Origin: Enterococcus sp. | Lineage (GTDB): Bacteria > Bacillota > Bacilli > Lactobacillales > Enterococcaceae | NCBI RefSeq assembly: GCF_022711995.1 | Contig: NZ_JALAHI010000058.1 | Span: 1-64,000, forward strand | DNA: 64,000 bases | Direction of reading: 5' to 3' | Shown: in pieces, positions 1 to 64,000 of the stretch | Position numbering within the stretch: position 1 is the first letter of the stretch | Layout of the letters: each line of letters begins with the position of its first letter | Position numbers and translations under genes: made by a program | The notes under the pieces: generated by a model | What the model was told of the DNA's origin: nothing | Databases searched by the model: none | Seen by the model: the letters and a program-made list of their open reading frames with translations, nothing else

Positions 1-174
1 CTCATAATGATTTGTTTGAACGATCCATAGGATCGTTAAGCTCAACTAAAATTAACTTTGCTAGCTATTGCTTGCATGTATTTTGCTTCATAAATGAAGC
101 GCCCTACACATTGGTTCGTTTGCTTGCTTTGTTCAGTTTTCAAAGGTCTACTTCGCTGCGTTAGCAACTTTTAA
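1..174 (-). promoter_or_regulatory. rRNA operon leader (16S gene just off the left edge)
   Basis: Read on the minus strand, this stretch follows four tandem promoters and contains GACCTTTGAAAACTGAAC at 131-148, the boxA-like antitermination and processing leader typical of Bacillus and Enterococcus rRNA operons. Two small hairpins are visible: GCTTCAT/ATGAAGC at 85-100 and AACGATCC/GGATCGTT at 19-37. No 16S sequence is reached inside the window, so the 16S 5' end must lie just beyond base 1. That an rRNA operon follows is inferred from the leader and promoters, not seen. Confidence 0.8.
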
Positions 175-203
175 ATCATATCAGACCGACAAGTGATTGT
201 CAA
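175..203 (-). promoter_or_regulatory. rrn promoter, most downstream of four
   Basis: Minus strand: -35 TTGACA (198-203), 17-bp spacer, -10 TATGAT (175-180), close to sigma-A consensus. It is preceded by an A-rich tract, as are its three tandem relatives. It is the copy nearest the inferred 16S gene. Confidence 0.8.
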
Positions 204-272
204 CTCTTTTTTAAAAGTTTTTTTCAGGAGAAGTTTTTCAACGACTTCTTTCGCTTGCTCAGCGACTTAATT

Positions 273-301
273 AGAATAACAAATGATTTGTTATTTGTCA
301 A
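273..301 (-). promoter_or_regulatory. rrn promoter, second from the gene
   Basis: Minus strand: -35 TTGACA (296-301), 17-bp spacer, -10 TATTCT (273-278). The spacer and most of the -10 form a perfect palindrome, AATAACAAAT and its complement around one central base (275-295), not seen in the other three copies. Confidence 0.75.
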
Positions 302-368
302 CAACTTTTTTAATCTTTTTTGTTGCTATATCAGCACCAAATTGATTTTTTATTTTTGCGACTTCGTT

Positions 369-397
369 ATAATATCATCTGTTGCTCTCGGCGTCAA
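369..397 (-). promoter_or_regulatory. rrn promoter, third from the gene
   Basis: Minus strand: -35 TTGACG (392-397), 17-bp spacer, -10 TATTAT (369-374). The tract AAAAAGTTG before the -35 is shared with the neighbouring copies and could act as an UP element. Confidence 0.7.
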
Positions 398-450
398 CAA
401 CTTTTTTTCATTTCTTTAAAAAATGATTTTAGTCATTTGGCACATGTAAT

Positions 451-479
451 AATATACCAACTAAATGCTGTCAGGTCAA
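451..479 (-). promoter_or_regulatory. rrn promoter, most upstream of four
   Basis: Minus strand: -35 TTGACC (474-479), 17-bp spacer, -10 TATATT (451-456). It is preceded by AGAAAGTTG, resembling the other copies. The -35 elements of the four promoters lie 82, 96 and 98 bp apart. Confidence 0.65.
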
Positions 480-629
480 CAACTTTCTCTATTATTTTCG
501 TATTTTCTAAAAGACGTTCGTTCCTACAACACAAGCATTTTATTGTTCGTTTCTAATTCGTTTTCTTCCTGTTTACCTTTACATTTTCCCTTGTTTTTTG
601 TTAGTTGTCGTCGGGGCACACACCGGTTT

Positions 630-670
630 TAAAAAAATAAAAAAATACACACAAGTAAATACTCGTGTGC
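630..670 (-). terminator. lysS terminator
   Basis: Just after the lysS stop on the minus strand, ACACGAGT/ACTTGTGT forms an 8-bp stem (one G-T pair) with a 4-base loop, followed by TATTTTTTT. It separates lysS from the rRNA promoters. Confidence 0.8.
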
Positions 671-679
671 ATCTCGTGA

Positions 680-2266
<1,587 letters not shown>

Positions 2267-2268
2267 CT

Positions 2269-3279
2269 TTACTCCAGTGTATTTCCGACAGGCTGCTTTT
2301 CTGTCTTTTCTACAAATGCATCCAACAGTTCAATAATCGTTTGCATATTCTCTGCTTGGTTGATTGCCGCTTTGACTTTCGCTGCTCGCGAGATTCCTTT
2401 TAAGTAGTAAGCGGCGTGCTGCCGAAATTCACGAGAAGCAACAAATTCTCCTTTTAAGTCAGCCAACCGAGCTAAATGAAGTTTGGCTGTGGTGATTTTT
2501 TCTCGTGGCGTAGGCTCGGCAATCAATTCTCCCGTTTCGAGATAATGTTTTGTACGATGGATCATCCAAGGATTTCCCAATGCTGCTCGCCCGATCATTA
2601 CCGCATCGGCACCAACCTCTTCCAACATTCGTTTCGCGTCTTCTGGCGTCCGCACATCTCCATTTCCCATAAATGGAATCGAGATGGCTTGTTTCACATC
2701 TCTTAATACCGACCAATTGGCTTGTCCTTCATACATTTGGACTCGAGTTCGACCATGCATTCCAATCGCAGCTGCACCGGCTGCTTCAGCAGCTTGCGCA
2801 TTTTGGACCGCGAAAATATGGTCCTCATCCCAACCGATCCGCATTTTGACTGTGACCGGTTTATCAATTGCCGTAGCGACCGCATGCACCATTTCATAGA
2901 CTTTATCGGGATCCAATAGCCATTTTGCACCGGCTTCCGCTTTGATGATCTTATTCACCGGACACCCCATATTGATATCAATAATGTCTGCAGTCGTATT
3001 TTCTGAAACGAATTGCGCCGCTTCCACTAAGGACTCTTTATTCCCACCAAAAATCTGTAGGCTTAATGGATGCTCTGTTTCATCGATGTAAAGCATTTCT
3101 AGCGTTTTTTTGTTGCGCAATTGAATCCCTTTGTCACTGATCATTTCACAGACCACCAAGCCTGCACCAAATTCTTTGACCGTTACGCGAAACGCCGCAT
3201 TGGTTATTCCGGCCATTGGTGCAACCACTACCCGATTAGGGATCTCAACATTCCCGATTTTCCAGCTGTGTGCTACCAT
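2269..3279 (-). CDS. dusB: tRNA-dihydrouridine synthase DusB
   Basis: FMN-dependent reductase that makes dihydrouridine in the tRNA D-loop. The 336 residues form the Dus TIM barrel: N-terminal VVVAPMAGITNAAFR, the substrate-binding signature INMGCPVNKI with the catalytic Cys near residue 104, KMRIGW, HGRTR, and the phosphate-binding NGDV and GRAALGNPW segments, followed by the small helical domain. The start is ATG with AGG upstream. It begins only 3 bases after the hslO stop, so the two are surely co-transcribed. The hslO-dusB-lysS order is conserved in low-GC Gram-positive bacteria. Confidence 0.95.
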   Translation of the reverse strand: MVAHSWKIGNVEIPNRVVVAPMAGITNAAFRVTVKEFGAGLVVCEMISDKGIQLRNKKTLEMLYIDETEHPLSLQIFGGNKESLVEAAQFVSENTTADIIDINMGCPVNKIIKAEAGAKWLLDPDKVYEMVHAVATAIDKPVTVKMRIGWDEDHIFAVQNAQAAEAAGAAAIGMHGRTRVQMYEGQANWSVLRDVKQAISIPFMGNGDVRTPEDAKRMLEEVGADAVMIGRAALGNPWMIHRTKHYLETGELIAEPTPREKITTAKLHLARLADLKGEFVASREFRQHAAYYLKGISRAAKVKAAINQAENMQTIIELLDAFVEKTEKQPVGNTLE

Positions 3280-3282
3280 TTC

Positions 3283-4167
3283 CTATGCCTCAGCTTCTTT
3301 CTTTAATCCAGCAAGTTCGTCTTCATCAAAATGGTATTTGTTGCCACAGAAGGAACAAACAGCTTCCGCGCCATGGTCTTCATCCATCATTTCTTGTATT
3401 TCAGCTGCTCCTAGTGTAATGATTGCTGTCGCAAATTTTTCTTTGCTACAGTCGCAGCGAAACTGAACAGGCATTTTTTCTAGCACTTCAACTTTGGTGT
3501 CATTCAACAATACCGTCAGAATTTCTTCAGGCGATTTCCCTTCATCCAGCAATGTAGACACTCGAGGCAATTCTTGCAGACGGTTTTCAATCGAATCAAT
3601 AACCGTTTCATCGGCTCCCGGCATGATCTGCAGTAAGAAACCACCGGCGGTGCGGATCGAATCATCGGTATCAACTAACACACTCAACCCAACGGCAGAA
3701 GGAATCTGTTCGGAAACAGCTAGGTAATAGGTGAAGTCTTCTCCTAGTTCACCCGAAACGATCGGTGTTTGACCAGAAAATGGTTCTTTCAAACCTAAGT
3801 CTTTGATGACCGTAAAGATTCCTTGATCGCCAACTGCTCCCCGCACATCCAATTTCCCTTGTCCATTTAATGGCAAGCTGATATGAGGATTTTTTATGTA
3901 CCCTTTGACGTCTCCACGACCATTGCTATCAATAATGATTGCTCCCGCAGGTCCGTTCCCTTGGATCTTGACCGTTAATTTGTCGTCGCCTTTTAATGTA
4001 CTGCCCAAAAGTAGGCTTCCAACCATGGCGCGACCAAGTGCTGCTGATGCGGTATTCCAAGTATCATGGCGTTGCTGTGCTTCGCTGACTGTCTTGGTTG
4101 CAGACACTGCATAGGCACGAACGTAGCCATCATAGGCTAATGCTTTTACTAAGTAATCTTCCATCAT
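3283..4167 (-). CDS. hslO: Redox-regulated chaperonin Hsp33
   Basis: Holdase chaperone switched on by oxidative unfolding. The 294-residue protein has the N-terminal Hsp33 domain and, at the C-terminus, the zinc-binding redox switch: C238-x-C240 (FRCDCSKEKF) and C271-x2-C274 (CSFCGNKYHF). All four cysteines are present, so the switch should work. Two adjacent ATG codons are possible starts (4167 or 4164), with GGAG 5 or 8 bases upstream. It is the first gene of hslO-dusB, with a good promoter at 4197-4225, and lies downstream of ftsH, another quality-control gene. Confidence 0.95.
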   Translation of the reverse strand: MMEDYLVKALAYDGYVRAYAVSATKTVSEAQQRHDTWNTASAALGRAMVGSLLLGSTLKGDDKLTVKIQGNGPAGAIIIDSNGRGDVKGYIKNPHISLPLNGQGKLDVRGAVGDQGIFTVIKDLGLKEPFSGQTPIVSGELGEDFTYYLAVSEQIPSAVGLSVLVDTDDSIRTAGGFLLQIMPGADETVIDSIENRLQELPRVSTLLDEGKSPEEILTVLLNDTKVEVLEKMPVQFRCDCSKEKFATAIITLGAAEIQEMMDEDHGAEAVCSFCGNKYHFDEDELAGLKKEAEA

Positions 4168-4196
4168 TTATGCTCCTTTATTTTGTTCATTAGTGA

Positions 4197-4225
4197 ATCA
4201 TACTAGGAACTTGTTTTTTTTTCAA
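4197..4225 (-). promoter_or_regulatory. hslO-dusB promoter
   Basis: Minus strand: -35 TTGAAA (4220-4225), 17-bp A-rich spacer, -10 TATGAT (4197-4202), about 30 bp before the hslO start. It is a strong sigma-A match. No CIRCE or CtsR-type operator was recognised around it. Confidence 0.7.
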
Positions 4226-4290
4226 CTGAATACCCATATTTTAGAGAAAAGACAACCTATCTTATCTTCAACTTTCTCCCTTTAGCTATA

Positions 4291-4378
4291 AAAAAGAACC
4301 GCGGCATAAGACCAAACAAGTAACTATCGAAGGAGATTCGAATCTGTTCTCTTGTTTTGACTTATGACACAGTTCCCT
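4291..4378 (-). terminator. Long-stem terminator after ftsH (dispersed repeat copy A)
   Basis: Minus strand: GAACTGTGTCATAAG near 4361-4375 pairs with CTTATGCCGCGGTTC at 4296-4310, mostly by Watson-Crick and G-U pairs, and is followed by TTTTTT. AACAAG/CTTGTT extends the stem inward, and the centre contains the palindrome ATTCGAAT. The end sequences resemble those of the elements at 17141 and 24537, so it belongs to a dispersed family as well as probably ending the ftsH transcript. Confidence 0.7.
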
Positions 4379-4419
4379 AAAAAATTACGATAGCCAATCA
4401 CCTAATGACAATCAATAGA

Positions 4420-6513
4420 CTACTCTTGGTTGTCCTCTGTCTTATCTTGAGATGATCCTTCGTCATTTTGATTGTTGTGGCGAAGTTCTTCCACTTGCTG
4501 ATCAAAATCTTTTTTCTCTGTAGCTTGCTTTTCGGCATCCTTTTCTTCTAAAGCGCGTTTAGCTTCTTCAAAAGTTTGAGCTTTCTCACTTGGATATTCC
4601 GAATTTTCAGTTCCAGCAGGCATTTTGCCTTCTTCAAACAATGATTTGATCGCTTTCGCATCTAATGTTTCATACTCAAGCAGTTTTTCGGCAATCAATT
4701 TATGTTGTGCACGATGTTCTTCGATGATCTCGTGTGCTTTTTGATGAGCCTCCATCAAGATACGACGTACTTCTTGATCGATCTCGAAAGCAACTTGTTC
4801 TGAGTAAGCTTTCGTTTGACCATAATCACGACCAACAAAGACTTGATGATTGCCTTCATATTGAACGGGCCCTAACTTGTCACTCATCCCATACTCTGTG
4901 ACCATACTTCTTGCCAAAGCTGTTGCTTGTTCAAAGTCATTGGATGCACCAGTTGATTGAACGCCGAAAATAATTTCTTCTGCTGTCCGTCCACCAAGTA
5001 ATCCGACGATTTGTTCAAACATATCTTCTTTTGTCATCAAGAATTGATCCTCTTTAGGCAATGCGATCATGTAACCACCTGCACGCCCCCGAGGGATAAT
5101 CGTTACTTTGTGTACCACACGAGCACGACTCAAGACCAAACCGACGATCGTATGTCCTGCTTCATGATAAGCAACCATTTCACGTTCTTTTTTATTGATG
5201 ACGCGATCTTTCTTCGCAGGTCCTGCGATTACCCGATCTTCCGCTTCATCAATATCAGAAGCATCAATTTTCTTTTTGTTCCGACGGGCAGCGACCAGCG
5301 CAGCCTCGTTTAAGACATTCTCTAAATCAGCACCGGCAAAACCAGGTGTTTGTTGTGCCACCACTTTCAAATCCACATCATCCGATAATGGTTTGTTCCG
5401 AGCGTGAACTCGTAAAATAGCTTCACGGCCTTTAACATCCGGACGTCCAACAAGAATTTGACGGTCAAAACGACCTGGACGTAACAAGGCTGGGTCCAAT
5501 ACGTCTGAACGGTTGGTTGCTGCAATAACGATAACTCCTTCATTGCCATCAAATCCATCCATTTCAACTAATAACTGATTCAACGTTTGTTCACGTTCAT
5601 CATGGCCACCACCCATACCGGCACCACGTTGGCGTCCAACCGCATCTATTTCATCGATAAAAATGATAGCCGGTGCGTTTTTCTTGGCTGTTTCAAATAG
5701 ATCCCGGACACGGCTTGCTCCGACCCCGACAAACATTTCCACGAAGTCTGAACCTGAGATAGAATAAAACGGAACGCCAGCTTCTCCAGCAACCGCTTTT
5801 GCTAGCAATGTTTTACCTGTCCCTGGAGGGCCTTCTAATAGCACACCTGCTGGAATCCTTGCGCCTAATTCAACAAAGCGTCGTGGATCCTTTAAGAATT
5901 CAACAACTTCAACTAACTCTTGTTTTTCTTCTTCGGCACCCGCTACATCAGAGAAGCGAACTCGATTGGCTTTTTTGTCGGCCTCTTTCGCTTTGGATTT
6001 CCCAAAGTTCATGACACGGCCGCCACCGCCACCGCCGCCACCTTGCTGGCTCATCATCATATAGAAGAAGAAAATGATGATCACGATTGGCAAGAAACTA
6101 ATCAGCAGCGATAACCATACACCACTGTTTGATTCTTCTTCGATCGTTGTTTTGACTCCTTGATCCTTCGCCAATGTCGTCACTTCGCTCAATGTCGAAT
6201 CATTTGGCAAAATGATCGTTGTAAAACGTGTTGTACTTGATTGTGTACTTCCTAATACGGAAAGCCCGTTGTCATTGCTGACAGTTTGTTCGGCATTGTA
6301 TTCACCGACGATTCGGTAAACGCCGTTAGCAGGCTGAACAGTAAACTGTTTGACCTTACCGTCCTTCAGCTGTTCCGTAAATGTTGAGTACTCGATTGTT
6401 GGTGTTTGCTGATTGCCATTTCCAAAAATGAAATAGACGACCATGACCATTGCCAACAAGACAAGTACATAATATAAGGTATTTTTGATCATACCGTTAT
6501 TTTTCTTATTCAT
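4420..6513 (-). CDS. ftsH: Membrane-bound ATP-dependent zinc metalloprotease FtsH
   Basis: Degrades misfolded membrane proteins and short-lived regulators at the cytoplasmic face. The 697-residue protein has TM helix 1 at about 10-30, an extracytoplasmic domain, TM helix 2 at about 131-154, then the AAA module with Walker A GPPGTGKT (228-235), Walker B IIFIDE (283-288) and the second region of homology up to RPGRFDRQ. The protease domain has HEAGH (450-454). A charged, Glu/Gln/Lys-rich tail of about 60 residues follows. ATG start with AAGGAGG 5 bases upstream. It follows tilS-hpt, the usual order in this phylum, and is followed by a long-stem terminator. Confidence 0.97.
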
Positions 6514-6557
6514 GCGTACCTCCTTGGCTATTTTGTTTTATCAATCCTGACCATTTA

Positions 6558-6563
6558 ATTGTA
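6558..6563 (-). promoter_or_regulatory. Candidate ftsH promoter (extended -10)
   Basis: Minus strand: TGATACAAT, an extended -10 (TACAAT), lies in the gap between hpt and ftsH about 45 bp before the ftsH start. No good -35 is visible at 17-18 bp. ftsH may therefore be transcribed both from here and by readthrough from tilS-hpt. Confidence 0.4.
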
Positions 6564-6586
6564 TCACAACTGATTTAGAACAGTCA

Positions 6587-7132
6587 CTAATTTGATTGAT
6601 AAACACTTGGTTTTAACACACCCACATAAGGGAGGTTACGGTATTGCTCCGCATAATCCAATCCATAGCCGACTACAAATTCATTTGGTACATCAAAGCC
6701 AATATAATCGGCATCTATTTTGACCACACGACCCTCTGGTTTATCCAGCAATGTCACGATTTTGACCGATTTCGCTTTGCGATATTTAAATAGGTCTACT
6801 AGATAGGCTAGTGTGCGACCGCTGTCAATAATATCTTCTACAATCAACATATCTCGGCCTTCGACATTTGTGTCCAAATCCTTCAAGATCTTCACTTCAC
6901 CAGAAGAAATCGTTGCATTCCCATAACTAGATACATCCATAAAGTCTAGTTCTAAGTGACAATCCATTTCCCGGACGATATCTGCCATAAAAGGAACGGC
7001 TCCTTTTAGTACACCAACTACTAACGGATTTTTATCTTTGTAGATTTCCGTCAATTCTTTTCCTAGTTCAGAACAACGGTTTTGGATCTCTTCACGAGTA
7101 ATCAAAATTTTCTCAATATCTTTGTCTAACAT
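6587..7132 (-). CDS. hpt: Hypoxanthine-guanine phosphoribosyltransferase
   Basis: Purine salvage enzyme converting hypoxanthine or guanine plus PRPP into IMP or GMP. The 181-residue product carries the PRPP-binding loop [10 protein letters not shown], the N-terminal [16 protein letters not shown] segment and the C-terminal [19 protein letters not shown] segment of type I HPRTs. I chose the ATG at 7132, with AAGGAG 5 bases upstream, over a longer TTG-initiated frame. It starts 18 bases after the tilS stop and is probably translated from the same message. The tilS-hpt-ftsH order matches Bacillus subtilis. Confidence 0.95.
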
Positions 7133-7150
7133 AAGCTCTCCTTCCAACTC

Positions 7151-8539
7151 TTACTCCCGATATTTATAAAGAAGTATGTAGTGTATTTTATCAGTTTCTT
7201 GCTCAATACTCAAATAGGAAAATAGATAAGGCAAAAGTGCCAACACTTTCTCTTGGACATCTGTCATGACCCAACTAGCCGCACGTTTTTCATTCGAAAT
7301 CTTCTTGTCGATAAAGAAACGGCTGATTTTTTTTGTAAGACCTGGTTTCAGCTGTAACCGATCCCCGGGCTTGCGTTTCCGCAAAAAAACTGTCGCAGGA
7401 TAGTGTACCGGCAAAATTTGTGAAATCTCTGACCAATTCATGACTTTTTCTGGAACTTTGGCATCCTTGGGAAGGTACCCGATCCACTCATGGTCCGACA
7501 AAAAGAGACTTTCCCCTTTTTTCAAAACAAATTGTTTTTCTTCCGATGCGGCACGAGAAGGAGTCCCATTATCCGAAGGAATGATTTTTAGCCGTTGATA
7601 GGTTCGGACAATCTGCCAGTTCTGATCCAGATCGATTCCCCACTGACTGGGATTATCTTCCAGCAGCGCCAGTAGTTGTTCTCGTTGCTTTGTGTTGTAG
7701 GAAAAGCCTTTTTCGTGAGAAATTTTTTGCAATAAACCTTCAAAAAAATAATAACGCTCTGCTGTGGTGAATGTCTGCAACTCATTGAGATCCAAACAAT
7801 AGCCGTTGCCTTCCACATGTAAAAGTTTTGCGAACCAATCTTCTTGCTGCTTTTTGATCAATTGATCCGCATAAATCATCTCTTGAGAAAGTTGTTGAAA
7901 ATGATCCAGCACTCTGGGGTTCTCTGCTTTCAGTAAAGGAACCACCTGATGACGCAGGCGATTTCGCTGAAACAGCGTCTGTTGATTGCTTTCGTCTTCA
8001 AAGTAGATGACACCATTCATCTGAGCATACTCCCGAATGTCGGCTTTAGGGATCGTTAATAACGGACGGATCAACTCTCCCCCTTCAAAAGATTGCTTGC
8101 GCTTGATTCCTGAAGCGTTTTGCAAGCGGCCTTCTCGGATCATTTTCATCAGCATGGTTTCCATCTGGTCATCTGCATGATGAGCGGTTAATAACCAATC
8201 ATACCCCTGGAGAGTCATCGTTTCTGCAAAGAAACGATAGCGAAACTCTCTAGCAGCTGCTTCGATTCCGCTTTCGGGCGGGTTTTGCCACACTCGTTCA
8301 TAGTATGGGATCCCACGCACTTGACAATACTCTCTTAGAAACATCGCTTCCTCGTTTGAAGCCTCCCGCAAACGATGATTGACATGAGCTACGCCAAATG
8401 ATCCTTGGTTCTGGAACAACCTTTCAATCACATGAAGTAAAACCATTGAGTCCACACCTGTCGAAACAGCGAGCAAACAAGCTTTATTTTCTCCCCACCC
8501 TTCTGTCTTCATTGCTTGATAGACCTTTTGCTTTAGCAT
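7151..8539 (-). CDS. tilS: tRNA(Ile)-lysidine synthase
   Basis: Modifies C34 of the CAU-anticodon tRNA-Ile to lysidine so that it reads AUA and is charged with isoleucine; essential in most bacteria. The 462 residues start with an N-type ATP-pyrophosphatase domain whose P-loop is AVSTGVDS (SGGxDS family, about 24-31), followed by HVNHRLR, the TAHHADDQ segment, and the middle and C-terminal TilS substrate domains (RKRKPGDR near residue 387). ATG start with GGAGG 6 bases upstream. It begins the tilS-hpt-ftsH group, after dispersed repeat copy B. Confidence 0.93.
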   Translation of the reverse strand: MLKQKVYQAMKTEGWGENKACLLAVSTGVDSMVLLHVIERLFQNQGSFGVAHVNHRLREASNEEAMFLREYCQVRGIPYYERVWQNPPESGIEAAAREFRYRFFAETMTLQGYDWLLTAHHADDQMETMLMKMIREGRLQNASGIKRKQSFEGGELIRPLLTIPKADIREYAQMNGVIYFEDESNQQTLFQRNRLRHQVVPLLKAENPRVLDHFQQLSQEMIYADQLIKKQQEDWFAKLLHVEGNGYCLDLNELQTFTTAERYYFFEGLLQKISHEKGFSYNTKQREQLLALLEDNPSQWGIDLDQNWQIVRTYQRLKIIPSDNGTPSRAASEEKQFVLKKGESLFLSDHEWIGYLPKDAKVPEKVMNWSEISQILPVHYPATVFLRKRKPGDRLQLKPGLTKKISRFFIDKKISNEKRAASWVMTDVQEKVLALLPYLFSYLSIEQETDKIHYILLYKYRE

Positions 8540-8592
8540 TCTATTCCTCCATGTCTGCTTGTATAGTCATCGTTAATTGCCGAAAAAGAGAA

Positions 8593-8692
8593 ATATCCGA
8601 ACTATGTCGATTTTTCTCAAGCGCCGTGCTTCACGACGAAAGCCTACTGCATAGTAGGAGTAATCGGATATAGTTCGGATATTTTTACTTAT
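8593..8692 (-). repeat. Dispersed structured repeat / terminator (copy B) after yabR
   Basis: Arms ATATCCGAACTA (8593-8604) and TAGTTCGGATAT (8671-8682) form a 12-bp perfect stem enclosing a smaller hairpin CCTAC/GTAGG (8644-8659). The right half is clearly homologous to part of the element at 17141-17305 (GACGA, a small hairpin, then a GTTCGGATA segment). On the minus strand the stem is followed by TTCTCTTTTT, so it may end the yabR transcript. It occupies most of the yabR-tilS gap. Confidence 0.65.
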
Positions 8693-8732
8693 CGTTACGT
8701 CATAAATTTATTTGACAACTTGCTAATCACGT

Positions 8733-9176
8733 CTAGTTGCGTCGGCCGCCACGACCGCCGCGTTTACCTTCTGTATTACGTCGTAATGAAGATAAACGAT
8801 CATCACTATCTTTTAGAAAAGAACTCATCAATGAATCGAAGTCTTGTTTATTTACATTCGACGGTTGATTGCGTGGAAAAGACTTTTTCGGACTTGTCCG
8901 ATTAAATTCTTTTTTAGGAAATTCACGTTTTTCTTCCGGTTTTGCTTCTGCCTTACGGATTGACAATCCGATTTTTCCATCATTGCCGATTGCCGTAACA
9001 ACAACAGTTACTTCATCGCCAACAGACAACACGTCATGAATGTCTTTCACAAACCCATTTGATACTTCGCTGATATGTACCAAACCAGTTTTCCCCTCAC
9101 CAAGATCAATGAACGCACCAAAATTTGTAATACCAGACACTTTGCCCTTTAGTTTCGCTCCAACTTCGATTGACAT
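8733..9176 (-). CDS. yabR: S1 domain RNA-binding protein YabR
   Basis: Single N-terminal S1 RNA-binding domain (about 1-75; KGKVSGITNFGAFIDL, GLVHISEV) followed by a basic, low-complexity tail ending in Arg/Gly repeats. Proteins of this kind (YabR, general stress protein 13 type) bind RNA or ribosomes; the exact role is not settled. The start is the ATG of MSIEVGAKL (147 residues); AGGAGG lies a rather long 12 bases upstream. It directly follows divIC, as in B. subtilis. Confidence 0.88.
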   Translation of the reverse strand: MSIEVGAKLKGKVSGITNFGAFIDLGEGKTGLVHISEVSNGFVKDIHDVLSVGDEVTVVVTAIGNDGKIGLSIRKAEAKPEEKREFPKKEFNRTSPKKSFPRNQPSNVNKQDFDSLMSSFLKDSDDRLSSLRRNTEGKRGGRGGRRN

Positions 9177-9245
9177 ATAAAAAATGTTCCTCCTAATTTT
9201 TACCCATTTAATCATTTCAACTACTACGTTGAGTAGGTATGACCT

Positions 9246-9692
9246 TTATTGTTTCGAATCACTTGTCTTTGTATCACTAGCATTTGCCTCATCGCCACTA
9301 GTTTCTGTTTTTGAATCAGAAGCATCTGGTAAGACAGGATAGATCTTCTCGTTTTCCTTTGAATAGAAGAATCTACTGCGGGCTAATTTTGCAACGTATT
9401 CGTCATCTTTTAACAATGCCACATCTCGTTGCAATTGTGCTACTTTTTTATTCGTTGCTTCTTGTTTTGCTACTGTTTCAGCTTTGTTCTCTTGTAATTT
9501 TTGCAGGCGCATCTGATCATTAAACATTTGGACACCTACGATGGCAAAAATCACTAACGCTGCAACAAAGACAGCTACCAGTCGACGGCGGCGAAAGACC
9601 ACTTGCCGTCGCTCTTTTTCGAACTTAGCAAATTGTTCTTTTGCATACTCGGTCTGCAATAGTTCTATTTGTTTGTTTGGTTCTTTCTCCAT
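9246..9692 (-). CDS. divIC: Cell division protein DivIC (FtsB-like)
   Basis: Septum protein that acts with FtsL and DivIB to activate septal wall synthesis. The 148-residue product has a basic cytoplasmic N-terminus (about 1-36), one TM helix (about 37-57), an extracellular coiled coil (about 62-100, LQENKAETVAKQEATNKK) and the conserved DDEYVAKLARSRFFY segment, then an acidic, Ser/Thr/Asp-rich tail. The start is ATG (MEKEPNKQ) with GAGG 5 bases upstream. The rqcP-divIC-yabR order is conserved. Confidence 0.92.
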   Translation of the reverse strand: MEKEPNKQIELLQTEYAKEQFAKFEKERRQVVFRRRRLVAVFVAALVIFAIVGVQMFNDQMRLQKLQENKAETVAKQEATNKKVAQLQRDVALLKDDEYVAKLARSRFFYSKENEKIYPVLPDASDSKTETSGDEANASDTKTSDSKQ

Positions 9693-9776
9693 GCTGACCT
9701 CGCTCCTGTCACTGTGATTGTTTTTTCCATTATACCAACATCCGTAAAAGTTGTCTAACTGAAAATGGGACAAAAA

Positions 9777-10043
9777 TCAAGCATTTTCCGAGATACGTTC
9801 TTCTTTGAGGATCTCGTACATTTTCGCTGCATCTTCTTTTTTAGTTGATTCATGCAGCTCTTGCACTTTTATTTCTAAAATTTTATTTCCAAATTGAATT
9901 CGTACCGTATCGCCGACTTTAACATCACTGCTGGATTTCGCCAGTTTGCCATTGATTTGAATACGCCCTTTGTCTGCTACTTCTTTGGCAACAGATCGAC
10001 GTTTGATGATACGAGATATTTTCAAAAATTTATCTAATCTCAT
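9777..10043 (-). CDS. rqcP: S4 domain RNA-binding protein RqcP (YabO)
   Basis: Small S4-domain protein (88 residues; [16 protein letters not shown]) that in B. subtilis works with RqcH to add alanine tails to nascent chains on stalled 50S subunits. Almost the whole length is S4 fold, with a basic RNA-binding face and a C-terminal helix. The ATG at 10043 is preferred, with GAGGTGG just upstream; a GTG three codons earlier overlaps that ribosome binding site. It overlaps the 3' end of the yabM gene, which indicates coupling. Confidence 0.9.
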
Positions 10044-11634
10044 TTTTTCCACCTCTTACTTTCAACAATTTTTTTCCAAAAGGAACCAGTAGCCATTCTC
10101 GGATCGTCAACAATTTCACTTTGAGCGCTGTTGTGATGAAGACTGCCCCACCAAATAAGACTCCTCCAAGACAAAAAACAAGCGCTTCTAGTCTTTTCTC
10201 TACCGGTCCTCCACTTACCACAGTGACCACACCATAGTATAAAAACAATGCACACGCCATGATTCCCAAACAAAACAGGAGTTTCTTCCCGTAATTTCCC
10301 TCTGTCCAAAAATGATTCAATGCTTTTTTCTCAGAGAATACAAAATAAACCAATGTACCAATCAACCCTAAAAGCGTACTCATACTCGCGCCGGTGGTTC
10401 CTAAAAGATAGGTTAGCGGCCATGTCAACAGCACTTTCAATAAAAGACCGCAGCCTGCCGCATGAATCCCTACGCGGAATTGATTTCTACTTTGTTGAAT
10501 ACTTTGGTACGCTTGGATTGCCGCCATCAGAGCGACGGCAAAAACAAATAAGACCAACGCACTATTACCAGCGCCATCTTTAAACAGCGCAAAGTTGATA
10601 TATGGAAGCAAGATAGCCAATCCAACCGCAGAAGCACTGGCAATTCCTACCGTCAACCGTAGATACATCTTTGCTGATTTTTCAAACAACTGCTGATTTT
10701 TGACCGTCAAATACTTCGTCAATGTTGGCAGAAAAGTTGAACTTAGTGCCATCGCTACCACAAGACCCAACTGAACCAAAGGCTGCCCTCGATCATAGAT
10801 CCCTTTTGCGATGCGGGCGCTTTGTTCTGTTAGACCACTCGCTTCAAGCGAGTTTGTCATCAGAAAAGAATCTGCCAATTGAAAAAGAATCAGAAAACCG
10901 CTGTAGATCGTTAATAGTCCGCCTTCAATCAGAAACCGTCGTCGCAGGGAAGGATCCCGGTTAGCAGGTGTCGCTTTGGCTGGAACCGCTAATCCTCGAC
11001 CGGTGATTTTCCGACTATAATAGCTTAAAATCCCCCATGCTGCAAGTCCACCCACTAATGCGCCGGACATTGCTAATGTTCCGGTCTGATAAACATTCCA
11101 CGAGAAAAGCTGGAAACAGCTGGCGGCTATCAGAATCACCCCAACACGAAGCAGTTGCTCTACTACTTGAGAAACGGCCGTCGGCACCATCTGTAAATTC
11201 CCTTGGAAACTGCCGCGATAAAAAGTCAAAGGTGGGACAAATAAGAAGGTGAAGGACACCACGCGAATCAAAGATGCCAATCCTGCATCTCCCATGATCC
11301 AAGCAATCATATCTGCTAAGAAAAACGTCGTCCCCCATAACCCAATCGCAGTCCAAAAAACATACGGATAGATGACTTGAATCCGAGCGCGCTGTTTCTG
11401 AGGATCCGGTTGTTCAGCAATCACTCGTGAGATAAATTGCGGCAAGCCAGATAGTGCCAGCGTCATAGCTAGTCCGTAGATTGGATAGACCTGCTGGTAT
11501 ACGTAGAACCCTTCATCTCCAACTAAATTTTGAAAAGGAACACGGTAGATAGCACTTAACACTTTGGCAATGAATGAAGCAATCGTTAGGATAAATGCGC
11601 CTTCCATCGTCCGTTTTAATTGTGACTTCGCCAT
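10030..11634 (-). CDS. Polysaccharide biosynthesis / MurJ-SpoVB-like flippase (YabM family)
   Basis: Multidrug/oligosaccharidyl-lipid/polysaccharide (MOP) superfamily membrane protein of 534 residues with about 14 TM helices; SpoVB/YabM relatives move lipid-linked wall precursors across the membrane. The family signature is near the N-terminus ([20 protein letters not shown], then [15 protein letters not shown]). The start is the ATG of [12 protein letters not shown], with AAAGGGGGCGG upstream; the longer frame overlaps mfd without a ribosome binding site. It lies between mfd and rqcP, the same place as yabM in B. subtilis. Whether it flips lipid II or another substrate cannot be told from sequence. 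Confidence 0.9.
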
Positions 11635-11654
11635 CTTTTCCGCCCCCTTTACAG

Positions 11655-14600
11655 CTAATTTTCTTGTAACACGTATTTTTGTTCTCGTAGCGCTTTGACA
11701 AAATCTTGAATCTCTAACAGCCACGTACTTTCTTTCATCACAGAAGGGATCTGCAGCTTGATCGTCATCTGCTCGTGATCGACACCCATCGTCGCTTTAA
11801 GCTTGGTCGCTTTCAGTGCTTCAAACAACTGCTCAACGGAATAATTTTTCGTGCCAACTTTGCTTAGAGTGATGATCACTGTTTGCTGCTGTTTGCGGAT
11901 CGTATCCAGCAACGCGCGGTCCCCATTCATTTTGATCTCGCCAACAGTTAGTAAATGAGCGACTTCCTTTGGATATTCTCCGAAACGATCCAACAGATCA
12001 TCTTGTAATTCATCGACTGCTTCTTGAGAATCCAGTTCACGGATCCGTTTGTAAATTTCGATTTTTTGTCGTTCATCTTCTATATACGATGTTGGAAGGT
12101 ACGCATCAATACCAAGGTCAATCTCAACGGTTGTTTTCTCGACCTGCGTATTTTTCCCTTGCTTACGTGCCACTGATTCTGAAAGCATTTGTGAATACAT
12201 ATCAAACCCGACAGCATCAATAAACCCGTGCTGTTGGGCGCCCAATAAATTCCCAGCGCCTCGAATCGAAAGATCTCGCATCGCAATTTTGAATCCAGAA
12301 CCCAATTCTGTAAAATCTTTGATTGCTTGCAGCCGCTTTTCACTGACTTCATTCAATATTTTTTGTTGTTCATACATAAAGTAGGCATAAGCCACGCGAT
12401 TGCTTCGACCCACACGGCCACGTAACTGATAAAGTGTAGACAAGCCCATGTAGTCGGCATTTTCCACAAATAATGTATTGGCATTGGGAATGTCGACCCC
12501 AGTTTCGATGATCGTCGTCGTGACCAATACATCGTACTGACCTTCGATAAAATCAAACAATGTATTTTCTAATTGGATTTCTGTCATCTGTCCATGCGCA
12601 TAACCGATACGCGCATCTGGTACTAATGCTTGCAGTTCTTCCACTTTTCGTTCAATCGTATCAACCCGATTATACAGATAAAAGACTTGTCCGTCTCGCG
12701 CCATTTCTCGTAAAATAGCTTCTCGAACTGCTCCAGGATTCATCTCCATCACATACGTCTGGATCGGATAACGATTTTCCGGTGGCGTTTCGATAACAGA
12801 AAGATCCCTCACACCTAGCATAGACATATGCAATGTCCGGGGAATTGGGGTAGCTGTCAAGGTTAGCACATCCACTTGAGAACGCAGCTGTTTCAACCGT
12901 TCTTTGTGCTTCACGCCAAAACGCTGTTCTTCATCGATCACCAGTAATCCCAGATCTGCAAATTCCACATCTTTTGACAACAGACGATGGGTCCCAACTA
13001 AGATGTCGATTTGTCCCTTCTTCACTTGTTCGATCGTTTCTGTTTGCTGTTTTTTCGTGCGGAAGCGACTGAGCAGCCCAACATTGACTGGAAATCCTTC
13101 AAAGCGATCAATCATCGTTTCATAGTGCTGTTGTGCCAAAATCGTGGTGGGGACTAAAAATGCGACTTGCTTACTCTCTTTGATAGCCTTGAAAGCTGCC
13201 CGCAATGCCACTTCAGTTTTTCCAAAACCAACATCCCCGACTAATAAGCGGTCCATTGGTTTGTCTTTTTCCATATCCCGTTTGATCTCCGCTGTACTGC
13301 GTAATTGATCATCGGTTTCAGAATAAGGAAAGGCATCTTCAAATTCTTTTTGATAGCCATCATCCGGTTGAAAGGCGTAGCCTTTTTCCGATTCGCGTTT
13401 TGCATACAACAGGATAAGATCATCGGCGATGTCTTCGATTTTAGCTGAAACTTTTCGTTTCGTTTTCGCCCATTCGCTGCCGCCTAGCTTATTGATCTTT
13501 GGTGTTTTAGATTCGGAGGCAACATATTTTTGAATCAAATTCAATTGGGTAACAGGAATAAATAACTTGTCGTCATTTTGATAGAGAATCGTCATGTAGT
13601 CTTGGTGTACACCATCTACTTTCAGGGTCTCCATACCAATGTATTTACCGATCCCGTGATTCGCATGAACGACGTAATCACCGGCTTTTAATTCATTGTA
13701 GCTCTTCAACCGCTCAGCATTGGTCACATTTTGACGCCGCGTACGTTTCTTCTTGATTTTCTGGAAAATTTCTTTTTCCGTGACAATAACGAGCTTGTCT
13801 TGGGGCATTTCAAACCCACTTTGCAGTGTTTCCACAACGATTTGCGTACGACCAGTAAAGAGCCGGTCTGCCGTTGTTTGAACCGCATAGATCTCATGAT
13901 CACGAAAATCCTGTTCCAATTTTTTTGCCCGTTCCGTATCACTTACTAGAAAAACAACCGTTTGCTGCTGTTTCTCCCAGCGGTCTACTTCAACTTTCAG
14001 CAAGCCCATTTGACTGAAAAATTGCTGCATCGGACGATATTGAAAGTTGTGGATTGCTTGAAAGCGGAGATTCCCCATTCCCTTTTGAAAAAGGGAGAAG
14101 AAACTGGTAGAAAATTGTTCTTTTTGAAGCAATTGTTGCACATCTTGCCCAAAAGACTGCTCTGAAAAAACACGAAGCTCGGCAATTTTTTGCGTATGCC
14201 ATTCCGCTTCTTCTCGCTCAATCTCACGATTCGTTTCCATAATACGGGCATAGTCATCGATCAAAAGCAATGCATCTTTTGAAAAATAATCCAAAATACT
14301 GGTGGGTTGCGAGTATAAAAGATCCGCATAATAACGAGCATTCTCATCAGGAATACCACTTTGCCAAGCAGATACTAATTGACCGAAATAATCTTCCAAA
14401 AAGTTTTTATCTGTGGTCTCTTTCACTACTGCTAATCGTTTCGTCAATAATTCTTGCAAGACTTTTTGACCATGGGCTAAATCAGCCGGAGAAAATACCA
14501 GTTCCGTAGTAGGAAGAACGGTTACTTCCGATAATGTCTCTACGGAGCGCTGCGTTTCCACGTCAAAAGAGCGCATCGAGTCGATCTCCACATCGAAAAG

Positions 14601-15176
14601 CTCGATCCGCACAGGATATTCAGCTTTCAAAGGATAGATGTCTAGAATGCTTCCGCGAATGCTAAATTCCCCCGGTTTACCAATCATCGATTGCCGTTCA
14701 TAGCCCATCGATACCAATTGCTGCGGTAACTGCTCTAAATCGATCTCAGCCCCCACCTGCCAAGAAAACTGATAGTTCAACCACGTATCTTTAGCAGGCA
14801 GGTATTTTCGTAAAGCAGCAACCGGCATGACATAGATTCCTTTTTTCCCATGAGCAACTGCATTCATTGCTGTCACTCGCTCAGATCGGGCTTCTGGTGA
14901 AGCAAATGCCATTTCAGCAGATAAGACTTCATCCACAGGGAAAACATAGACATCCTCTACGATATTTCGTAAATCTTCGGCAACTTGATTGGTATAATAA
15001 AGATTTGGCGTAATGACAATGACTTGTCGATCGAATTTTTGGTAAGCGCCGGCAAAAGCTAACGTTTTCGCGGAACCGGCCAAGCCGGTCAATAATTGCC
15101 GGGATGCGTGATCCGTTAATTGCTGATGCCACGCAGCAATTTGCGGCACCTTATTTATTAGTTCAATCAGATCCAT
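11655..15176 (-). CDS. mfd: Transcription-repair coupling factor
   Basis: Removes RNA polymerase stalled at DNA lesions and recruits UvrA. The 1173-residue length is normal. It has an N-terminal UvrB-like region with degenerate motifs (LTGLAGSAKTLAFAGAY), the RNA polymerase interaction domain around YVVHANHGIGKYIGM, then the RecG-like translocase with Walker A GDVGFGKTEVA, DEEQ box VIDEEQRFG, LTATPIPRTL and QLRGRVGRS, and a C-terminal UvrA-binding domain. ATG start with GGAGG 6 bases upstream, 11 bases after the pth stop, so pth-mfd are co-transcribed. Confidence 0.96.
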   Translation of the reverse strand: MDLIELINKVPQIAAWHQQLTDHASRQLLTGLAGSAKTLAFAGAYQKFDRQVIVITPNLYYTNQVAEDLRNIVEDVYVFPVDEVLSAEMAFASPEARSERVTAMNAVAHGKKGIYVMPVAALRKYLPAKDTWLNYQFSWQVGAEIDLEQLPQQLVSMGYERQSMIGKPGEFSIRGSILDIYPLKAEYPVRIELFDVEIDSMRSFDVETQRSVETLSEVTVLPTTELVFSPADLAHGQKVLQELLTKRLAVVKETTDKNFLEDYFGQLVSAWQSGIPDENARYYADLLYSQPTSILDYFSKDALLLIDDYARIMETNREIEREEAEWHTQKIAELRVFSEQSFGQDVQQLLQKEQFSTSFFSLFQKGMGNLRFQAIHNFQYRPMQQFFSQMGLLKVEVDRWEKQQQTVVFLVSDTERAKKLEQDFRDHEIYAVQTTADRLFTGRTQIVVETLQSGFEMPQDKLVIVTEKEIFQKIKKKRTRRQNVTNAERLKSYNELKAGDYVVHANHGIGKYIGMETLKVDGVHQDYMTILYQNDDKLFIPVTQLNLIQKYVASESKTPKINKLGGSEWAKTKRKVSAKIEDIADDLILLYAKRESEKGYAFQPDDGYQKEFEDAFPYSETDDQLRSTAEIKRDMEKDKPMDRLLVGDVGFGKTEVALRAAFKAIKESKQVAFLVPTTILAQQHYETMIDRFEGFPVNVGLLSRFRTKKQQTETIEQVKKGQIDILVGTHRLLSKDVEFADLGLLVIDEEQRFGVKHKERLKQLRSQVDVLTLTATPIPRTLHMSMLGVRDLSVIETPPENRYPIQTYVMEMNPGAVREAILREMARDGQVFYLYNRVDTIERKVEELQALVPDARIGYAHGQMTEIQLENTLFDFIEGQYDVLVTTTIIETGVDIPNANTLFVENADYMGLSTLYQLRGRVGRSNRVAYAYFMYEQQKILNEVSEKRLQAIKDFTELGSGFKIAMRDLSIRGAGNLLGAQQHGFIDAVGFDMYSQMLSESVARKQGKNTQVEKTTVEIDLGIDAYLPTSYIEDERQKIEIYKRIRELDSQEAVDELQDDLLDRFGEYPKEVAHLLTVGEIKMNGDRALLDTIRKQQQTVIITLSKVGTKNYSVEQLFEALKATKLKATMGVDHEQMTIKLQIPSVMKESTWLLEIQDFVKALREQKYVLQEN

Positions 15177-15187
15177 ACAGGGCCTCC

Positions 15188-15748
15188 TTAGTTAAATCGA
15201 TTCATTGTGGCAAGAAAATCACCGGTGGTCAAGTAATCGACACTTGCCGCAACAGCTTTATCCAAGCTTTGCAAAATAATCGGCTGATCTTCTTTCGCAA
15301 AGGGACTTAAAACGTGATCGACAACTGTCCGTCCCACTTGCGGCCGATCGATCCCTATTTTGATACGATTAAATACAGACGTACCAAGATGGGAAATCAG
15401 GCTCTTCATGCCATTGTGTCCCCCGGCACTGCCTTTTTGACGCAAACGAATTTTACCCAGTGCTAAATCAAGATCATCATAGACCACCACGATTTCTTCA
15501 GGATAAACCCCATAATAGGTCATCAACGGGCCTACTGCCCGGCCAGATTCATTCATGAATGTTTGCGGTTTGACTAGCATGATTTTTTCACCATCAATAA
15601 AGAATTCAGCGACTTCCGCTTCGAAGGCTGACGATTTAAACGTTGCTTGGTACTTTTCTGCTAACGAATCGACTACCATAAAGCCAACGTTGTGTTTTGT
15701 TTTTTCGTATTTTCTACCTGGATTTCCCAGACCTATAATCATTTTCAT
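15188..15748 (-). CDS. pth: Peptidyl-tRNA hydrolase
   Basis: Recycles peptidyl-tRNAs released from stalled ribosomes. The 186 residues contain IIGLGNPGRKYEKTKHNVGF with the catalytic His at position 19, the FMNESG motif and the VYDDLDLALGKIRLR and GSAGGHNGMKS segments. Two ATG codons (15748 and 15742) are possible starts; GGAG lies upstream of both. It heads the long minus-strand group pth-mfd-yabM-rqcP-divIC-yabR, from a promoter near 15834 with a hairpin-containing leader. Confidence 0.95.
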   Translation of the reverse strand: MKMIIGLGNPGRKYEKTKHNVGFMVVDSLAEKYQATFKSSAFEAEVAEFFIDGEKIMLVKPQTFMNESGRAVGPLMTYYGVYPEEIVVVYDDLDLALGKIRLRQKGSAGGHNGMKSLISHLGTSVFNRIKIGIDRPQVGRTVVDHVLSPFAKEDQPIILQSLDKAVAASVDYLTTGDFLATMNRFN

Positions 15749-15791
15749 TTTTTGATCCGCTCCATTTTTTCAAAAAATTACCATCACAAAA

Positions 15792-15818
15792 TACTGGGCA
15801 CGATAGTTCTGCCCAGTA
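15792..15818 (-). promoter_or_regulatory. Hairpin in the pth leader
   Basis: TACTGGGC (15792-15799) and GCCCAGTA (15811-15818) form a perfect 8-bp stem with an 11-base loop. On the minus strand it lies in the predicted pth 5' untranslated region, followed by TTTTG. It could be a weak attenuator or an mRNA-stabilising stem; no known riboswitch class was recognised. Confidence 0.5.
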
Positions 15819-15833
15819 AAATCATTCACTACG

Positions 15834-15839
15834 ATTATA
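15834..15839 (-). promoter_or_regulatory. pth operon promoter (extended -10)
   Basis: Minus strand: TGTTATAAT, a perfect TATAAT with an extended TG, about 86 bp before the pth start. No clear -35 at 17 bp. It is divergent from the ldh promoter. Confidence 0.55.
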
Positions 15840-15999
15840 ACACATAACGGACTGTTGCTGTGTCTTTCCTTTGCTCAGAATTTCTCTTTCTTAAAAAATT
15901 CATTAGAAACCTTGATTTGTCATGCTTCCTACGGGACAACTAAGAAAGCATTTACAAGTAAAACAGCAAAAATTTCTGTATCATTGTTGAGCGAATCAC

Positions 16000-17053
<1,054 letters not shown>

Positions 17054-17140
17054 AGCATTGCTCTTGCCCCTTTCTTGACTACTTAAGGTGTAAGATAGGG
17101 CAAAATCTGTTGTAGCAATCTGCTGCGACCAATATGATGA

Positions 17141-17305
17141 AAAAGGACTGTGCCATAAGTCATCATCCAACAAGTTAAACCGAATTATAGTCTATTGCGA
17201 TAGATTCCTCTGACTTTTGCGACGAGGAATCCCTGCACCGCAGGAGCAATAAGATATATTGTTCGGATAGTGTTACTTGTAGGAGACTTATGGCGCAGTC
17301 CTTTT
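17141..17305. repeat. Dispersed structured repeat / bidirectional terminator (copy C) after ldh
   Basis: Outer arms AAAAGGACTGTGCCATAAGT (from 17141) and ACTTATGGCGCAGTCCTTTT (17286-17305) form a roughly 20-bp stem ending in a T-tract on either strand. Inside are CCGAA/TTCGG and a hairpin CCTGC/GCAGG. It fills much of the 412-bp ldh-ldt gap; the rest holds only the ldt promoter. The inner part is homologous to the element at 8593-8692. Confidence 0.75.
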
Positions 17306-17414
17306 CTGATGTTTGTATTACGGTCAGAGAACATAACCTGCTTTACAATTTAAGAATTTTCTATTTTTCCATGGAACTTTCACTGAATCAATTCGCTTTT
17401 TCACCATAGTATGG

Positions 17415-17420
17415 TATGAT
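17415..17420 (+). promoter_or_regulatory. ldt promoter (extended -10)
   Basis: TGGTATGAT is an extended -10 (TATGAT) about 45 bp before the ldt start. The -35 position reads TTCGCT, a weak match. AAAAGGAG before the ATG is the ribosome binding site. Confidence 0.5.
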
Positions 17421-17465
17421 TTAGCCGATCTCTCATTTTTAAATCATCATAAAAGGAGCCTTTAA

Positions 17466-18863
17466 ATGACACGATCCAACAAACACACACATAATCAGGC
17501 TAAAACAAAAAAGATTGTACTGATTGCTATCGCTGCTATTCTCGTGGTGATTGCGGGCGGCTACACTTATCGGAGTACATATTATCAGGACCGGTTCTTA
17601 CCCAATACTACAATCGACAATCTAGATATTAGTAATAAAACCGTTTCTGAAGCCAATGACCTGTTGCATGACCGTTACAGCAAACAGTCTTTTACCATTA
17701 AAGAAGGCGCTACAGAGTGGAAATCCATTAATTTGGCTCAATTTGGTTTGCAGACGGACTTCACAAAAGAATTGAAAGCTTTGAAAGACGAACAAAATCA
17801 GTGGACATGGGGAATGGCTTATGTTTCTGCTGCAGAAGATAAAAAACTAGGCACCGTTTCTGTGGATCAACAAAAATTGACCAGTGAAACAGCCACGATT
17901 AAAGAGGCTTTGGAAAGTCTGAATGAAGGACGAACCGTTTCAAAAGATGCTACCTTAAAAAAAGGGGACGATGGCTTTTCAATTGAACCGGAAGTTGTTG
18001 GTGATGCTATTGATGTGGATCAAACCATCACAGATTTGCAAAAAGCGATTACCAGTGGAAAAAGTGAATTGGATTTGACTGCATATCAAAAGAAACCTAG
18101 CGTTACTTCTGATGATAAAGAGTTGGCAAAGGAAATGGATTCCTTGAATAAAATTGCTCAAGTGAATGCCAATTATTCCATCAATGGTTCCACTTTCCAG
18201 ATTCCAAGGACTACAATCATGGATTGGCTTTCCTATAAAGATGGGAAAACCACGATCGACGAAGAAAAAGTAAGAAATTATGTAACAGAATTAGGAAACC
18301 AATACAATACAAGTACGAACCCTTCTACTTTCAACAGTACAAAACAAGGGGAAGTTTCAGTACCCGCTGGAACACTAAGCTGGACCATCCAAACCGACTC
18401 AGAAACAAGCGCATTGATCGATGCCCTAAAGAAAGGGGAAGACTTTACTCGTTCACCAGTGGTTTTAGGTAGCGCAGATCCAAGTGGCCCACTCTTTGGA
18501 AATACGTATATCGAAGTCGATTTAAAAAACCAGCATATGTGGTATTACAAAGACGGTGCCGTCGCACTTGAAACAGATATCATCTCTGGAAAACCGAAAT
18601 CCCCTACTCCTACAGGGGTATTCTACGTTTGGAACAAAGAACGCAATGCTACATTGACCGGCGAAGACTATTCTTCTCCTGTTGACTACTGGATGCCTAT
18701 TGATTGGACCGGGGTTGGGATTCATGATTCTGATTGGCAGACAGCCTATGGTGGCGATCTATGGAAGACCCGCGGTTCTCATGGATGTGTCAACACTCCT
18801 CCTGGCGTGATGAAAGAACTATATGGCATGGTGGAAGTAGGCACACCTGTTATCGTCATTTAA
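17466..18863 (+). CDS. L,D-transpeptidase (YkuD family, Ldt(fm)-like)
   Basis: Wall enzyme making 3-3 peptidoglycan cross-links. The 465-residue protein has a cytoplasmic basic start, one TM helix (about 16-38), a long extracellular region with PG-binding-type repeats (about 50-330) and a YkuD catalytic domain (about 340-465) with the signature SHGCVNTPP: S438, H439 and catalytic Cys441. Length and domain order match Ldt(fm) of E. faecium (466 residues, Cys442), the enzyme that can bypass penicillin-binding proteins in beta-lactam-resistant mutants. AAGGAG lies before the ATG. It is monocistronic, ended by a strong hairpin. Role inferred from family resemblance. Confidence 0.92.
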   Translation: MTRSNKHTHNQAKTKKIVLIAIAAILVVIAGGYTYRSTYYQDRFLPNTTIDNLDISNKTVSEANDLLHDRYSKQSFTIKEGATEWKSINLAQFGLQTDFTKELKALKDEQNQWTWGMAYVSAAEDKKLGTVSVDQQKLTSETATIKEALESLNEGRTVSKDATLKKGDDGFSIEPEVVGDAIDVDQTITDLQKAITSGKSELDLTAYQKKPSVTSDDKELAKEMDSLNKIAQVNANYSINGSTFQIPRTTIMDWLSYKDGKTTIDEEKVRNYVTELGNQYNTSTNPSTFNSTKQGEVSVPAGTLSWTIQTDSETSALIDALKKGEDFTRSPVVLGSADPSGPLFGNTYIEVDLKNQHMWYYKDGAVALETDIISGKPKSPTPTGVFYVWNKERNATLTGEDYSSPVDYWMPIDWTGVGIHDSDWQTAYGGDLWKTRGSHGCVNTPPGVMKELYGMVEVGTPVIVI

Positions 18864-18884
18864 CTACGATTAATAATAAGACTA

Positions 18885-18923
18885 AAAAAGGACAGAGAAG
18901 CCATGGCATCTCTGTCCTTTTCT
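18885..18923. terminator. Bidirectional terminator between ldt and the yoaK-like gene
   Basis: AAAAGGACAGAGA and TCTCTGTCCTTTT form a 13-bp perfect stem with A-tract and T-tract flanks, ending two convergent genes. The loop contains the palindrome GCCATGGC. Confidence 0.9.
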
Positions 18924-19633
18924 TATAAACGATTCTGATTTTTGATGGTTATCGTCAGAACAAACAGCAAGATTCCAGAAACGACCCAAATCGTTCGGTG
19001 AAAAAGAAACATTCCTAACAGACTGCTACTCACTGCCCCAAAGAAAAAGCCGCCGATAATCATTGCAATGTATTTGATCTTATAATCTACCGTTGTATCT
19101 TTTTTGAAGAATCGTTGGTATAGATAATCCGCCATTGAACGCAAATTACCCGTGGTCATTGTTGTTGCATAAGGCATACCTGCTAGCCTGCGATAAGACG
19201 CATACTGGATCGCTGCGAAAAAAGAAAGACCAGAATCCACAAAAACATTAGGCAATGTCTGAGCAAAAATTCCTAACAGAAAAATCCCGACCGCTTCAAA
19301 GAATAGTGCGACATTTTGCCAAACGATTCTCCCTCCTGTTGGAAAATGATGCTGCAAACCATTGGTCACTATGATTCCTATCAAAAACAGCAAGATAGGT
19401 GGCAAATATCGAGCCGCCTGCAGAAACTCTCCGGAAGCGAGATTGATTCCAAGCAAGATGACATTCCCTGACTGCATACTAGCAAACACTTCGCCATGAA
19501 AGAGATAGGTATATGCATCTAAAAAACCACCGGCCATCGCTAAAGCAACCCCAACGGGTAGGCTTTCATGTACCACAATATCTGATTGTTGTCTCTTTTG
19601 ATCCTTGTTTTTTTCCCTATGATCTGCTTGCAT
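18923..19633 (-). CDS. YoaK/DUF1275 family membrane protein
   Basis: Integral membrane protein of 236 residues with about six hydrophobic segments. The DUF1275 features are ALAMAGGFLDAYTYL at the start of the membrane part and SGNVILLG after the first loop. The family is widespread; its function is unknown, with transport or permease roles only suggested. ATG start with GAGGCG upstream. It converges on ldt across a shared terminator. Confidence 0.85.
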   Translation of the reverse strand: MQADHREKNKDQKRQQSDIVVHESLPVGVALAMAGGFLDAYTYLFHGEVFASMQSGNVILLGINLASGEFLQAARYLPPILLFLIGIIVTNGLQHHFPTGGRIVWQNVALFFEAVGIFLLGIFAQTLPNVFVDSGLSFFAAIQYASYRRLAGMPYATTMTTGNLRSMADYLYQRFFKKDTTVDYKIKYIAMIIGGFFFGAVSSSLLGMFLFHRTIWVVSGILLFVLTITIKNQNRL

Positions 19634-19690
19634 CTTTTTCGCCTCTATCTATTTGATGACTGTCCATTGTTCTTTTCCTAAAATCTATAC

Positions 19691-20200
19691 TTATTTTCTT
19701 TTCTTACCTCTTTTTTTCCAACTAAGAATCCCCCAACTAAGTAAAACTGCTGTCAATGCCCCTGCTGAGTCAAGCATGACATCTTGGAACAACGGTGTCC
19801 GGCCACCAGTCAACATTTGATGGTACTCATCCATTCCAGCATAACCCGTTGCGGCTAACCAGCCAAAGAAAGCTGCCAGCCAATAGGGAATCTTGCGATA
19901 ACCCAAAGTGAGAAACAAGCTGCCGCCTAATACAAAATAAGTAAAGAAGTGCGCTCCTTTACGGATAAAAAACTCCACAAAAGAAAAATAACCTTTTTCG
20001 GCAATACTGACTTCGGAGCCTGCATAAGAAAAAGCAAACTTGCTTAACCATTCTTTTAACGGCTCTTCTTTTAACAAGCGAGAAAGCAATCCGACTTGAG
20101 ATTGTTGTTCGTAGGTTTGTGACGAACTAATAAACAAAACCACCATCACAGCTACCGCAATCGTGAAATAAAAATTTGGTTCTTTCCACATTTTTTTCAT
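19691..20200 (-). CDS. VanZ-like family membrane protein
   Basis: Membrane protein of 169 residues with about four TM helices. The VanZ-like signature is visible: FFIRKGAHFFTYFVLGG, then DEYHQMLTGGRTPLFQDVMLDSAGAL. The family is named after the teicoplanin-resistance accessory gene vanZ, but most members are chromosomal and of unknown function; nothing nearby suggests a glycopeptide-resistance cluster. GAGGAG lies 8-9 bases before the ATG. Confidence 0.88.
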   Translation of the reverse strand: MKKMWKEPNFYFTIAVAVMVVLFISSSQTYEQQSQVGLLSRLLKEEPLKEWLSKFAFSYAGSEVSIAEKGYFSFVEFFIRKGAHFFTYFVLGGSLFLTLGYRKIPYWLAAFFGWLAATGYAGMDEYHQMLTGGRTPLFQDVMLDSAGALTAVLLSWGILSWKKRGKKRK

Positions 20201-20270
20201 TATCTCAACTCCTCATTTTCTAATCTTACCATTTTCAGTATTCTCTGCAACTACTTTTCGAAGGGTGTGC

Positions 20271-20276
20271 TATACT
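20271..20276 (+). promoter_or_regulatory. pepF promoter (extended -10)
   Basis: TGCTATACT is an extended -10 about 37 bp before the pepF ATG. No clear -35. Confidence 0.45.
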
Positions 20277-20312
20277 TATTACCATCTGATAAATGAAAGG
20301 AGCAACACCTAA

Positions 20313-22118
20313 ATGACTTATTCTCTTAACTGGGATCTTGATTCAATTTTTTCTGGCGGTAGTACATCTGTCCAGTTGCAAGAACGAATGGCCCAACTAG
20401 ATACACAAATCAAAACTTATCGTACAAAAGTCGATGCATGGCAACCCGACAATGCCTCTCAAACAGAGGAATTAGCTGAATTATTGTCATTGTCCGAAAC
20501 GATCAGCAATGGATTTTCTCAGTGCAGCAGCTTTATCAACGCATTATTGTCTGCCAACGTCAATGACAATCAGGCTAAATTGCTTTCTGGCGATCTTTAT
20601 GCTAAATTACCTACTCTACAAGCTGCCGAAACGGTTTTTTCAAAAAAATTGACAGAAATTTCTGATGATGCTTGGGAAACACTATTGCAAAAAGAGCCTT
20701 TCGCTGCTATTGCCTTTCGTTTGAAGGAAATTCGCCGCGATGGGAAAGAACTTTTGTCAGAAGCAGAAGAAACGATTATTAACACACTTTCTTTAGACGG
20801 GTTAAATGCATGGAGCCAACATTATGATACGATCGTGGCTTCAATTGCGATTCCTTTTACCCAGTCGGATGGAACAAAAATCACTCTTTCTGCTGGTCAA
20901 GCCTTCAACAAAATGATGGGTGACCCAGATCCTGAAGTTCGTGCTCAACTATTTGCGGAGTGGGAAAAAGCTTGGGGAGAAAAAGAAGATTTATTTGCCG
21001 ATACATTGAATCACCTGGATGGATTCCGTCTCTCCAATTACAAATTGCACGGTGTAGATGACTATCTGAAGGAACCTCTAGAGTATAATCGCCTACAAAA
21101 AGCGACATTGGATGCAATGTGGGGAACGATCCAGAAGAACAAACAACCAATCGTGGACTTTTTGACACGAAAAGCCCAATTATTCGGAAAAGAAAAAATG
21201 GAGTGGCAAGATCAAGACGCTCCGATCATTTTAGGTGACATGAAGGAACGTACCTATACCTTCGATGAAGCAGCTGCTTTCATTTTGGAAAACTTTAGAA
21301 AATTCAGTCCCAAAATGGCTGATTTTGCTCAAGAAGCCTTTGAAAAAAGTTGGATCGAAGCAGAAGATCGTCCTGGCAAACGTCCTGGTGGTTACTGTAC
21401 CAGTTTACCTGAAACAAGAGAATCACGTATTTTCATGACTTACAGTAATTCCGTCAATGAGGTAGCCACTTTGGCGCATGAATTAGGCCATGCTTTCCAT
21501 AGTAGTGTTCTGTGGGACTTGCCGCAGCTTAACCAGGATTATGCGATGAATGTGGCTGAAACTGCAAGTACCTTTGCCGAACTAATCGTTGCTGATGCAA
21601 CATTGAAAGAAGCAAAAACAAAAGAAGAAAAAATCAACTTGTTAGATGCCAAAATGCAAAATGCCATTGCCATGTTCATGAATATCCATGCACGCTTTAT
21701 TTTTGAAAACAGTTTTTATCAAGCACGCCAAAAAGGACTGGTTTCTGCAGAACAAATCACAGAAATGATGGTGGCTGCCCAAAAAGAAAGTTACGCCGAT
21801 GGATTAGCTAGCTATCACCCACATTTCTGGGCGGCAAAACTGCATTTCTTTATTGATGATGTTCCTTTCTATAACTTTCCTTACACATTTGGCTATCTTT
21901 TCAGCATGGGGATCTATGCTTATGCCAACCAGAAAGGGACGAGTTTTGAAGAAGAATATATTGCTTTATTACAAGACACAGCTTCTATGCCAACAGAAGA
22001 ATTGGCCCAAAAACATTTAGGCGTTGATCTGACAAAACCTGATTTCTGGCAAGCCGGAATCGATCGGGTCTTGCAAGATATCGATACCTTTATGGAGTTG
22101 ACAGAAGAGTATATATAA
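20313..22118 (+). CDS. pepF: Oligoendopeptidase F (M3B family)
   Basis: Cytoplasmic zinc metallopeptidase that cleaves medium-length peptides, probably in recycling of imported or signal peptides. The 601-residue product has the N-terminal helical PepF domain and the M3 catalytic domain with HELGHAFHSS (HExxH at 389-393) and a downstream Glu in NVAETASTFAE as third zinc ligand. The NWDLDSIFSGG start is typical of the M3 family 2 subgroup. GGAG lies 10 bases before the ATG. Monocistronic, with a strong terminator. Confidence 0.94.
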   Translation: MTYSLNWDLDSIFSGGSTSVQLQERMAQLDTQIKTYRTKVDAWQPDNASQTEELAELLSLSETISNGFSQCSSFINALLSANVNDNQAKLLSGDLYAKLPTLQAAETVFSKKLTEISDDAWETLLQKEPFAAIAFRLKEIRRDGKELLSEAEETIINTLSLDGLNAWSQHYDTIVASIAIPFTQSDGTKITLSAGQAFNKMMGDPDPEVRAQLFAEWEKAWGEKEDLFADTLNHLDGFRLSNYKLHGVDDYLKEPLEYNRLQKATLDAMWGTIQKNKQPIVDFLTRKAQLFGKEKMEWQDQDAPIILGDMKERTYTFDEAAAFILENFRKFSPKMADFAQEAFEKSWIEAEDRPGKRPGGYCTSLPETRESRIFMTYSNSVNEVATLAHELGHAFHSSVLWDLPQLNQDYAMNVAETASTFAELIVADATLKEAKTKEEKINLLDAKMQNAIAMFMNIHARFIFENSFYQARQKGLVSAEQITEMMVAAQKESYADGLASYHPHFWAAKLHFFIDDVPFYNFPYTFGYLFSMGIYAYANQKGTSFEEEYIALLQDTASMPTEELAQKHLGVDLTKPDFWQAGIDRVLQDIDTFMELTEEYI

Positions 22119-22120
22119 AA

Positions 22121-22152
22121 AAACAAGCGCAGATTTCTGCGCTTGCTTTTTT
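22121..22152. terminator. Bidirectional terminator between pepF and tspO
   Basis: CAAGCGCAGA and TCTGCGCTTG form a 10-bp stem with a tiny loop, flanked by AAAAAAA and followed by CTTTTTTTT. It serves the two convergent genes. Confidence 0.9.
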
Positions 22153-22161
22153 TTGTTGCTA

Positions 22162-22629
22162 TCAGCTATTTAGCAATGTTAATCCGATAGTTAAATACCC
22201 TGCATAGAGACACCAAATCAGATAGGGTATAAAAAGATAGGTGGCTCTTTTGTCGATTCGGGCAAATAAAAACAGACAGACGATGACTGCTAATACCAAT
22301 AAGACAATAACCACTGTTCCTGCCCAATAAAGATTCCAACCAAAAAAGACGATACTCCACAAAAAATTCAACACTTGTTGGATACCAAAGAAGATATAGG
22401 CTTGTTTCTTAAATGCTGGATTTACTTTCGCAATGATGAGTAAAAATAAAGCTGTTCCCATAAAGGCATAGAGGATCGTCCAAACGATACCAATGATTCC
22501 TCCTGGTGGTGCTAAAAACGGTTTGTCCAGTTGCGCATACGTCGCAGCAATATCCCCCGCGAACAAACTGGAAATGATTCCAGTAATCTCGATACCTACC
22601 ACACAACCTAGCCAAAGCAAAAATTTCAT
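22162..22629 (-). CDS. tspO: TspO/MBR family membrane protein
   Basis: Five-helix tryptophan-rich sensory protein / peripheral benzodiazepine receptor homologue of 155 residues. Conserved motifs are PPGGIIGIVWTILYAFMG, QQVLNFLWSIVFFGWN and PYLIWCLYAGYLTIGLTLLN. Bacterial members bind and degrade porphyrins; the cellular role in enterococci is not established. ATG start preceded by GGGAGCGATAGAA. It converges on pepF. Confidence 0.9.
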   Translation of the reverse strand: MKFLLWLGCVVGIEITGIISSLFAGDIAATYAQLDKPFLAPPGGIIGIVWTILYAFMGTALFLLIIAKVNPAFKKQAYIFFGIQQVLNFLWSIVFFGWNLYWAGTVVIVLLVLAVIVCLFLFARIDKRATYLFIPYLIWCLYAGYLTIGLTLLNS

Positions 22630-22756
22630 TTCTATCGCTCCCTTTCGTTCCCCACATTTCTGCCGCTACTTGGTTCAATGAATCAAGCAACCGGTCGCTG
22701 CTTGCTCTAGCAGCTTCTACTAATATGGTATCATTCCTATCAGCATTTCAAAAAAG

Positions 22757-22798
22757 TAATGCTCGACAAGAAGAGAGCGCTAAGCAATTTTAGCATTA
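22757..22798 (-). terminator. Possible terminator after the glycosyltransferase gene
   Basis: Minus strand: TAATGCT (starting at the stop codon) pairs with AGCATTA across a 28-base loop and is followed by CTTTTTTG. The loop is long, so the call is weak. Confidence 0.35.
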
Positions 22799-23629
22799 GT
22801 TGTTTAACGATCTGCTAAAGTTGCCTTGCTGTTGAGCGATATATTTATAAAGTGAGCCGTAACGACTTTTGTAGCCTTTCTTCCAAGGCTTGTCTTTGCC
22901 GCAAAAATGCAGCAACACTGTGTAGTTGATGACCCAGTCCAGATCCCATTGTCCCAGACTGATCGTCTCATAGGTACGGTTTTTTCTGACATCATAATTA
23001 TACAATTGATCGGGAATAGCCAAAATCCGGTCTCCATACAACCCATTAAGAATGTCTTGGTCTGGTAAAAATAAATTCAACTGATTTTTTTGAATAAATG
23101 CTGCGATTTCCTTTTCTTTTACTTCTTGCCGCAACTGCGCCAAATTCATCAGGAGAACCCCAGAATTGAAATAACCTTCTGATTCATAATTTTTGAGACG
23201 GACTTTATTGATGACCGTCGTGACTTCTGTTAATTTTGAATGGCTCGCTGCTGCATAAAGATAATCTTCCAGCATTAAGTCATATAATGGCTGTAAATCG
23301 TTGATGCACAAAATATCAGCATCCAAATATAAAACTTTATCGAGATCCTTCGGTAAATAATTTTGAGCCAATAATCGATAATAGATTGACTCTGGGTAAC
23401 GATCACTGACTGGGGCTTGTTTAAAAATCGATCCGGTACCAATAATCACTGGGTGATAGTCCATCTCTAGCCCTTGGCAAAATTGTCTCAGCTCAGCTGT
23501 CTGAATAAGTTCTTCCTCTTGCAAAACAAATACATCGAACCGCTTGGCCGATGAATGTAGCCAGATTGAATAGAGGGTGGTTTTTAATTGTTCCACAAAT
23601 GTATCGTCAATCGCAAAAAGCAGATTCAT
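22796..23629 (-). CDS. Family 8 glycosyltransferase
   Basis: GT-A fold retaining glycosyltransferase of 277 residues (GT8, the galactosyl/glucosyltransferase group including LgtC-like enzymes). It shows the N-terminal MNLLFAIDDTFVEQ strand, the metal-binding DxD in LYLDADIL, the FNSGVLLMNL acceptor segment, LPDQDILN and the C-terminal LHFCGKDKPWK metal-ligand motif. No signal or TM, so cytoplasmic; it probably builds a cell-envelope or secreted-protein glycan. The acceptor is unknown. The start is the ATG at 23629 with AAGGAG 11 bases upstream; a GTG 4 codons earlier overlaps that site. No other glycan gene is adjacent. Confidence 0.9.
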   Translation of the reverse strand: MNLLFAIDDTFVEQLKTTLYSIWLHSSAKRFDVFVLQEEELIQTAELRQFCQGLEMDYHPVIIGTGSIFKQAPVSDRYPESIYYRLLAQNYLPKDLDKVLYLDADILCINDLQPLYDLMLEDYLYAAASHSKLTEVTTVINKVRLKNYESEGYFNSGVLLMNLAQLRQEVKEKEIAAFIQKNQLNLFLPDQDILNGLYGDRILAIPDQLYNYDVRKNRTYETISLGQWDLDWVINYTVLLHFCGKDKPWKKGYKSRYGSLYKYIAQQQGNFSRSLNN

Positions 23630-23734
23630 ACTTTCTATCACTCCTTAAAACAATTATTGAAAGCTGCTTAATCTAGCTTCATACTCTAGTATACCCGATT
23701 CTCACTATCTATACGAAAACAACCTATTCTTTCA

Positions 23735-23765
23735 ACAAAAAAACCAAAGCAACAATTGCTTTGGC
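23735..23765 (-). terminator. Terminator after the first gntR gene
   Basis: Minus strand: CCAAAGCAATTGTTGCTTTGG, a 7-bp stem followed by TTTTTTTG, directly after the stop codon. Confidence 0.85.
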
Positions 23766-23766
23766 A

Positions 23767-24507
23767 TTAGGTTTTCCGGTGATTTAAAAGATCTGGTTTC
23801 ATATCTAGCATGGAATACCCCCGAACATCATAGCGGTTTCGACTTCTTGAATAATCAATCGGTCTTCCTGATTCTAAATAGATGATCTGTTCTAACTCCA
23901 AAACCGGATCATCCGCTTGACACTTTAAATACTGGCGATCGTACGCGTCGCTTTTCGCAGCTTGAAATGTTCGATAGGCACCGGCAAATTTGTAGTTTAA
24001 TTCTTTCAGCAAATAAGCATAAACCGATCGATGCAAGATTTCTTTCGTTAGACCTGGCACTAAATCGATGGGCATAAACGTATTTTCTAAAATATAAGGG
24101 TCTCCATCTAATATTCGCAGACGAATCACATGATAGACCGGATCTTCCGCAGCTACCTTCAACATTTCCTGCACTCTACTATCCGGAAAACAAACTTCAA
24201 AGACAATTACCTGACTTTGCAAATCACGTTTCTGCATTTTCATCTGATAACTGAGCCCATTGTATTCGTTTACAGAAGAAGTGTCACGTTCCCAGAAAGA
24301 ATGATTCAATACTTTCGTCCCAGATCCACGTTTCGAAAGCAACAGTCCTTCCATAATCAAAATATTGATGGCATTTTTGATCGTCATTCGGCTCACGCCA
24401 AATTCTTTGACCAGCTCCGTTTGATGAGGCAGAAAGCTCTCTTTGGGGTAGGTACCATCTTTAATTCTTTTTCGAAGGACATCTGCTATCTCAACATACT
24501 TTGGCAC
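23767..24507 (-). CDS. GntR/HutC family transcriptional regulator (copy 1)
   Basis: Sugar-responsive repressor or activator, 246 residues. It has an N-terminal winged helix (about 1-72; EFGVSRMTIKNAINILIMEG, KRGSGTKV) and a C-terminal UTRA effector domain (about 95-240; YHVIRLRILDGDPYILENTFMP, ending with YSRSRNRYD). I chose the GTG that gives MPKYVEIADVL, with GAGG 8 bases upstream; its paralogue at 29098 starts the same way. It follows a PTS EIIC gene on the same strand and probably controls it and the phospho-beta-glucosidase in response to a phosphorylated sugar (inference). Confidence 0.9.
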   Translation of the reverse strand: MPKYVEIADVLRKRIKDGTYPKESFLPHQTELVKEFGVSRMTIKNAINILIMEGLLLSKRGSGTKVLNHSFWERDTSSVNEYNGLSYQMKMQKRDLQSQVIVFEVCFPDSRVQEMLKVAAEDPVYHVIRLRILDGDPYILENTFMPIDLVPGLTKEILHRSVYAYLLKELNYKFAGAYRTFQAAKSDAYDRQYLKCQADDPVLELEQIIYLESGRPIDYSRSRNRYDVRGYSMLDMKPDLLNHRKT

Positions 24508-24536
24508 AATATTCACCTCACATCCTTATTCATTAA

Positions 24537-24670
24537 AAAAGACTGCGACATAAGCAGCAAAGATGACTACCCTATCATGCTGCATGAACTATTTTTAGTA
24601 GTGAATGCAGCATGATTGCCATTTTTTTCCTTCGGGTAGTTTCGTCTTGGTCTGACTTATGTCCCAGCCT
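24537..24670 (-). terminator. Long-stem terminator (dispersed repeat copy D) after the first EIIC gene
   Basis: Minus strand: GCTGGGACATAAG (24653-24665) pairs with CTTATGTCGCAGTC and ends in TTTTTT next to the gntR start. Inside are a second stem ACTACCC/GGGTAGT and a third, ATCATGCTGCAT/ATGCAGCATGAT. The end sequences are the same type as copies A and C; the interior differs. Confidence 0.7.
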
Positions 24671-24686
24671 CAATTTGATTGATTGG

Positions 24687-25967
24687 TTACATTTCTTTCA
24701 AGCGACGATTTTCTTGGATCTGTGCCATCTTCACAAATGGAAGATAAATCACGATCGAGATAATCAAATTAACTGCAGCTAAGATTCCGCCAGCAATACT
24801 TTGTGTTGACAAGATCCCCCCAATGATTGGTGGCGTTGTCCAAGGTGCGATGACGGTACACGCTGGTACCAGTCCTGTTGCTGTGGCAAAGTAGGCAGTT
24901 GAAACTAATACAAGCGGTGTTAAAACATAAGGTATGAACAAAATTGGATTCAACACGACTGGTAATCCAAACATCACTGGTTCATTGATCATAAATACCC
25001 CTGGAGCCAATGATAATTTTGCTACAGTCATATAAGCTTTATGATGACGAGCAACCAAGAAAATTGCGATCAATAAGCCTAATGTTGCACCGGTACCACC
25101 TATATTAACAAATGAATCAAAAAACGGCTTATTTACAATATACGGCAATTTGTCTCCTGCTTCAAGCGCTTTCGCATTTGCTTCGATCGCTGGAATGTTA
25201 ATCGTTTGCATAAATGGATCGATGATATTTGCGCCATGCAAACCAAAGAACCAAAGGAAAGCAGAGATAAACCCTAATAGCAATGCAGCTGGATAAGAGT
25301 TTGCCAATCCCATAAATGGTTGTTGAACAAGTTCATAGAATGATAGAACCAAACTTGAAACACCAAACGCTTGGAAGATTGCTGTGAACAATGCAAAAAT
25401 CGAAATGGTGATCATTGCTGGGAACAACGCTGCAAAAGAACGAGAAACTGCAGGTGGTACACCATCAGGCATGTTGATCACTAAACGAGGATTGCCTGCC
25501 AAACGACGGAAGATCTCAGTAGAAATAATAGCCACGATCAATGCTAAAAATAATCCTTGTGAACCAAGACCCGCCGCGGTCAACAAACCATCCGCATCTG
25601 TAGCCATTGCACCTAATGCAAAGAAACTGGCAACTGAAATTGCTCCTGCTCCTAATGCATCTTGGTCATAGCTCTTAGCCAAGTTATAAGAAACAGTGAA
25701 TGCAATCAGTAAAGCTAAAATAGAAAATGTCCCTGCAGATAAATTATTGCCAAATGCTTGCCAGGTACCTTCACCAAAAATACCATTCATAAAATCAATA
25801 TAAGCTGGAATAGGCAAATTATTGATCAATACCCCAAAAGATCCCAAGATCATCAATGGCATCGTTACGATAAAACCGTCACGAATCGCAACTAGATGAC
25901 GTTGTGAACCAATTTTGGAAGCAATCGGAATAAAATGCTTCTCCATAAACGCGATAAACTTATTCAT
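24687..25967 (-). CDS. PTS EIIC, cellobiose/beta-glucoside type (copy 1)
   Basis: Sugar permease subunit of a phosphotransferase system in the lactose/cellobiose/chitobiose (CelB) family: 426 residues, about ten hydrophobic segments, with MPDGVPPAVSRSFAALFPA, FFGLHGANIIDPFM, FVNIGGTGATLGLL and INEPVMFGLPVVLNP. No EIIA or EIIB domain is fused and none is encoded nearby, so partner subunits must come from elsewhere. AAAGGAG lies 6 bases before the ATG, and a cre-like site lies upstream. The gene is between a GntR regulator and a GH1 phospho-beta-glucosidase. Confidence 0.93.
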   Translation of the reverse strand: MNKFIAFMEKHFIPIASKIGSQRHLVAIRDGFIVTMPLMILGSFGVLINNLPIPAYIDFMNGIFGEGTWQAFGNNLSAGTFSILALLIAFTVSYNLAKSYDQDALGAGAISVASFFALGAMATDADGLLTAAGLGSQGLFLALIVAIISTEIFRRLAGNPRLVINMPDGVPPAVSRSFAALFPAMITISIFALFTAIFQAFGVSSLVLSFYELVQQPFMGLANSYPAALLLGFISAFLWFFGLHGANIIDPFMQTINIPAIEANAKALEAGDKLPYIVNKPFFDSFVNIGGTGATLGLLIAIFLVARHHKAYMTVAKLSLAPGVFMINEPVMFGLPVVLNPILFIPYVLTPLVLVSTAYFATATGLVPACTVIAPWTTPPIIGGILSTQSIAGGILAAVNLIISIVIYLPFVKMAQIQENRRLKEM

Positions 25968-26002
25968 TTTTTTCTCCTTTCAAAAACCATCCTATAATTT
26001 AG

Positions 26003-26016
26003 TGAAACCGATTTCC
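26003..26016 (-). promoter_or_regulatory. cre site upstream of the first EIIC gene
   Basis: TGAAACCGATTTCC matches the catabolite-responsive element consensus TGAAANCGNTTNCA at all fixed bases but the last. It lies about 36 bp before the EIIC start, so CcpA probably represses the gene when a preferred sugar is present. Confidence 0.6.
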
Positions 26017-26125
26017 TCTATAGAATACCACGCTTACATTTATAAGTCTAGTCTTTTCTATTACAAAACTGGTCATGATGCATTCAAACCCAATCTTATT
26101 TCGGGACTGACAGGTCATTTTTAAC

Positions 26126-26160
26126 GAAAAAAACGCAGTGAAGCAACCTTCACTGCGTGC
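26126..26160 (-). terminator. Terminator after the first phospho-beta-glucosidase gene
   Basis: Minus strand: ACGCAGTGAA and TTCACTGCGT form a 10-bp perfect stem followed by TTTTTT, just after the stop. Confidence 0.92.
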
Positions 26161-26163
26161 GGA

Positions 26164-27552
26164 TTAAAAGCCGTTGTTGTCAGAAACTTTTTTGTACCAA
26201 CGACCAGATTTTTTAATTGTGCGCTTGGCATCATTGTTCAAGTCAACGGAAATGAAGCCATAACGATTTTTATATGCGTTCGTCCAAGACCAGTTATCCA
26301 TACATGTCCACATATGGTAGCCAACACAGTTGGTGCCCTCTTGGATCGCTTGATGAACATACTTCAAGTGTTCTTTAACGAATTCGATTCGATAATCGTC
26401 CTCAATGATCCCTTCATCGTTGACAAATCGTTCTTCCCCTTCAACCCCCATGCCATTTTCAGAAATATAGCATTTGATATTGCCATAATTCTCACGGGTA
26501 GTGGTCAAGATATCATAAATCCCTTTTTCATAGATCTCCCATCCACGATAAGGGTTCATTTTTTTGTCAGGTTTATCATAATTATCAAAATAATCATCTG
26601 GTAATGGACCATTCGTGTGGTCGATCGGTGTTTCTTTTGCCATAATACGACGAGGCTGATAGTAATTGATGCCTAATAAGTCAATCGTGTTTTCTTTGAT
26701 GATAACTAAATCTTCTGCTTCATGTTCCGGTATCATGTCTAATTCTTTGATGATCGTGACTAATTCTTCAGGGAATGTCCCTTTAACTGCTGGATCCAAA
26801 AAGGAACGGTTGAAGAAGGCATCGGCGATTTGGGCTGCTTTAACATCTTCCGGGTTTGCTTCATCTCTCGGATAGCTAGGTGTCAGATTCAAGATGATCC
26901 CTATCTCTCCACCCAATTCCAGCGCATGATATTCCTTGATTGCCTTGGCACTAGCAAGAGTTTCATGGAAGCCGGCTTGAACAGCATGCTTCATGTTGAT
27001 TTCGTTTGGATAGTGGAACTGATAGAGATAGCCACCTTCTATCGGAACGATTGGTTCATTATGAGTGAACCATTTTTTGACCTTTGTACCAAACAATTCA
27101 AAACACGTTTTGGCAAAAACGACGTAAGCCTCCACTGTTTCGCGACTTAACCAACCGCCTTTTTCTTGCAAGGCCATCGGCATATCAAAATGATACAAGT
27201 TGACGAATGGTTCGATCCCATTTGCAATCAATTCATCGAAATAATCATGATAAAAAGCTACAGCCTCTTGATTGACTTCACCAGTTCCTGCTGGAATCAA
27301 ACGACTCCACTGAATCGATGTCCGAAAGGTATTGTGTCCTGTTTCTTTCATCAGTTGAATATCTTCTTTGTACCGTTTATAGACTTGGGATGTTTTTTCG
27401 GGTCCTACACGGTCAAAGAATTTTTCTGGTTCTTGTTCATACCAGTAATCCCAAATACTTGGCCCTTTTTTGTCTCCTGCAAAAGTTCCTTCTGTCTGAG
27501 GCCCACTGGCAGCAGAACCCCACCAGAATCCTTCTGGAAATTGATACGTCAT
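26164..27552 (-). CDS. GH1 6-phospho-beta-glucosidase (copy 1)
   Basis: Hydrolyses phosphorylated beta-glucosides delivered by a PTS, 462 residues. It has the GH1 N-terminal signature PEGFWWGSAASGPQTEG, the acid/base Glu in THNEP (near 170) and the nucleophile Glu in ISENGMG (near 370). The C-terminal stretch containing GRWYKK holds the Ser/Lys/Tyr-type pocket expected of phospho-sugar enzymes, but substrate specificity is inferred from context. GGGAG lies 10 bases before the ATG. It is divergent from the second EIIC gene; both share a regulatory region with cre and an inverted repeat. Confidence 0.92.
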   Translation of the reverse strand: MTYQFPEGFWWGSAASGPQTEGTFAGDKKGPSIWDYWYEQEPEKFFDRVGPEKTSQVYKRYKEDIQLMKETGHNTFRTSIQWSRLIPAGTGEVNQEAVAFYHDYFDELIANGIEPFVNLYHFDMPMALQEKGGWLSRETVEAYVVFAKTCFELFGTKVKKWFTHNEPIVPIEGGYLYQFHYPNEINMKHAVQAGFHETLASAKAIKEYHALELGGEIGIILNLTPSYPRDEANPEDVKAAQIADAFFNRSFLDPAVKGTFPEELVTIIKELDMIPEHEAEDLVIIKENTIDLLGINYYQPRRIMAKETPIDHTNGPLPDDYFDNYDKPDKKMNPYRGWEIYEKGIYDILTTTRENYGNIKCYISENGMGVEGEERFVNDEGIIEDDYRIEFVKEHLKYVHQAIQEGTNCVGYHMWTCMDNWSWTNAYKNRYGFISVDLNNDAKRTIKKSGRWYKKVSDNNGF

Positions 27553-27630
27553 CTTTTTTACACTCCCTATTCATACTTGATACCGTAATCATAATGGAAC
27601 CACTATCAAAAATCAATCTTTTTATTATCT

Positions 27631-27644
27631 AATGTATAGACATT
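27631..27644. promoter_or_regulatory. Candidate GntR-family operator
   Basis: AATGTATAGACATT has perfect 5-bp arms (AATGT/ACATT) around a TATAGA-type centre, typical of HutC-subfamily operators. It overlaps the -35 of the predicted promoter for the EIIC gene at 27710. Which GntR paralogue binds is unknown. Confidence 0.5.
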
Positions 27645-27665
27645 TAAAACAAAACATGATACATT
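27637..27665 (+). promoter_or_regulatory. Candidate promoter of the second EIIC gene
   Basis: -35 TAGACA (27637-27642), 17-bp spacer, -10 TACATT (27660-27665), about 45 bp before the ATG. The inverted repeat at 27631-27644 covers its -35 and the cre at 27672-27685 lies at its start site, a layout suited to double repression. Confidence 0.45.
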
Positions 27666-27671
27666 ATCAGT

Positions 27672-27685
27672 TGTAATCGATTGCA
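27672..27685. promoter_or_regulatory. cre site between the divergent bgl and EIIC genes
   Basis: TGTAATCGATTGCA fits the WTGNAANCGNWNNCW consensus fully and is nearly palindromic. Its place just downstream of the predicted EIIC -10 suits roadblock or promoter-occlusion repression by CcpA-HPr(Ser-P). Confidence 0.75.
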
Positions 27686-27709
27686 AAAAGTTATTAGGAG
27701 TGATTATTA

Positions 27710-28981
27710 ATGAACGGTTTTATGGATAAAATATCTGAAAAAATCTTGCCGCTAGCCAATGCGTTAGGGCAAAACCGCTACCTCACTGTCTTACGGGATG
27801 CGTTCATGCTTTCTTTTCCCATTACGATGTTTGGTTCAATCGTAGTGGTTATCAACAATCTGCCTTTTTTCAATGATGCAACGAAAGGCACTCTAAGTAC
27901 CCTGTTTGGTAATGGACAAAATGCAACAATGAGCATCATGACCGTTTTTGTTACTTTTGGTATTGGCTATTATTTGTCTAAGTCTTATGATGTTGAAGGG
28001 ATTTTTGGAGGCGCTGTATCTTTTGCCAGCTTTTTGATTCTAACGCCATTTTTCATGACTACAGAATCCGGTGAAACAGTTACTGGTGTGTTGGCCCTTG
28101 ATCGACTAGGTGCCAAAGGGATGTTCATCGGGATGATCGCTGCTTTCTTGGCCGGTGAAATCTATTGTCGTGTCACAAAACGCGGTTGGCAAATCAAAAT
28201 GCCTGATGGGGTACCACCTGCAGTCACCAAATCATTTGCTGCTTTGATACCAGCAATCGTTACACTAACCATCTTTTTGATCCTCAACGCGATCATGACC
28301 GGTGTCTTCCATGCGAACCTTCATGATGTGATCTATGAATTGATTCAAAAACCACTAACAGGTCTTGGAAGTAGCTTGCCAGCTACACTATTGGCACTGT
28401 TCTTGGTTCAGTTTTTATGGTTTTTTGGTCTTCATGGGCAAATCATCGTCAACTCTGTCATGGACCCTATCTGGAACACATTGATGTTGGACAATTTGGA
28501 AGCCTATCAAAATGGCGAAGCATTGCCTCATATCGTGACAAAACCATTCATGGAAACATTCACCGTTGGTTTAGGGGGTTCTGGCATGACGCTCGCTGTG
28601 GTGATTTTGATGGCTTTTGTCCTGAAGAAAAAACAATACCGCGATGTTGGTCGTTTGGCTCTTGCTCCTGGTATCTTCAATGTCAATGAACCTGCTATTT
28701 TCGGAATGCCCATCGTACTGAATGCAACGATTTTGATCCCTTGGGTAGTAGCACCTTTAGTAGTGACAACCTTTAATTACTTAGTGATGGCAGCTGGTCT
28801 AGTTCCAGCACCAACTGGTGTCTCCGTACCTTGGACCGTACCAGTGATTGCCAGCGGTGTGTTAGCAACCAACTCTTGGTTAGGTGGCTTGCTGCAAGTC
28901 ATTGATGTGGTAGTTGTCGGTATGATCTGGTATCCATTCTTGCGTATTTTAGATCGACAACAAGAAGCATCAATCAATTAG
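27710..28981 (+). CDS. PTS EIIC, cellobiose/beta-glucoside type (copy 2)
   Basis: Paralogue of the EIIC at 24687: 423 residues, the same topology, and matching motifs MPDGVPPAVTKSFAALIPA, FFGLHGQIIVNSVM and VNEPAIFGMPIVLN. The GANIID of copy 1 reads GQIIVN here, so sugar preference may differ. No EIIA or EIIB is fused or adjacent. AGGAG lies 9 bases before the ATG. A strong terminator separates it from the downstream gntR copy 2. Confidence 0.93.
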   Translation: MNGFMDKISEKILPLANALGQNRYLTVLRDAFMLSFPITMFGSIVVVINNLPFFNDATKGTLSTLFGNGQNATMSIMTVFVTFGIGYYLSKSYDVEGIFGGAVSFASFLILTPFFMTTESGETVTGVLALDRLGAKGMFIGMIAAFLAGEIYCRVTKRGWQIKMPDGVPPAVTKSFAALIPAIVTLTIFLILNAIMTGVFHANLHDVIYELIQKPLTGLGSSLPATLLALFLVQFLWFFGLHGQIIVNSVMDPIWNTLMLDNLEAYQNGEALPHIVTKPFMETFTVGLGGSGMTLAVVILMAFVLKKKQYRDVGRLALAPGIFNVNEPAIFGMPIVLNATILIPWVVAPLVVTTFNYLVMAAGLVPAPTGVSVPWTVPVIASGVLATNSWLGGLLQVIDVVVVGMIWYPFLRILDRQQEASIN

Positions 28982-28984
28982 CAC

Positions 28985-29027
28985 AAAAAGACTGACAGGA
29001 CCACAACCTGTCAGTCTTTTATTTTGA
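28985..29027 (+). terminator. Terminator after the second EIIC gene
   Basis: AAAAGACTGACAGG and CCTGTCAGTCTTTT form a 14-bp perfect stem followed by ATTTT. Confidence 0.93.
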
Positions 29028-29051
29028 GCGTCATCAATTTACTGATTCGGA

Positions 29052-29080
29052 TTGTCGAAATCGCTTTTTTCAGCTATACT
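29052..29080 (+). promoter_or_regulatory. Promoter of the second gntR gene
   Basis: -35 TTGTCG (29052-29057), 17-bp spacer, -10 TATACT (29075-29080). The predicted start site is only about 10 bp from the ATG, giving a very short leader that just holds the GAGGTGAGG ribosome binding site. Confidence 0.65.
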
Positions 29081-29097
29081 CTTTGCGAGGTGAGGAT

Positions 29098-29814
29098 ATG
29101 CCAAAATACCAAGAAATTGCCAATATTTTACGAACAAGAATCAAAAATAAAACCTATCCACCAGATAGTTTATTGCCTAACCAAATCGATCTCGTCGAAG
29201 AATTTCAAGTGAGCCGCATGACCATCAAAAAGGCAATCGGAATTCTTTCTATGGAAGGACTTGTCTATTCCCAACGGGGCGCTGGTACCAAGATTTTGAA
29301 TCATCCTTTCGTGGATCGAGACACGACAACTTTGACAGAGTATGTCGGTTTATCTACTGAAATGAGCAAAGCAAATCGACAAGTGACCAGTGAAGTCATT
29401 GATTTTCAAGTGGCTTTCCCGGACAAGGAGATCCAAGAAAAACTGATGTTGACAGAAGAACAGCCGGTCTATAAGATCATCCGTCTGCGAATTTTAGAAA
29501 ATAAACCGTTTATTCTGGAGCATACGTATATGCCCGTCCATTTAGTTCCTAATCTGAAACGTTCTCACTTGGAAACTTCTATCTACCAGTATGTAAAAGA
29601 AGAACTAGGTATTCAATTTGTTGGGGCTTATCGGACGATTTCTGCAGATAAAAGCTCGTCATATGATCAGAAATATCTAGCTTGCGAACCAACCGATCCA
29701 GTGTTAGAAATTCAACAAATCGTTTATCAAAAAAATGGCTTGCCGATCGAATATTCTCGTAGCCGCAACCGTTATGATACACGGGTCTATTCTTATTTAG
29801 ATGTCCAACGATAA
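29098..29814 (+). CDS. GntR/HutC family transcriptional regulator (copy 2)
   Basis: Regulator of 238 residues, clearly paralogous along its whole length to the GntR at 23767: the same start (MPKYQEIANIL), helix-turn-helix QVSRMTIKKAIGILSMEG, wing QRGAGTKILNHPF, UTRA domain (YKIIRLRILENKPFILEHTYMP) and the closing YSRSRNRYD. The start is the ATG at 29098. It lies downstream of EIIC copy 2 and probably controls the divergent bgl/EIIC pair; which regulator serves which operator is not decided by sequence. Confidence 0.9.
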   Translation: MPKYQEIANILRTRIKNKTYPPDSLLPNQIDLVEEFQVSRMTIKKAIGILSMEGLVYSQRGAGTKILNHPFVDRDTTTLTEYVGLSTEMSKANRQVTSEVIDFQVAFPDKEIQEKLMLTEEQPVYKIIRLRILENKPFILEHTYMPVHLVPNLKRSHLETSIYQYVKEELGIQFVGAYRTISADKSSSYDQKYLACEPTDPVLEIQQIVYQKNGLPIEYSRSRNRYDTRVYSYLDVQR

Positions 29815-29815
29815 C

Positions 29816-29932
29816 AAACAGCCAAAGTGGTGCAGTGCAACAAATCGACAGAAGAACCAAAAGATACGACTCGTGCTCTATCTTTAGGAATGTTTGTCTG
29901 ATTACTGCTCCAACTTTGACTGTTTTTATTTT
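29816..29932 (+). terminator. Long imperfect hairpin terminator after the second gntR gene
   Basis: AACAGCCAAAGT at the left pairs, with bulges, with ACTTTGACTGTT at the right, and GCAGT with ACTGC inside, ending in TTTTTATTTT. It nearly fills the gap to copZ. On the minus strand it could also end copZ, though with fewer T residues. Confidence 0.6.
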
Positions 29933-29967
29933 AGTGATCGATTGTTTTTCCTACTATATCACTCGCT

Positions 29968-30168
29968 TCAGTTAGTCAACAAGTGATAATGGCTATCTTT
30001 TAACGCTGCTTGTAATGCTTGCTCTGGGACATCCCCCATGACGGTTGCCGTTTTTTGGTTCAAATCAACGGTAACTTCTGTTACACCCGCTACTTGGGTA
30101 AGTGTTTCTTGTACCGTTTTTGCACAGCCTTCGCATTTCATGCCCTCTATTTGATAGGTCTTTTCCAT
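29968..30168 (-). CDS. copZ: Copper chaperone CopZ
   Basis: Single heavy-metal-associated domain of 66 residues with the metal-binding GMKCEGC near the N-terminus. It carries Cu(I) to CopA and to the CopY repressor in E. hirae. It starts about 37 bases after the copA stop with AAGGA upstream, so it is second in a copA-copZ operon. E. hirae has copY-copZ-copA-copB; here the order differs and copY is not present. Confidence 0.93.
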   Translation of the reverse strand: MEKTYQIEGMKCEGCAKTVQETLTQVAGVTEVTVDLNQKTATVMGDVPEQALQAALKDSHYHLLTN

Positions 30169-30205
30169 TTGAATCCTTCTTTCTGTTATTTTTCCTATTT
30201 TATGA

Positions 30206-32665
30206 CTAGTTTTTCGCTACTCGTTTGCTAACAGGTGTAAATCGTTTTAAGCGTAGCGCATTTAACAAGACGGAAACTGAACTAAAGCTCATGGCTGCAC
30301 CGGCGATCATCGGATTCAAAAGCGGTCCGCCAAAAAGATGCAGTAATCCCATGGCAACGGGGATTCCCAAAACATTATAAGCAAATGCCCAGAAAAGATT
30401 TTCTTTGATATTTTTGATGGTTGCTCGACTCAATTCCACTGCAGTCGGTACATCCATCAAATCACTACGCATCAACACGATATCTGCAGATTCAATTGCG
30501 ACATCCGTTCCAGAGCCAATAGCGATACCGACGTCTGCTTTGGCTAAAGCCGGGGCATCATTGATTCCGTCTCCCACCATGGCAACTTTTTGTCCAGTTT
30601 GTTGCAGTTCTGCCACTTTAGCTGCCTTATCTTCTGGCAACACATCACTAATGACTTCATCGATACCTACTTGGTCGGCAATGGCTTGTGCTGTTCGCGA
30701 ATTATCCCCTGTGATCATCGCCACTTTGATGCCCATTTGATGCAAACGTTCAATGGCTTGTGCGCTGCTTGCTTTCACCGTATCGGCCACAGCAATCAAT
30801 CCAATCAATGCGCCGTCCATGGCCACATACATTGGTGTTTTCCCTTGTTTAGCTAATTCTTCGGCTGCTTCGATTACGGATGAAATAGCGATTTGTTTTT
30901 GGTCCATCAACTTTTGATTGCCTAACAGCAAGTCTTTTCCAGCTAATGTTCCCATGATTCCATGACCAGGAATGGCTTGGAAATGACTGACAGAAGAAAA
31001 TGCTAATCCTTGTTGTTTGGCAGCAGCTACGATGGCTTCTCCCAGTGGATGTTCTGAGCCATTTTCGGCAGAAGCAGCGAGCTGCAAGACCGTTTCTTTT
31101 GTATGTTCGCCATAAGGCAGAAGATCTGTCACAACGGGTTTTCCTTCTGTAATCGTCCCGGTTTTGTCAAAAACGATCGTTGTAAGGTTGCGGGTCGTTT
31201 CTAATGCATCGCCGCTTTTGATCAATACGCCATTTTCCGCGCCTTTCCCGGTTCCCACCATAATTGCCGTTGGCGTTGCTAACCCTAAGGCACAGGGACA
31301 GGCAATCACTAACACCGAGATGGTGATCGTTAGTGCAAAGATCCACGACTCTTGGCCGAAGAAAAACCATGCCAGTCCTGCTAGTAACGCTAAACCAATC
31401 ACGATCGGTACAAAAACCCCTGAAACTTTATCCGCTAATCTTGCAATAGGGGCTTTTGAACCTTGAGCATCTTCCACCAGCTGGATGATCTGTGCCAAAG
31501 TGGTATCCTTACCAACTTTTGTCGCCTGATAGCGAAACGTACCTGTTTTATTGATACTCGCCCCCACGACTGCGTCGCCAGGTTGTTTCTCCACCGGAAG
31601 GCTCTCGCCGGTGATCATTGACTCATCCACTGCTGAATGCCCGGCTATCAGCTGGCCGTCCACAGGAATTTTTTCACCGGGACGGACAATCACGACATCC
31701 CCAGCCACGACTTGCTCCACTGGTACTTCAATTTCTGAATCATTTTTTAAGATTCGAGCAGTTTTTGGTGCTAAATCCAATAATTTCTTGATGGCTTCAG
31801 AGGTCTTGCCTTTTGATACCGATTCAAGGTATTTGCCTAGTGTGATTAATGTGAGGATCACCGCAGCTGATTCATAGTATAAATGCATCGCAAAATGCGT
31901 CTCTCCTAAATAGACCATGATCGTTCCATACAAACTATATAAAAAAGCCGCACTGGTTCCTAACGCCACCAGAGAATCCATATTAGGATGTCCTTTGAAT
32001 AATGCTTTAAAGCCATTGCTAAAAAAGGCACTGCCAAAAACCATGACAGGCAGAACAAGAATCAGTTGTGTACTAACGAATGCTACAGGCTGTGTCATAG
32101 GATTCAAAAAGGAAGGGATCGGCAGACCGATCATTTCGCCCATTGCTAAATAAAATAATGGCACGGTAAAAATGGCAGACAACCAAAATCGTTGCCATAA
32201 TTTTTGAATTGGGTCTTTCTTGGCCGATTGCGGCTCCGCAGTTTTTTCGCCAAAAGCCTGATATCCTGCTTTAGCTACTGCCTCTTCGATGGTAGCCGTA
32301 TTAAGTTGCTGCTTGTCGTAATGAACTGTTAATTTTTCCGTAGCTAAATTGACAGTAGCCGTTTGAACACCCGCAAGTTTGTTCACGGCTTTTTCAACCG
32401 TCTGGGCACAAGAAGCACAGGTCATTCCTTCAATCCGAAATGTTTCTTGCTGCTGATTCCCTATAAGTGAATAGCCGGCATCGGCTACTGTTTTTGCTAA
32501 AAGTTGTTCATCTACCTGAGTTTCATCGTAGCGAACGTGAAGTTTTTCCGTCGCTAAATTGACGGAGGCTTCTTCGATACCTGTGACTTTGCTGACGGCC
32601 TTCTCGACCGTCTGGGCACAAGAGGCACAGGTCATTCCTTCGATTGCATAGTTTCCTTCAGCCAT
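30206..32665 (-). CDS. copA: Copper-transporting P1B-type ATPase CopA
   Basis: Cu(I) exporter of 819 residues. Two N-terminal HMA domains, each with GMTCASC (metal Cys 13/16 and 83/86), eight TM helices, the ion-binding CPC (ACPCALGLA), phosphorylation site DKTGTIT, GxGxND hinge GDGINDAP and HP motif SEHPLGEA. The two HMA repeats are closely similar in protein and DNA, suggesting duplication. AAGGAGG lies 7 bases before the ATG. A promoter with two CopY boxes lies upstream. The CPC and double HMA fit a copper exporter rather than a zinc or cadmium pump. Confidence 0.96.
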
Positions 32666-32732
32666 TTTTATTCCTCCTTAATGAAATATCGTACTGGGTT
32701 CCTCAAATAAGCGAGAGAGGCCACCTTTTGAT

Positions 32733-32742
32733 TACAACTGTA
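32733..32742 (-). promoter_or_regulatory. CopY box 2 (downstream)
   Basis: TACAACTGTA matches the cop box TACAnnTGTA exactly, within ATTACAACTGTAAT. It lies just downstream of the predicted copA -10, about 70 bp before the ATG. Confidence 0.75.
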
Positions 32743-32756
32743 ATCTCTACTCTTCT

Positions 32757-32785
32757 ACTTTACCTCCACCGTTTACATTTGTCAA
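32757..32785 (-). promoter_or_regulatory. copA-copZ promoter
   Basis: Minus strand: -35 TTGACA (32780-32785), 17-bp spacer, -10 TAAAGT (32757-32762). One cop box overlaps the -35 and another lies downstream, the usual arrangement for CopY repression. Confidence 0.65.
32774..32783 (-). promoter_or_regulatory. CopY box 1 (over the -35)
   Basis: TACATTTGTC matches TACAnnTGTA at seven of the eight fixed positions and overlaps the -35 of the copA promoter. Paired with the perfect box 41 bp away. Confidence 0.55.
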
Positions 32786-32800
32786 CGATTTTCATTCTAT

Positions 32801-32834
32801 AAAAAAAGTACGCTTCTTTTTTAGAAACGTACTT
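32801..32834 (-). terminator. Terminator after the second phospho-beta-glucosidase gene
   Basis: Minus strand: AAGTACG and CGTACTT form a 7-bp stem (extended inside by TTTC/GAA-type pairs) followed by TTTTT. Confidence 0.75.
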
Positions 32835-32868
32835 AATGAACTTACTGCATTTACTATTTTGCTAGGAA

Positions 32869-34604
<1,736 letters not shown>

Positions 34605-34612
<8 letters not shown>

Positions 34613-36374
34613 CAAACTGTGCTTGGTAAAGGGCGGCATAAGCACCTTCTCTGGCTAATAATTCGTCATGCGTCCCTTGTTCGACGATATTGCCGTTTTG
34701 AACCACTAAAATCACATCTGCATGACGGATAGTAGAGAGACGATGGGCGATCACAAAGGAGGTTTTGCCTTTCATCAATTCAGTCATTGCCGTTTGGATC
34801 AATCCTTCAGTCTGAGTATCGACATTGGAGGTAGCCTCATCTAAGATCAAAAGATCTGCATCCAAAAGCATGGCACGAGCAATGGTCAAAAGCTGCTTTT
34901 GTCCTTGCGAAATCCCGCCGCCATCTTCTGTGATCAGTGTGTCATACCCTTTTGGCAATTGCTGAATAAACTCATGGACATGGGCTGCTTTAGCCGCTGC
35001 TTCGACATCCGCCAAAGTTGCAGACGCTTTGCCGTACGCTAAGTTTTCAAAGACTGTTCCTGTAAATAACCAGGTATCCTGCAGCACCATCGCATAGCTT
35101 TTGCGCAAGCTGCTGCGTGTGGCTTTTTTGATGTCCTGTCCATCTAAACGAATCATCCCTTGATCCGGATCATAAAAGCGCATCAAGAGATTCACGATTG
35201 TAGTCTTCCCGGCCCCGGTCGGACCAACGATGGCGACCAGACTTCCCGGTTTAACTTCCAAGGATAGATCCTTGATGATCATACGATCCTTTTGATACCC
35301 AAAGGAGACATGATCCAGTTGGATATGCCCGGTTACTTCTTTGAACTCGTAGGCATTCGGCACATCGGAAACTTCCGGCTCTTCATCCAGCAAGCGAAAG
35401 ATCCGTTCGGCGGCTGCCAATGCCGATTGCAAATCGCTAAAGATATTGGCCAGCTCGTTGATCGGTCCAGAGAATTTACGGGAATACAGTACAAAGGAGG
35501 AGACATTCCCTAAAGAAAGACGCCCGAATAAAAATAGCAGTGCGCCAAAGACACTGATCAGTGACAACGAAACATTGTTGATAAAGTTGATGGACGGTCC
35601 TGTCATACTGCCATAGTATTCCGCATTGTAATAAGAGGAGACAGCAGCTTGGTTTTTTTCATCAAACCGTTCAATGATCGGTTCTTCTTGATTATAGATC
35701 TTAATCGTTTGCTGACCGGAAAGAATTTCTTCTACAAATCCGTTCAGTTCCCCTAGTTTTCGCGAGCGTCGCCGAAATAAAGGCTGAAACTTTTTCATCA
35801 AAAAGCGAGTCAATAGGATCGAAGCAGGCACTGTCACTACAAATATCAAGACGAGTATTGGCGAGATCAGCAACATCATAATAAAAGAACCAATAATCGT
35901 GACTAAACTGCTCAGCACTTGGATGGCATCACTGGCTAATGAGGTATTGATCGTGTCGACATCATAACTGATTCGACTAATGATATCCCCCGTTTGGACA
36001 CGGTCAAAATAACCGATCGGCAATTCAGAAATTTTGTCGAAAATCGCTTTACGCATAGATTTGACCACGCGTTGACTCAGACGGATCATCAATAATGAGA
36101 TCAGATAACTTAATACCGCTGAACAAAGATAAAAAGCAATCATCAATCCGCAGTAAAAGAAGACTCGCTGGAAAATGACTTTTCCAGGTCCTGGCTGGAT
36201 CGCATCGATGGCATAGCCGGAAAGTAGCGGCCCCACTAAAGAAAACAGGTTACTCACCATCATTAACACCGCTGATAACAGAAGAAGCCATTTGGTTTCA
36301 TACAAATAGTGCCAGAGACGCTTCAATGTTTTTTTGGTCTCTTTTGGTTTTTCGGCAACTGTTTTGCTAGGCAT
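34605..36374 (-). CDS. ABC exporter subunit with canonical catalytic site (heterodimer partner 2)
   Basis: Half-transporter of 589 residues: about six TM helices (1-330) and a nucleotide-binding domain with Walker A GPTGAGKTT, Walker B LLILDEATS with the catalytic Glu, and H-loop IAHRLS, but a degenerate signature ISQGQKQ. Together with the upstream gene it forms the asymmetric pair known from BmrCD, LmrCD and the enterococcal EfrAB/EfrCD multidrug exporters. The ATG (AGGAGG 8 bases upstream) overlaps the end of the partner gene by 8 bases, so translation is coupled. The exact Efr orthologue is not assigned. Confidence 0.9.
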
Positions 36375-38082
36375 TGAGTTTTCCTCCTGTCTGTCCGTGG
36401 TAGATTTCCTGATAGATGCTATTCGTCGCTAGTAATGTGTCATGATCACCAAACCCACTCATGCGGCCATTTTCCAACACAAGAATCTTATCTGCATGCT
36501 GGATCGAGCTGATACGTTGCGCAATCAAAATCGTCGTTGTATCCGCAAATTGTTGTTTAAGAACTTGGCGTAGTTTGGCATCGGTCTGATAGTCCAATGC
36601 ACTGGCTGAATCATCCAGGACTAAAATTTGTGGCTCACCAGCTAATGCACGGGACAAGAGGACCCGTTGTTTTTGACCACCGCTTAGATTGCTCCCTTTC
36701 GCATGTAGCTCATAGGCCAACTGTTGCGGTAATTGTTGGATAAATTCTTTTGCTTGGGCTCTAGCTGCAGCTTCTTCGATTTGTTCTTTGGAAAAACGTC
36801 GGCCAAAGTCAATATTTTCTTCAATGGTATCAGCAAATAGGACGTCTTTTTGTAAAACAATCCCAAAATATTGGTGCAGCTCTTGGGGGTCCAGCGAACG
36901 AATGTCCCGGCCATTGATACGAATTTCTCCACTAGTCGGATCGTACAAGCGCAGCAATAAGCGGACAATCGTCGATTTTCCACTACCAGTGGCGCCAATG
37001 ATCCCTAGCGTTTGCCCTTTAGTAAGAGCAAAATCAATCTCCTTCAGAACGGACGTGCCATCAGGATACGTAAAGGAAACATGGTCAAACACAATGTGTG
37101 CTTCTTCCTCTCTTGCCGGAAGCGCAATGACTTTCATGTCCTCTGGCAAACGCAATACCGCTTGAATACGGTCTGCGGAAGCCAGCCCTTTTGAGACGAT
37201 CACGAAAATCCGCGTGATGCTTAACATCGCATTGAGAATGATCGTAAAGTAGGTAAGAAAGGCAATGATGACCCCCGGTTGTGTCAATCCAGCATCCACT
37301 CGATAGGCACTGACTAAAATCACCAATGTTAATCCCGCATTGAGGAAAAAATCCATTAATGGGGGGGTGGCAGCCATCGTTCGATTGGCCTTTGTTTCTG
37401 CCGCAACGACGGACTGATTGACCTCTTGAAATCGGCGTTTCTCATAGTCTGCTTTTGACAATGCTTTGATCACACGGGCACCAGTCACGTTTTCTCTGAC
37501 CGTACGAACGAGCGTATCCACTTGCGCTTGTAATTGCGCAAACAGTGGAATCCCTCGCTTGGAAATAATGACAGCAGCAACTAATGTGAATGGCAAAACC
37601 CCGATTAACACGAAAGTCAGCACAGGGTCTAAGGTTGCTGTGATCAACACCCCTCCCAATAACAGGATCGGTGCCCGAATGCCTAGGCGCTGGATCATCC
37701 CTACGGTTTGATGAATATTGTAAGTATCGGTAGTCAAACGGGAGACCAACGAAGGAATGCCAACTTGCTCGATTTGCGGAATCGATAAATAGGCCACTTT
37801 AGCAAAAAGGTCATGACGAATACTACCAGTGGCATCTCTGGCAACGCTGGAAGCCATGCGATTAGCGAATATATTGGTCACCACAGCAATCACTGAACAC
37901 AGCAACATTACCCCACCCCACAAGAAAATGGCAGAAACATTTTTTGTCGGAATGATCGTGTCAATGATGTAGGCTAGGATCCACGGTAACAAAAGATCCA
38001 TCAAAGAGCCAAAAAACTTGATGCTGACGCCAAAAGACATACGCCCTATATAAGGACGCAAATAGTTCTTTAGTAACTTCAC
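36367..38082 (-). CDS. ABC exporter subunit with degenerate catalytic site (heterodimer partner 1)
   Basis: Half-transporter of 571 residues with an N-terminal six-TM domain and an NBD with Walker A GATGSGKST and an intact signature LSGGQKQR, but Walker B ends LVLDDSAS (Asp in place of the catalytic Glu) and the H-loop reads IAQRIS (Gln for His). This is the non-hydrolysing side of a heterodimeric exporter. GTG start overlapping the TGA of the marR gene (GTGA), with GAGG upstream. Substrate is probably drugs or lipophilic compounds, judging from the family and the MarR neighbour. Confidence 0.9.
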   Translation of the reverse strand: MKLLKNYLRPYIGRMSFGVSIKFFGSLMDLLLPWILAYIIDTIIPTKNVSAIFLWGGVMLLCSVIAVVTNIFANRMASSVARDATGSIRHDLFAKVAYLSIPQIEQVGIPSLVSRLTTDTYNIHQTVGMIQRLGIRAPILLLGGVLITATLDPVLTFVLIGVLPFTLVAAVIISKRGIPLFAQLQAQVDTLVRTVRENVTGARVIKALSKADYEKRRFQEVNQSVVAAETKANRTMAATPPLMDFFLNAGLTLVILVSAYRVDAGLTQPGVIIAFLTYFTIILNAMLSITRIFVIVSKGLASADRIQAVLRLPEDMKVIALPAREEEAHIVFDHVSFTYPDGTSVLKEIDFALTKGQTLGIIGATGSGKSTIVRLLLRLYDPTSGEIRINGRDIRSLDPQELHQYFGIVLQKDVLFADTIEENIDFGRRFSKEQIEEAAARAQAKEFIQQLPQQLAYELHAKGSNLSGGQKQRVLLSRALAGEPQILVLDDSASALDYQTDAKLRQVLKQQFADTTTILIAQRISSIQHADKILVLENGRMSGFGDHDTLLATNSIYQEIYHGQTGGKLNA

Positions 38083-38519
38083 TGAGCCTCATCTTCTTTC
38101 TTTAATACCCGTTGTGAGTTTTCCTTGATGACTTGCAGATCCTCTAGTAACTGGTGCTGTTCTGTTTCAGAAAAACCTGCTAACACTTGCTCGTTCCACT
38201 GTTTTAATAACTCAGTGAGGACTGGGAAGATCTCCAGTGCTTTTTCGGTTGGATAAACCAACAACCGTCGACCATCCAAACTGCTGGTTTGGCGGCGAAC
38301 ATACCCTTTTTCTTCTAACACTGCTAATTGGCGGGCAACATTACTTTTATTGACAAAAATCATTTGTCCTAAAGCATCTTGACTAATTCCAGGATTGCGA
38401 CAAACATTTAAAATATACGTGTGATGCATTGGACCTAGTCCATATTTTTTTAATTCCTTTTCTCGATACAACGTGGCTAAACGGGCGATATGATTGATTG
38501 AACGAATAATCGACTCCAT
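38079..38519 (-). CDS. MarR family transcriptional regulator
   Basis: Winged-helix regulator of 146 residues: recognition region SQDALGQMIFVNKSNVARQLAVLEEKGYV and wing RRQTSSLDGRR. It overlaps the first ABC gene by 4 bases and is preceded by a perfect palindrome over the promoter, so it most likely represses its own operon with the exporter and is released by a ligand that the pump exports. AAAGGAG lies before the ATG. Confidence 0.92.
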   Translation of the reverse strand: MESIIRSINHIARLATLYREKELKKYGLGPMHHTYILNVCRNPGISQDALGQMIFVNKSNVARQLAVLEEKGYVRRQTSSLDGRRLLVYPTEKALEIFPVLTELLKQWNEQVLAGFSETEQHQLLEDLQVIKENSQRVLKKEDEAQ

Positions 38520-38548
38520 GATTTCTCTCCTTTAAATACAATACATCT

Positions 38549-38577
38549 AGTATAAAGAAGATTAGTTGCGCGCGCAA
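38549..38577 (-). promoter_or_regulatory. marR-ABC exporter promoter
   Basis: Minus strand: -10 TATACT (38549-38554), 17-bp spacer, -35 TTGCGC (38572-38577). The -35 sits inside the palindrome at 38561-38582, so operator binding would block RNA polymerase. Confidence 0.6.
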
Positions 38578-38582
38578 CTAAT
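38561..38582. promoter_or_regulatory. MarR operator, perfect 22-bp palindrome
   Basis: ATTAGTTGCGC is followed immediately by its exact complement GCGCAACTAAT. Such TTGC-type dyads are usual MarR-family binding sites. It is 42 bp before the marR ATG. Confidence 0.8.
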
Positions 38583-38603
38583 TGTTTAAAAAAATTTTAC
38601 AAC

Positions 38604-38664
38604 CTAAAAAACGACTGAACCTTCAGAGGAGCAACTACCTGCCTCCTCTGCCGTTCAAGTCGTT
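38604..38664 (-). terminator. Terminator after the membrane protein gene
   Basis: Minus strand: AAACGACTTGAAC (with one bulge) pairs with GTTCAGTCGTTT and CAGAGGAG with CTCCTCTG, followed by TTTT. Strong composite stem. Confidence 0.85.
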
Positions 38665-38697
38665 TAACCATCCCTCACATGTATCAATGACGGGATT

Positions 38698-40428
38698 TTA
38701 CTTCTTTTGATTTTTTGGTCCTCTGAGGATCGAAAACAGCTGCCTTTTTTTCCAAAGAAAACCGAGAGCCAATAGGAGCCATGCAGCCATCGTTACCCAC
38801 AGTCCCCAGTCAAAGTACCAAGGTGCATCATAGTCGACGATCAGCTCATTAAGTCCTGTCTGTTGCTTAACTGAAACCGCACCAATCGTACTCAATTTGA
38901 TGTCTGAAGGTTTCAATGGCTGGCCATTAAGCTGTAATGTCGTTCGTTGATAATTGATGACTGGCAACGCCTTCCAACCAGAATCATCTCCTTGCCAGCG
39001 CAAAATCAACTGACCATTAACCACTGCTTTTTGCACAGTTTTATTTTTCTCGATGATTTGTTCCCCATAGGCATTGTATTTATTTTCCTTTGTCTCGCGA
39101 TAGATAGGAACATAGTCTGGTGTTGACCGTTGGAACAGTACCAATGCCTTCGCTTTGTCTTGACTAAAATACGCCTCTTTTAAAGTCTGTTGATCAGAAG
39201 TAAACAGATAGGAATGGTTCCTGACTTTTACCGCTGAATCGCTGGATTGCCACTCACTCATTTTGGTACTGGTTTGGAACATGATCTGACCCACACTGAC
39301 AATTAAAAGCAAAATCAGCCAAATCGGTCGATTCAGGCGGCTATCAGCCACATAAGGACGCAAAAGGCATAACCCTGCTAGGATCAGCACAGTTGCCGGA
39401 ACAAAAAAGCGAAATGGAAACTGGATCAATTCAATCAATGGATTTTCCAGACTCGCTAACCATTGCCAAGGCAGATAATTGGAAGAAAGCAGGAAGAAAA
39501 TACCGGCAACTACCGTCAGCATCTTCAGTCCTTTAGACAACTGCCGCCATTTCATCAATGCTCCGGCAAAAAACACGCCACAGAGCAATGGGAAAAGATA
39601 GGGAGATGTCCACCAATAACTGCTAGTGCCAGTAATCGTATTTTGTTCCATATTGTGATTGACAAACGGCGGCAATAATTGATTGCTGCGGTATAGATCA
39701 AGCATTGCTAGCCAAATATTAGCAGTCAGCAGAAGAAAAATACCAATTGCCGCGGCTAAATGGAGGAGCAACTGTTTTTTTTCTTGGCTTTTCAAAAACG
39801 TGCTTAAAAAGAATGGAATATAGATCAAAACCAATAAAACACTAGAAAAAACATGGATTTGAAATAGCGCAGCCACTGAGACACCTACAGCGAAAGGTCG
39901 AATTCGTTGAAAGCGCGTCATATCGATCAATGGAATCAGACAAAAAGGCAGTATCGCTGCCCCCCAAGCCGAAAAGCCTTGTCGTTCGACCCAGTATTGG
40001 ATCGAATAAGTGGTCATAAAAAGAATCCCCATACCTACAGACAACCAGCCGGAAACGTTCAATTTCCGCAACAACGTGTACATGGAAGTTCCTGCCAAAA
40101 GGTACAGCAGCCCATTTGAGAGGAGTTGGTATTGAAACCAAGAATGACTGATTAAAACCAATATTCCTTGAAAATAGGCAAAAAACGGCCCATACAATGC
40201 ATTGACAATCCGTCCAGATTGTTGGAAACCATAAATGGAAAGAAAGTACTGATAGTTTCCTTCCTTGATTTGCTGACTCGTCTCATAGAACCGATTAAAA
40301 TGAAAGACGACATCTGATCCCAAAATCAAGCCCCGCCCGAACAATTGCGGCAATAATAGCAGTATGCTTACAGAGAAAATAACGAGCAATTGCAGAACTG
40401 TTGGCTTGAATAAAATTGTTTTTTTCAC
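38698..40428 (-). CDS. Large multi-pass membrane protein (PTPS-related / GT-C-like)
   Basis: 576 residues with about 11-13 TM helices, a loop rich in charged residues near the N-terminus (GSDVVFHFNRFYE) and an extracellular C-terminal domain (about 405-545) before the final TM helix (about 549-566). It resembles the 6-pyruvoyl-tetrahydropterin synthase-related membrane proteins, which look like GT-C glycosyltransferases; the D-x-x-F-H in the first loop would fit a catalytic acid. Function not known. The start is the GTG at 40428 (VKKTILFKP), with AAGGAGG 7 bases upstream. It is a stand-alone gene beside the flagellar locus. Confidence 0.8.
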   Translation of the reverse strand: MKKTILFKPTVLQLLVIFSVSILLLLPQLFGRGLILGSDVVFHFNRFYETSQQIKEGNYQYFLSIYGFQQSGRIVNALYGPFFAYFQGILVLISHSWFQYQLLSNGLLYLLAGTSMYTLLRKLNVSGWLSVGMGILFMTTYSIQYWVERQGFSAWGAAILPFCLIPLIDMTRFQRIRPFAVGVSVAALFQIHVFSSVLLVLIYIPFFLSTFLKSQEKKQLLLHLAAAIGIFLLLTANIWLAMLDLYRSNQLLPPFVNHNMEQNTITGTSSYWWTSPYLFPLLCGVFFAGALMKWRQLSKGLKMLTVVAGIFFLLSSNYLPWQWLASLENPLIELIQFPFRFFVPATVLILAGLCLLRPYVADSRLNRPIWLILLLIVSVGQIMFQTSTKMSEWQSSDSAVKVRNHSYLFTSDQQTLKEAYFSQDKAKALVLFQRSTPDYVPIYRETKENKYNAYGEQIIEKNKTVQKAVVNGQLILRWQGDDSGWKALPVINYQRTTLQLNGQPLKPSDIKLSTIGAVSVKQQTGLNELIVDYDAPWYFDWGLWVTMAAWLLLALGFLWKKRQLFSILRGPKNQKK

Positions 40429-40624
40429 TAAATGACCTCCTTGCAAAACAGTTCTTATTTTTTAGAATAACAGAATTGTCGTATAAGGTAAAAAATAAGC
40501 CTTTTTGAAAAGGGTATCATTGTAAAAATTTAATGAACACGCTACTAGATAGAAAAACTTGAAGAAATAGACGAACATTTACGTATCAATAAACGCTCTT
40601 GCTATTATGGGGAATTACTTAAAG

Positions 40625-40666
40625 CAAAAAAACACCTGAAACGAACGCTTGCGTTCTTTCAGGTGC
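40625..40666 (-). terminator. Terminator of the fliD-fliT-fliS block
   Basis: Minus strand: CACCTGAAAGAACGC and GCGTTCGTTTCAGGTG pair over about 14 bp (one mismatch) and are followed by TTTTTTT. It marks the end of the flagellar locus. The 331-bp gap 40429-40759 holds this terminator and otherwise nothing recognised. Confidence 0.9.
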
Positions 40667-40759
40667 TGATTCAGTATTGGGCAGCCATTGATTAGCTGAA
40701 ACAGCCGCTAGGCTCTTATCAACTCTGCTTTTTTGAAGCTGGTGTGTGACGTAACTTGC

Positions 40760-41134
40760 TCAAGCAGATTGTGTAATCGTCTGCCAGCTTTCTAATAACT
40801 CCGTCAGCAACTCCATAACGGCTTGTGCGGGAGCTGCTTCTTTTTTGATATTGGCTTCAATCAACTGCTGATACATATATTCATACAATGCTGCCAGATT
40901 TTCAGCAATCTCGCCGCCTTGCTTCTCGTCTAAAGAGGTGCGAAGCTCCAATAAAATATTTTGTGTTTTGATAAAATGTTCATGGGCTTTCGCTAGTTCA
41001 TCTTTTTCGATGGCTAATTGTGCCAACTTGGTATTCTTGATCGCTGCCTGTAAAAGCATTTCAATCAATTTATTGGGTGAAGCACTCATCACCTGATTTT
41101 TTAAATAATTGGATTGCATTTGTTGATAGTTCAT
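40760..41134 (-). CDS. fliS: Flagellin export chaperone FliS
   Basis: Cytoplasmic helical chaperone (124 residues) that caps the C-terminus of unpolymerised flagellin and delivers it to the export gate. It has the family start MNYQQMQSNYLKNQVMSASP, LIEMLLQAAI and the C-terminal AVMELLTELLESW. The start is the ATG with GAGGG upstream. It follows the fliT-like gene by 13 bases. Last gene of the flagellar locus. Confidence 0.93.
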   Translation of the reverse strand: MNYQQMQSNYLKNQVMSASPNKLIEMLLQAAIKNTKLAQLAIEKDELAKAHEHFIKTQNILLELRTSLDEKQGGEIAENLAALYEYMYQQLIEANIKKEAAPAQAVMELLTELLESWQTITQSA

Positions 41135-41147
41135 TTTCTTTCCCTCA

Positions 41148-41477
41148 CTAATAGTCGAATTCGACAAATCCAGCGACATCTTCTTGCTGTAAATAGGTTT
41201 TCACCAAATTATTCTGTCGATTTAAACGTCCCATTTCTTGTTTGATAAGTGTTTGTTGTGCCTGCACTTGTGTGAGAAATGCTTGATAAGCAGCGACGAC
41301 TTTTTCGACTAGCGCTTGGGTCTGTTTTGTTCGAGTTTGAGTGTCTGTCAAAGTGGCTAAAAGCTCGGCATTGGTTGCCAACAGCTCTTCCGCTTGTTCT
41401 ACTTCACCGTTCCAATCCATCAACCCTTGTAAAATACGTGTTAATCGTTCGTCCAGTGTAGGTACGTTATTTTCCAA
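41148..41477 (-). CDS. fliT: FliT-like flagellar chaperone
   Basis: Small, acidic, all-helical protein of 109 residues, rich in Gln, Leu and Glu (VEQAEELLATNAELLATLTD) with coiled-coil character. Its place between fliD and fliS is that of FliT, the chaperone of the filament cap FliD; sequence similarity among FliT proteins is low, so the call rests mostly on position and fold type. TTG start at 41477 with GAGG 9 bases upstream. Confidence 0.65.
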   Translation of the reverse strand: MENNVPTLDERLTRILQGLMDWNGEVEQAEELLATNAELLATLTDTQTRTKQTQALVEKVVAAYQAFLTQVQAQQTLIKQEMGRLNRQNNLVKTYLQQEDVAGFVEFDY

Positions 41478-41499
41478 TCCACTCTTCCTCTCTCCGCAA

Positions 41500-42915
41500 C
41501 TATTTTGATGTAAATTGACTTGCTAGATACTCTAATTGACTCTCTGCTTGCATCATGACAGAGTCTAGTTTCGTAAACATCGTCACATAACGGGCTTTTT
41601 TCATCGCTAAGATTTCATCAAAGCGGGTGATTTGCTTGTTCAAATCTTTGATAGTGGAATCATAGGTTGCTGATTTGGTTGCAATGACTCCTTTATTCGT
41701 CGAGGTATTGACCACGTAGCTATTGACTAATTCTTTGATTGCTAGTGTGTACCCGGATTCTGTTGTTGAAGTGGTTCCATCACTGCCTTTAGACTTCGTC
41801 TGTTCATAAAAGAAATCTTTGATCGCTGAAGGATCTTCTTCTAACGCTTTCTTGAATTTTTCGCTATCAAATCCTAGTGTTCCATTATTGTCGACTGTGG
41901 AGATCCCTAAATCATTCGGTTTTAAATCAGAACCTTTGACAGAAGGAATCGTGATCAAATTACGCAATTGCGTTTGCAAACGTGTCAAAGCGCTATCGCC
42001 GACCAATGCTCCGGTCTTATTGTTTTCACTACTTGGATCCCCAACAGAGAGATTTTCCCCGATAAAGCTCATTAGACTGTTGTACTGGTCAACTAACCCT
42101 TGAACTGCGTCCACCAATTTTGATGTATCGTTGGTCAAAGTCAATTTTACGGATTCATCGCTAACCTTAGACAGATTCAATGTGGCACCATCGATCACGT
42201 CGCTGATGGTATTGCTGTCACGAGTGATCTCCATCCCATCTAGTTCAAAAATCGCCCCTTGACCTTGTGTGGTTTTGGCAGTTGAACCTAGTCCGAGACT
42301 TTCAACCGCATCCCCAGAAATGGTGAAATTCTTGTCCCCCATTTTCGTATTGGTCAATACGAGTTGGTTATCGATGATATTCGCGCTAACGGAAGAGGTC
42401 TTGCTTTGTTTGTTGATCTTGTCTGCGATATCTTTTAACGAGTCTTCACTGCCGATTTCAATATCTACAGTGATTGGATTGCCATCTTTATCAACTTCAG
42501 AGCTGGTTAAAGAAAGTTTTCCTTCTACATTTAAAGCAGATTTGCTGTTATCTGTGACTTTCGATCCGGTTACTTTGGTAGAGGTAGCCAACTGTTTGAC
42601 TTTTAGATCGTAGGAACCTTCCAATGCTTCCGTTTTCCCAGTGATCGAAGCGATACTGCTGTTTGAACTTGAGGCTTTCTTGGTTTGAAACGCATCGTCT
42701 TTTTGCAGTGCCTCGATTTTGTTTAAAAAGTTGGTCAATCGAGTGCTGACATCACTCCACGCCGTTTTTTGCGAGTTGATGGTTTTGATTTGATTCTGGG
42801 CGCGGGTTTTATTAATCGCATCTGCTGCTAATAAACTTTCGATATCTTCTGCAGTGATCCCAGAGTAACTTCCTAGTGTTGTGCTGATTCCTGAAGAACT
42901 TGTAATACTTGCCAT
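41500..42915 (-). CDS. fliD: Flagellar filament cap protein FliD
   Basis: Distal cap that folds exported flagellin at the filament tip. The 471-residue length is normal. N-terminal FliD domain (GISTTLGSYSGITAEDIESLL, INSQKTAWSDVSTRLTNFLNK), a Ser/Thr/Asp-rich middle, and a C-terminal coiled-coil domain ending MFTKLDSVMMQAESQLEYL. ATG with AAGGGATGAG upstream. First gene of fliD-fliT-fliS, with its own sigma-A-type promoter and a long leader. Confidence 0.94.
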   Translation of the reverse strand: MASITSSSGISTTLGSYSGITAEDIESLLAADAINKTRAQNQIKTINSQKTAWSDVSTRLTNFLNKIEALQKDDAFQTKKASSSNSSIASITGKTEALEGSYDLKVKQLATSTKVTGSKVTDNSKSALNVEGKLSLTSSEVDKDGNPITVDIEIGSEDSLKDIADKINKQSKTSSVSANIIDNQLVLTNTKMGDKNFTISGDAVESLGLGSTAKTTQGQGAIFELDGMEITRDSNTISDVIDGATLNLSKVSDESVKLTLTNDTSKLVDAVQGLVDQYNSLMSFIGENLSVGDPSSENNKTGALVGDSALTRLQTQLRNLITIPSVKGSDLKPNDLGISTVDNNGTLGFDSEKFKKALEEDPSAIKDFFYEQTKSKGSDGTTSTTESGYTLAIKELVNSYVVNTSTNKGVIATKSATYDSTIKDLNKQITRFDEILAMKKARYVTMFTKLDSVMMQAESQLEYLASQFTSK

Positions 42916-43067
42916 TTGCTCATCCCTTTCTAGTGCGCGTTGTCTTCAACCGATGCCTAAGCAAATACATCCTATGCTGCTCAGATCCAGCTGTTTTGCG
43001 CGAATTATTTCCTGCACCGAATCTCAGAGGTTCTCCAACAAAGTGTTCACATTCTTGCAGACATAAA

Positions 43068-43131
43068 AAACAGCACCGTTTCCTATGCCCTGTGATGACA
43101 GACCGAAGTGTCCGGCCTGATGCCTTGCTGT
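43068..43131 (-). other. Structured element in the fliD leader
   Basis: Minus strand: ACAGCA pairs with TGCTGT, closing a 50-base region that holds a 7-bp hairpin (CAGGCCG/CGGTCTG), and is followed by TTTTTT. It looks like an internal terminator within the long fliD leader. The remainder of the 371-bp flagellin-fliD gap holds the promoter at 43176 and the flagellin terminator. No known riboswitch class was recognised. Confidence 0.4.
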
Positions 43132-43175
43132 AAAACTGGCTTAATTTTGTGACGCTCTTTGTTTGGTGCCTCTTC

Positions 43176-43204
43176 ATTATGTGAATTATGTGAGTGGTCA
43201 TCAA
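43176..43204 (-). promoter_or_regulatory. Candidate sigma-A promoter for fliD-fliT-fliS
   Basis: Minus strand: -35 TTGATG (43199-43204), 17-bp spacer, -10 CATAAT (43176-43181). It lies just beyond the flagellin terminator and would give a leader of about 250 bases. No sigma-28 motif is seen in this gap. Confidence 0.5.
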
Positions 43205-43227
43205 TCAACCGGTGTTTTTAGTGGTGC

Positions 43228-43275
43228 TATGTAAAAGACAAGGACCGCGCTTCCCCCTACGGTCCTTGCTTTTGA
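43228..43275 (-). terminator. Flagellin gene terminator
   Basis: Minus strand: CAAGGACCG and CGGTCCTTG form a 9-bp perfect stem with a 12-base loop, followed by TCTTTT. Confidence 0.88.
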
Positions 43276-43286
43276 TTTCCCCAATA

Positions 43287-44339
43287 TTATTGAAGTAAGC
43301 TCAATACGCTGTTTGGCATTGAGTTTGCTTGTGCCAACATAGAAGTTGCAGCTTGAGAAAGGATGTTGCTCTTAGTAAAGCTCATCATTTCTTGCGCCAT
43401 GTCAACGTCACGGATACGTGAGTTTGCTTCAGAAAGGTTTTCTTGTGTTGTACCCAAGTTGTTGATTGTGTGTTCTAGACGGTTTTGAGCCGCACCTAAG
43501 TCCGCACGTTGTGCAGAAACAGTTTTGATGGCTTCATCGATTTTGGTGATAGTATTTTCATCTGCAATTGCTTTAAGTTCTGCTTTTCCTTCATCAGAAT
43601 TTTTGTAAGCTGCTAGAGCTGCATCATATGCTTTTTGTGCTGCTTCTTTAGCCGTAGGGTCAGCTGCTGCTGCAATTGCATCTTTCATTTCTTTAGCTGT
43701 TTTACCAGAAGCATCATCAATTGCTCCAGTTGCTGCATCAAATTTATGGGATGTAGTAGCGTAGAAAGCATCTGCAGTTACTTTTTCTTCATCTTCTGCT
43801 TCACCAAGTTTTAAAGCGTCTACACCTAATGCTGCAGCACCCATATCACCGATTTTTACGTTCATTGTTTGGTTCGCATTGGCACCGATTTGGAAGATGA
43901 AAGAAGCTTTTTCACCACTTTCTCCCCCTTTTAATAAGCTCTTAGTATTGAATTCTGTTGTTGTACTGATACGATCGATTTCGTCAGACAAAGCAGAAAA
44001 TTCTTTTGAGATTGCTTCGCGGTCATCTGTACTCAAAGTTCCGTTTGAACTTTGAACTGCTAGGTCACGCATACGGCCTAAGATGCTGTGTGTTTCATTT
44101 AACGCACCTTCAGCTGTTTGGATCAATGAGATACCATCTTGTGCATTGCTTTTCGCTTGAGACAATCCACCGATTTGGCCTTTCATTTTTTCAGAGATTG
44201 CTAGTCCAGCAGCATCGTCGCCGGCTTTGTTGATACGCATACCTGAAGATAGTTTTGATAAAGAGTTGCTTTTAGAAGCATTTGCTGCTGTTAAACGAGA
44301 GTAAGTGTTTAACGCAGACACGTTTGTATTGATTCTCAT
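43287..44339 (-). CDS. fliC: Flagellin
   Basis: Filament subunit, 350 residues. Conserved D0/D1 N-terminus (MRINTNVSALNTYSRL, SSGMRINKAGDDAAGLAISE) and C-terminus (ENLSEANSRIRDVDMAQEM to NSVLSLLQ), with a short variable region (about 170-265), Ala/Lys/Asp-rich and probably helical. The D1 segment GRMRDLAVQ (88-96) and Glu113 match the region bound by Toll-like receptor 5. No cysteine. ATG with AGGAGG upstream, from a sigma-28 promoter; single gene with its own terminator. Confidence 0.97.
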   Translation of the reverse strand: MRINTNVSALNTYSRLTAANASKSNSLSKLSSGMRINKAGDDAAGLAISEKMKGQIGGLSQAKSNAQDGISLIQTAEGALNETHSILGRMRDLAVQSSNGTLSTDDREAISKEFSALSDEIDRISTTTEFNTKSLLKGGESGEKASFIFQIGANANQTMNVKIGDMGAAALGVDALKLGEAEDEEKVTADAFYATTSHKFDAATGAIDDASGKTAKEMKDAIAAAADPTAKEAAQKAYDAALAAYKNSDEGKAELKAIADENTITKIDEAIKTVSAQRADLGAAQNRLEHTINNLGTTQENLSEANSRIRDVDMAQEMMSFTKSNILSQAATSMLAQANSMPNSVLSLLQ

Positions 44340-44387
44340 TTGATTATTCCTCCTAATTTTTCGCTAAGGTTTCCCTCTGTTTATATG

Positions 44388-44412
44388 TATCGGAAGAAAA
44401 AGCTGTTAGTTA
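44388..44412 (-). promoter_or_regulatory. Sigma-28 promoter of the flagellin gene
   Basis: Minus strand: TAAC (44409-44412), 15 bp, CCGATA (44388-44393), as in Gram-positive sigma-D/FliA promoters (TAAA-N15-CCGATAT). About 50 bp before the ATG. The same TAAC-N15-CCGATA is found before flgM. The rest of the 343-bp flgL-flagellin gap contains the flgL terminator and nothing else recognised. Confidence 0.8.
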
Positions 44413-44580
44413 AGATGAGGAAATAAAAAAAATCAAAAAATTTTTTCTAAACGATCTTTTCCCTATGGATAAGCTGGTTTCCTGGCCGGTTGTGCAACAG
44501 TCCTGCCAGCCTCTCTGATTTTCCGATTGCTAGCATTCCGTTGCTTGTGGCTGGTGGCAGCGAATTCCTTTACAAGCCAC

Positions 44581-44652
44581 AAAAAACTCCACTTAGACAA
44601 AGCGCCTAAATTGCAACTGGGTTGCAAAAAGCGCTCTTTCTAAGCAGAGTTT
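44581..44652 (-). terminator. Terminator of the flgM-N-K-L block
   Basis: Minus strand: a long composite stem with AAACTC/GAGTTT, CTTAGA/TCTAAG, AGCGC/GCGCT and TTGCAAC/GTTGCAA as paired segments, closing with TTTTTT directly after the flgL stop. Confidence 0.88.
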
Positions 44653-44682
44653 ATGATTTCTTACAGTTCAATCGAAGTTTGA

Positions 44683-45603
44683 CTATCTGATATAGTCAAG
44701 GATCGTCAATTGCATGATTTTTGTTCCCATCGCCAATGTACTTTGGTAAGCTGTCATTTGATTTGAAAATTCCATGTACTTCTCCACAAAATCAATATCT
44801 TGTTTATTGGAAAGTGTTTCTGTCAAATTCAGTTTCTCCGTTTCATTACGATCCGAAGCGGATTCCAGACGATTGTACAAAGCCCCGATTTGGGAACGCA
44901 CATTGACAAAGTTATTTGCATATTCATCATGTGCTTCCAACAATTTGCCCCCTAAAGCTTCCTTATCATCATTGCGTAATGCAGACAATAAATCATTGAA
45001 ATAGGTGCTCAAATTTTCTGGATCTGTTTCTGTTCCCGTTTCATTCATTAAGCGACTGCCGTCAGAGAGTAGATCGACGGAAACACCGTTTGCGATTTCT
45101 CGCGGCAAATCTTTGCTCGTGCCATTGTACTTGATCTCAACGATCTCGCCATTTTCACGAACAATCTCAAAGGGTGGTTTTGTCGTACTAGTACCACCAA
45201 AAATATACCGGCCATCATAGTTTGTATTCAAAGCTTCTACGATACCTTCGATTTCTTCTTCAATCTCCGCTTTGTTAGCAAAGGTTTCGTCTTCTCCATT
45301 GGTGCCATTGGCTGAAGACTGGATCAATGAACGAATTCGTAGCATCGATTTACTAACATTATCCAGCGTAGAATCTTGCACTTTAGACCATGAAATACTA
45401 TCTTTGATCGTGCTGCCAAATGTGGCATTTTGGTTGATTGAACCTGTCAGATTCATGATTTTAGAAATAAGCAAAGGATTTTCAGAAGACTTACTGACTT
45501 CTTTCAAACTAGATAACTGATTTAGCGTCTTATGAACTTTAGAGGCATTTGTTCCTAGATTACGAATAAAATCACTATAGGTAATATTATTTGAAATACG
45601 CAT
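44683..45603 (-). CDS. flgL: Flagellar hook-filament junction protein FlgL
   Basis: Junction protein between FlgK and the filament, 306 residues. It has the flagellin-like N-terminal helix (MRISNNITYSDFIRNL), a central domain with YDGRYIFGGTSTTKPPF, and a C-terminal helix LSNKQDIDFVEKYMEFSNQM ending in a D0 helix. AGGAG lies before the ATG. It starts 4 bases after the flgK stop. Confidence 0.95.
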   Translation of the reverse strand: MRISNNITYSDFIRNLGTNASKVHKTLNQLSSLKEVSKSSENPLLISKIMNLTGSINQNATFGSTIKDSISWSKVQDSTLDNVSKSMLRIRSLIQSSANGTNGEDETFANKAEIEEEIEGIVEALNTNYDGRYIFGGTSTTKPPFEIVRENGEIVEIKYNGTSKDLPREIANGVSVDLLSDGSRLMNETGTETDPENLSTYFNDLLSALRNDDKEALGGKLLEAHDEYANNFVNVRSQIGALYNRLESASDRNETEKLNLTETLSNKQDIDFVEKYMEFSNQMTAYQSTLAMGTKIMQLTILDYIR

Positions 45604-45607
45604 TTAT

Positions 45608-47125
45608 CTATACTCCTGTCCGATTAATCAAGGTATCAAGCATTTCAGAAACCACTGAAATGATTCGTGCATTTGCTTGAAACCCTTGTTGAAACCTGAT
45701 CACGTCAGACATTTCTTCATTGATCGAAACCCCTGAAACGGATTGATTTCGGTATTCTAACTGATTCAGCAAGGATAACTGAGCACTAGCAGTATTATCC
45801 GCTTGTTGTTTTGAGATCCCGTTCTTTGTAACAATACTGTTGAAGTAGCTATCACAAGTCATACCAGAATCGTTCTTGAAAGTAAGGGTGTCGGGGTCAA
45901 AAGAAGCAATCGTTTCGTCAGAAAGTGGGAAATCTAATTTCGCATTTCTTAGTTTAGCCATCGCTGCTGCTCGTGAGCCATCCCCGGATTCGCCGGTTTT
46001 ACCTGCCTGCAATAGCGTAGGATCGTCGATCACCTTTTGAGAGACTTTGATCGTACCAGCGGCATCCCCTTCACCAAATTCAAATAGCCCGGTTGCATTT
46101 GGATTTCCAGAAGTAAAGATGGTATTGACTGCTTTCGCGATCGTCGTAGCAAAGTTATTTAATTCACTTAATCGATTGCCGATCTCCGTCACAGAGACTT
46201 GTAAACCGCCGATGGTTCCTTCTTTAATTGGCAACTCTTCGTAACCCGTTGTTCCGTCTTCTGCAGTTTTATTGATCAGAATCGTTCCAGCAGGATAGTC
46301 TCCATCAATCGCTTCTCTTGGATTTAAGCTATTGCCATCTTTTGAAACCAGTGTTTGCCCATCCGCATTTTTACCCATCGCGACACTGATTGTGTTACGC
46401 TCGCCTGGTTTTAAGATCGTTTGGCCACCGATTGAGACATGTCCCCGGCCGTATTGGTCAAAAGATGTCTCGATTGGTGCTAGCCCGGAGAGATCTTTCA
46501 ATAGATTATCTCGCAGATCCAACAAATCGTTGGAGGTTTGTCCATCTGTTGCTAGGGAATAAATCTGCTCATTCAAAGACTCTAGTTGTTTGATCTTTTC
46601 GTTAAAATCCAGTGCTGTTTTTTCAATGTCATCGACTGTATCGCCTTGCAGCTGTTTCATTTGAGAAGACATTTGATTGATGATGTCCGCTAATGTGCTG
46701 CTATTTTCCAAAACTAGACTTTTCGCTGTATCTAATTCCGGGTTGTTGGCTAGTGTTGTCCAGGCATCAAACATCGTTGACAGCTGTTTTGACAAGCCGT
46801 TATCTGAAGGTTCATTTAAGATACCTTCCAATTGGCCAAGGATATCTGCTTTTTGATCATAGTAGGTATATTTTGAGTTCGCATTTCGTACTTGCCCAAT
46901 CACAAAATCATCTACGACCCGCTGCACACTATTGACTTTGACCCCAGTTCCAATCGTTCCCGCACCTGGCAGATAATAGGGTTGTTTGGTTTGTAAATTC
47001 ACTCGTTGCCGTGAATAACCGTCTGTATTCGTATTGGCGATATTATGGCTGCTTGTTTGTAGTGCGACTTGGTTTGCGCTCATACCGCCAGTAGCGGTAC
47101 CAAGTGATCCGAATAATCCTGTCAT
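45608..47125 (-). CDS. flgK: Flagellar hook-associated protein FlgK
   Basis: First hook-filament junction protein, 505 residues. N-terminal rod/hook signature (LGTATGGMSANQVALQTSSHNIANTNTDGYSRQRV), the Gly-rich GTIGTGVKV segment, a long variable middle and a C-terminal SGVSINEEMSDVIRFQQGFQANARIISVV. Length is usual for Firmicutes. AAGGAG lies before the ATG. Third in flgM-flgN-flgK-flgL. Confidence 0.96.
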   Translation of the reverse strand: MTGLFGSLGTATGGMSANQVALQTSSHNIANTNTDGYSRQRVNLQTKQPYYLPGAGTIGTGVKVNSVQRVVDDFVIGQVRNANSKYTYYDQKADILGQLEGILNEPSDNGLSKQLSTMFDAWTTLANNPELDTAKSLVLENSSTLADIINQMSSQMKQLQGDTVDDIEKTALDFNEKIKQLESLNEQIYSLATDGQTSNDLLDLRDNLLKDLSGLAPIETSFDQYGRGHVSIGGQTILKPGERNTISVAMGKNADGQTLVSKDGNSLNPREAIDGDYPAGTILINKTAEDGTTGYEELPIKEGTIGGLQVSVTEIGNRLSELNNFATTIAKAVNTIFTSGNPNATGLFEFGEGDAAGTIKVSQKVIDDPTLLQAGKTGESGDGSRAAAMAKLRNAKLDFPLSDETIASFDPDTLTFKNDSGMTCDSYFNSIVTKNGISKQQADNTASAQLSLLNQLEYRNQSVSGVSINEEMSDVIRFQQGFQANARIISVVSEMLDTLINRTGV

Positions 47126-47136
47126 AAAAGTACTCC

Positions 47137-47493
47137 TTAAATTTTTTGGTCAATGATCGCTGTCTGAACAGTCGCCTTTTCAGTATATTTCGAATAGGTA
47201 TTCGCTACGGGCTGAATGTTGTCTTTGACCGCATCCATCAACGTTTTCTGGTAACTGATCGCTTGTTCTGTTAATAGTAGATTTTCCTCTTGCTGCCATT
47301 GGATCTGTTGAATCAATTCCTGGCTCTTAGTTGAAAGAGAACCATCGTAAGATTCAATGATCGGGACAAAGCTTTCTTTCTTCTCTACTAATTCGATCAA
47401 CTTTTCTCCTTGCCCTTTGATCAAATATTCTTTTTCTTTGACCAAAAGCCGCAAAAAGCGTTGCAATTGTCGTTCAAATTCACGTTCTGTCAT
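47137..47493 (-). CDS. flgN: FlgN-like export chaperone for FlgK/FlgL
   Basis: Helical cytoplasmic protein of 118 residues with a FlgN-type N-terminus (EFERQLQRFLRLLVKEKEYLIKG) and heptad-like leucines. FlgN binds FlgK and FlgL and hands them to the export apparatus. Its ATG follows the flgM stop codon with no gap, and flgK starts 11 bases downstream, which supports the call. Confidence 0.85.
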   Translation of the reverse strand: MTEREFERQLQRFLRLLVKEKEYLIKGQGEKLIELVEKKESFVPIIESYDGSLSTKSQELIQQIQWQQEENLLLTEQAISYQKTLMDAVKDNIQPVANTYSKYTEKATVQTAIIDQKI

Positions 47494-47769
47494 CTAATCC
47501 GCCTTCTTTACATCGCTTGCAAGCATTTTAGTAGCAATTGCTTCTGCGGATACTTGATATGTGCCATCTTTGATGGATTGTTTCAATGCAGCAACACGAT
47601 CCGCGCGGGTTGCTTCACTGCAACCGCTATTTTTGATCGTTTGTGCAGTTTTTGATAATTGGACATCAACCTTTTTTTCAGCAGCGGTTTTTTCCGCTTT
47701 GGTTGACTGAGTTCTTTCTCGTTGGATGGCTTTATCGCTATACTCTGCATAACCTCTTGCGATTTTCAT
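47494..47769 (-). CDS. flgM: Anti-sigma-28 factor FlgM
   Basis: Binds and silences FliA until the hook-basal body is complete, then is exported. 91 residues, disordered and charged at the N-terminus, with the C-terminal FlgM domain AALKQSIKDGTYQVSAEAIATKML typical of the family. ATG with GGAGG upstream. It has its own sigma-28 promoter, giving autogenous feedback through FliA. Confidence 0.92.
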   Translation of the reverse strand: MKIARGYAEYSDKAIQRERTQSTKAEKTAAEKKVDVQLSKTAQTIKNSGCSEATRADRVAALKQSIKDGTYQVSAEAIATKMLASDVKKAD

Positions 47770-47809
47770 GAGAGTTCCTCCATTCTCGGTGCTTCTTCTT
47801 AGTTTATAC

Positions 47810-47834
47810 TATCGGATAAAAAGAAAAAAAGTTA
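47810..47834 (-). promoter_or_regulatory. Sigma-28 promoter of flgM-flgN-flgK-flgL
   Basis: Minus strand: TAAC (47831-47834), 15 bp, CCGATA (47810-47815), identical in pattern to the flagellin promoter. Its -35 lies in the right stem arm (as transcribed) of the fliY terminator. Confidence 0.8.
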
Positions 47835-47855
47835 AACCTTTTTGTTTAACTTTTT
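47826..47855 (-). terminator. Terminator after fliY
   Basis: AAAAAGTTAAAC and GTTTAACTTTTT form a 12-bp perfect stem with a 6-base loop, running into TTTTTTT on the minus strand, 15 bases after the fliY stop. Confidence 0.88.
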
Positions 47856-47869
47856 CTAAGAAGTTTTAC

Positions 47870-48937
47870 TTAACTCAAATTATGAATCCGTTGTTTTTGT
47901 GACAGGATATTCGTGATGCGGACACCAAAGTTTTCATTGATGACAACTACTTCTCCTTTGGCGATCAATTTTCCGTTCAAGAGTATTTCTAATGGCTCAT
48001 CTGTCAGCTTGTCCAATTCGATGACCGATCCTGCATTGAAAGACAAAATTTCTTTGACAGTCTTTTTGCTGCGGCCTAAGACAACACTAAGATCCAATGG
48101 AACATCAAGGATCAAATCCAGATTGTCGCCATCGGTGATTGGCGTTGGATTTAACGGTTGGAAAGCTGGCTGGCTGACTTCCACTTTTGGCTGGTTGACG
48201 ACTGTCTGTGTTTGAGTTTGCGCTTGTACTTGAGGCTGTGGTGCAGCTGCCGGTTGTGGATCTGCAGGTACTTCCCGGTCTACGACTGTGGCTTGATCTG
48301 CCAGCATTGCTGAAACGATATCGTCAACCACTGGGTCAGTAAAGATTTGCATGATCTCACTTTCGATGGCGCCTTCGACATTCAATGAAAAAGAGATACA
48401 ATAGATTTCTTCTTCTTTGACTGCTTCGTATTCCAAAGCTTCTGTTTCATTCCACAATTTGACTACAGGCGGCAAAATATCGACTTTGCTATTGATCATC
48501 GTGGCCATTGAGGTAGAAGCTGTACCAATCATCTGATTCATCGCTTCGGCAACGGCACTTAATTCTAACTCGGTGAACTGGGTACTTGTCGTCTCGCCAG
48601 TGCCTCCCATCATCAAATCCGCGATAATGATCGCATCTTTGACTTCTAACAGCATCAAATTGCTGCCAGTCAATCCTTCTTTAAACTCAACGATCGTCGC
48701 AACTTTCGGTGCTTCCAAATCATCAAGGATCTCTTGGAGTTTGATTCTGATGACACGTGGCGTTGTAATGCTGACACGGCGATTCAAAATCGACGATAAG
48801 GTAGTCGCGGCTTGAGACATTGAAATATTCCCGACTTCACCGATAATATCAACTTTGACTTGTTCATCTACTTCTTGCTGAGAGGTTTCTTGATTCAACA
48901 ATGCATCGATCTCTGATTGGGTAAAACTTTCGCTCAT
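47870..48937 (-). CDS. fliY: Flagellar switch protein FliY (CheC-FliN fusion)
   Basis: Part of the C-ring switch in Firmicutes, and a CheY-P phosphatase. 355 residues: an N-terminal CheY-P-binding segment (SESFTQSEIDALL), a CheC-like phosphatase region with two active-site motifs (IGEVGNISMSQA and AEAMNQMIG), a Gln/Pro/Val linker (about 225-260) and a C-terminal FliN/SpoA domain (VPLDLSVVLGRSKKTVKEIL). Both ExxN pairs are kept, so it should be active. It overlaps fliM by 4 bases. Confidence 0.94.
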   Translation of the reverse strand: MSESFTQSEIDALLNQETSQQEVDEQVKVDIIGEVGNISMSQAATTLSSILNRRVSITTPRVIRIKLQEILDDLEAPKVATIVEFKEGLTGSNLMLLEVKDAIIIADLMMGGTGETTSTQFTELELSAVAEAMNQMIGTASTSMATMINSKVDILPPVVKLWNETEALEYEAVKEEEIYCISFSLNVEGAIESEIMQIFTDPVVDDIVSAMLADQATVVDREVPADPQPAAAPQPQVQAQTQTQTVVNQPKVEVSQPAFQPLNPTPITDGDNLDLILDVPLDLSVVLGRSKKTVKEILSFNAGSVIELDKLTDEPLEILLNGKLIAKGEVVVINENFGVRITNILSQKQRIHNLS

Positions 48938-49941
48938 TCTTCTTGCTCCTCTTCTAACTTATCTAATAATTCAATGGCCAGCTGATTTCCCTGCTTGCCG
49001 GGTTTCGCACGATAAAAATGCTTCCCATCAACAAATGTTTCCAATGGTTCGGTGATCTTTTTATCTAATTTGATGACGTCTCCGACTTCCAAATGAATGA
49101 AATCTGAGAGACTCATCTGTGCGTGTCCCAACAAAGCTTCTAGATTCAATGCGACCCCGTTCAAACTTTTTTGCAGCTCGCGGCTATCCTCAGAACTGGC
49201 TGGTTGATTACTGTCGAACCAATTGCGGAAACTTAATTTATCGATGATTCCTTCAAAAAAGACATATGGGACACAAAGGTTGATAAACGTTTTCGTCTCA
49301 AATATTTTAAACGTAAAGGTAACCAATACAACAGGTTCGTTTGGCGACATGTTTTGCAGTAATTGCGGGTTTGTATCTAATCCGTCCAAAGTTGAATCTA
49401 GCTTCACGATATCTTGCCAGACATTTTCATAGACACGGACAAATAAACTGACCACTTCTTCCAAAATAGCTGTTTCAATATCCGTAAAGCTTGTCTTGTC
49501 TTCTAGATTGATCTCTGATTGCATACTTTGATAGGTTTCTAACCCACCACACAACAGTTCCACCATCAACATACACAGTTGAGGATTCATTTCGATGAAT
49601 TGAATCCCATTTAGTGGTTGGGAACGAAAGAGCCCCAATAAGGTAAATTTAGGAATCGAATGGATAAACTCATCGTAACTTATTTGTTCGATAGCAGCCA
49701 ACTGCAAAGTCACATTGGTACGCAATTGAGTAGAAAGCATACTGCTGCTCATTTTAGAAAAGTCTTCAAAGATCATGTGCAGGGTATTGACGTACTCTTT
49801 GGATAACTTTGTTGGTCTGCGAAAGTCGTAAGCTTTCACTTTTGGCTGCTTGTCTTCATCATTTATTTCTTTATCGATCTCTCCTGTACTCATTGCGTTC
49901 AGTAAGAGATCTATTTCTTGCTGCGTCAATACCTGATCCAC
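48934..49941 (-). CDS. fliM: Flagellar motor switch protein FliM
   Basis: C-ring protein that receives CheY-P, 335 residues. N-terminal CheY-binding peptide (LTQQEIDLLLNAM), CheC-like middle domain (YDFRRPTKLSKEYVNTLHMI, SIPKFTLLGLFRSQPLNG) and C-terminal SpoA domain (LEVGDVIKLDKKITEPLETF). GTG start with GGGGG upstream. It lies downstream of the chemotaxis genes, not with the basal-body genes as in B. subtilis. Confidence 0.94.
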   Translation of the reverse strand: MDQVLTQQEIDLLLNAMSTGEIDKEINDEDKQPKVKAYDFRRPTKLSKEYVNTLHMIFEDFSKMSSSMLSTQLRTNVTLQLAAIEQISYDEFIHSIPKFTLLGLFRSQPLNGIQFIEMNPQLCMLMVELLCGGLETYQSMQSEINLEDKTSFTDIETAILEEVVSLFVRVYENVWQDIVKLDSTLDGLDTNPQLLQNMSPNEPVVLVTFTFKIFETKTFINLCVPYVFFEGIIDKLSFRNWFDSNQPASSEDSRELQKSLNGVALNLEALLGHAQMSLSDFIHLEVGDVIKLDKKITEPLETFVDGKHFYRAKPGKQGNQLAIELLDKLEEEQEE

Positions 49942-49959
49942 ACTAATCCCCCATTTTTC

Positions 49960-50352
49960 TTAAAAAATCAATTGATCAATTTTGATCACGCTTGCTACTT
50001 TATCTGGCAATGATACGACGCCAATCGCATGATCACTATTTTCTTGATCATTTAATTGCAGGTCTTCCTCTTTTATTTCCAGCACTTCGATGACTTCTTC
50101 GACCAAAACGCCCTTTCGGTCATCGCCTTGCTTCATGATCAAAACATTGCGATCTTCAGCAGAACTTGATACTGCGATCAGTTTAGAGAGCCGAATCACT
50201 GTCAAGACGGTGCCTCGCAGATTGATTAGACCCTCGACCCATACAGGCGCTAACGGAACTTTTGTGATTTCTGGTGCATCGATCACTTCTTCGATCGATT
50301 CCGCAGAGATCAAGTAATGTTGCTGCGCCATTTTAAAAAGAATCATTTGCAT
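49960..50352 (-). CDS. cheW: Chemotaxis coupling protein CheW (copy 1, next to fliM)
   Basis: SH3-like adaptor linking receptors to CheA: 130 residues with VPLAPVWVEGLINLRGTVLTVI and the KGVLVEEVIEVLEI segment. Cytoplasmic. It lies between cheY and fliM; a second, more divergent CheW is at 55679. Two couplers in one operon may set different receptor-kinase contacts. Confidence 0.92.
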   Translation of the reverse strand: MQMILFKMAQQHYLISAESIEEVIDAPEITKVPLAPVWVEGLINLRGTVLTVIRLSKLIAVSSSAEDRNVLIMKQGDDRKGVLVEEVIEVLEIKEEDLQLNDQENSDHAIGVVSLPDKVASVIKIDQLIF

Positions 50353-50372
50353 ATCATCACATCCTCTGAGGT

Positions 50373-50735
50373 CTAAGCAAAAGCTTTATCAATAGCCGCG
50401 ATCACTCGGTCGGTATCAAATGGTTTTACGATGAAATCCATCGCTCCTGCTCGAATAGCATCCATTACCATGCCTTGTTGTCCCATGGCGCTGCACATGA
50501 TGACTTTCGCTGCACCATCAAAGGAACGAATCATTTTTAACGCTTCTAAACCGTCAACTTCCGGCATCGTGATATCCATTGTCACCAAATCTGGAGAGGT
50601 TGCTTGGTATTTCTCGTATGCTTCTTTCCCATTTTGTGCTTCTCCGACGACTTCATAGCCATTTTTTTCAAGGATATCCTTTAATTTCATACGCATAAAT
50701 ACCGCGTCATCAACGATTAATACTTTTTTTGACAT
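50373..50735 (-). CDS. cheY: Chemotaxis response regulator CheY
   Basis: Single receiver domain of 120 residues. The acidic pocket is Asp9/Asp10 (LIVDDAVF), phosphorylation site Asp54 (VTMDITMPEVDG), Ser82 (CSAMGQQ) and Lys104 (VKPF). When phosphorylated by CheA it binds FliM/FliY and changes flagellar rotation. The start is the ATG of MSKKVLIVDD, GGGAG upstream, 14 bases after the cheC stop. Confidence 0.95.
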   Translation of the reverse strand: MSKKVLIVDDAVFMRMKLKDILEKNGYEVVGEAQNGKEAYEKYQATSPDLVTMDITMPEVDGLEALKMIRSFDGAAKVIMCSAMGQQGMVMDAIRAGAMDFIVKPFDTDRVIAAIDKAFA

Positions 50736-50749
50736 AATTGTTGCTCCCT

Positions 50750-51331
50750 TCAAATACCTAATGTACCAAATATTTCTTCTAGAACACCCGCTTCAGGAAT
50801 AAAAAACAGCGAGGCATCCAATATTTCTGTTTCATAAGAAAATTCATTGCGAATGACCAGAATCTGATCATCAAATTGATTCAGTGCCAGATACAGGCTG
50901 CTGATCGCAGCACCAAAAAAATCATAGTGAGCGGTCGGCAACGAGGCGGATAATTCCGCGGACAACAGCTGACTGATAGCATTCAGAAATGAATTAAACA
51001 CAATGTTTGTCAATTCACTGATGACAGATTGTTTGATTTCCTCTGTAACAGTGTCCATGACCAAATGAGTCAATCGTTCAGCCGCCGCATCCGAAAGAAC
51101 AAAGAGAAAGACGCCACTAAAGCCACCAGTGATTGAACTGATTACAGCATGAACTTCTTTATCTTCTTCCATGATTTGAGAATAGAGTGTTTGATAGTCG
51201 AGGACGACGACTTCAGGCACATTCATCGAGATAGGTAGATTGATCAATTTTGAAATACTTGTGGCAGCATTTCCACCGCCGATGTTGATCAATTCTTTTA
51301 ACCCATCTAATTGCATTTCGGTGTATTTCAT
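50750..51331 (-). CDS. cheC: CheY-P phosphatase CheC
   Basis: Chemotaxis phosphatase of 193 residues with two active-site motifs, ELINIGGGNAATS and ELTNIVFNSFLNAIS, both keeping the E-x2-N pair. CheC activity is raised by CheD in B. subtilis, and cheD is present in this operon. The ATG overlaps the cheA stop by 4 bases. Confidence 0.92.
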   Translation of the reverse strand: MKYTEMQLDGLKELINIGGGNAATSISKLINLPISMNVPEVVVLDYQTLYSQIMEEDKEVHAVISSITGGFSGVFLFVLSDAAAERLTHLVMDTVTEEIKQSVISELTNIVFNSFLNAISQLLSAELSASLPTAHYDFFGAAISSLYLALNQFDDQILVIRNEFSYETEILDASLFFIPEAGVLEEIFGTLGI

Positions 51332-53358
51332 TGCCGTTCATCCTTCTTTTCTCCGCAAATCGCATTGACATCTAAAATCAACGCAATCGAACCATTCCCT
51401 AAAATCGTTGCGCCTTGATAGCGATCCAGCTGCTGTAGCAGAGGATCGATTTTTTTGATGACGATTTCTTGCTGCCCCACTAATTCATCTGCCAGCAACC
51501 CGTAGTATTGATGTTCACTGTTGACGATGATGGCAAATTTTTTCTCTGCTTCACCGCCCTCAATTCTTAACAGCTGATCCGTGCGAATGATCGGAATCAG
51601 TTCTTCTTGGAAGCGATAGACTTCATTAGAAACTGTTTTGAGAATTTCTTCTTCTTTAATTATCACTACCCGCTCAACTAAATCAAGTGGAATAGCAAAT
51701 GTTTCTTCTCCTACACGTACCATCAACGCTTGAATGATTGACAATGTCAGCGGCAACTTGATCGTAAAGCGGGTGCCTTTATTGGGACGACTCCATAGTT
51801 CAATCGTTCCCCCTAAATCGGCGATCTTCGATTGCACGGCATCCATTCCTACGCCTCGACCGGAGATATTGGTGACCTTCTCAGCAGTCGAAAATCCGGG
51901 ATGAAAAATCAATTGTTGGATTTCTTCATCCGACAGTCCCGCAGTAGCCAGTCCTTTTCTTTCAGCGCTGGCTTTGATGACTTGGGGATCTAGCCCCTTC
52001 CCATCATCTTCTAACGTAATGATGACGCGGTTTCCTTCTTGATAGGCAGCCAAACGGATCGTTCCTTTGCGGTCTTTCCCTAGGGCTTCACGGTCGTCAG
52101 GATTTTCGATGCCGTGATCAACAGAGTTGCGCAACAAATGTACCAGCGGTTCACTTAGTTCAGAAACCACGGTCTTATCCAATTCTGTTTCTTCCCCAAT
52201 GATTACTAAGTCCATTTCTTTCTCTAATTCTGTGGAAAGATCCCGAACCATTCGTGGGAAGCGACTGAAGACGACATTGACCTGCTGCATCCGAATCCGC
52301 AAAACAAGATCCTGCAACTCGGAAGTCAAATGGGAGACTTGCTCAAGCGGGTCTTTAATGGCTTCGATATTTTCACGATGGCTCACATCTTCCAATTGAT
52401 TTCGATAAACAACTAGCTCTGATACCAAGTCTAAAAAGGAATCCAATCTTGAAAGGTCGACCCGGATCGATTGATTTGAAACTGAAGAATGATGATGGGC
52501 AGTCGCTGTTTCTTTAGCAGGTGTCTTATCGGTTGTTGTTTCCTTATGAGCATCTGCTTTTGGTTTTTCCTGATTTATTTGAGAATCTTTGACTTGGAAA
52601 GGTATCACTTGAAACTCTTCGATCTCACTATTGCTAGCAATATTCTTTTGGACTTCATCCAACTCATTTTGAGTAAGGTAGACAAGCTTAAAAACAGAAT
52701 CAAAGTCGCCTTCTTCCAATTGCTCTGCACTCGGTTCGGTATGCAAAATATCCCCCGATTGTTCGAGCTTTTCCATGATCAAAAAGGCCCGGGGACCTTT
52801 GAGCATCGAGTCTTCTTCCAAACGAATCGCGATACTAAAGGCATGGTAATCCCCTGAGACAGCTTGGTCGATCACAAAAAGATCGGATGAATCTAAATGC
52901 TCGAAAGCAGCTGCAAGTTGGGTAGCAGTACTCGAACCACTTTCTGCCACCTGTTGCGAATCGGTTTCGCCACTACTTTGTTCCACTTGATCCAGTTCTG
53001 ATAGTAAGTCGGTGATCTGGTCTTGCTGTAGTTCTTTTTCTTCCCGCAAGTCTTCCACCAATTCGGACAAGCGATCCAAGCACTTAAAAATCAAAGAGAT
53101 CGAGTCACTAGTCACTGGTAAAGTTTCTGTTTTAAACAACTCAAAAATATTTTCCATTTTATGGGTCAGCTGTGTCATGACGTCATACCCCATCGTTGCT
53201 GCCATACCTTTAAGCGTATGCGCGGAACGGAAAATATCATTCAAAAGCGCTGTGTCTTGCGGATTGCTTTCCAACTCTAACACATGGTCATTTAATTGTT
53301 GTAGATGATCATCTGTTTCTTCAAAGAAAAGCGTACGATACACGCTATTATCATCCAA
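51328..53358 (-). CDS. cheA: Chemotaxis histidine kinase CheA
   Basis: Central kinase of 676 residues. P1 (HPt) with phospho-acceptor His47 (FRSAHTLKGMAATMGY), a P2-like CheY-binding region (about 160-265), an acidic/Lys linker, P3 dimerisation (VDLSRLDSFLDLVSELV), P4 ATPase with N box LLRNSVDHGIE, G1 LEDDGKGLD and G2 ISGRGVGMDAV, and a P5 CheW-like domain at the end. All key residues are present. It follows cheR by 21 bases. Confidence 0.96.
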   Translation of the reverse strand: MDDNSVYRTLFFEETDDHLQQLNDHVLELESNPQDTALLNDIFRSAHTLKGMAATMGYDVMTQLTHKMENIFELFKTETLPVTSDSISLIFKCLDRLSELVEDLREEKELQQDQITDLLSELDQVEQSSGETDSQQVAESGSSTATQLAAAFEHLDSSDLFVIDQAVSGDYHAFSIAIRLEEDSMLKGPRAFLIMEKLEQSGDILHTEPSAEQLEEGDFDSVFKLVYLTQNELDEVQKNIASNSEIEEFQVIPFQVKDSQINQEKPKADAHKETTTDKTPAKETATAHHHSSVSNQSIRVDLSRLDSFLDLVSELVVYRNQLEDVSHRENIEAIKDPLEQVSHLTSELQDLVLRIRMQQVNVVFSRFPRMVRDLSTELEKEMDLVIIGEETELDKTVVSELSEPLVHLLRNSVDHGIENPDDREALGKDRKGTIRLAAYQEGNRVIITLEDDGKGLDPQVIKASAERKGLATAGLSDEEIQQLIFHPGFSTAEKVTNISGRGVGMDAVQSKIADLGGTIELWSRPNKGTRFTIKLPLTLSIIQALMVRVGEETFAIPLDLVERVVIIKEEEILKTVSNEVYRFQEELIPIIRTDQLLRIEGGEAEKKFAIIVNSEHQYYGLLADELVGQQEIVIKKIDPLLQQLDRYQGATILGNGSIALILDVNAICGEKKDERQ

Positions 53359-53379
53359 ATGAATCCCTCCTTTGCGAAA

Positions 53380-54153
53380 TCATACTTTTTGATAAATAAA
53401 GGAATCGATTTTTTTTAACCCGAATTTTTCCGAGAAATTAATCGTTTCTGTTGCTCCGGTAAATAAGATACCTCCTGGCACTAAGGCATCACTGAATTTT
53501 TGATACACTTCATCTCTGGCATCACTCTTGAAATAAATCGTTACATTTCGACAAACGATCACATGATTGTTCTTCTCATAGGGATCCTTTAACAGGTCAT
53601 GCTTTTTGAAATGTACTTTTCGTTTCAACTCTGGCTTGATTTGATAGGCATTTTTTTCCGTAACATCAAAATAGCTTGCCAGTTCACCTGAGGGGACGTT
53701 CCGTAACTCGCTTTTGCGGTAGACGCCTTCTTTTGCTTTTGCTAGAATCTGTTGATCAATATCCGTTGCCAGAACGGTTGGTGTTGCCAAGCGATTTTTT
53801 TCTAAAATCATCGCGATCGTATAAGGTTCTGCACCGATTGAACAAGCGGCACTCCAAATTTTCGGCAAGTGAAATTGAGGAACGATCTTAGTCAGTAATG
53901 TTTTTTCAAAGGCATCGAACAACTCTTTATTTCGATAAAATTCCGTCACATTGATGGTGATATGTGTTAAAAAAGCTTCTCTAGCAACAGCATCTTTCTC
54001 CAAAAGCCGTTGATATTCCTTCAGGTTTTTGGCACCCGAATTTTCCATGATCGTCAAAATGCGTCGCTGCATTTGACTCTCTTTATAGGCCGCTAATTGT
54101 ACACCGAGACGATCGGTGACCCATTGATTGAACTGTTCAAAATCTGTTTGCAT
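53380..54153 (-). CDS. cheR: Chemotaxis protein methyltransferase CheR
   Basis: Methylates receptor glutamates using S-adenosylmethionine. 257 residues with an N-terminal helical domain, the SAM-binding PKIWSAACSIGAEPYTIAM, VLATDIDQQILAKA, and NHVIVCRNVTIYF. Substrate is the receptor encoded in the same operon and any elsewhere. It starts 4 bases after the cheB stop. Confidence 0.95.
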   Translation of the reverse strand: MQTDFEQFNQWVTDRLGVQLAAYKESQMQRRILTIMENSGAKNLKEYQRLLEKDAVAREAFLTHITINVTEFYRNKELFDAFEKTLLTKIVPQFHLPKIWSAACSIGAEPYTIAMILEKNRLATPTVLATDIDQQILAKAKEGVYRKSELRNVPSGELASYFDVTEKNAYQIKPELKRKVHFKKHDLLKDPYEKNNHVIVCRNVTIYFKSDARDEVYQKFSDALVPGGILFTGATETINFSEKFGLKKIDSFIYQKV

Positions 54154-54157
54154 TTTC

Positions 54158-55159
54158 TCACCCGACCATCTGTCCGATTTTTATTTCAATATTCCTAAGT
54201 GCTAGCACTTCATCGACTGCATTTTGCTCGATAGCATAACGGGGCATTCCGAAGACAACGCAGCTGTCTTTGTCTTGCGCAATGGTATATCCGCCTTTTT
54301 GCTGGATCGTTTGCATTCCTTTTGCGCCATCTTTTCCCATTCCAGTCAGCAAAACACCTACTAGGCCATCTTGATAGACACTTGCGGCTGAGGTAAATAA
54401 ATAATCAACCGCTGGTCTGGTGCCGTGCAGCTTTTCCCGTTGATCCAAATGGAAACGACCTTGTCGGATGGTCATATGGTAGTCCCCGGGACAAAGATAC
54501 ACTTGGTTTTCAATCGCCATGCCCTCTGTCACTTCTTTGACCGGTACTGTCGTTTCCGTATTCAACCGTTGAGCAAAAGATGCTGTAAACCCGGCCGGCA
54601 TATGTTGAACGATTATGATCGGGCAATGAAGTCGTTTAGGCAATCTGCGAATGATCCCCAATAACGCCCGAGGGCCACCAGTCGATGAACCAATTACCAC
54701 TGCCTCGACCATTCGTGGCAACGAACGCGTCGACAGCTTGACTTCCTCTGTATTCGTTTTGACTTCCTTGGAATGATTTTGATCAAGGGAGTCGATTTTT
54801 TTGTAAAAATCATTGATCCAATCTTGTTCAATCATCGATAAGTTGACAGGTTTTTCAACAAAATCAGTGGCTCCGAGTTCCAAGCATTCAATCGTGGTTT
54901 CCTGATTGGTCAATGAGCTGAGCATGATGACCGGAACCGTGTATTGCTGTTTGATCATTCGCAGTGTTTCTATCCCATTCATCACAGGCATCTCAACATC
55001 CATCACAACAAGGTCGAAAGTTTCTTTCGCAAGCTGATCCAGTGCCTGTTTTCCATTACGAGCAACAGCAGCTACTTTGATCTCCGGCATCTGTTCTAAT
55101 AGATCCGTTACCACTTTTCGCATAAAAGCAGAATCATCTACGATCAATACTCTTTTCAT
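54158..55159 (-). CDS. cheB: Chemotaxis methylesterase/response regulator CheB
   Basis: Removes receptor methyl groups when phosphorylated. 333 residues: receiver domain with Asp54 (MDVEMPVMNGIET), linker, and methylesterase domain with the Ser nucleophile in VVIGSSTGGPRAL, His in VQHMPAGFTASFA and Asp in LLTGMGKDGAKGM. The start is the ATG of MKRVLIVDD, AAGGAG 10 bases upstream. With cheR it gives full methylation-based adaptation. Confidence 0.95.
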   Translation of the reverse strand: MKRVLIVDDSAFMRKVVTDLLEQMPEIKVAAVARNGKQALDQLAKETFDLVVMDVEMPVMNGIETLRMIKQQYTVPVIMLSSLTNQETTIECLELGATDFVEKPVNLSMIEQDWINDFYKKIDSLDQNHSKEVKTNTEEVKLSTRSLPRMVEAVVIGSSTGGPRALLGIIRRLPKRLHCPIIIVQHMPAGFTASFAQRLNTETTVPVKEVTEGMAIENQVYLCPGDYHMTIRQGRFHLDQREKLHGTRPAVDYLFTSAASVYQDGLVGVLLTGMGKDGAKGMQTIQQKGGYTIAQDKDSCVVFGMPRYAIEQNAVDEVLALRNIEIKIGQMVG

Positions 55160-55175
55160 TTTTTTCAGACTCCTT

Positions 55176-55712
55176 TTATAGATAGATGATTTCTTGATTG
55201 ACGATTCGGACCATTGTTGTAAAATCATCTAAATCAACAATCATCGTTCTTCCAGTCTTCCCACCAACATGCTTGGCGACAATCGGAATACCTAACTTGG
55301 CCAACGACTGTTCAACTGCTTCCACATTGCGCTGCCCGATGTTGCTTGTATTGGTGACCGTCTGAAACTGAAACATATTGGCCCCGCCCACGATTTTAGC
55401 CTTAAAGCGTGGTGCACGTACTTTCCGCTGCAATTCTGCAACCATACTTGGCAATGCCAAATCAGCGAACTTGCCCGTCTTGATTTCTTGCTTATGCAAA
55501 AACGGTTGACTATCTGGTAACATGATGTGGCTTAGTCCACCGATTTTGCTTCGTTCATCATAAATAATGGTTCCCACACATGACCCTAAGCCCACAGTCA
55601 GTAGCTTGTCTGGAAACTTAGCAATTTTATATTCGGAAATTCCCACGTGGATTTCTTGATTTGATTTCAATACACGGGTCAATTTAATGTCTCTCCAAGC
55701 GTTTCTATCCAT
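55176..55712 (-). CDS. cheD: Receptor glutamine deamidase CheD
   Basis: Deamidates receptor glutamines and stimulates CheC. The catalytic Cys is in VGLGSCVGTIIYD, the His in GGLSHIMLPDS; KIVGGANMFQ follows. 178 residues from the ATG at 55712 (GAGAG upstream), which overlaps cheW by 34 bases. A TTG at 55682, overlapping the cheW stop by 4 bases and preceded by GGAGAG, would give the more typical 168 residues and may be the real start. Confidence 0.92.
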   Translation of the reverse strand: MDRNAWRDIKLTRVLKSNQEIHVGISEYKIAKFPDKLLTVGLGSCVGTIIYDERSKIGGLSHIMLPDSQPFLHKQEIKTGKFADLALPSMVAELQRKVRAPRFKAKIVGGANMFQFQTVTNTSNIGQRNVEAVEQSLAKLGIPIVAKHVGGKTGRTMIVDLDDFTTMVRIVNQEIIYL

Positions 55713-56140
55713 TCTTCGCTCTCAAAATCGAACAAGAAGGAGAGGGCCAACAAGAGGACGACGGATTCTTCGTTCTTCAAGAACTTCTCGATATAACTTT
55801 GTTTAAGCCCTGAACGATCCAATTGAACTTGATAATCGGTTTCTTCAAGAGTGGATATCCCAACGATCTCATCGACATATAGTCCCAGATCCTGATCATT
55901 CCAATGACACAAAATGACATTGTTCTGTTCAGAAATAGTGGTAAATTCTTTAAACAGCTTGCGACGAACATCAATGATCGGAATCATCTTTTCTTGAAAT
56001 TCATACACACCTAAAACAAAATCGGCCACTTCTGGCAATTGAATAAATGAACGTGCTTCAATCACTCTTGTCACATGTTGCACACGGATCGCAAAGTGCT
56101 GGTCGTGACTTTTAAATATTACATATTGCTCCATCAGCAT
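55679..56140 (-). CDS. cheW: Chemotaxis coupling protein CheW (copy 2, next to mcp)
   Basis: CheW-domain protein of 153 residues (YVIFKSHDQHFAIRVQHVTRVIE, LPEVADFVLGVYEFQEKMIPIIDVRR, LGLYVDEIVGISTLEE), with a C-terminal extension (about 115-153) not present in the copy at 49960. No receiver domain, so not CheV. GAGG lies 5 bases before the ATG. Encoded directly after the receptor, so probably its dedicated coupler. Confidence 0.9.
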   Translation of the reverse strand: MLMEQYVIFKSHDQHFAIRVQHVTRVIEARSFIQLPEVADFVLGVYEFQEKMIPIIDVRRKLFKEFTTISEQNNVILCHWNDQDLGLYVDEIVGISTLEETDYQVQLDRSGLKQSYIEKFLKNEESVVLLLALSFLFDFESEEWIETLGETLN

Positions 56141-56152
56141 CTTATCCTCTCA

Positions 56153-57448
56153 TTAGATTTTAAAGCTATCCACTTGGAACTTCAGAATACTTGCAATCGT
56201 TTCAATCTCTTGTGCATTTGCTTCAAATTCTTCCACGACCAGATAGAAATCTTCCAAATTGGCCGTCACTTCTTGTGTGCCTGCGGAAGTCTCTGAAACA
56301 GCAGCTGAAATATTGCTGACAGATACTTGAACCATATCTTTTTTCTCCACAATACCGGTGATATGTGATTCAACTGTTTGGATACTCATTACTAATTTTT
56401 CAACAATATCAGAAATTTCATCCGCTAATCCGATTGCTTTATTGACGTTTTCTGTTTGTTTTTTCCCGCCTTCGTAAGAAGTCATCGCCGCTGAAACAAC
56501 TTTTTCCGATTTTTTGCGGACAGATTCGATGATGTCGCGAATACTTTTTGTCGATTGACTGCTTTGTTCAGCTAAGCTACGTACTTCTTCAGCCACGATA
56601 GCAAACCCACGTCCCGCTTCTCCAGCGCGAGCTGCTTCAATGGACGCATTCAATGCTAATAGATTGGTTTGATCCGAAATATCATTGATCAACTGGACGA
56701 TTTTACCGATACTTTGAATATCTTCATTCATATCATTCATGCCATCCACTAATTCGGCTTGGTTTCGTCGTTCAACTTCCCAGCTTTTTGATACTTGCAG
56801 CATTACTTCCGAATTGCGTTGATTACTGCCATGGGATTTCTCCACATACCCATTCATCAAGTTGATTTCATTATGGATATCTTCAATACTTGTTGCTAAC
56901 TGATTCATATCAAAAGAGGTCTGTTCAGCTTCTGAAGCTTGTGAGCTAGCCGCATTGGCGATAGCATTCATTGTTTGGCGAACATTTTCGATAGATGTTT
57001 TGGCGTTTTTGGAGGTGGAAGACAAATGGCCAACCATCTCTGTCATGCGTGAGCTTTCTTCACGCATGACAGAGATCATTGCTTTAAAAGTATTCAAGAC
57101 GCCTTTAAAACTATCCTTTACTTTTTTGAAGAGTGGATCATTCCCCGCATTGCTCATTGAATCAATATGAGAAAGATCCCCTGAACTAACGCGTTTCAAT
57201 TCTGTCAATAAGGTTTCCATTCCCATATGTCCCGCTTGCTTCACCACAAAAGATAGCGCGATGAGGATGACAAATTCCAATAAGAGGACGATTAATGAAA
57301 AAATAAAGAACGTGTGGGTCAACTGCTTGTCTCCATAGGTGCGTAATACAAAAAGATAGCAACCGAGTAAGACAACAGCCGTAATAATTAAAGGAATCAG
57401 TGTAGAAAGGCGGATTTTTTTGATAACAGTTTGTAACTTATTCTTCAT
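56153..57448 (-). CDS. Methyl-accepting chemotaxis protein lacking an extracellular sensor domain
   Basis: Receptor of 431 residues. Two TM helices (about 15-35 and 46-69) are joined by only about ten residues, so there is no periplasmic-type ligand domain. A HAMP-like or linker region (about 75-115) is followed by a long coiled coil with the highly conserved hairpin [20 protein letters not shown] and [18 protein letters not shown]. It must sense through the membrane, a cytoplasmic partner or the cell energy state (inference). First gene of the chemotaxis block, with its own sigma-28 promoter. Confidence 0.93.
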
Positions 57449-57535
57449 GACAGTATCCTTTCCTGTGCGATATGATCGTCAATGATTTTTATCAAGATTC
57501 GCTCTTCACTTGATAAGCGCGGTGTCACTCCTTCT

Positions 57536-57579
57536 TTATCCGATTATGAAAACAATCTCCTAGTTCCCTAATCGGATAA
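57536..57579. repeat. Inverted repeat in the mcp promoter region
   Basis: TTATCCGATTA (57536-57546) and TAATCGGATAA (57569-57579) are exact 11-bp complements separated by 22 bp. The right arm contains the -10 of the mcp sigma-28 promoter. No T-tract follows on either strand, so it is not a terminator. Confidence 0.7.
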
Positions 57580-57594
57580 TTCACCAAAAATTTA
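57569..57594 (-). promoter_or_regulatory. Sigma-28 promoter of the mcp-che-fliM-fliY block
   Basis: Minus strand: TAAA (57591-57594), 15 bp, CCGATTA (57569-57575), a consensus-like FliA/sigma-D promoter about 120 bp before mcp. No terminator separates this block from the upstream one, so readthrough is likely too. Confidence 0.8.
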
Positions 57595-57601
57595 AGACTT
57601 G

Positions 57602-58312
57602 TCACCAGACATAGGTATCTTTTGGATCCGCAAAACGGGTATACCCACCCTCGCGATCATCACGTACCAGCCGTCCTTCTTTAAGCTCAAAGACACGGTT
57701 TCGCACGGTATTGACCATCGTACTATCATGGGTAGCAAGAAGCACCGTTGCTCCTAGCTGATTGAACTTTAAGAACAGCTTCATGATTTCCAATGCTGAC
57801 TTGATGTCTAAGTTCGCGGTGGGTTCATCAGCGATCAATACTGGTGGATCCGTAACGATCGCTCGAGCAATCGCAATTTTCTTGCATTGACCTACAGATA
57901 ATTCCTGGGGATAACAGGATTGATAAGCGGTCATTCCCACCATCTGTAATGCTTTGCTGGTTTTTTCTTTGCGGACTTTTCGCGGAACCCCTAGTACCCG
58001 CAATGCATACTCAACATTTTTATATGCAGTCATATGCGGCAGTAATAAATCTTCTTGCTGGACGATCCCGACCTGTCGGCGAATCATGTAAAGATGACGA
58101 TCGCTCAATTTTTCTAGTAAAACATTCCCGATTTGAATAGAGCCTGCTGAAAGATTTTCCTCTTTCAGCAGCAACTTGAACAGTGTCGATTTACCAGAGC
58201 CACTTGGTCCTACAATATAGATAAATTCGCCTTGCGAGATCTCAGCGGTGACATTCGCTAATGCTAGCGTACCATTGGGAAACTGTTTGCTGACCTTGGT
58301 TAATCGAATCAT
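57602..58312 (-). CDS. Solitary FtsE-like ABC ATPase in the flagellar operon
   Basis: ATP-binding protein of 236 residues resembling FtsE/LolD-type ATPases: Walker A GPSGSGKST, Q-loop region VGIVQQEDLLLPHM, Walker B VLIADEPTANLD and H-loop ATHDS. The signature is LSVGQCKKIAIARA rather than LSGGEQQR. No FtsX-like permease gene is adjacent; the neighbours are flgG and mcp, 11 bases and about 150 bases away. It is cytoplasmic. It may act with a flagellar or division membrane protein, but its role is unknown. AGGAG lies before the ATG. Confidence 0.85.
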   Translation of the reverse strand: MIRLTKVSKQFPNGTLALANVTAEISQGEFIYIVGPSGSGKSTLFKLLLKEENLSAGSIQIGNVLLEKLSDRHLYMIRRQVGIVQQEDLLLPHMTAYKNVEYALRVLGVPRKVRKEKTSKALQMVGMTAYQSCYPQELSVGQCKKIAIARAIVTDPPVLIADEPTANLDIKSALEIMKLFLKFNQLGATVLLATHDSTMVNTVRNRVFELKEGRLVRDDREGGYTRFADPKDTYVW

Positions 58313-58323
58313 AGTTCTCTCCT

Positions 58324-59106
58324 CTAATTAGTAAAACGATTGACAACAGCCAACATATCATCGGTTGTTTGCATAGCTTTGGTGTTGAGCGCATACGCTC
58401 TTTGTGTTGTTAACAATTCCGTCATCGAACTAGCTAAGTCTACATTGGACCCTTCTAAATAGTGTTGATTGATGGTTCCGAATGCAGCTGGATCTGCTTG
58501 AGAGCTCGTTAACTGGGCATTCTGTGATTGAAATAACTGGTTCCCAACAGGAACTAAATCATTCACATTGGAAGGATTGTAAAGAGTCAATTGCCCTAAC
58601 ATCACCGTCTGTCCGTTTTGCTGAGTCATTAAGCGGCCAGCAGAATCAATTTGAATATTTTGCGCATTTGGCCATTGATTGGTAGGTACTGTCGTCGTCA
58701 TAGCTACAGGATAGCCATCACTGGTAACTAACCCTTTTGTTGCATCTAATTGGAAATTCCCTGCCCTAGTTAAAAGCAGCTCATTGTTTTCATTCCGGAC
58801 ACCAAAGAAACCCGCTCCTTGGATCGCCACATCTAATGGCTGACTGCTAGCCGTCAACGCCCCTTGTCCAAAATTGGTTCCGGTGGTTGCTGAAGAACCA
58901 ACGTTCCAACCATACTGGGCAGCATTACCACTAAAGTAAACTTCCTCATTAGATACTGCATTATTGATCAGTTCCTTGAAGTGAGTTGTTTGCGCTTGAT
59001 AACCATTCGTATTGACATTCGCAATATTATTGGCAACATTATCTAAGTTCTTTTGCAAACTATTCATTCCTGAACGACTGATCCCTAATAAACCGTTCAT
59101 ATTCAT
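58324..59106 (-). CDS. flgG: Flagellar rod/hook-basal body protein (FlgG/FlhP-like)
   Basis: Axial protein of 260 residues with the rod-family N-terminus (SGMNSLQKNLDNVANNIANVNTNGYQ), the central FlgE/F/G domain with VAIQGAGFFGVRN, and the C-terminal domain (LEGSNVDLASSMTELLTTQRAYALNTKAMQTTD). In B. subtilis two such genes, flhO and flhP, are also paired. The start is MNMNGLLG with an adjacent pair of ATG codons. It lies 10 bases after flgF. Confidence 0.9.
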   Translation of the reverse strand: MNMNGLLGISRSGMNSLQKNLDNVANNIANVNTNGYQAQTTHFKELINNAVSNEEVYFSGNAAQYGWNVGSSATTGTNFGQGALTASSQPLDVAIQGAGFFGVRNENNELLLTRAGNFQLDATKGLVTSDGYPVAMTTTVPTNQWPNAQNIQIDSAGRLMTQQNGQTVMLGQLTLYNPSNVNDLVPVGNQLFQSQNAQLTSSQADPAAFGTINQHYLEGSNVDLASSMTELLTTQRAYALNTKAMQTTDDMLAVVNRFTN

Positions 59107-59116
59107 TCGTTTATCC

Positions 59117-59818
59117 TCAAATCTTTCCTAGTTCATTGACTGCTTTTTGTAGTGTTTCATTGGTAGAGTTCAATACTTTTTGGTTTGCTTCAAATTCTCT
59201 TGATGTTTGGATCATGGCCACCATTTCATCGGCAACGAGTACATTGGCTTCTTCCAAATACCCTTGCTGAACCGTTGGAGCCGCCGCGAGAGTTCCTGCA
59301 TTGTCGCTGGTGTAATAAGTTTCGCCATTGGCAATCAGCTGATCTGTTGCAAATAGACGCACTTGAAATTGCGGGTTATCCGTTGCTGTGACGGGTTGAT
59401 TGCCATTCCCTAAAACGGTGTAGCCTTCTTGCGTCACGTATTGGTTTTGCTGATTAAGGGTGAAATCCCCTTTGCGTGTATATAAAGTCTCCCCTGCAGG
59501 TGTTCGTACTGCAAAGTAGCCTTCAGAAAGCAGTGCAAAATCGGTTGCTTGCCCTGTTTGCTTCACTGCACCTTGTGTCTGTTCCAAACTGATGCCGGCT
59601 AATTGGTTGCCGAATGCTAATCCGCCAATATCATGACGCCGATTAGCCTGCGCACCTCCCTGGTAATTATGTAAATCCACTTCATCTAATGTTGATTGAA
59701 ATAGTCGTTTGGCTTGATAGCCAGTGGTTTTGACATTGGCGATATTGCCACTGGTCGTTTCTTGCCGTTTTTGTAACACATTGATGTTGCGGGAAAGAAT
59801 GTCTAATCCTCGAATCAT
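59117..59818 (-). CDS. flgF: Flagellar rod protein (FlgF/FlhO-like)
   Basis: Rod-family protein of 233 residues: N-terminal MIRGLDILSRNINVLQKRQE then SGNIANVKTTGYQAK, central DFALLSEGYFAVRTPAGETLYTR, and C-terminal GYLEEANVLVADEMVAMIQTSREFEANQKVL. Pairs with the next gene as in flhO-flhP. Its ATG overlaps the fliA stop (ATGA), so the sigma factor and rod proteins are translationally coupled. Confidence 0.88.
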   Translation of the reverse strand: MIRGLDILSRNINVLQKRQETTSGNIANVKTTGYQAKRLFQSTLDEVDLHNYQGGAQANRRHDIGGLAFGNQLAGISLEQTQGAVKQTGQATDFALLSEGYFAVRTPAGETLYTRKGDFTLNQQNQYVTQEGYTVLGNGNQPVTATDNPQFQVRLFATDQLIANGETYYTSDNAGTLAAAPTVQQGYLEEANVLVADEMVAMIQTSREFEANQKVLNSTNETLQKAVNELGKI

Positions 59819-60525
59819 GCTAATTCCTCCTTGATCAATACTCGTAATTTAGCTACCATTTTGCCGTGGATCTGTGAGACCCGCGGGATCGAGATTTCTA
59901 AGATCTCGGCAATCTCTTTGAGTGTCAACTCTTCGGTGTAATACAAACTCAAAATCAACTGCTCTCTTTCCCCAAGCTTTTTGATGCAGGTGGTCAATGC
60001 TTGCAGACGTTCTGCTTCTAATAAAGACTCTTCCACGTCCACTGCATCCTTATCGCTGATAGAATCTTTGATCGTCATCCCATCATCTTGAGAAGAAAAT
60101 AAGGTGTCTTCTAATGAAACACTGGCTAAATAATGCAAGCTTTCATAAATATCTGCCAATTGTCCGCGGTTGATTCCCATCTGTTTAGCGATTTCTAGAT
60201 CCGTCGCTTCTCGTTTCAAGGTTTGCTCTAATTCTTGTCGTGCTTGGTAAAATTGGTTGACTGCCGCCATTTTATAGCGTGAGATTTTTGCATGCTTGCG
60301 TACTTCGTCAATGATCGCTCCTTTGATGCGAAGGACCGCATAACTTTCAAAAGGCACTTTTTTCGTCGGATCGAATTTATTTAAGGCATCCATCAATCCG
60401 ATGACTCCAATGTTGAATAGATCGCCTTGTTCGTAATCTGTCGTTTTGATCGACATTCGCTGGACTACGCGTTCGACTAGAGGAAGGTATTTGATGATTT
60501 CTGTTTCTCTATCCACTTCATACAT
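59815..60525 (-). CDS. fliA: Flagellar sigma factor sigma-28 (FliA/SigD)
   Basis: RNA polymerase sigma factor of 236 residues that recognises TAAA-N15-CCGATAT promoters. Region 2 (QGDLFNIGVIGLMDALNKFDP, FESYAVLRIKGAIIDEVRK), region 3 (TDLEIAKQMGINRGQLADI) and region 4 (EELTLKEIAEILEISIPRVSQIH) are complete. It should read the three sigma-28 promoters in this window and be held back by FlgM. It follows flhA by 32 bases. Confidence 0.95.
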   Translation of the reverse strand: MYEVDRETEIIKYLPLVERVVQRMSIKTTDYEQGDLFNIGVIGLMDALNKFDPTKKVPFESYAVLRIKGAIIDEVRKHAKISRYKMAAVNQFYQARQELEQTLKREATDLEIAKQMGINRGQLADIYESLHYLASVSLEDTLFSSQDDGMTIKDSISDKDAVDVEESLLEAERLQALTTCIKKLGEREQLILSLYYTEELTLKEIAEILEISIPRVSQIHGKMVAKLRVLIKEELA

Positions 60526-60557
60526 CGGTTAATCTCCTTTCACTTCGCATTCTTTGC

Positions 60558-62633
60558 TCATATCTCAATGCTGCCTACCGTTTCAATAGCAATTTCATTA
60601 GGGATCTCATTCAATGACAAGATTGCCAAATCTGGAAAATTGAATGTGATCATCTTCTTAAATGGCAAGCGAATCTTCGGTGAAGCAAGAATCACGAAGG
60701 AAACATTTTGAGCAATGGCTGTATGTTGGATCGTATTGATCGAATCCAAAATTTTCGTCACTGTCTCTGGTTTTAAGACGGGATAAGAACCTGTGGCTGT
60801 CTTTTGAATACTTTGAGCGATCATTTCTTCTAATTTAGGATGAATGACAGCGACTTTCAGCTCATGCTGTTCACCAATATATTTTGCCACGATGGTTCGT
60901 TTTAGTGCTTGACGGACATATTCTGTCAAAACTTCTATATCTTTTGTTACCACACCATAATCCGCCAATGTTTCTAATATCGTCGCTAGGTCATTGATAG
61001 GAATCTGTTCATCTAAAAGATTCTGCAGTACCTTTTGAACTTCCCCAAGCCTTAAAATATCAGGAATCAATTCATCAATGACTACGTTATACTGCTCTTT
61101 GATGCCTTCCAGAAGTTTCTTGACTTCTTGACGTCCCAGCAATTCTGGTGCATGGCTATAAATGATTTCTTTCAGATGCGTTGCGATTACCGTTAATGGT
61201 TCAATGATTGTAAAGCCTTGGAGCTCTGCCAACTCTTTGTCTTTCTCATCGATCCACATCGCATCTAAATGAAAGGCTGGTTCTTTGGTTGCAATTCCTT
61301 CGAAAGGAAAAGGCTCTTCATTGGGGCTAATGACCATTACTTTGTTTGGATAAATATCGCCTCGTCCTACTTCATTTCCCCGAATCTTGATCACGTAATC
61401 ATTTGATTCCAGATAAAGATTATCCCGAATACGAACCGGACTGACTAAGATGCCTAGCTCGCGGGCACTTTGCTTCCGAATGGCGACGATACGATTCATC
61501 AAGCTATTGTCAATCGAACTATCAACGATTGGAATCAATCCGTAGCCAATTTCAACTGCAATAGGCTCTACTTGGAAAGAAGCGACAGAATCGTCCTCTT
61601 CCTGCGCTTCCTTTTTGCGTTCCAAAGCCAGTTTCTGTTCTAGTTTCTTTTGTTCCGTCCGTTGTTTTTCTTCTTGTTGCGTGATCATAAAACTTCCGGC
61701 AAACAGACCGCCGCCAATCAAAATGAAAGGAAGTGGCGGAAATCCGGGTACGATGGCCAAGACAAAAAGGATCGCACCTACGATTCGGAAAAGTTGCGGA
61801 TTTCTTGTCACATCCGCCGCAATATCCAACCCGAAAGAACTATTATTGTCTGAACGAGTAACAATCACCCCTGAAGCAATGGAGATCAGCAATGACGGAA
61901 TCGAACTAACCAAGCCATCCCCAATCGCCAATTTGCCAAACTGGGAGAAAGCCTCCATGACGGTCATCTGTCCACCCATGGAAAAGATGATCGCGCCGCC
62001 GACCAAGTTGATGACTGTGATCATGATCCCGGCGATCGCATCCCCTTTGACAAACTTACTGGCACCATCCATCGAACCGAAGAAGTCAGCTTCCCGTTGC
62101 AAATCTTTCCGACGTTGTCGAGCATCGGCTTCCGTAATCAATCCGGCATTCAAATCGGAGTCGATCGCCATTTGCTTCCCTGGCATTGCATCCAATGTGA
62201 AACGAGCCGTCACTTCTGAGACCCGTCCCGCACCATTGGTCACGACCGCTAACTGAACAACCATGATGATCACGAATAAAATGATCCCAACGATATAATT
62301 ACTCCCAGCAACGACATTGGCGAAGGCATCAATAACATGCCCCCCATTTCCTTGGGTTAGGATCAACCGTGTCGAAGACAGATTCAATCCTAAGCGAAAC
62401 ATTGTTGTGATCAAAAGCAGTGTAGGAAAAGTAGTAAATTCCAACACCGTTTTAGTAAACAGAGTAATCAGCAGAATGTTGATCGCAATCGTTAGATTGA
62501 CAATGATCAAAAAGTCTAAAATAGCTGCTGGTAAAGGAATAATGATTAATCCGATAATTCCGATCACTAAAAAAGAGATCAGAACATCTGCATAACCGAT
62601 TTTTCTCTTAGATTTTGCTACTGCCTCATTCAT
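60558..62633 (-). CDS. flhA: Flagellar export gate protein FlhA
   Basis: Export-gate protein of 691 residues. About eight TM helices (1-320), the FHIPEP signature region (RVSEVTARFTLDAMPGKQMA with GLITEADARQRR) and a large cytoplasmic domain that binds chaperone-substrate complexes. ATG start just after the flhB stop (15-base gap). Essential for type III flagellar export. Confidence 0.96.
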   Translation of the reverse strand: MNEAVAKSKRKIGYADVLISFLVIGIIGLIIIPLPAAILDFLIIVNLTIAINILLITLFTKTVLEFTTFPTLLLITTMFRLGLNLSSTRLILTQGNGGHVIDAFANVVAGSNYIVGIILFVIIMVVQLAVVTNGAGRVSEVTARFTLDAMPGKQMAIDSDLNAGLITEADARQRRKDLQREADFFGSMDGASKFVKGDAIAGIMITVINLVGGAIIFSMGGQMTVMEAFSQFGKLAIGDGLVSSIPSLLISIASGVIVTRSDNNSSFGLDIAADVTRNPQLFRIVGAILFVLAIVPGFPPLPFILIGGGLFAGSFMITQQEEKQRTEQKKLEQKLALERKKEAQEEDDSVASFQVEPIAVEIGYGLIPIVDSSIDNSLMNRIVAIRKQSARELGILVSPVRIRDNLYLESNDYVIKIRGNEVGRGDIYPNKVMVISPNEEPFPFEGIATKEPAFHLDAMWIDEKDKELAELQGFTIIEPLTVIATHLKEIIYSHAPELLGRQEVKKLLEGIKEQYNVVIDELIPDILRLGEVQKVLQNLLDEQIPINDLATILETLADYGVVTKDIEVLTEYVRQALKRTIVAKYIGEQHELKVAVIHPKLEEMIAQSIQKTATGSYPVLKPETVTKILDSINTIQHTAIAQNVSFVILASPKIRLPFKKMITFNFPDLAILSLNEIPNEIAIETVGSIEI

Positions 62634-62648
62634 GCTGCTGCCTCCGTT

Positions 62649-63716
62649 TTAAATCTTTCCACGTTCATTTTCTTCTAATTGGTAAACCAGTGCGATGATT
62701 TCCGCGATTGCTTCATACATCTCGACTGGTATCAAATCTCCCGGTTCGACTTGTTTATAAAGTGCCCGGGCGATTTCCCGATTTTCGATCATCGGAATGT
62801 TCTCTTTTGCCGCTTCTGCCTTCATCCGCTGTGCCAATTGATCGGCACCTTTGGCCAAGACCCGCGGTACGCCTTCATTCTCCGCATCATAGCGGATCGC
62901 AATGGCAAAATGCGTCGGATTGGTGATAACGACTGTTGCTTCTTTGACATGGGCGATGGCATTTCGCGTCATCTCGCGATATTTTGCTTTTCGCTGAGAT
63001 TTGACTTGCGGGTCACCCTCCATTTGCTTGTACTCATCTTTGATTTCTTGCTTGCTCATTTTCAGATTCTTCCGATGGCTGTAACGCTGGTAAACGTAAT
63101 CTGCGACTGCCAAAACAATCAGAAAAAGAGAAATCTGGAAAAACAAATCCTTCGCTCGTTCAATGAGAAAATAGACCGTTTTTTCTAACCCCACCTCGCT
63201 GACCCCCAGCAAGGTAGGAACCGCTGCTAAAAATTTTTGGTAACAAAAATACACAATGATGCCAAACTTTGCCAATGTTTTAGCAAGGTTGGCCAGGGCT
63301 CTCGTGCTAAACTGTTGCTTTAACCCACTTACGGGATTAAGCTTTTTGAAATTGGGTTTGATTGCTTTGGCAGAAAACAAAATTCCTACTTGGGCGTAGT
63401 TTGTAACCAATGCCACCACATAAGCAATCGCAAAAACCGGGGCACAAAGCAAAAAAAATAATAGAACGCTTTGGAGGCCCAAGCGTGGTAAATCAGCAAT
63501 ACTGGCGTCATACAAATAAAGATGTTCTAACGCTCGAGTAAGAAAAGGCAAAAAGCGTTGTGCGAAAAAGTGCCACAGGGGAAACAACATAAATGAAAAG
63601 ACCATCAGCGAGACCGCAGCTGCTAACTCTTGTGTTTTAGGAACTTCTCCGCGTTTACGGGCATCCCGCAAACGCTTGGCCGTGGGCTGTTCTGTTTTGC
63701 CATCTTTTTCTGACAC
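62649..63716 (-). CDS. flhB: Flagellar export switch protein FlhB
   Basis: Export specificity switch of 355 residues. Four TM helices in the N-terminal part, a basic cytoplasmic start (SEKDGKTEQPTAKRLRDARKRGEVPKT) and the autocleavage motif NPTH at 266-269, where cleavage changes export from hook to filament proteins. The C-terminal domain is full length. 15 bases after fliR's stop. Confidence 0.96.
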   Translation of the reverse strand: MSEKDGKTEQPTAKRLRDARKRGEVPKTQELAAAVSLMVFSFMLFPLWHFFAQRFLPFLTRALEHLYLYDASIADLPRLGLQSVLLFFLLCAPVFAIAYVVALVTNYAQVGILFSAKAIKPNFKKLNPVSGLKQQFSTRALANLAKTLAKFGIIVYFCYQKFLAAVPTLLGVSEVGLEKTVYFLIERAKDLFFQISLFLIVLAVADYVYQRYSHRKNLKMSKQEIKDEYKQMEGDPQVKSQRKAKYREMTRNAIAHVKEATVVITNPTHFAIAIRYDAENEGVPRVLAKGADQLAQRMKAEAAKENIPMIENREIARALYKQVEPGDLIPVEMYEAIAEIIALVYQLEENERGKI

Positions 63717-63730
63717 GCTGTTTCACCTCT

Positions 63731-64000
63731 CTATGATTTCAATGATGTCATAAACTCTTGTAGATACTTGATCGTATCTGGGAGCTGTTTACTCAAAAAA
63801 GTAATCGCATTTGGCAACAGCATCAGAAAAATAATAAAACTGAGGGCTGTTTTAAGTGAAAGACTCATCATTAAGACGTTGATTTGCGGAATCGACCGTG
63901 AGATCACTCCTAACACAAGATCTACCATCAACAGGGTTAGGATGATCGGTGCCGCCAAATTCAAGGCCATTTCCATCATCTGGCTGAACAGCCTTACCAC
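63731..64000 (-). CDS. fliR: Flagellar export protein FliR (partial, 3' end only)
   Basis: The last 89 codons of a gene that continues past the right edge. The visible part has two hydrophobic helices and the FliR C-terminal features IISRSIPQINVLMMSLSLK-type segment (VISRSIPQINVLMM, then SLKTALSF). FliR forms the export gate core with FliP and FliQ, which likely lie further right. Truncation is by the window, not a mutation. Confidence 0.9.
   Translation of the reverse strand: MVRLFSQMMEMALNLAAPIILTLLMVDLVLGVISRSIPQINVLMMSLSLKTALSFIIFLMLLPNAITFLSKQLPDTIKYLQEFMTSLKS

Follow-up and report, generated by a model that had tools for sequence, protein, structure and literature searches.

Introduction

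In flagellar operons of the Bacillus and Listeria type, FlhF and FlhG have their genes among those for the flagellum itself, and FlgJ is the rod-cap hydrolase of Gram-negative flagella. To our knowledge, there is no dedicated flagellar-operon gene for the passage of the rod through the thick Gram-positive wall, or for wall cutting or separation in motile cells. The known systems closest to the protein considered here are the ATPases of FtsEX (TIGR02673) and, more generally, those of the MacB/LolD type (type VII ABC systems). In E. coli FtsE, Arg78 contacts the coupling helix of FtsX and the R78A variant is defective, according to PMC11491553; for S. pneumoniae FtsE, PMC7468199 describes a pocket phenylalanine, Phe87, and reports a Kd of ~82 nM for the FtsX coupling-helix peptide, measured by thermophoresis.

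We analyzed a 64,000-nucleotide stretch of Enterococcus DNA (the window) that carries an orphan FtsE paralogue, here called ftsE-fla, within a flagellar operon. A second, clearly different FtsE without a membrane partner of its own is located behind a rod gene in most sampled flagellated lactic acid bacteria and their relatives, and ftsE-fla is a conserved flagellar gene. It shares with FtsE the fold, the Walker motifs, the Arg78–Arg79 pair, a similar length and 47% identity to the canonical FtsE of the same genome, which is its nearest in-genome relative. It differs from FtsE in scoring under the cut-off of the FtsE model, in being unpaired with ftsX, in forming a clade of its own, in its place in a flagellar operon, in an extra C-terminal tail and, in three families, in a variant signature. 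The general ABC fold and the coupling-helix groove are common to ftsE-fla and the MacB/LolD-type ATPases, but the adjacent or fused permease that marks the latter is lacking. Like FlhF and FlhG, the product would be a nucleotide-binding accessory protein encoded near flhA; however, it is an ABC ATPase, related neither to the SRP-type GTPase domain of FlhF (TIGR03499) nor to the MinD-type ATPase FlhG, and its gene sits behind flgG. If the FtsX reading developed below is right, ftsE-fla would, like FlgJ, tie rod assembly to wall hydrolysis, although it is an ATPase and not a hydrolase.

Sequence and structural model

The initial annotation described a complete FtsE-type ABC ATPase, flanked by the rod genes and mcp and lacking a permease, and the open reading frame, the context and the profile match all agree with that description, as does the sequence with the signature it gave, LSVGQCKK (Table 1). 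In the window copy, Lys41, Gln86, Asp162, Glu163 and His195, which cover Walker A, the Q-loop, Walker B and the switch histidine, are all intact. The top NCBIfam model is FtsE (TIGR02673), at 224.2 bits against a cut-off of 264.85. The canonical ftsE–ftsX pair of the genome is found at a separate locus, near genes that we take to be prfB and secA, and no permease gene lies beside the window copy, which is flanked by the rod gene and mcp. Together with the separate clade described below, the separate locus and the score below the TIGR02673 cut-off bear out the earlier view that this is not the division FtsE.

Table 1 Features of the ftsE-fla locus, with positions in the window.
Feature	Position	Strand	Remarks	Basis
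ftsE-fla, orphan FtsE paralogue	57602..58312	-	ATG start, 236 aa, intact	ORF and profile match
Walker A, GPSGSGKST	58184..58210	-	residues 35-43 of ftsE-fla	sequence
Arg78-Arg79	58076..58081	-	in alignment, at the positions through which E. coli FtsE contacts the FtsX coupling helix	alignment, PMC11491553
Variant ABC signature, LSVGQCKK	57878..57901	-	residues 138-145 of ftsE-fla	sequence
C-terminal tail, DPKDTYVW	57605..57628	-	residues 229-236 of ftsE-fla; conserved; canonical FtsE lacks the tail; low model confidence	
FlgF/FlgG-type rod gene	58324..59106	-	directly upstream of ftsE-fla; fixed neighbour in six families	
Second FlgF/FlgG-type rod gene	59117..59818	-		
Sigma-70 family factor	59815..60525	-	flagellar sigma28 position	
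flhA	60558..62633	-	marker of flagellated genomes	
mcp	56153..57448	-	gene downstream of ftsE-fla; varies in other families	
Sigma28-like promoter box, TAAA-N15-CCGATT	57570..57594	-	directly after ftsE-fla, before mcp and che genes	consensus match only

The monomer model of the window protein has a mean pLDDT of 90.7, with weak values in the tail (68 and 59 for the last two blocks). Among solved structures, the model comes closest to S. pneumoniae FtsE and, next, to FtsE within FtsEX complexes. A scan for related loci returned 30, comprising two flagellar Enterococcus copies (78 and 92%), five FtsE-like Bacillales loci (42–44%) and 23 more remote ABC ATPases. Several source records already name these proteins FtsE; the gene is therefore annotated, but it has not been recognized as far as the literature was searched. 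No description of a flagellar-operon FtsE homologue was found among titles and the beginnings of abstracts, in keeping with the suggestion in the initial annotation of an undescribed component, and a term search of the main text of five papers on lactobacilli that are motile or carry flagellar genes (PMC3393694, PMC10745875, PMC12688256, PMC7555045 and PMC6004923) returned no ftsE.

Distribution in flagellated genomes

Genomes were counted as flagellated when flhA was present, a reading from genes rather than from observed motility, and family identities were assigned from named protein matches and FlhA distance (f1, Enterococcaceae; f7, Listeria; f9, Lactobacillaceae; genus g98, Liquorilactobacillus). 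Among the 105 genomes sampled in f1, flhA is present in 10, and a second FtsE (threshold 1e-55) is found in exactly the same 10 and in 0/95 of the rest, matching the pattern proposed earlier of presence in motile and absence from non-motile enterococci. Absence from non-flagellated genomes is based on these 95, coverage of such genomes in the other families being thin. The order-wide sample of 395 genomes includes 76 with flhA and, combined with the family sample, gives 78 distinct flagellated genomes. Seventeen belong to the Listeria-like f7, have a distant FlhA (~32%) and lack a second FtsE. In the other 61, ftsE-fla lies behind flgG in 54 and is missing in five (G105, G202, G223, G239 and G341); two could not be assessed because of masking (G109) or a contig end (G275). 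In f9, 22 of 301 genomes carry flhA (two overlap the first sample), with ftsE-fla in 18 and absent in four. Pooled over six families, excluding f7, the gene is found behind flgG in 71/81 flagellated genomes, with eight lacking it and two not assessable, the opposite of the absence from most motile relatives that the initial annotation had named as evidence against its proposal.

Searches with tblastn found no remnant of ftsE-fla at the loci of the absent cases. Relocated copies were considered for G105, G202 and G223 and rejected, as the second matches there sit in MacAB-like operons encoding different proteins. Because FtsX and both rod genes are present in these three genomes, ftsE-fla is dispensable in them; G239 also has FtsX without ftsE-fla, and the neighbouring rod gene is missing at its locus as well. 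Outside the order, no orphan copy was found among the matches from ~358 other Bacilli genomes (G658–G1015; threshold 1e-44, best seven candidates per genome scored). Four second FtsE copies in other Bacilli were rejected, one being part of a complete second ftsEX and three being MacAB-like. At one locus outside Lactobacillales (L178, in G694), a second complete ftsE–ftsX pair is followed by the start of a coiled-coil-like protein.

Operon context

The long flagellar operon that holds ftsE-fla starts past the end of the window. Its order is flgB, flgC, fliE to fliR, flhB, flhA, the sigma factor, two rod genes, ftsE-fla, mcp and che, several of these names being assigned from operon position. 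Only 11 nt separate the adjacent rod gene from ftsE-fla, and each of the 71 copies in the pooled families is preceded by a co-oriented FlgF/FlgG-type gene, with gaps of -1 to 299 nt. What follows ftsE-fla is more variable: a two-span protein of mcp size at the 28 f1 and f9 loci and likewise at many f2 and f8 loci, and unrelated or opposite-strand genes in f4 and f6. No conserved permease lies behind ftsE-fla across the 71 loci (three of which have <500 nt left), and a permease further down the operon, also considered, was not conserved across loci. Multi-span membrane proteins do occur behind the gene in single f4 and f6 genomes (e.g., G129, G212, G219, G302 and G388).

A strict sigma28 pattern is present behind ftsE-fla at 5/10 f1, 9/10 f2, 1/10 f8, 1/1 f9, 1/13 f6 and 1/10 f4 loci, against a background of 4.3% in shuffled f1 sequence; the box is a consensus match. 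Because it starts right behind the gene, ftsE-fla is likely to be the last gene of the rod-bearing unit in f1 and f2, outside the chemotaxis unit.

Several other elements were noted in the window, all on the minus strand. An inverted repeat, TTATCCGATTA/TAATCGGATAA (57536-57546 and 57569-57579), spans the sigma28-like -10 box and was seen by eye at some related loci too; a hairpin could form in read-through transcripts but would be missing from those made with sigma28. A 27-codon frame with a GTG start (57445-57528) has a good ribosome-binding site, overlaps the mcp start codon at its end, as judged by eye, and may encode a leader peptide. Two small ORFs of the flagellar cluster (41148-41477 and 42920-43204; 109 and 94 aa) have no Pfam match, nor does a 582-aa ORF (38698-40446) whose neighbours include genes for a MarR regulator and an ABC exporter.

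Phylogeny, selection and sequence variation

The comparison with chromosomal ftsE that had been proposed at the outset yields a clear separation: a single branch (SH-aLRT 98) divides the 63 flagellar copies, which come from six families, from the 48 FtsE sequences. This tree was built with a quick method, draws its FtsE from Lactobacillales and five Bacillales, and leaves out G187 and 7 of the 17 new f9 copies; a smaller, more careful tree of 57 rows has the same split (support 100/99). Families f1, f2, f4 and f6 each form one clade, as vertical descent predicts, and f8 and f9 need two changes each.

dN/dS was estimated for nine pairs. Saturation of dS left three of them without a value, and for two others only a single method returned one, in one case at dS 3. 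Against G048, the nearest sampled congener, the window copy has a dN/dS of 0.033–0.049, a rough figure since dS (1.0–1.5) is near saturation; this constraint and the 10/10 match with flhA in f1 go beyond chance. Across the four catalytically competent pairs that gave values, the range is 0.033–0.075, and for the catalytically degenerate pair G191–G198 it is 0.10–0.11.

The first glycine of the signature is replaced in all f1, f8 and f9 copies. The unusual signature, which the initial annotation took as a mark of the gene, had to be given up as a defining feature, being limited to these three families: copies from f2, f4 and intact copies from f6 keep [LC]SGG[EQ]xQR, with LSGGEQQR itself in 10/10 f2 and 2/10 f4 copies and close forms in the remaining f4 and the intact f6 copies. 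Over the 71 copies, Lys41, Asp162 and Glu163 are retained in 71/71, Gln86 in 68 and His195 in 67, the shortfall lying with the degenerate G171, G191 and G198 and the truncated G187. All but two are full length (69/71), the exceptions being G187, truncated at 192 aa, and G361, altered at its end. Under one loose pattern, a C-terminal aromatic/hydrophobic tail is found in 68/69 full-length flagellar copies and in 0/48 FtsE. Three full-length f6 copies, in G171, G191 and G198 (L098, L100 and L101), no longer have the signature, nor the Q-loop glutamine or the switch histidine, and form a predicted pseudo-ATPase group. Their degeneration, combined with purifying selection in the tested pair, suggests a role for which ATP hydrolysis is not required.

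FtsX and its contact residues

In 76 of the 78 flagellated genomes, FtsX is present as one full copy adjoining canonical FtsE; it is in two pieces in G300 and missing in G341, and G063 has an additional fragment at a contig end. In f9, 18 of the 22 flagellated genomes have one FtsX, four of these with a further weak match (E 1e-5 to 1e-4) in another frame. A hidden FtsX paralogue was considered, and no full-length second FtsX was found in any flagellated genome tested. In genus g77 (G341, G455, G473 and G508), FtsX (threshold 1e-4), canonical FtsE and ftsE-fla (both 1e-40) are jointly missing in 4/4 flagellated genomes. There flhB-flhA-sigma-flgF-flgG-mcp-che are present, the rod genes stand directly before mcp and che, and tblastn found no remnant of ftsE-fla. 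As the joint absence is seen in a single genus, it is likely to reflect one evolutionary event.

Arg78 is kept in 66/66 undamaged flagellar copies and in 44/44 FtsE, but in only 1/19 other ABC ATPases (19 of 21 loci tried, taken as a group). Arg79 is likewise kept in 66/66, but also in 18/19 of the controls, and is hence common to most ABC ATPases. In the three degenerate copies, position 78 is R, K and K. The mean retention in flagellar copies of 54 FtsE-specific invariant positions is 0.57, complete only at Arg78, Gly82 and Asp218. Another residue stands at the position of the pocket phenylalanine (S. pneumoniae Phe87) in every f1 and f9 copy, including that of the window, and in 8/9 f8 copies looked at. 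Identity in groove regions R2 and R4 is below the whole-protein level in f1, f8, f2, f4 and f6; a preferential loss of conserved groove positions was considered and dismissed (0/15 vs 5/100).

Proposed role and alternatives

Several pieces of evidence suggest that ftsE-fla docks on FtsX: (i) the separate clade, (ii) the tie to genomes with flhA, (iii) the fixed place in the operon with no conserved permease behind it, (iv) the lone FtsX, (v) the joint absence in g77, (vi) the kept Arg78 and (vii) S. pneumoniae FtsE as the best structural match. We propose, at about even confidence, that ftsE-fla encodes a flagellum-dedicated alternative ATPase subunit for a shared FtsX. Probably made together with the rod genes, it would bind the sole FtsX of the cell, either substituting for FtsE or alongside it, and thereby redirect the wall hydrolysis that FtsX controls in cells building flagella. 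As to the outcome, cells might separate in step with motility, or the wall might be loosened locally around the basal body, both more weakly suggested; ftsE-fla could also block FtsEX, and, again more weakly, the conserved tail might recruit the protein to the flagellar base. Catalytic motifs are gone from three copies, yet purifying selection continues to act on the pair tested; what the copies have in common is therefore likely to be occupation or retargeting of FtsX, not ATP hydrolysis as such.

Other observations weigh against docking on FtsX. The g77 absence concerns one genus and probably one event; FtsX and both rod genes occur without ftsE-fla in G105, G202 and G223, and G239 also lacks ftsE-fla; the pocket phenylalanine is replaced in f1, f9 and most f8 copies, and R2 and R4 have diverged. 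Arg78 may have persisted through descent alone, Gly82 and Asp218 being kept as fully. The ATPase may, as suggested earlier, open the wall for the rod, but such a step is not obligatory, since eight genomes with flagellar genes do without ftsE-fla: the four of g77 keep the surrounding flagellar genes without FtsX, FtsE or ftsE-fla, and G105, G202, G223 and G239 have FtsX without it.

That the protein has given up FtsX altogether, and acts as a cytoplasmic dimer on a flagellar protein (the export gate, rod export or the basal body) through its C-terminal tail, is an alternative that we regard as doubtful yet worth keeping in view. It would account for the place beside flgG, fixed in six families, for the lack of a permease of its own, for the loss of the pocket phenylalanine in f1, f9 and most f8 copies, and for the tail (68/69 against 0/48, by a loose pattern, and modelled with low confidence in the monomer). 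It would not lead one to expect that the gene is missing jointly with FtsX and FtsE in g77, or that Arg78 is retained in 66/66 copies. Less probable still is that the protein stands in for FlhF (and FlhG), setting the number and place of flagella, possibly via a link to the division site. The window genome has two SRP-type GTPases only and hence no FlhF, as the initial annotation held. Among the 78 first-sample genomes, to which the comparison is confined (the 20 extra f9 genomes lie outside it), a third SRP-type GTPase matching FlhF is found in 17/17 f7 genomes (14/17 over the curated cut-off) and in 0/61 of the others, with the second FtsE showing the opposite pattern. Thus, the mutual exclusivity expected of a replacement is there (0/78 with both), but it amounts to a single split in the tree, which proves nothing on function; moreover, G105, G202, G223, G239 and G341 have neither gene, and FlhF belongs to another protein family.

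It is improbable that ftsE-fla does the ordinary job of FtsE, as a second division gene that the operon carries along. Its sequence and fold are closest to FtsE and it could share FtsX, but it forms a separate clade across six families with a tail of its own and, in three of them, a signature of its own; within f1 it occurs only in flagellated genomes, and ordinary FtsE work is unlikely for the catalytically degenerate copies. Those three copies, along with the truncation in G187, the altered end in G361 and the eight absences, are what a decaying duplicate without function would explain; this reading, already disfavoured, is highly improbable in view of dN/dS values of 0.033–0.075 in the competent pairs and 0.10–0.11 in G191–G198, and of 69/71 copies being full length.

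Returning to the shared FtsX, we advance more tentatively, as a possibility that we think somewhat less likely to be right than wrong, the broader picture that in flagellated Lactobacillales a dedicated FtsE twin captures FtsX and makes it a shared hub of division and motility. At the septum FtsE would then drive FtsX, and in rod-building cells the twin would do so, or would block FtsX where the twin is a dead ATPase. The degenerate copies are a natural test of the need for ATP hydrolysis, and a conserved FtsE twin behind flgG that is missing together with FtsX in one genus offers a single gene with which to probe a transducer that may be shared by flagellar assembly and the hydrolase switch of division.
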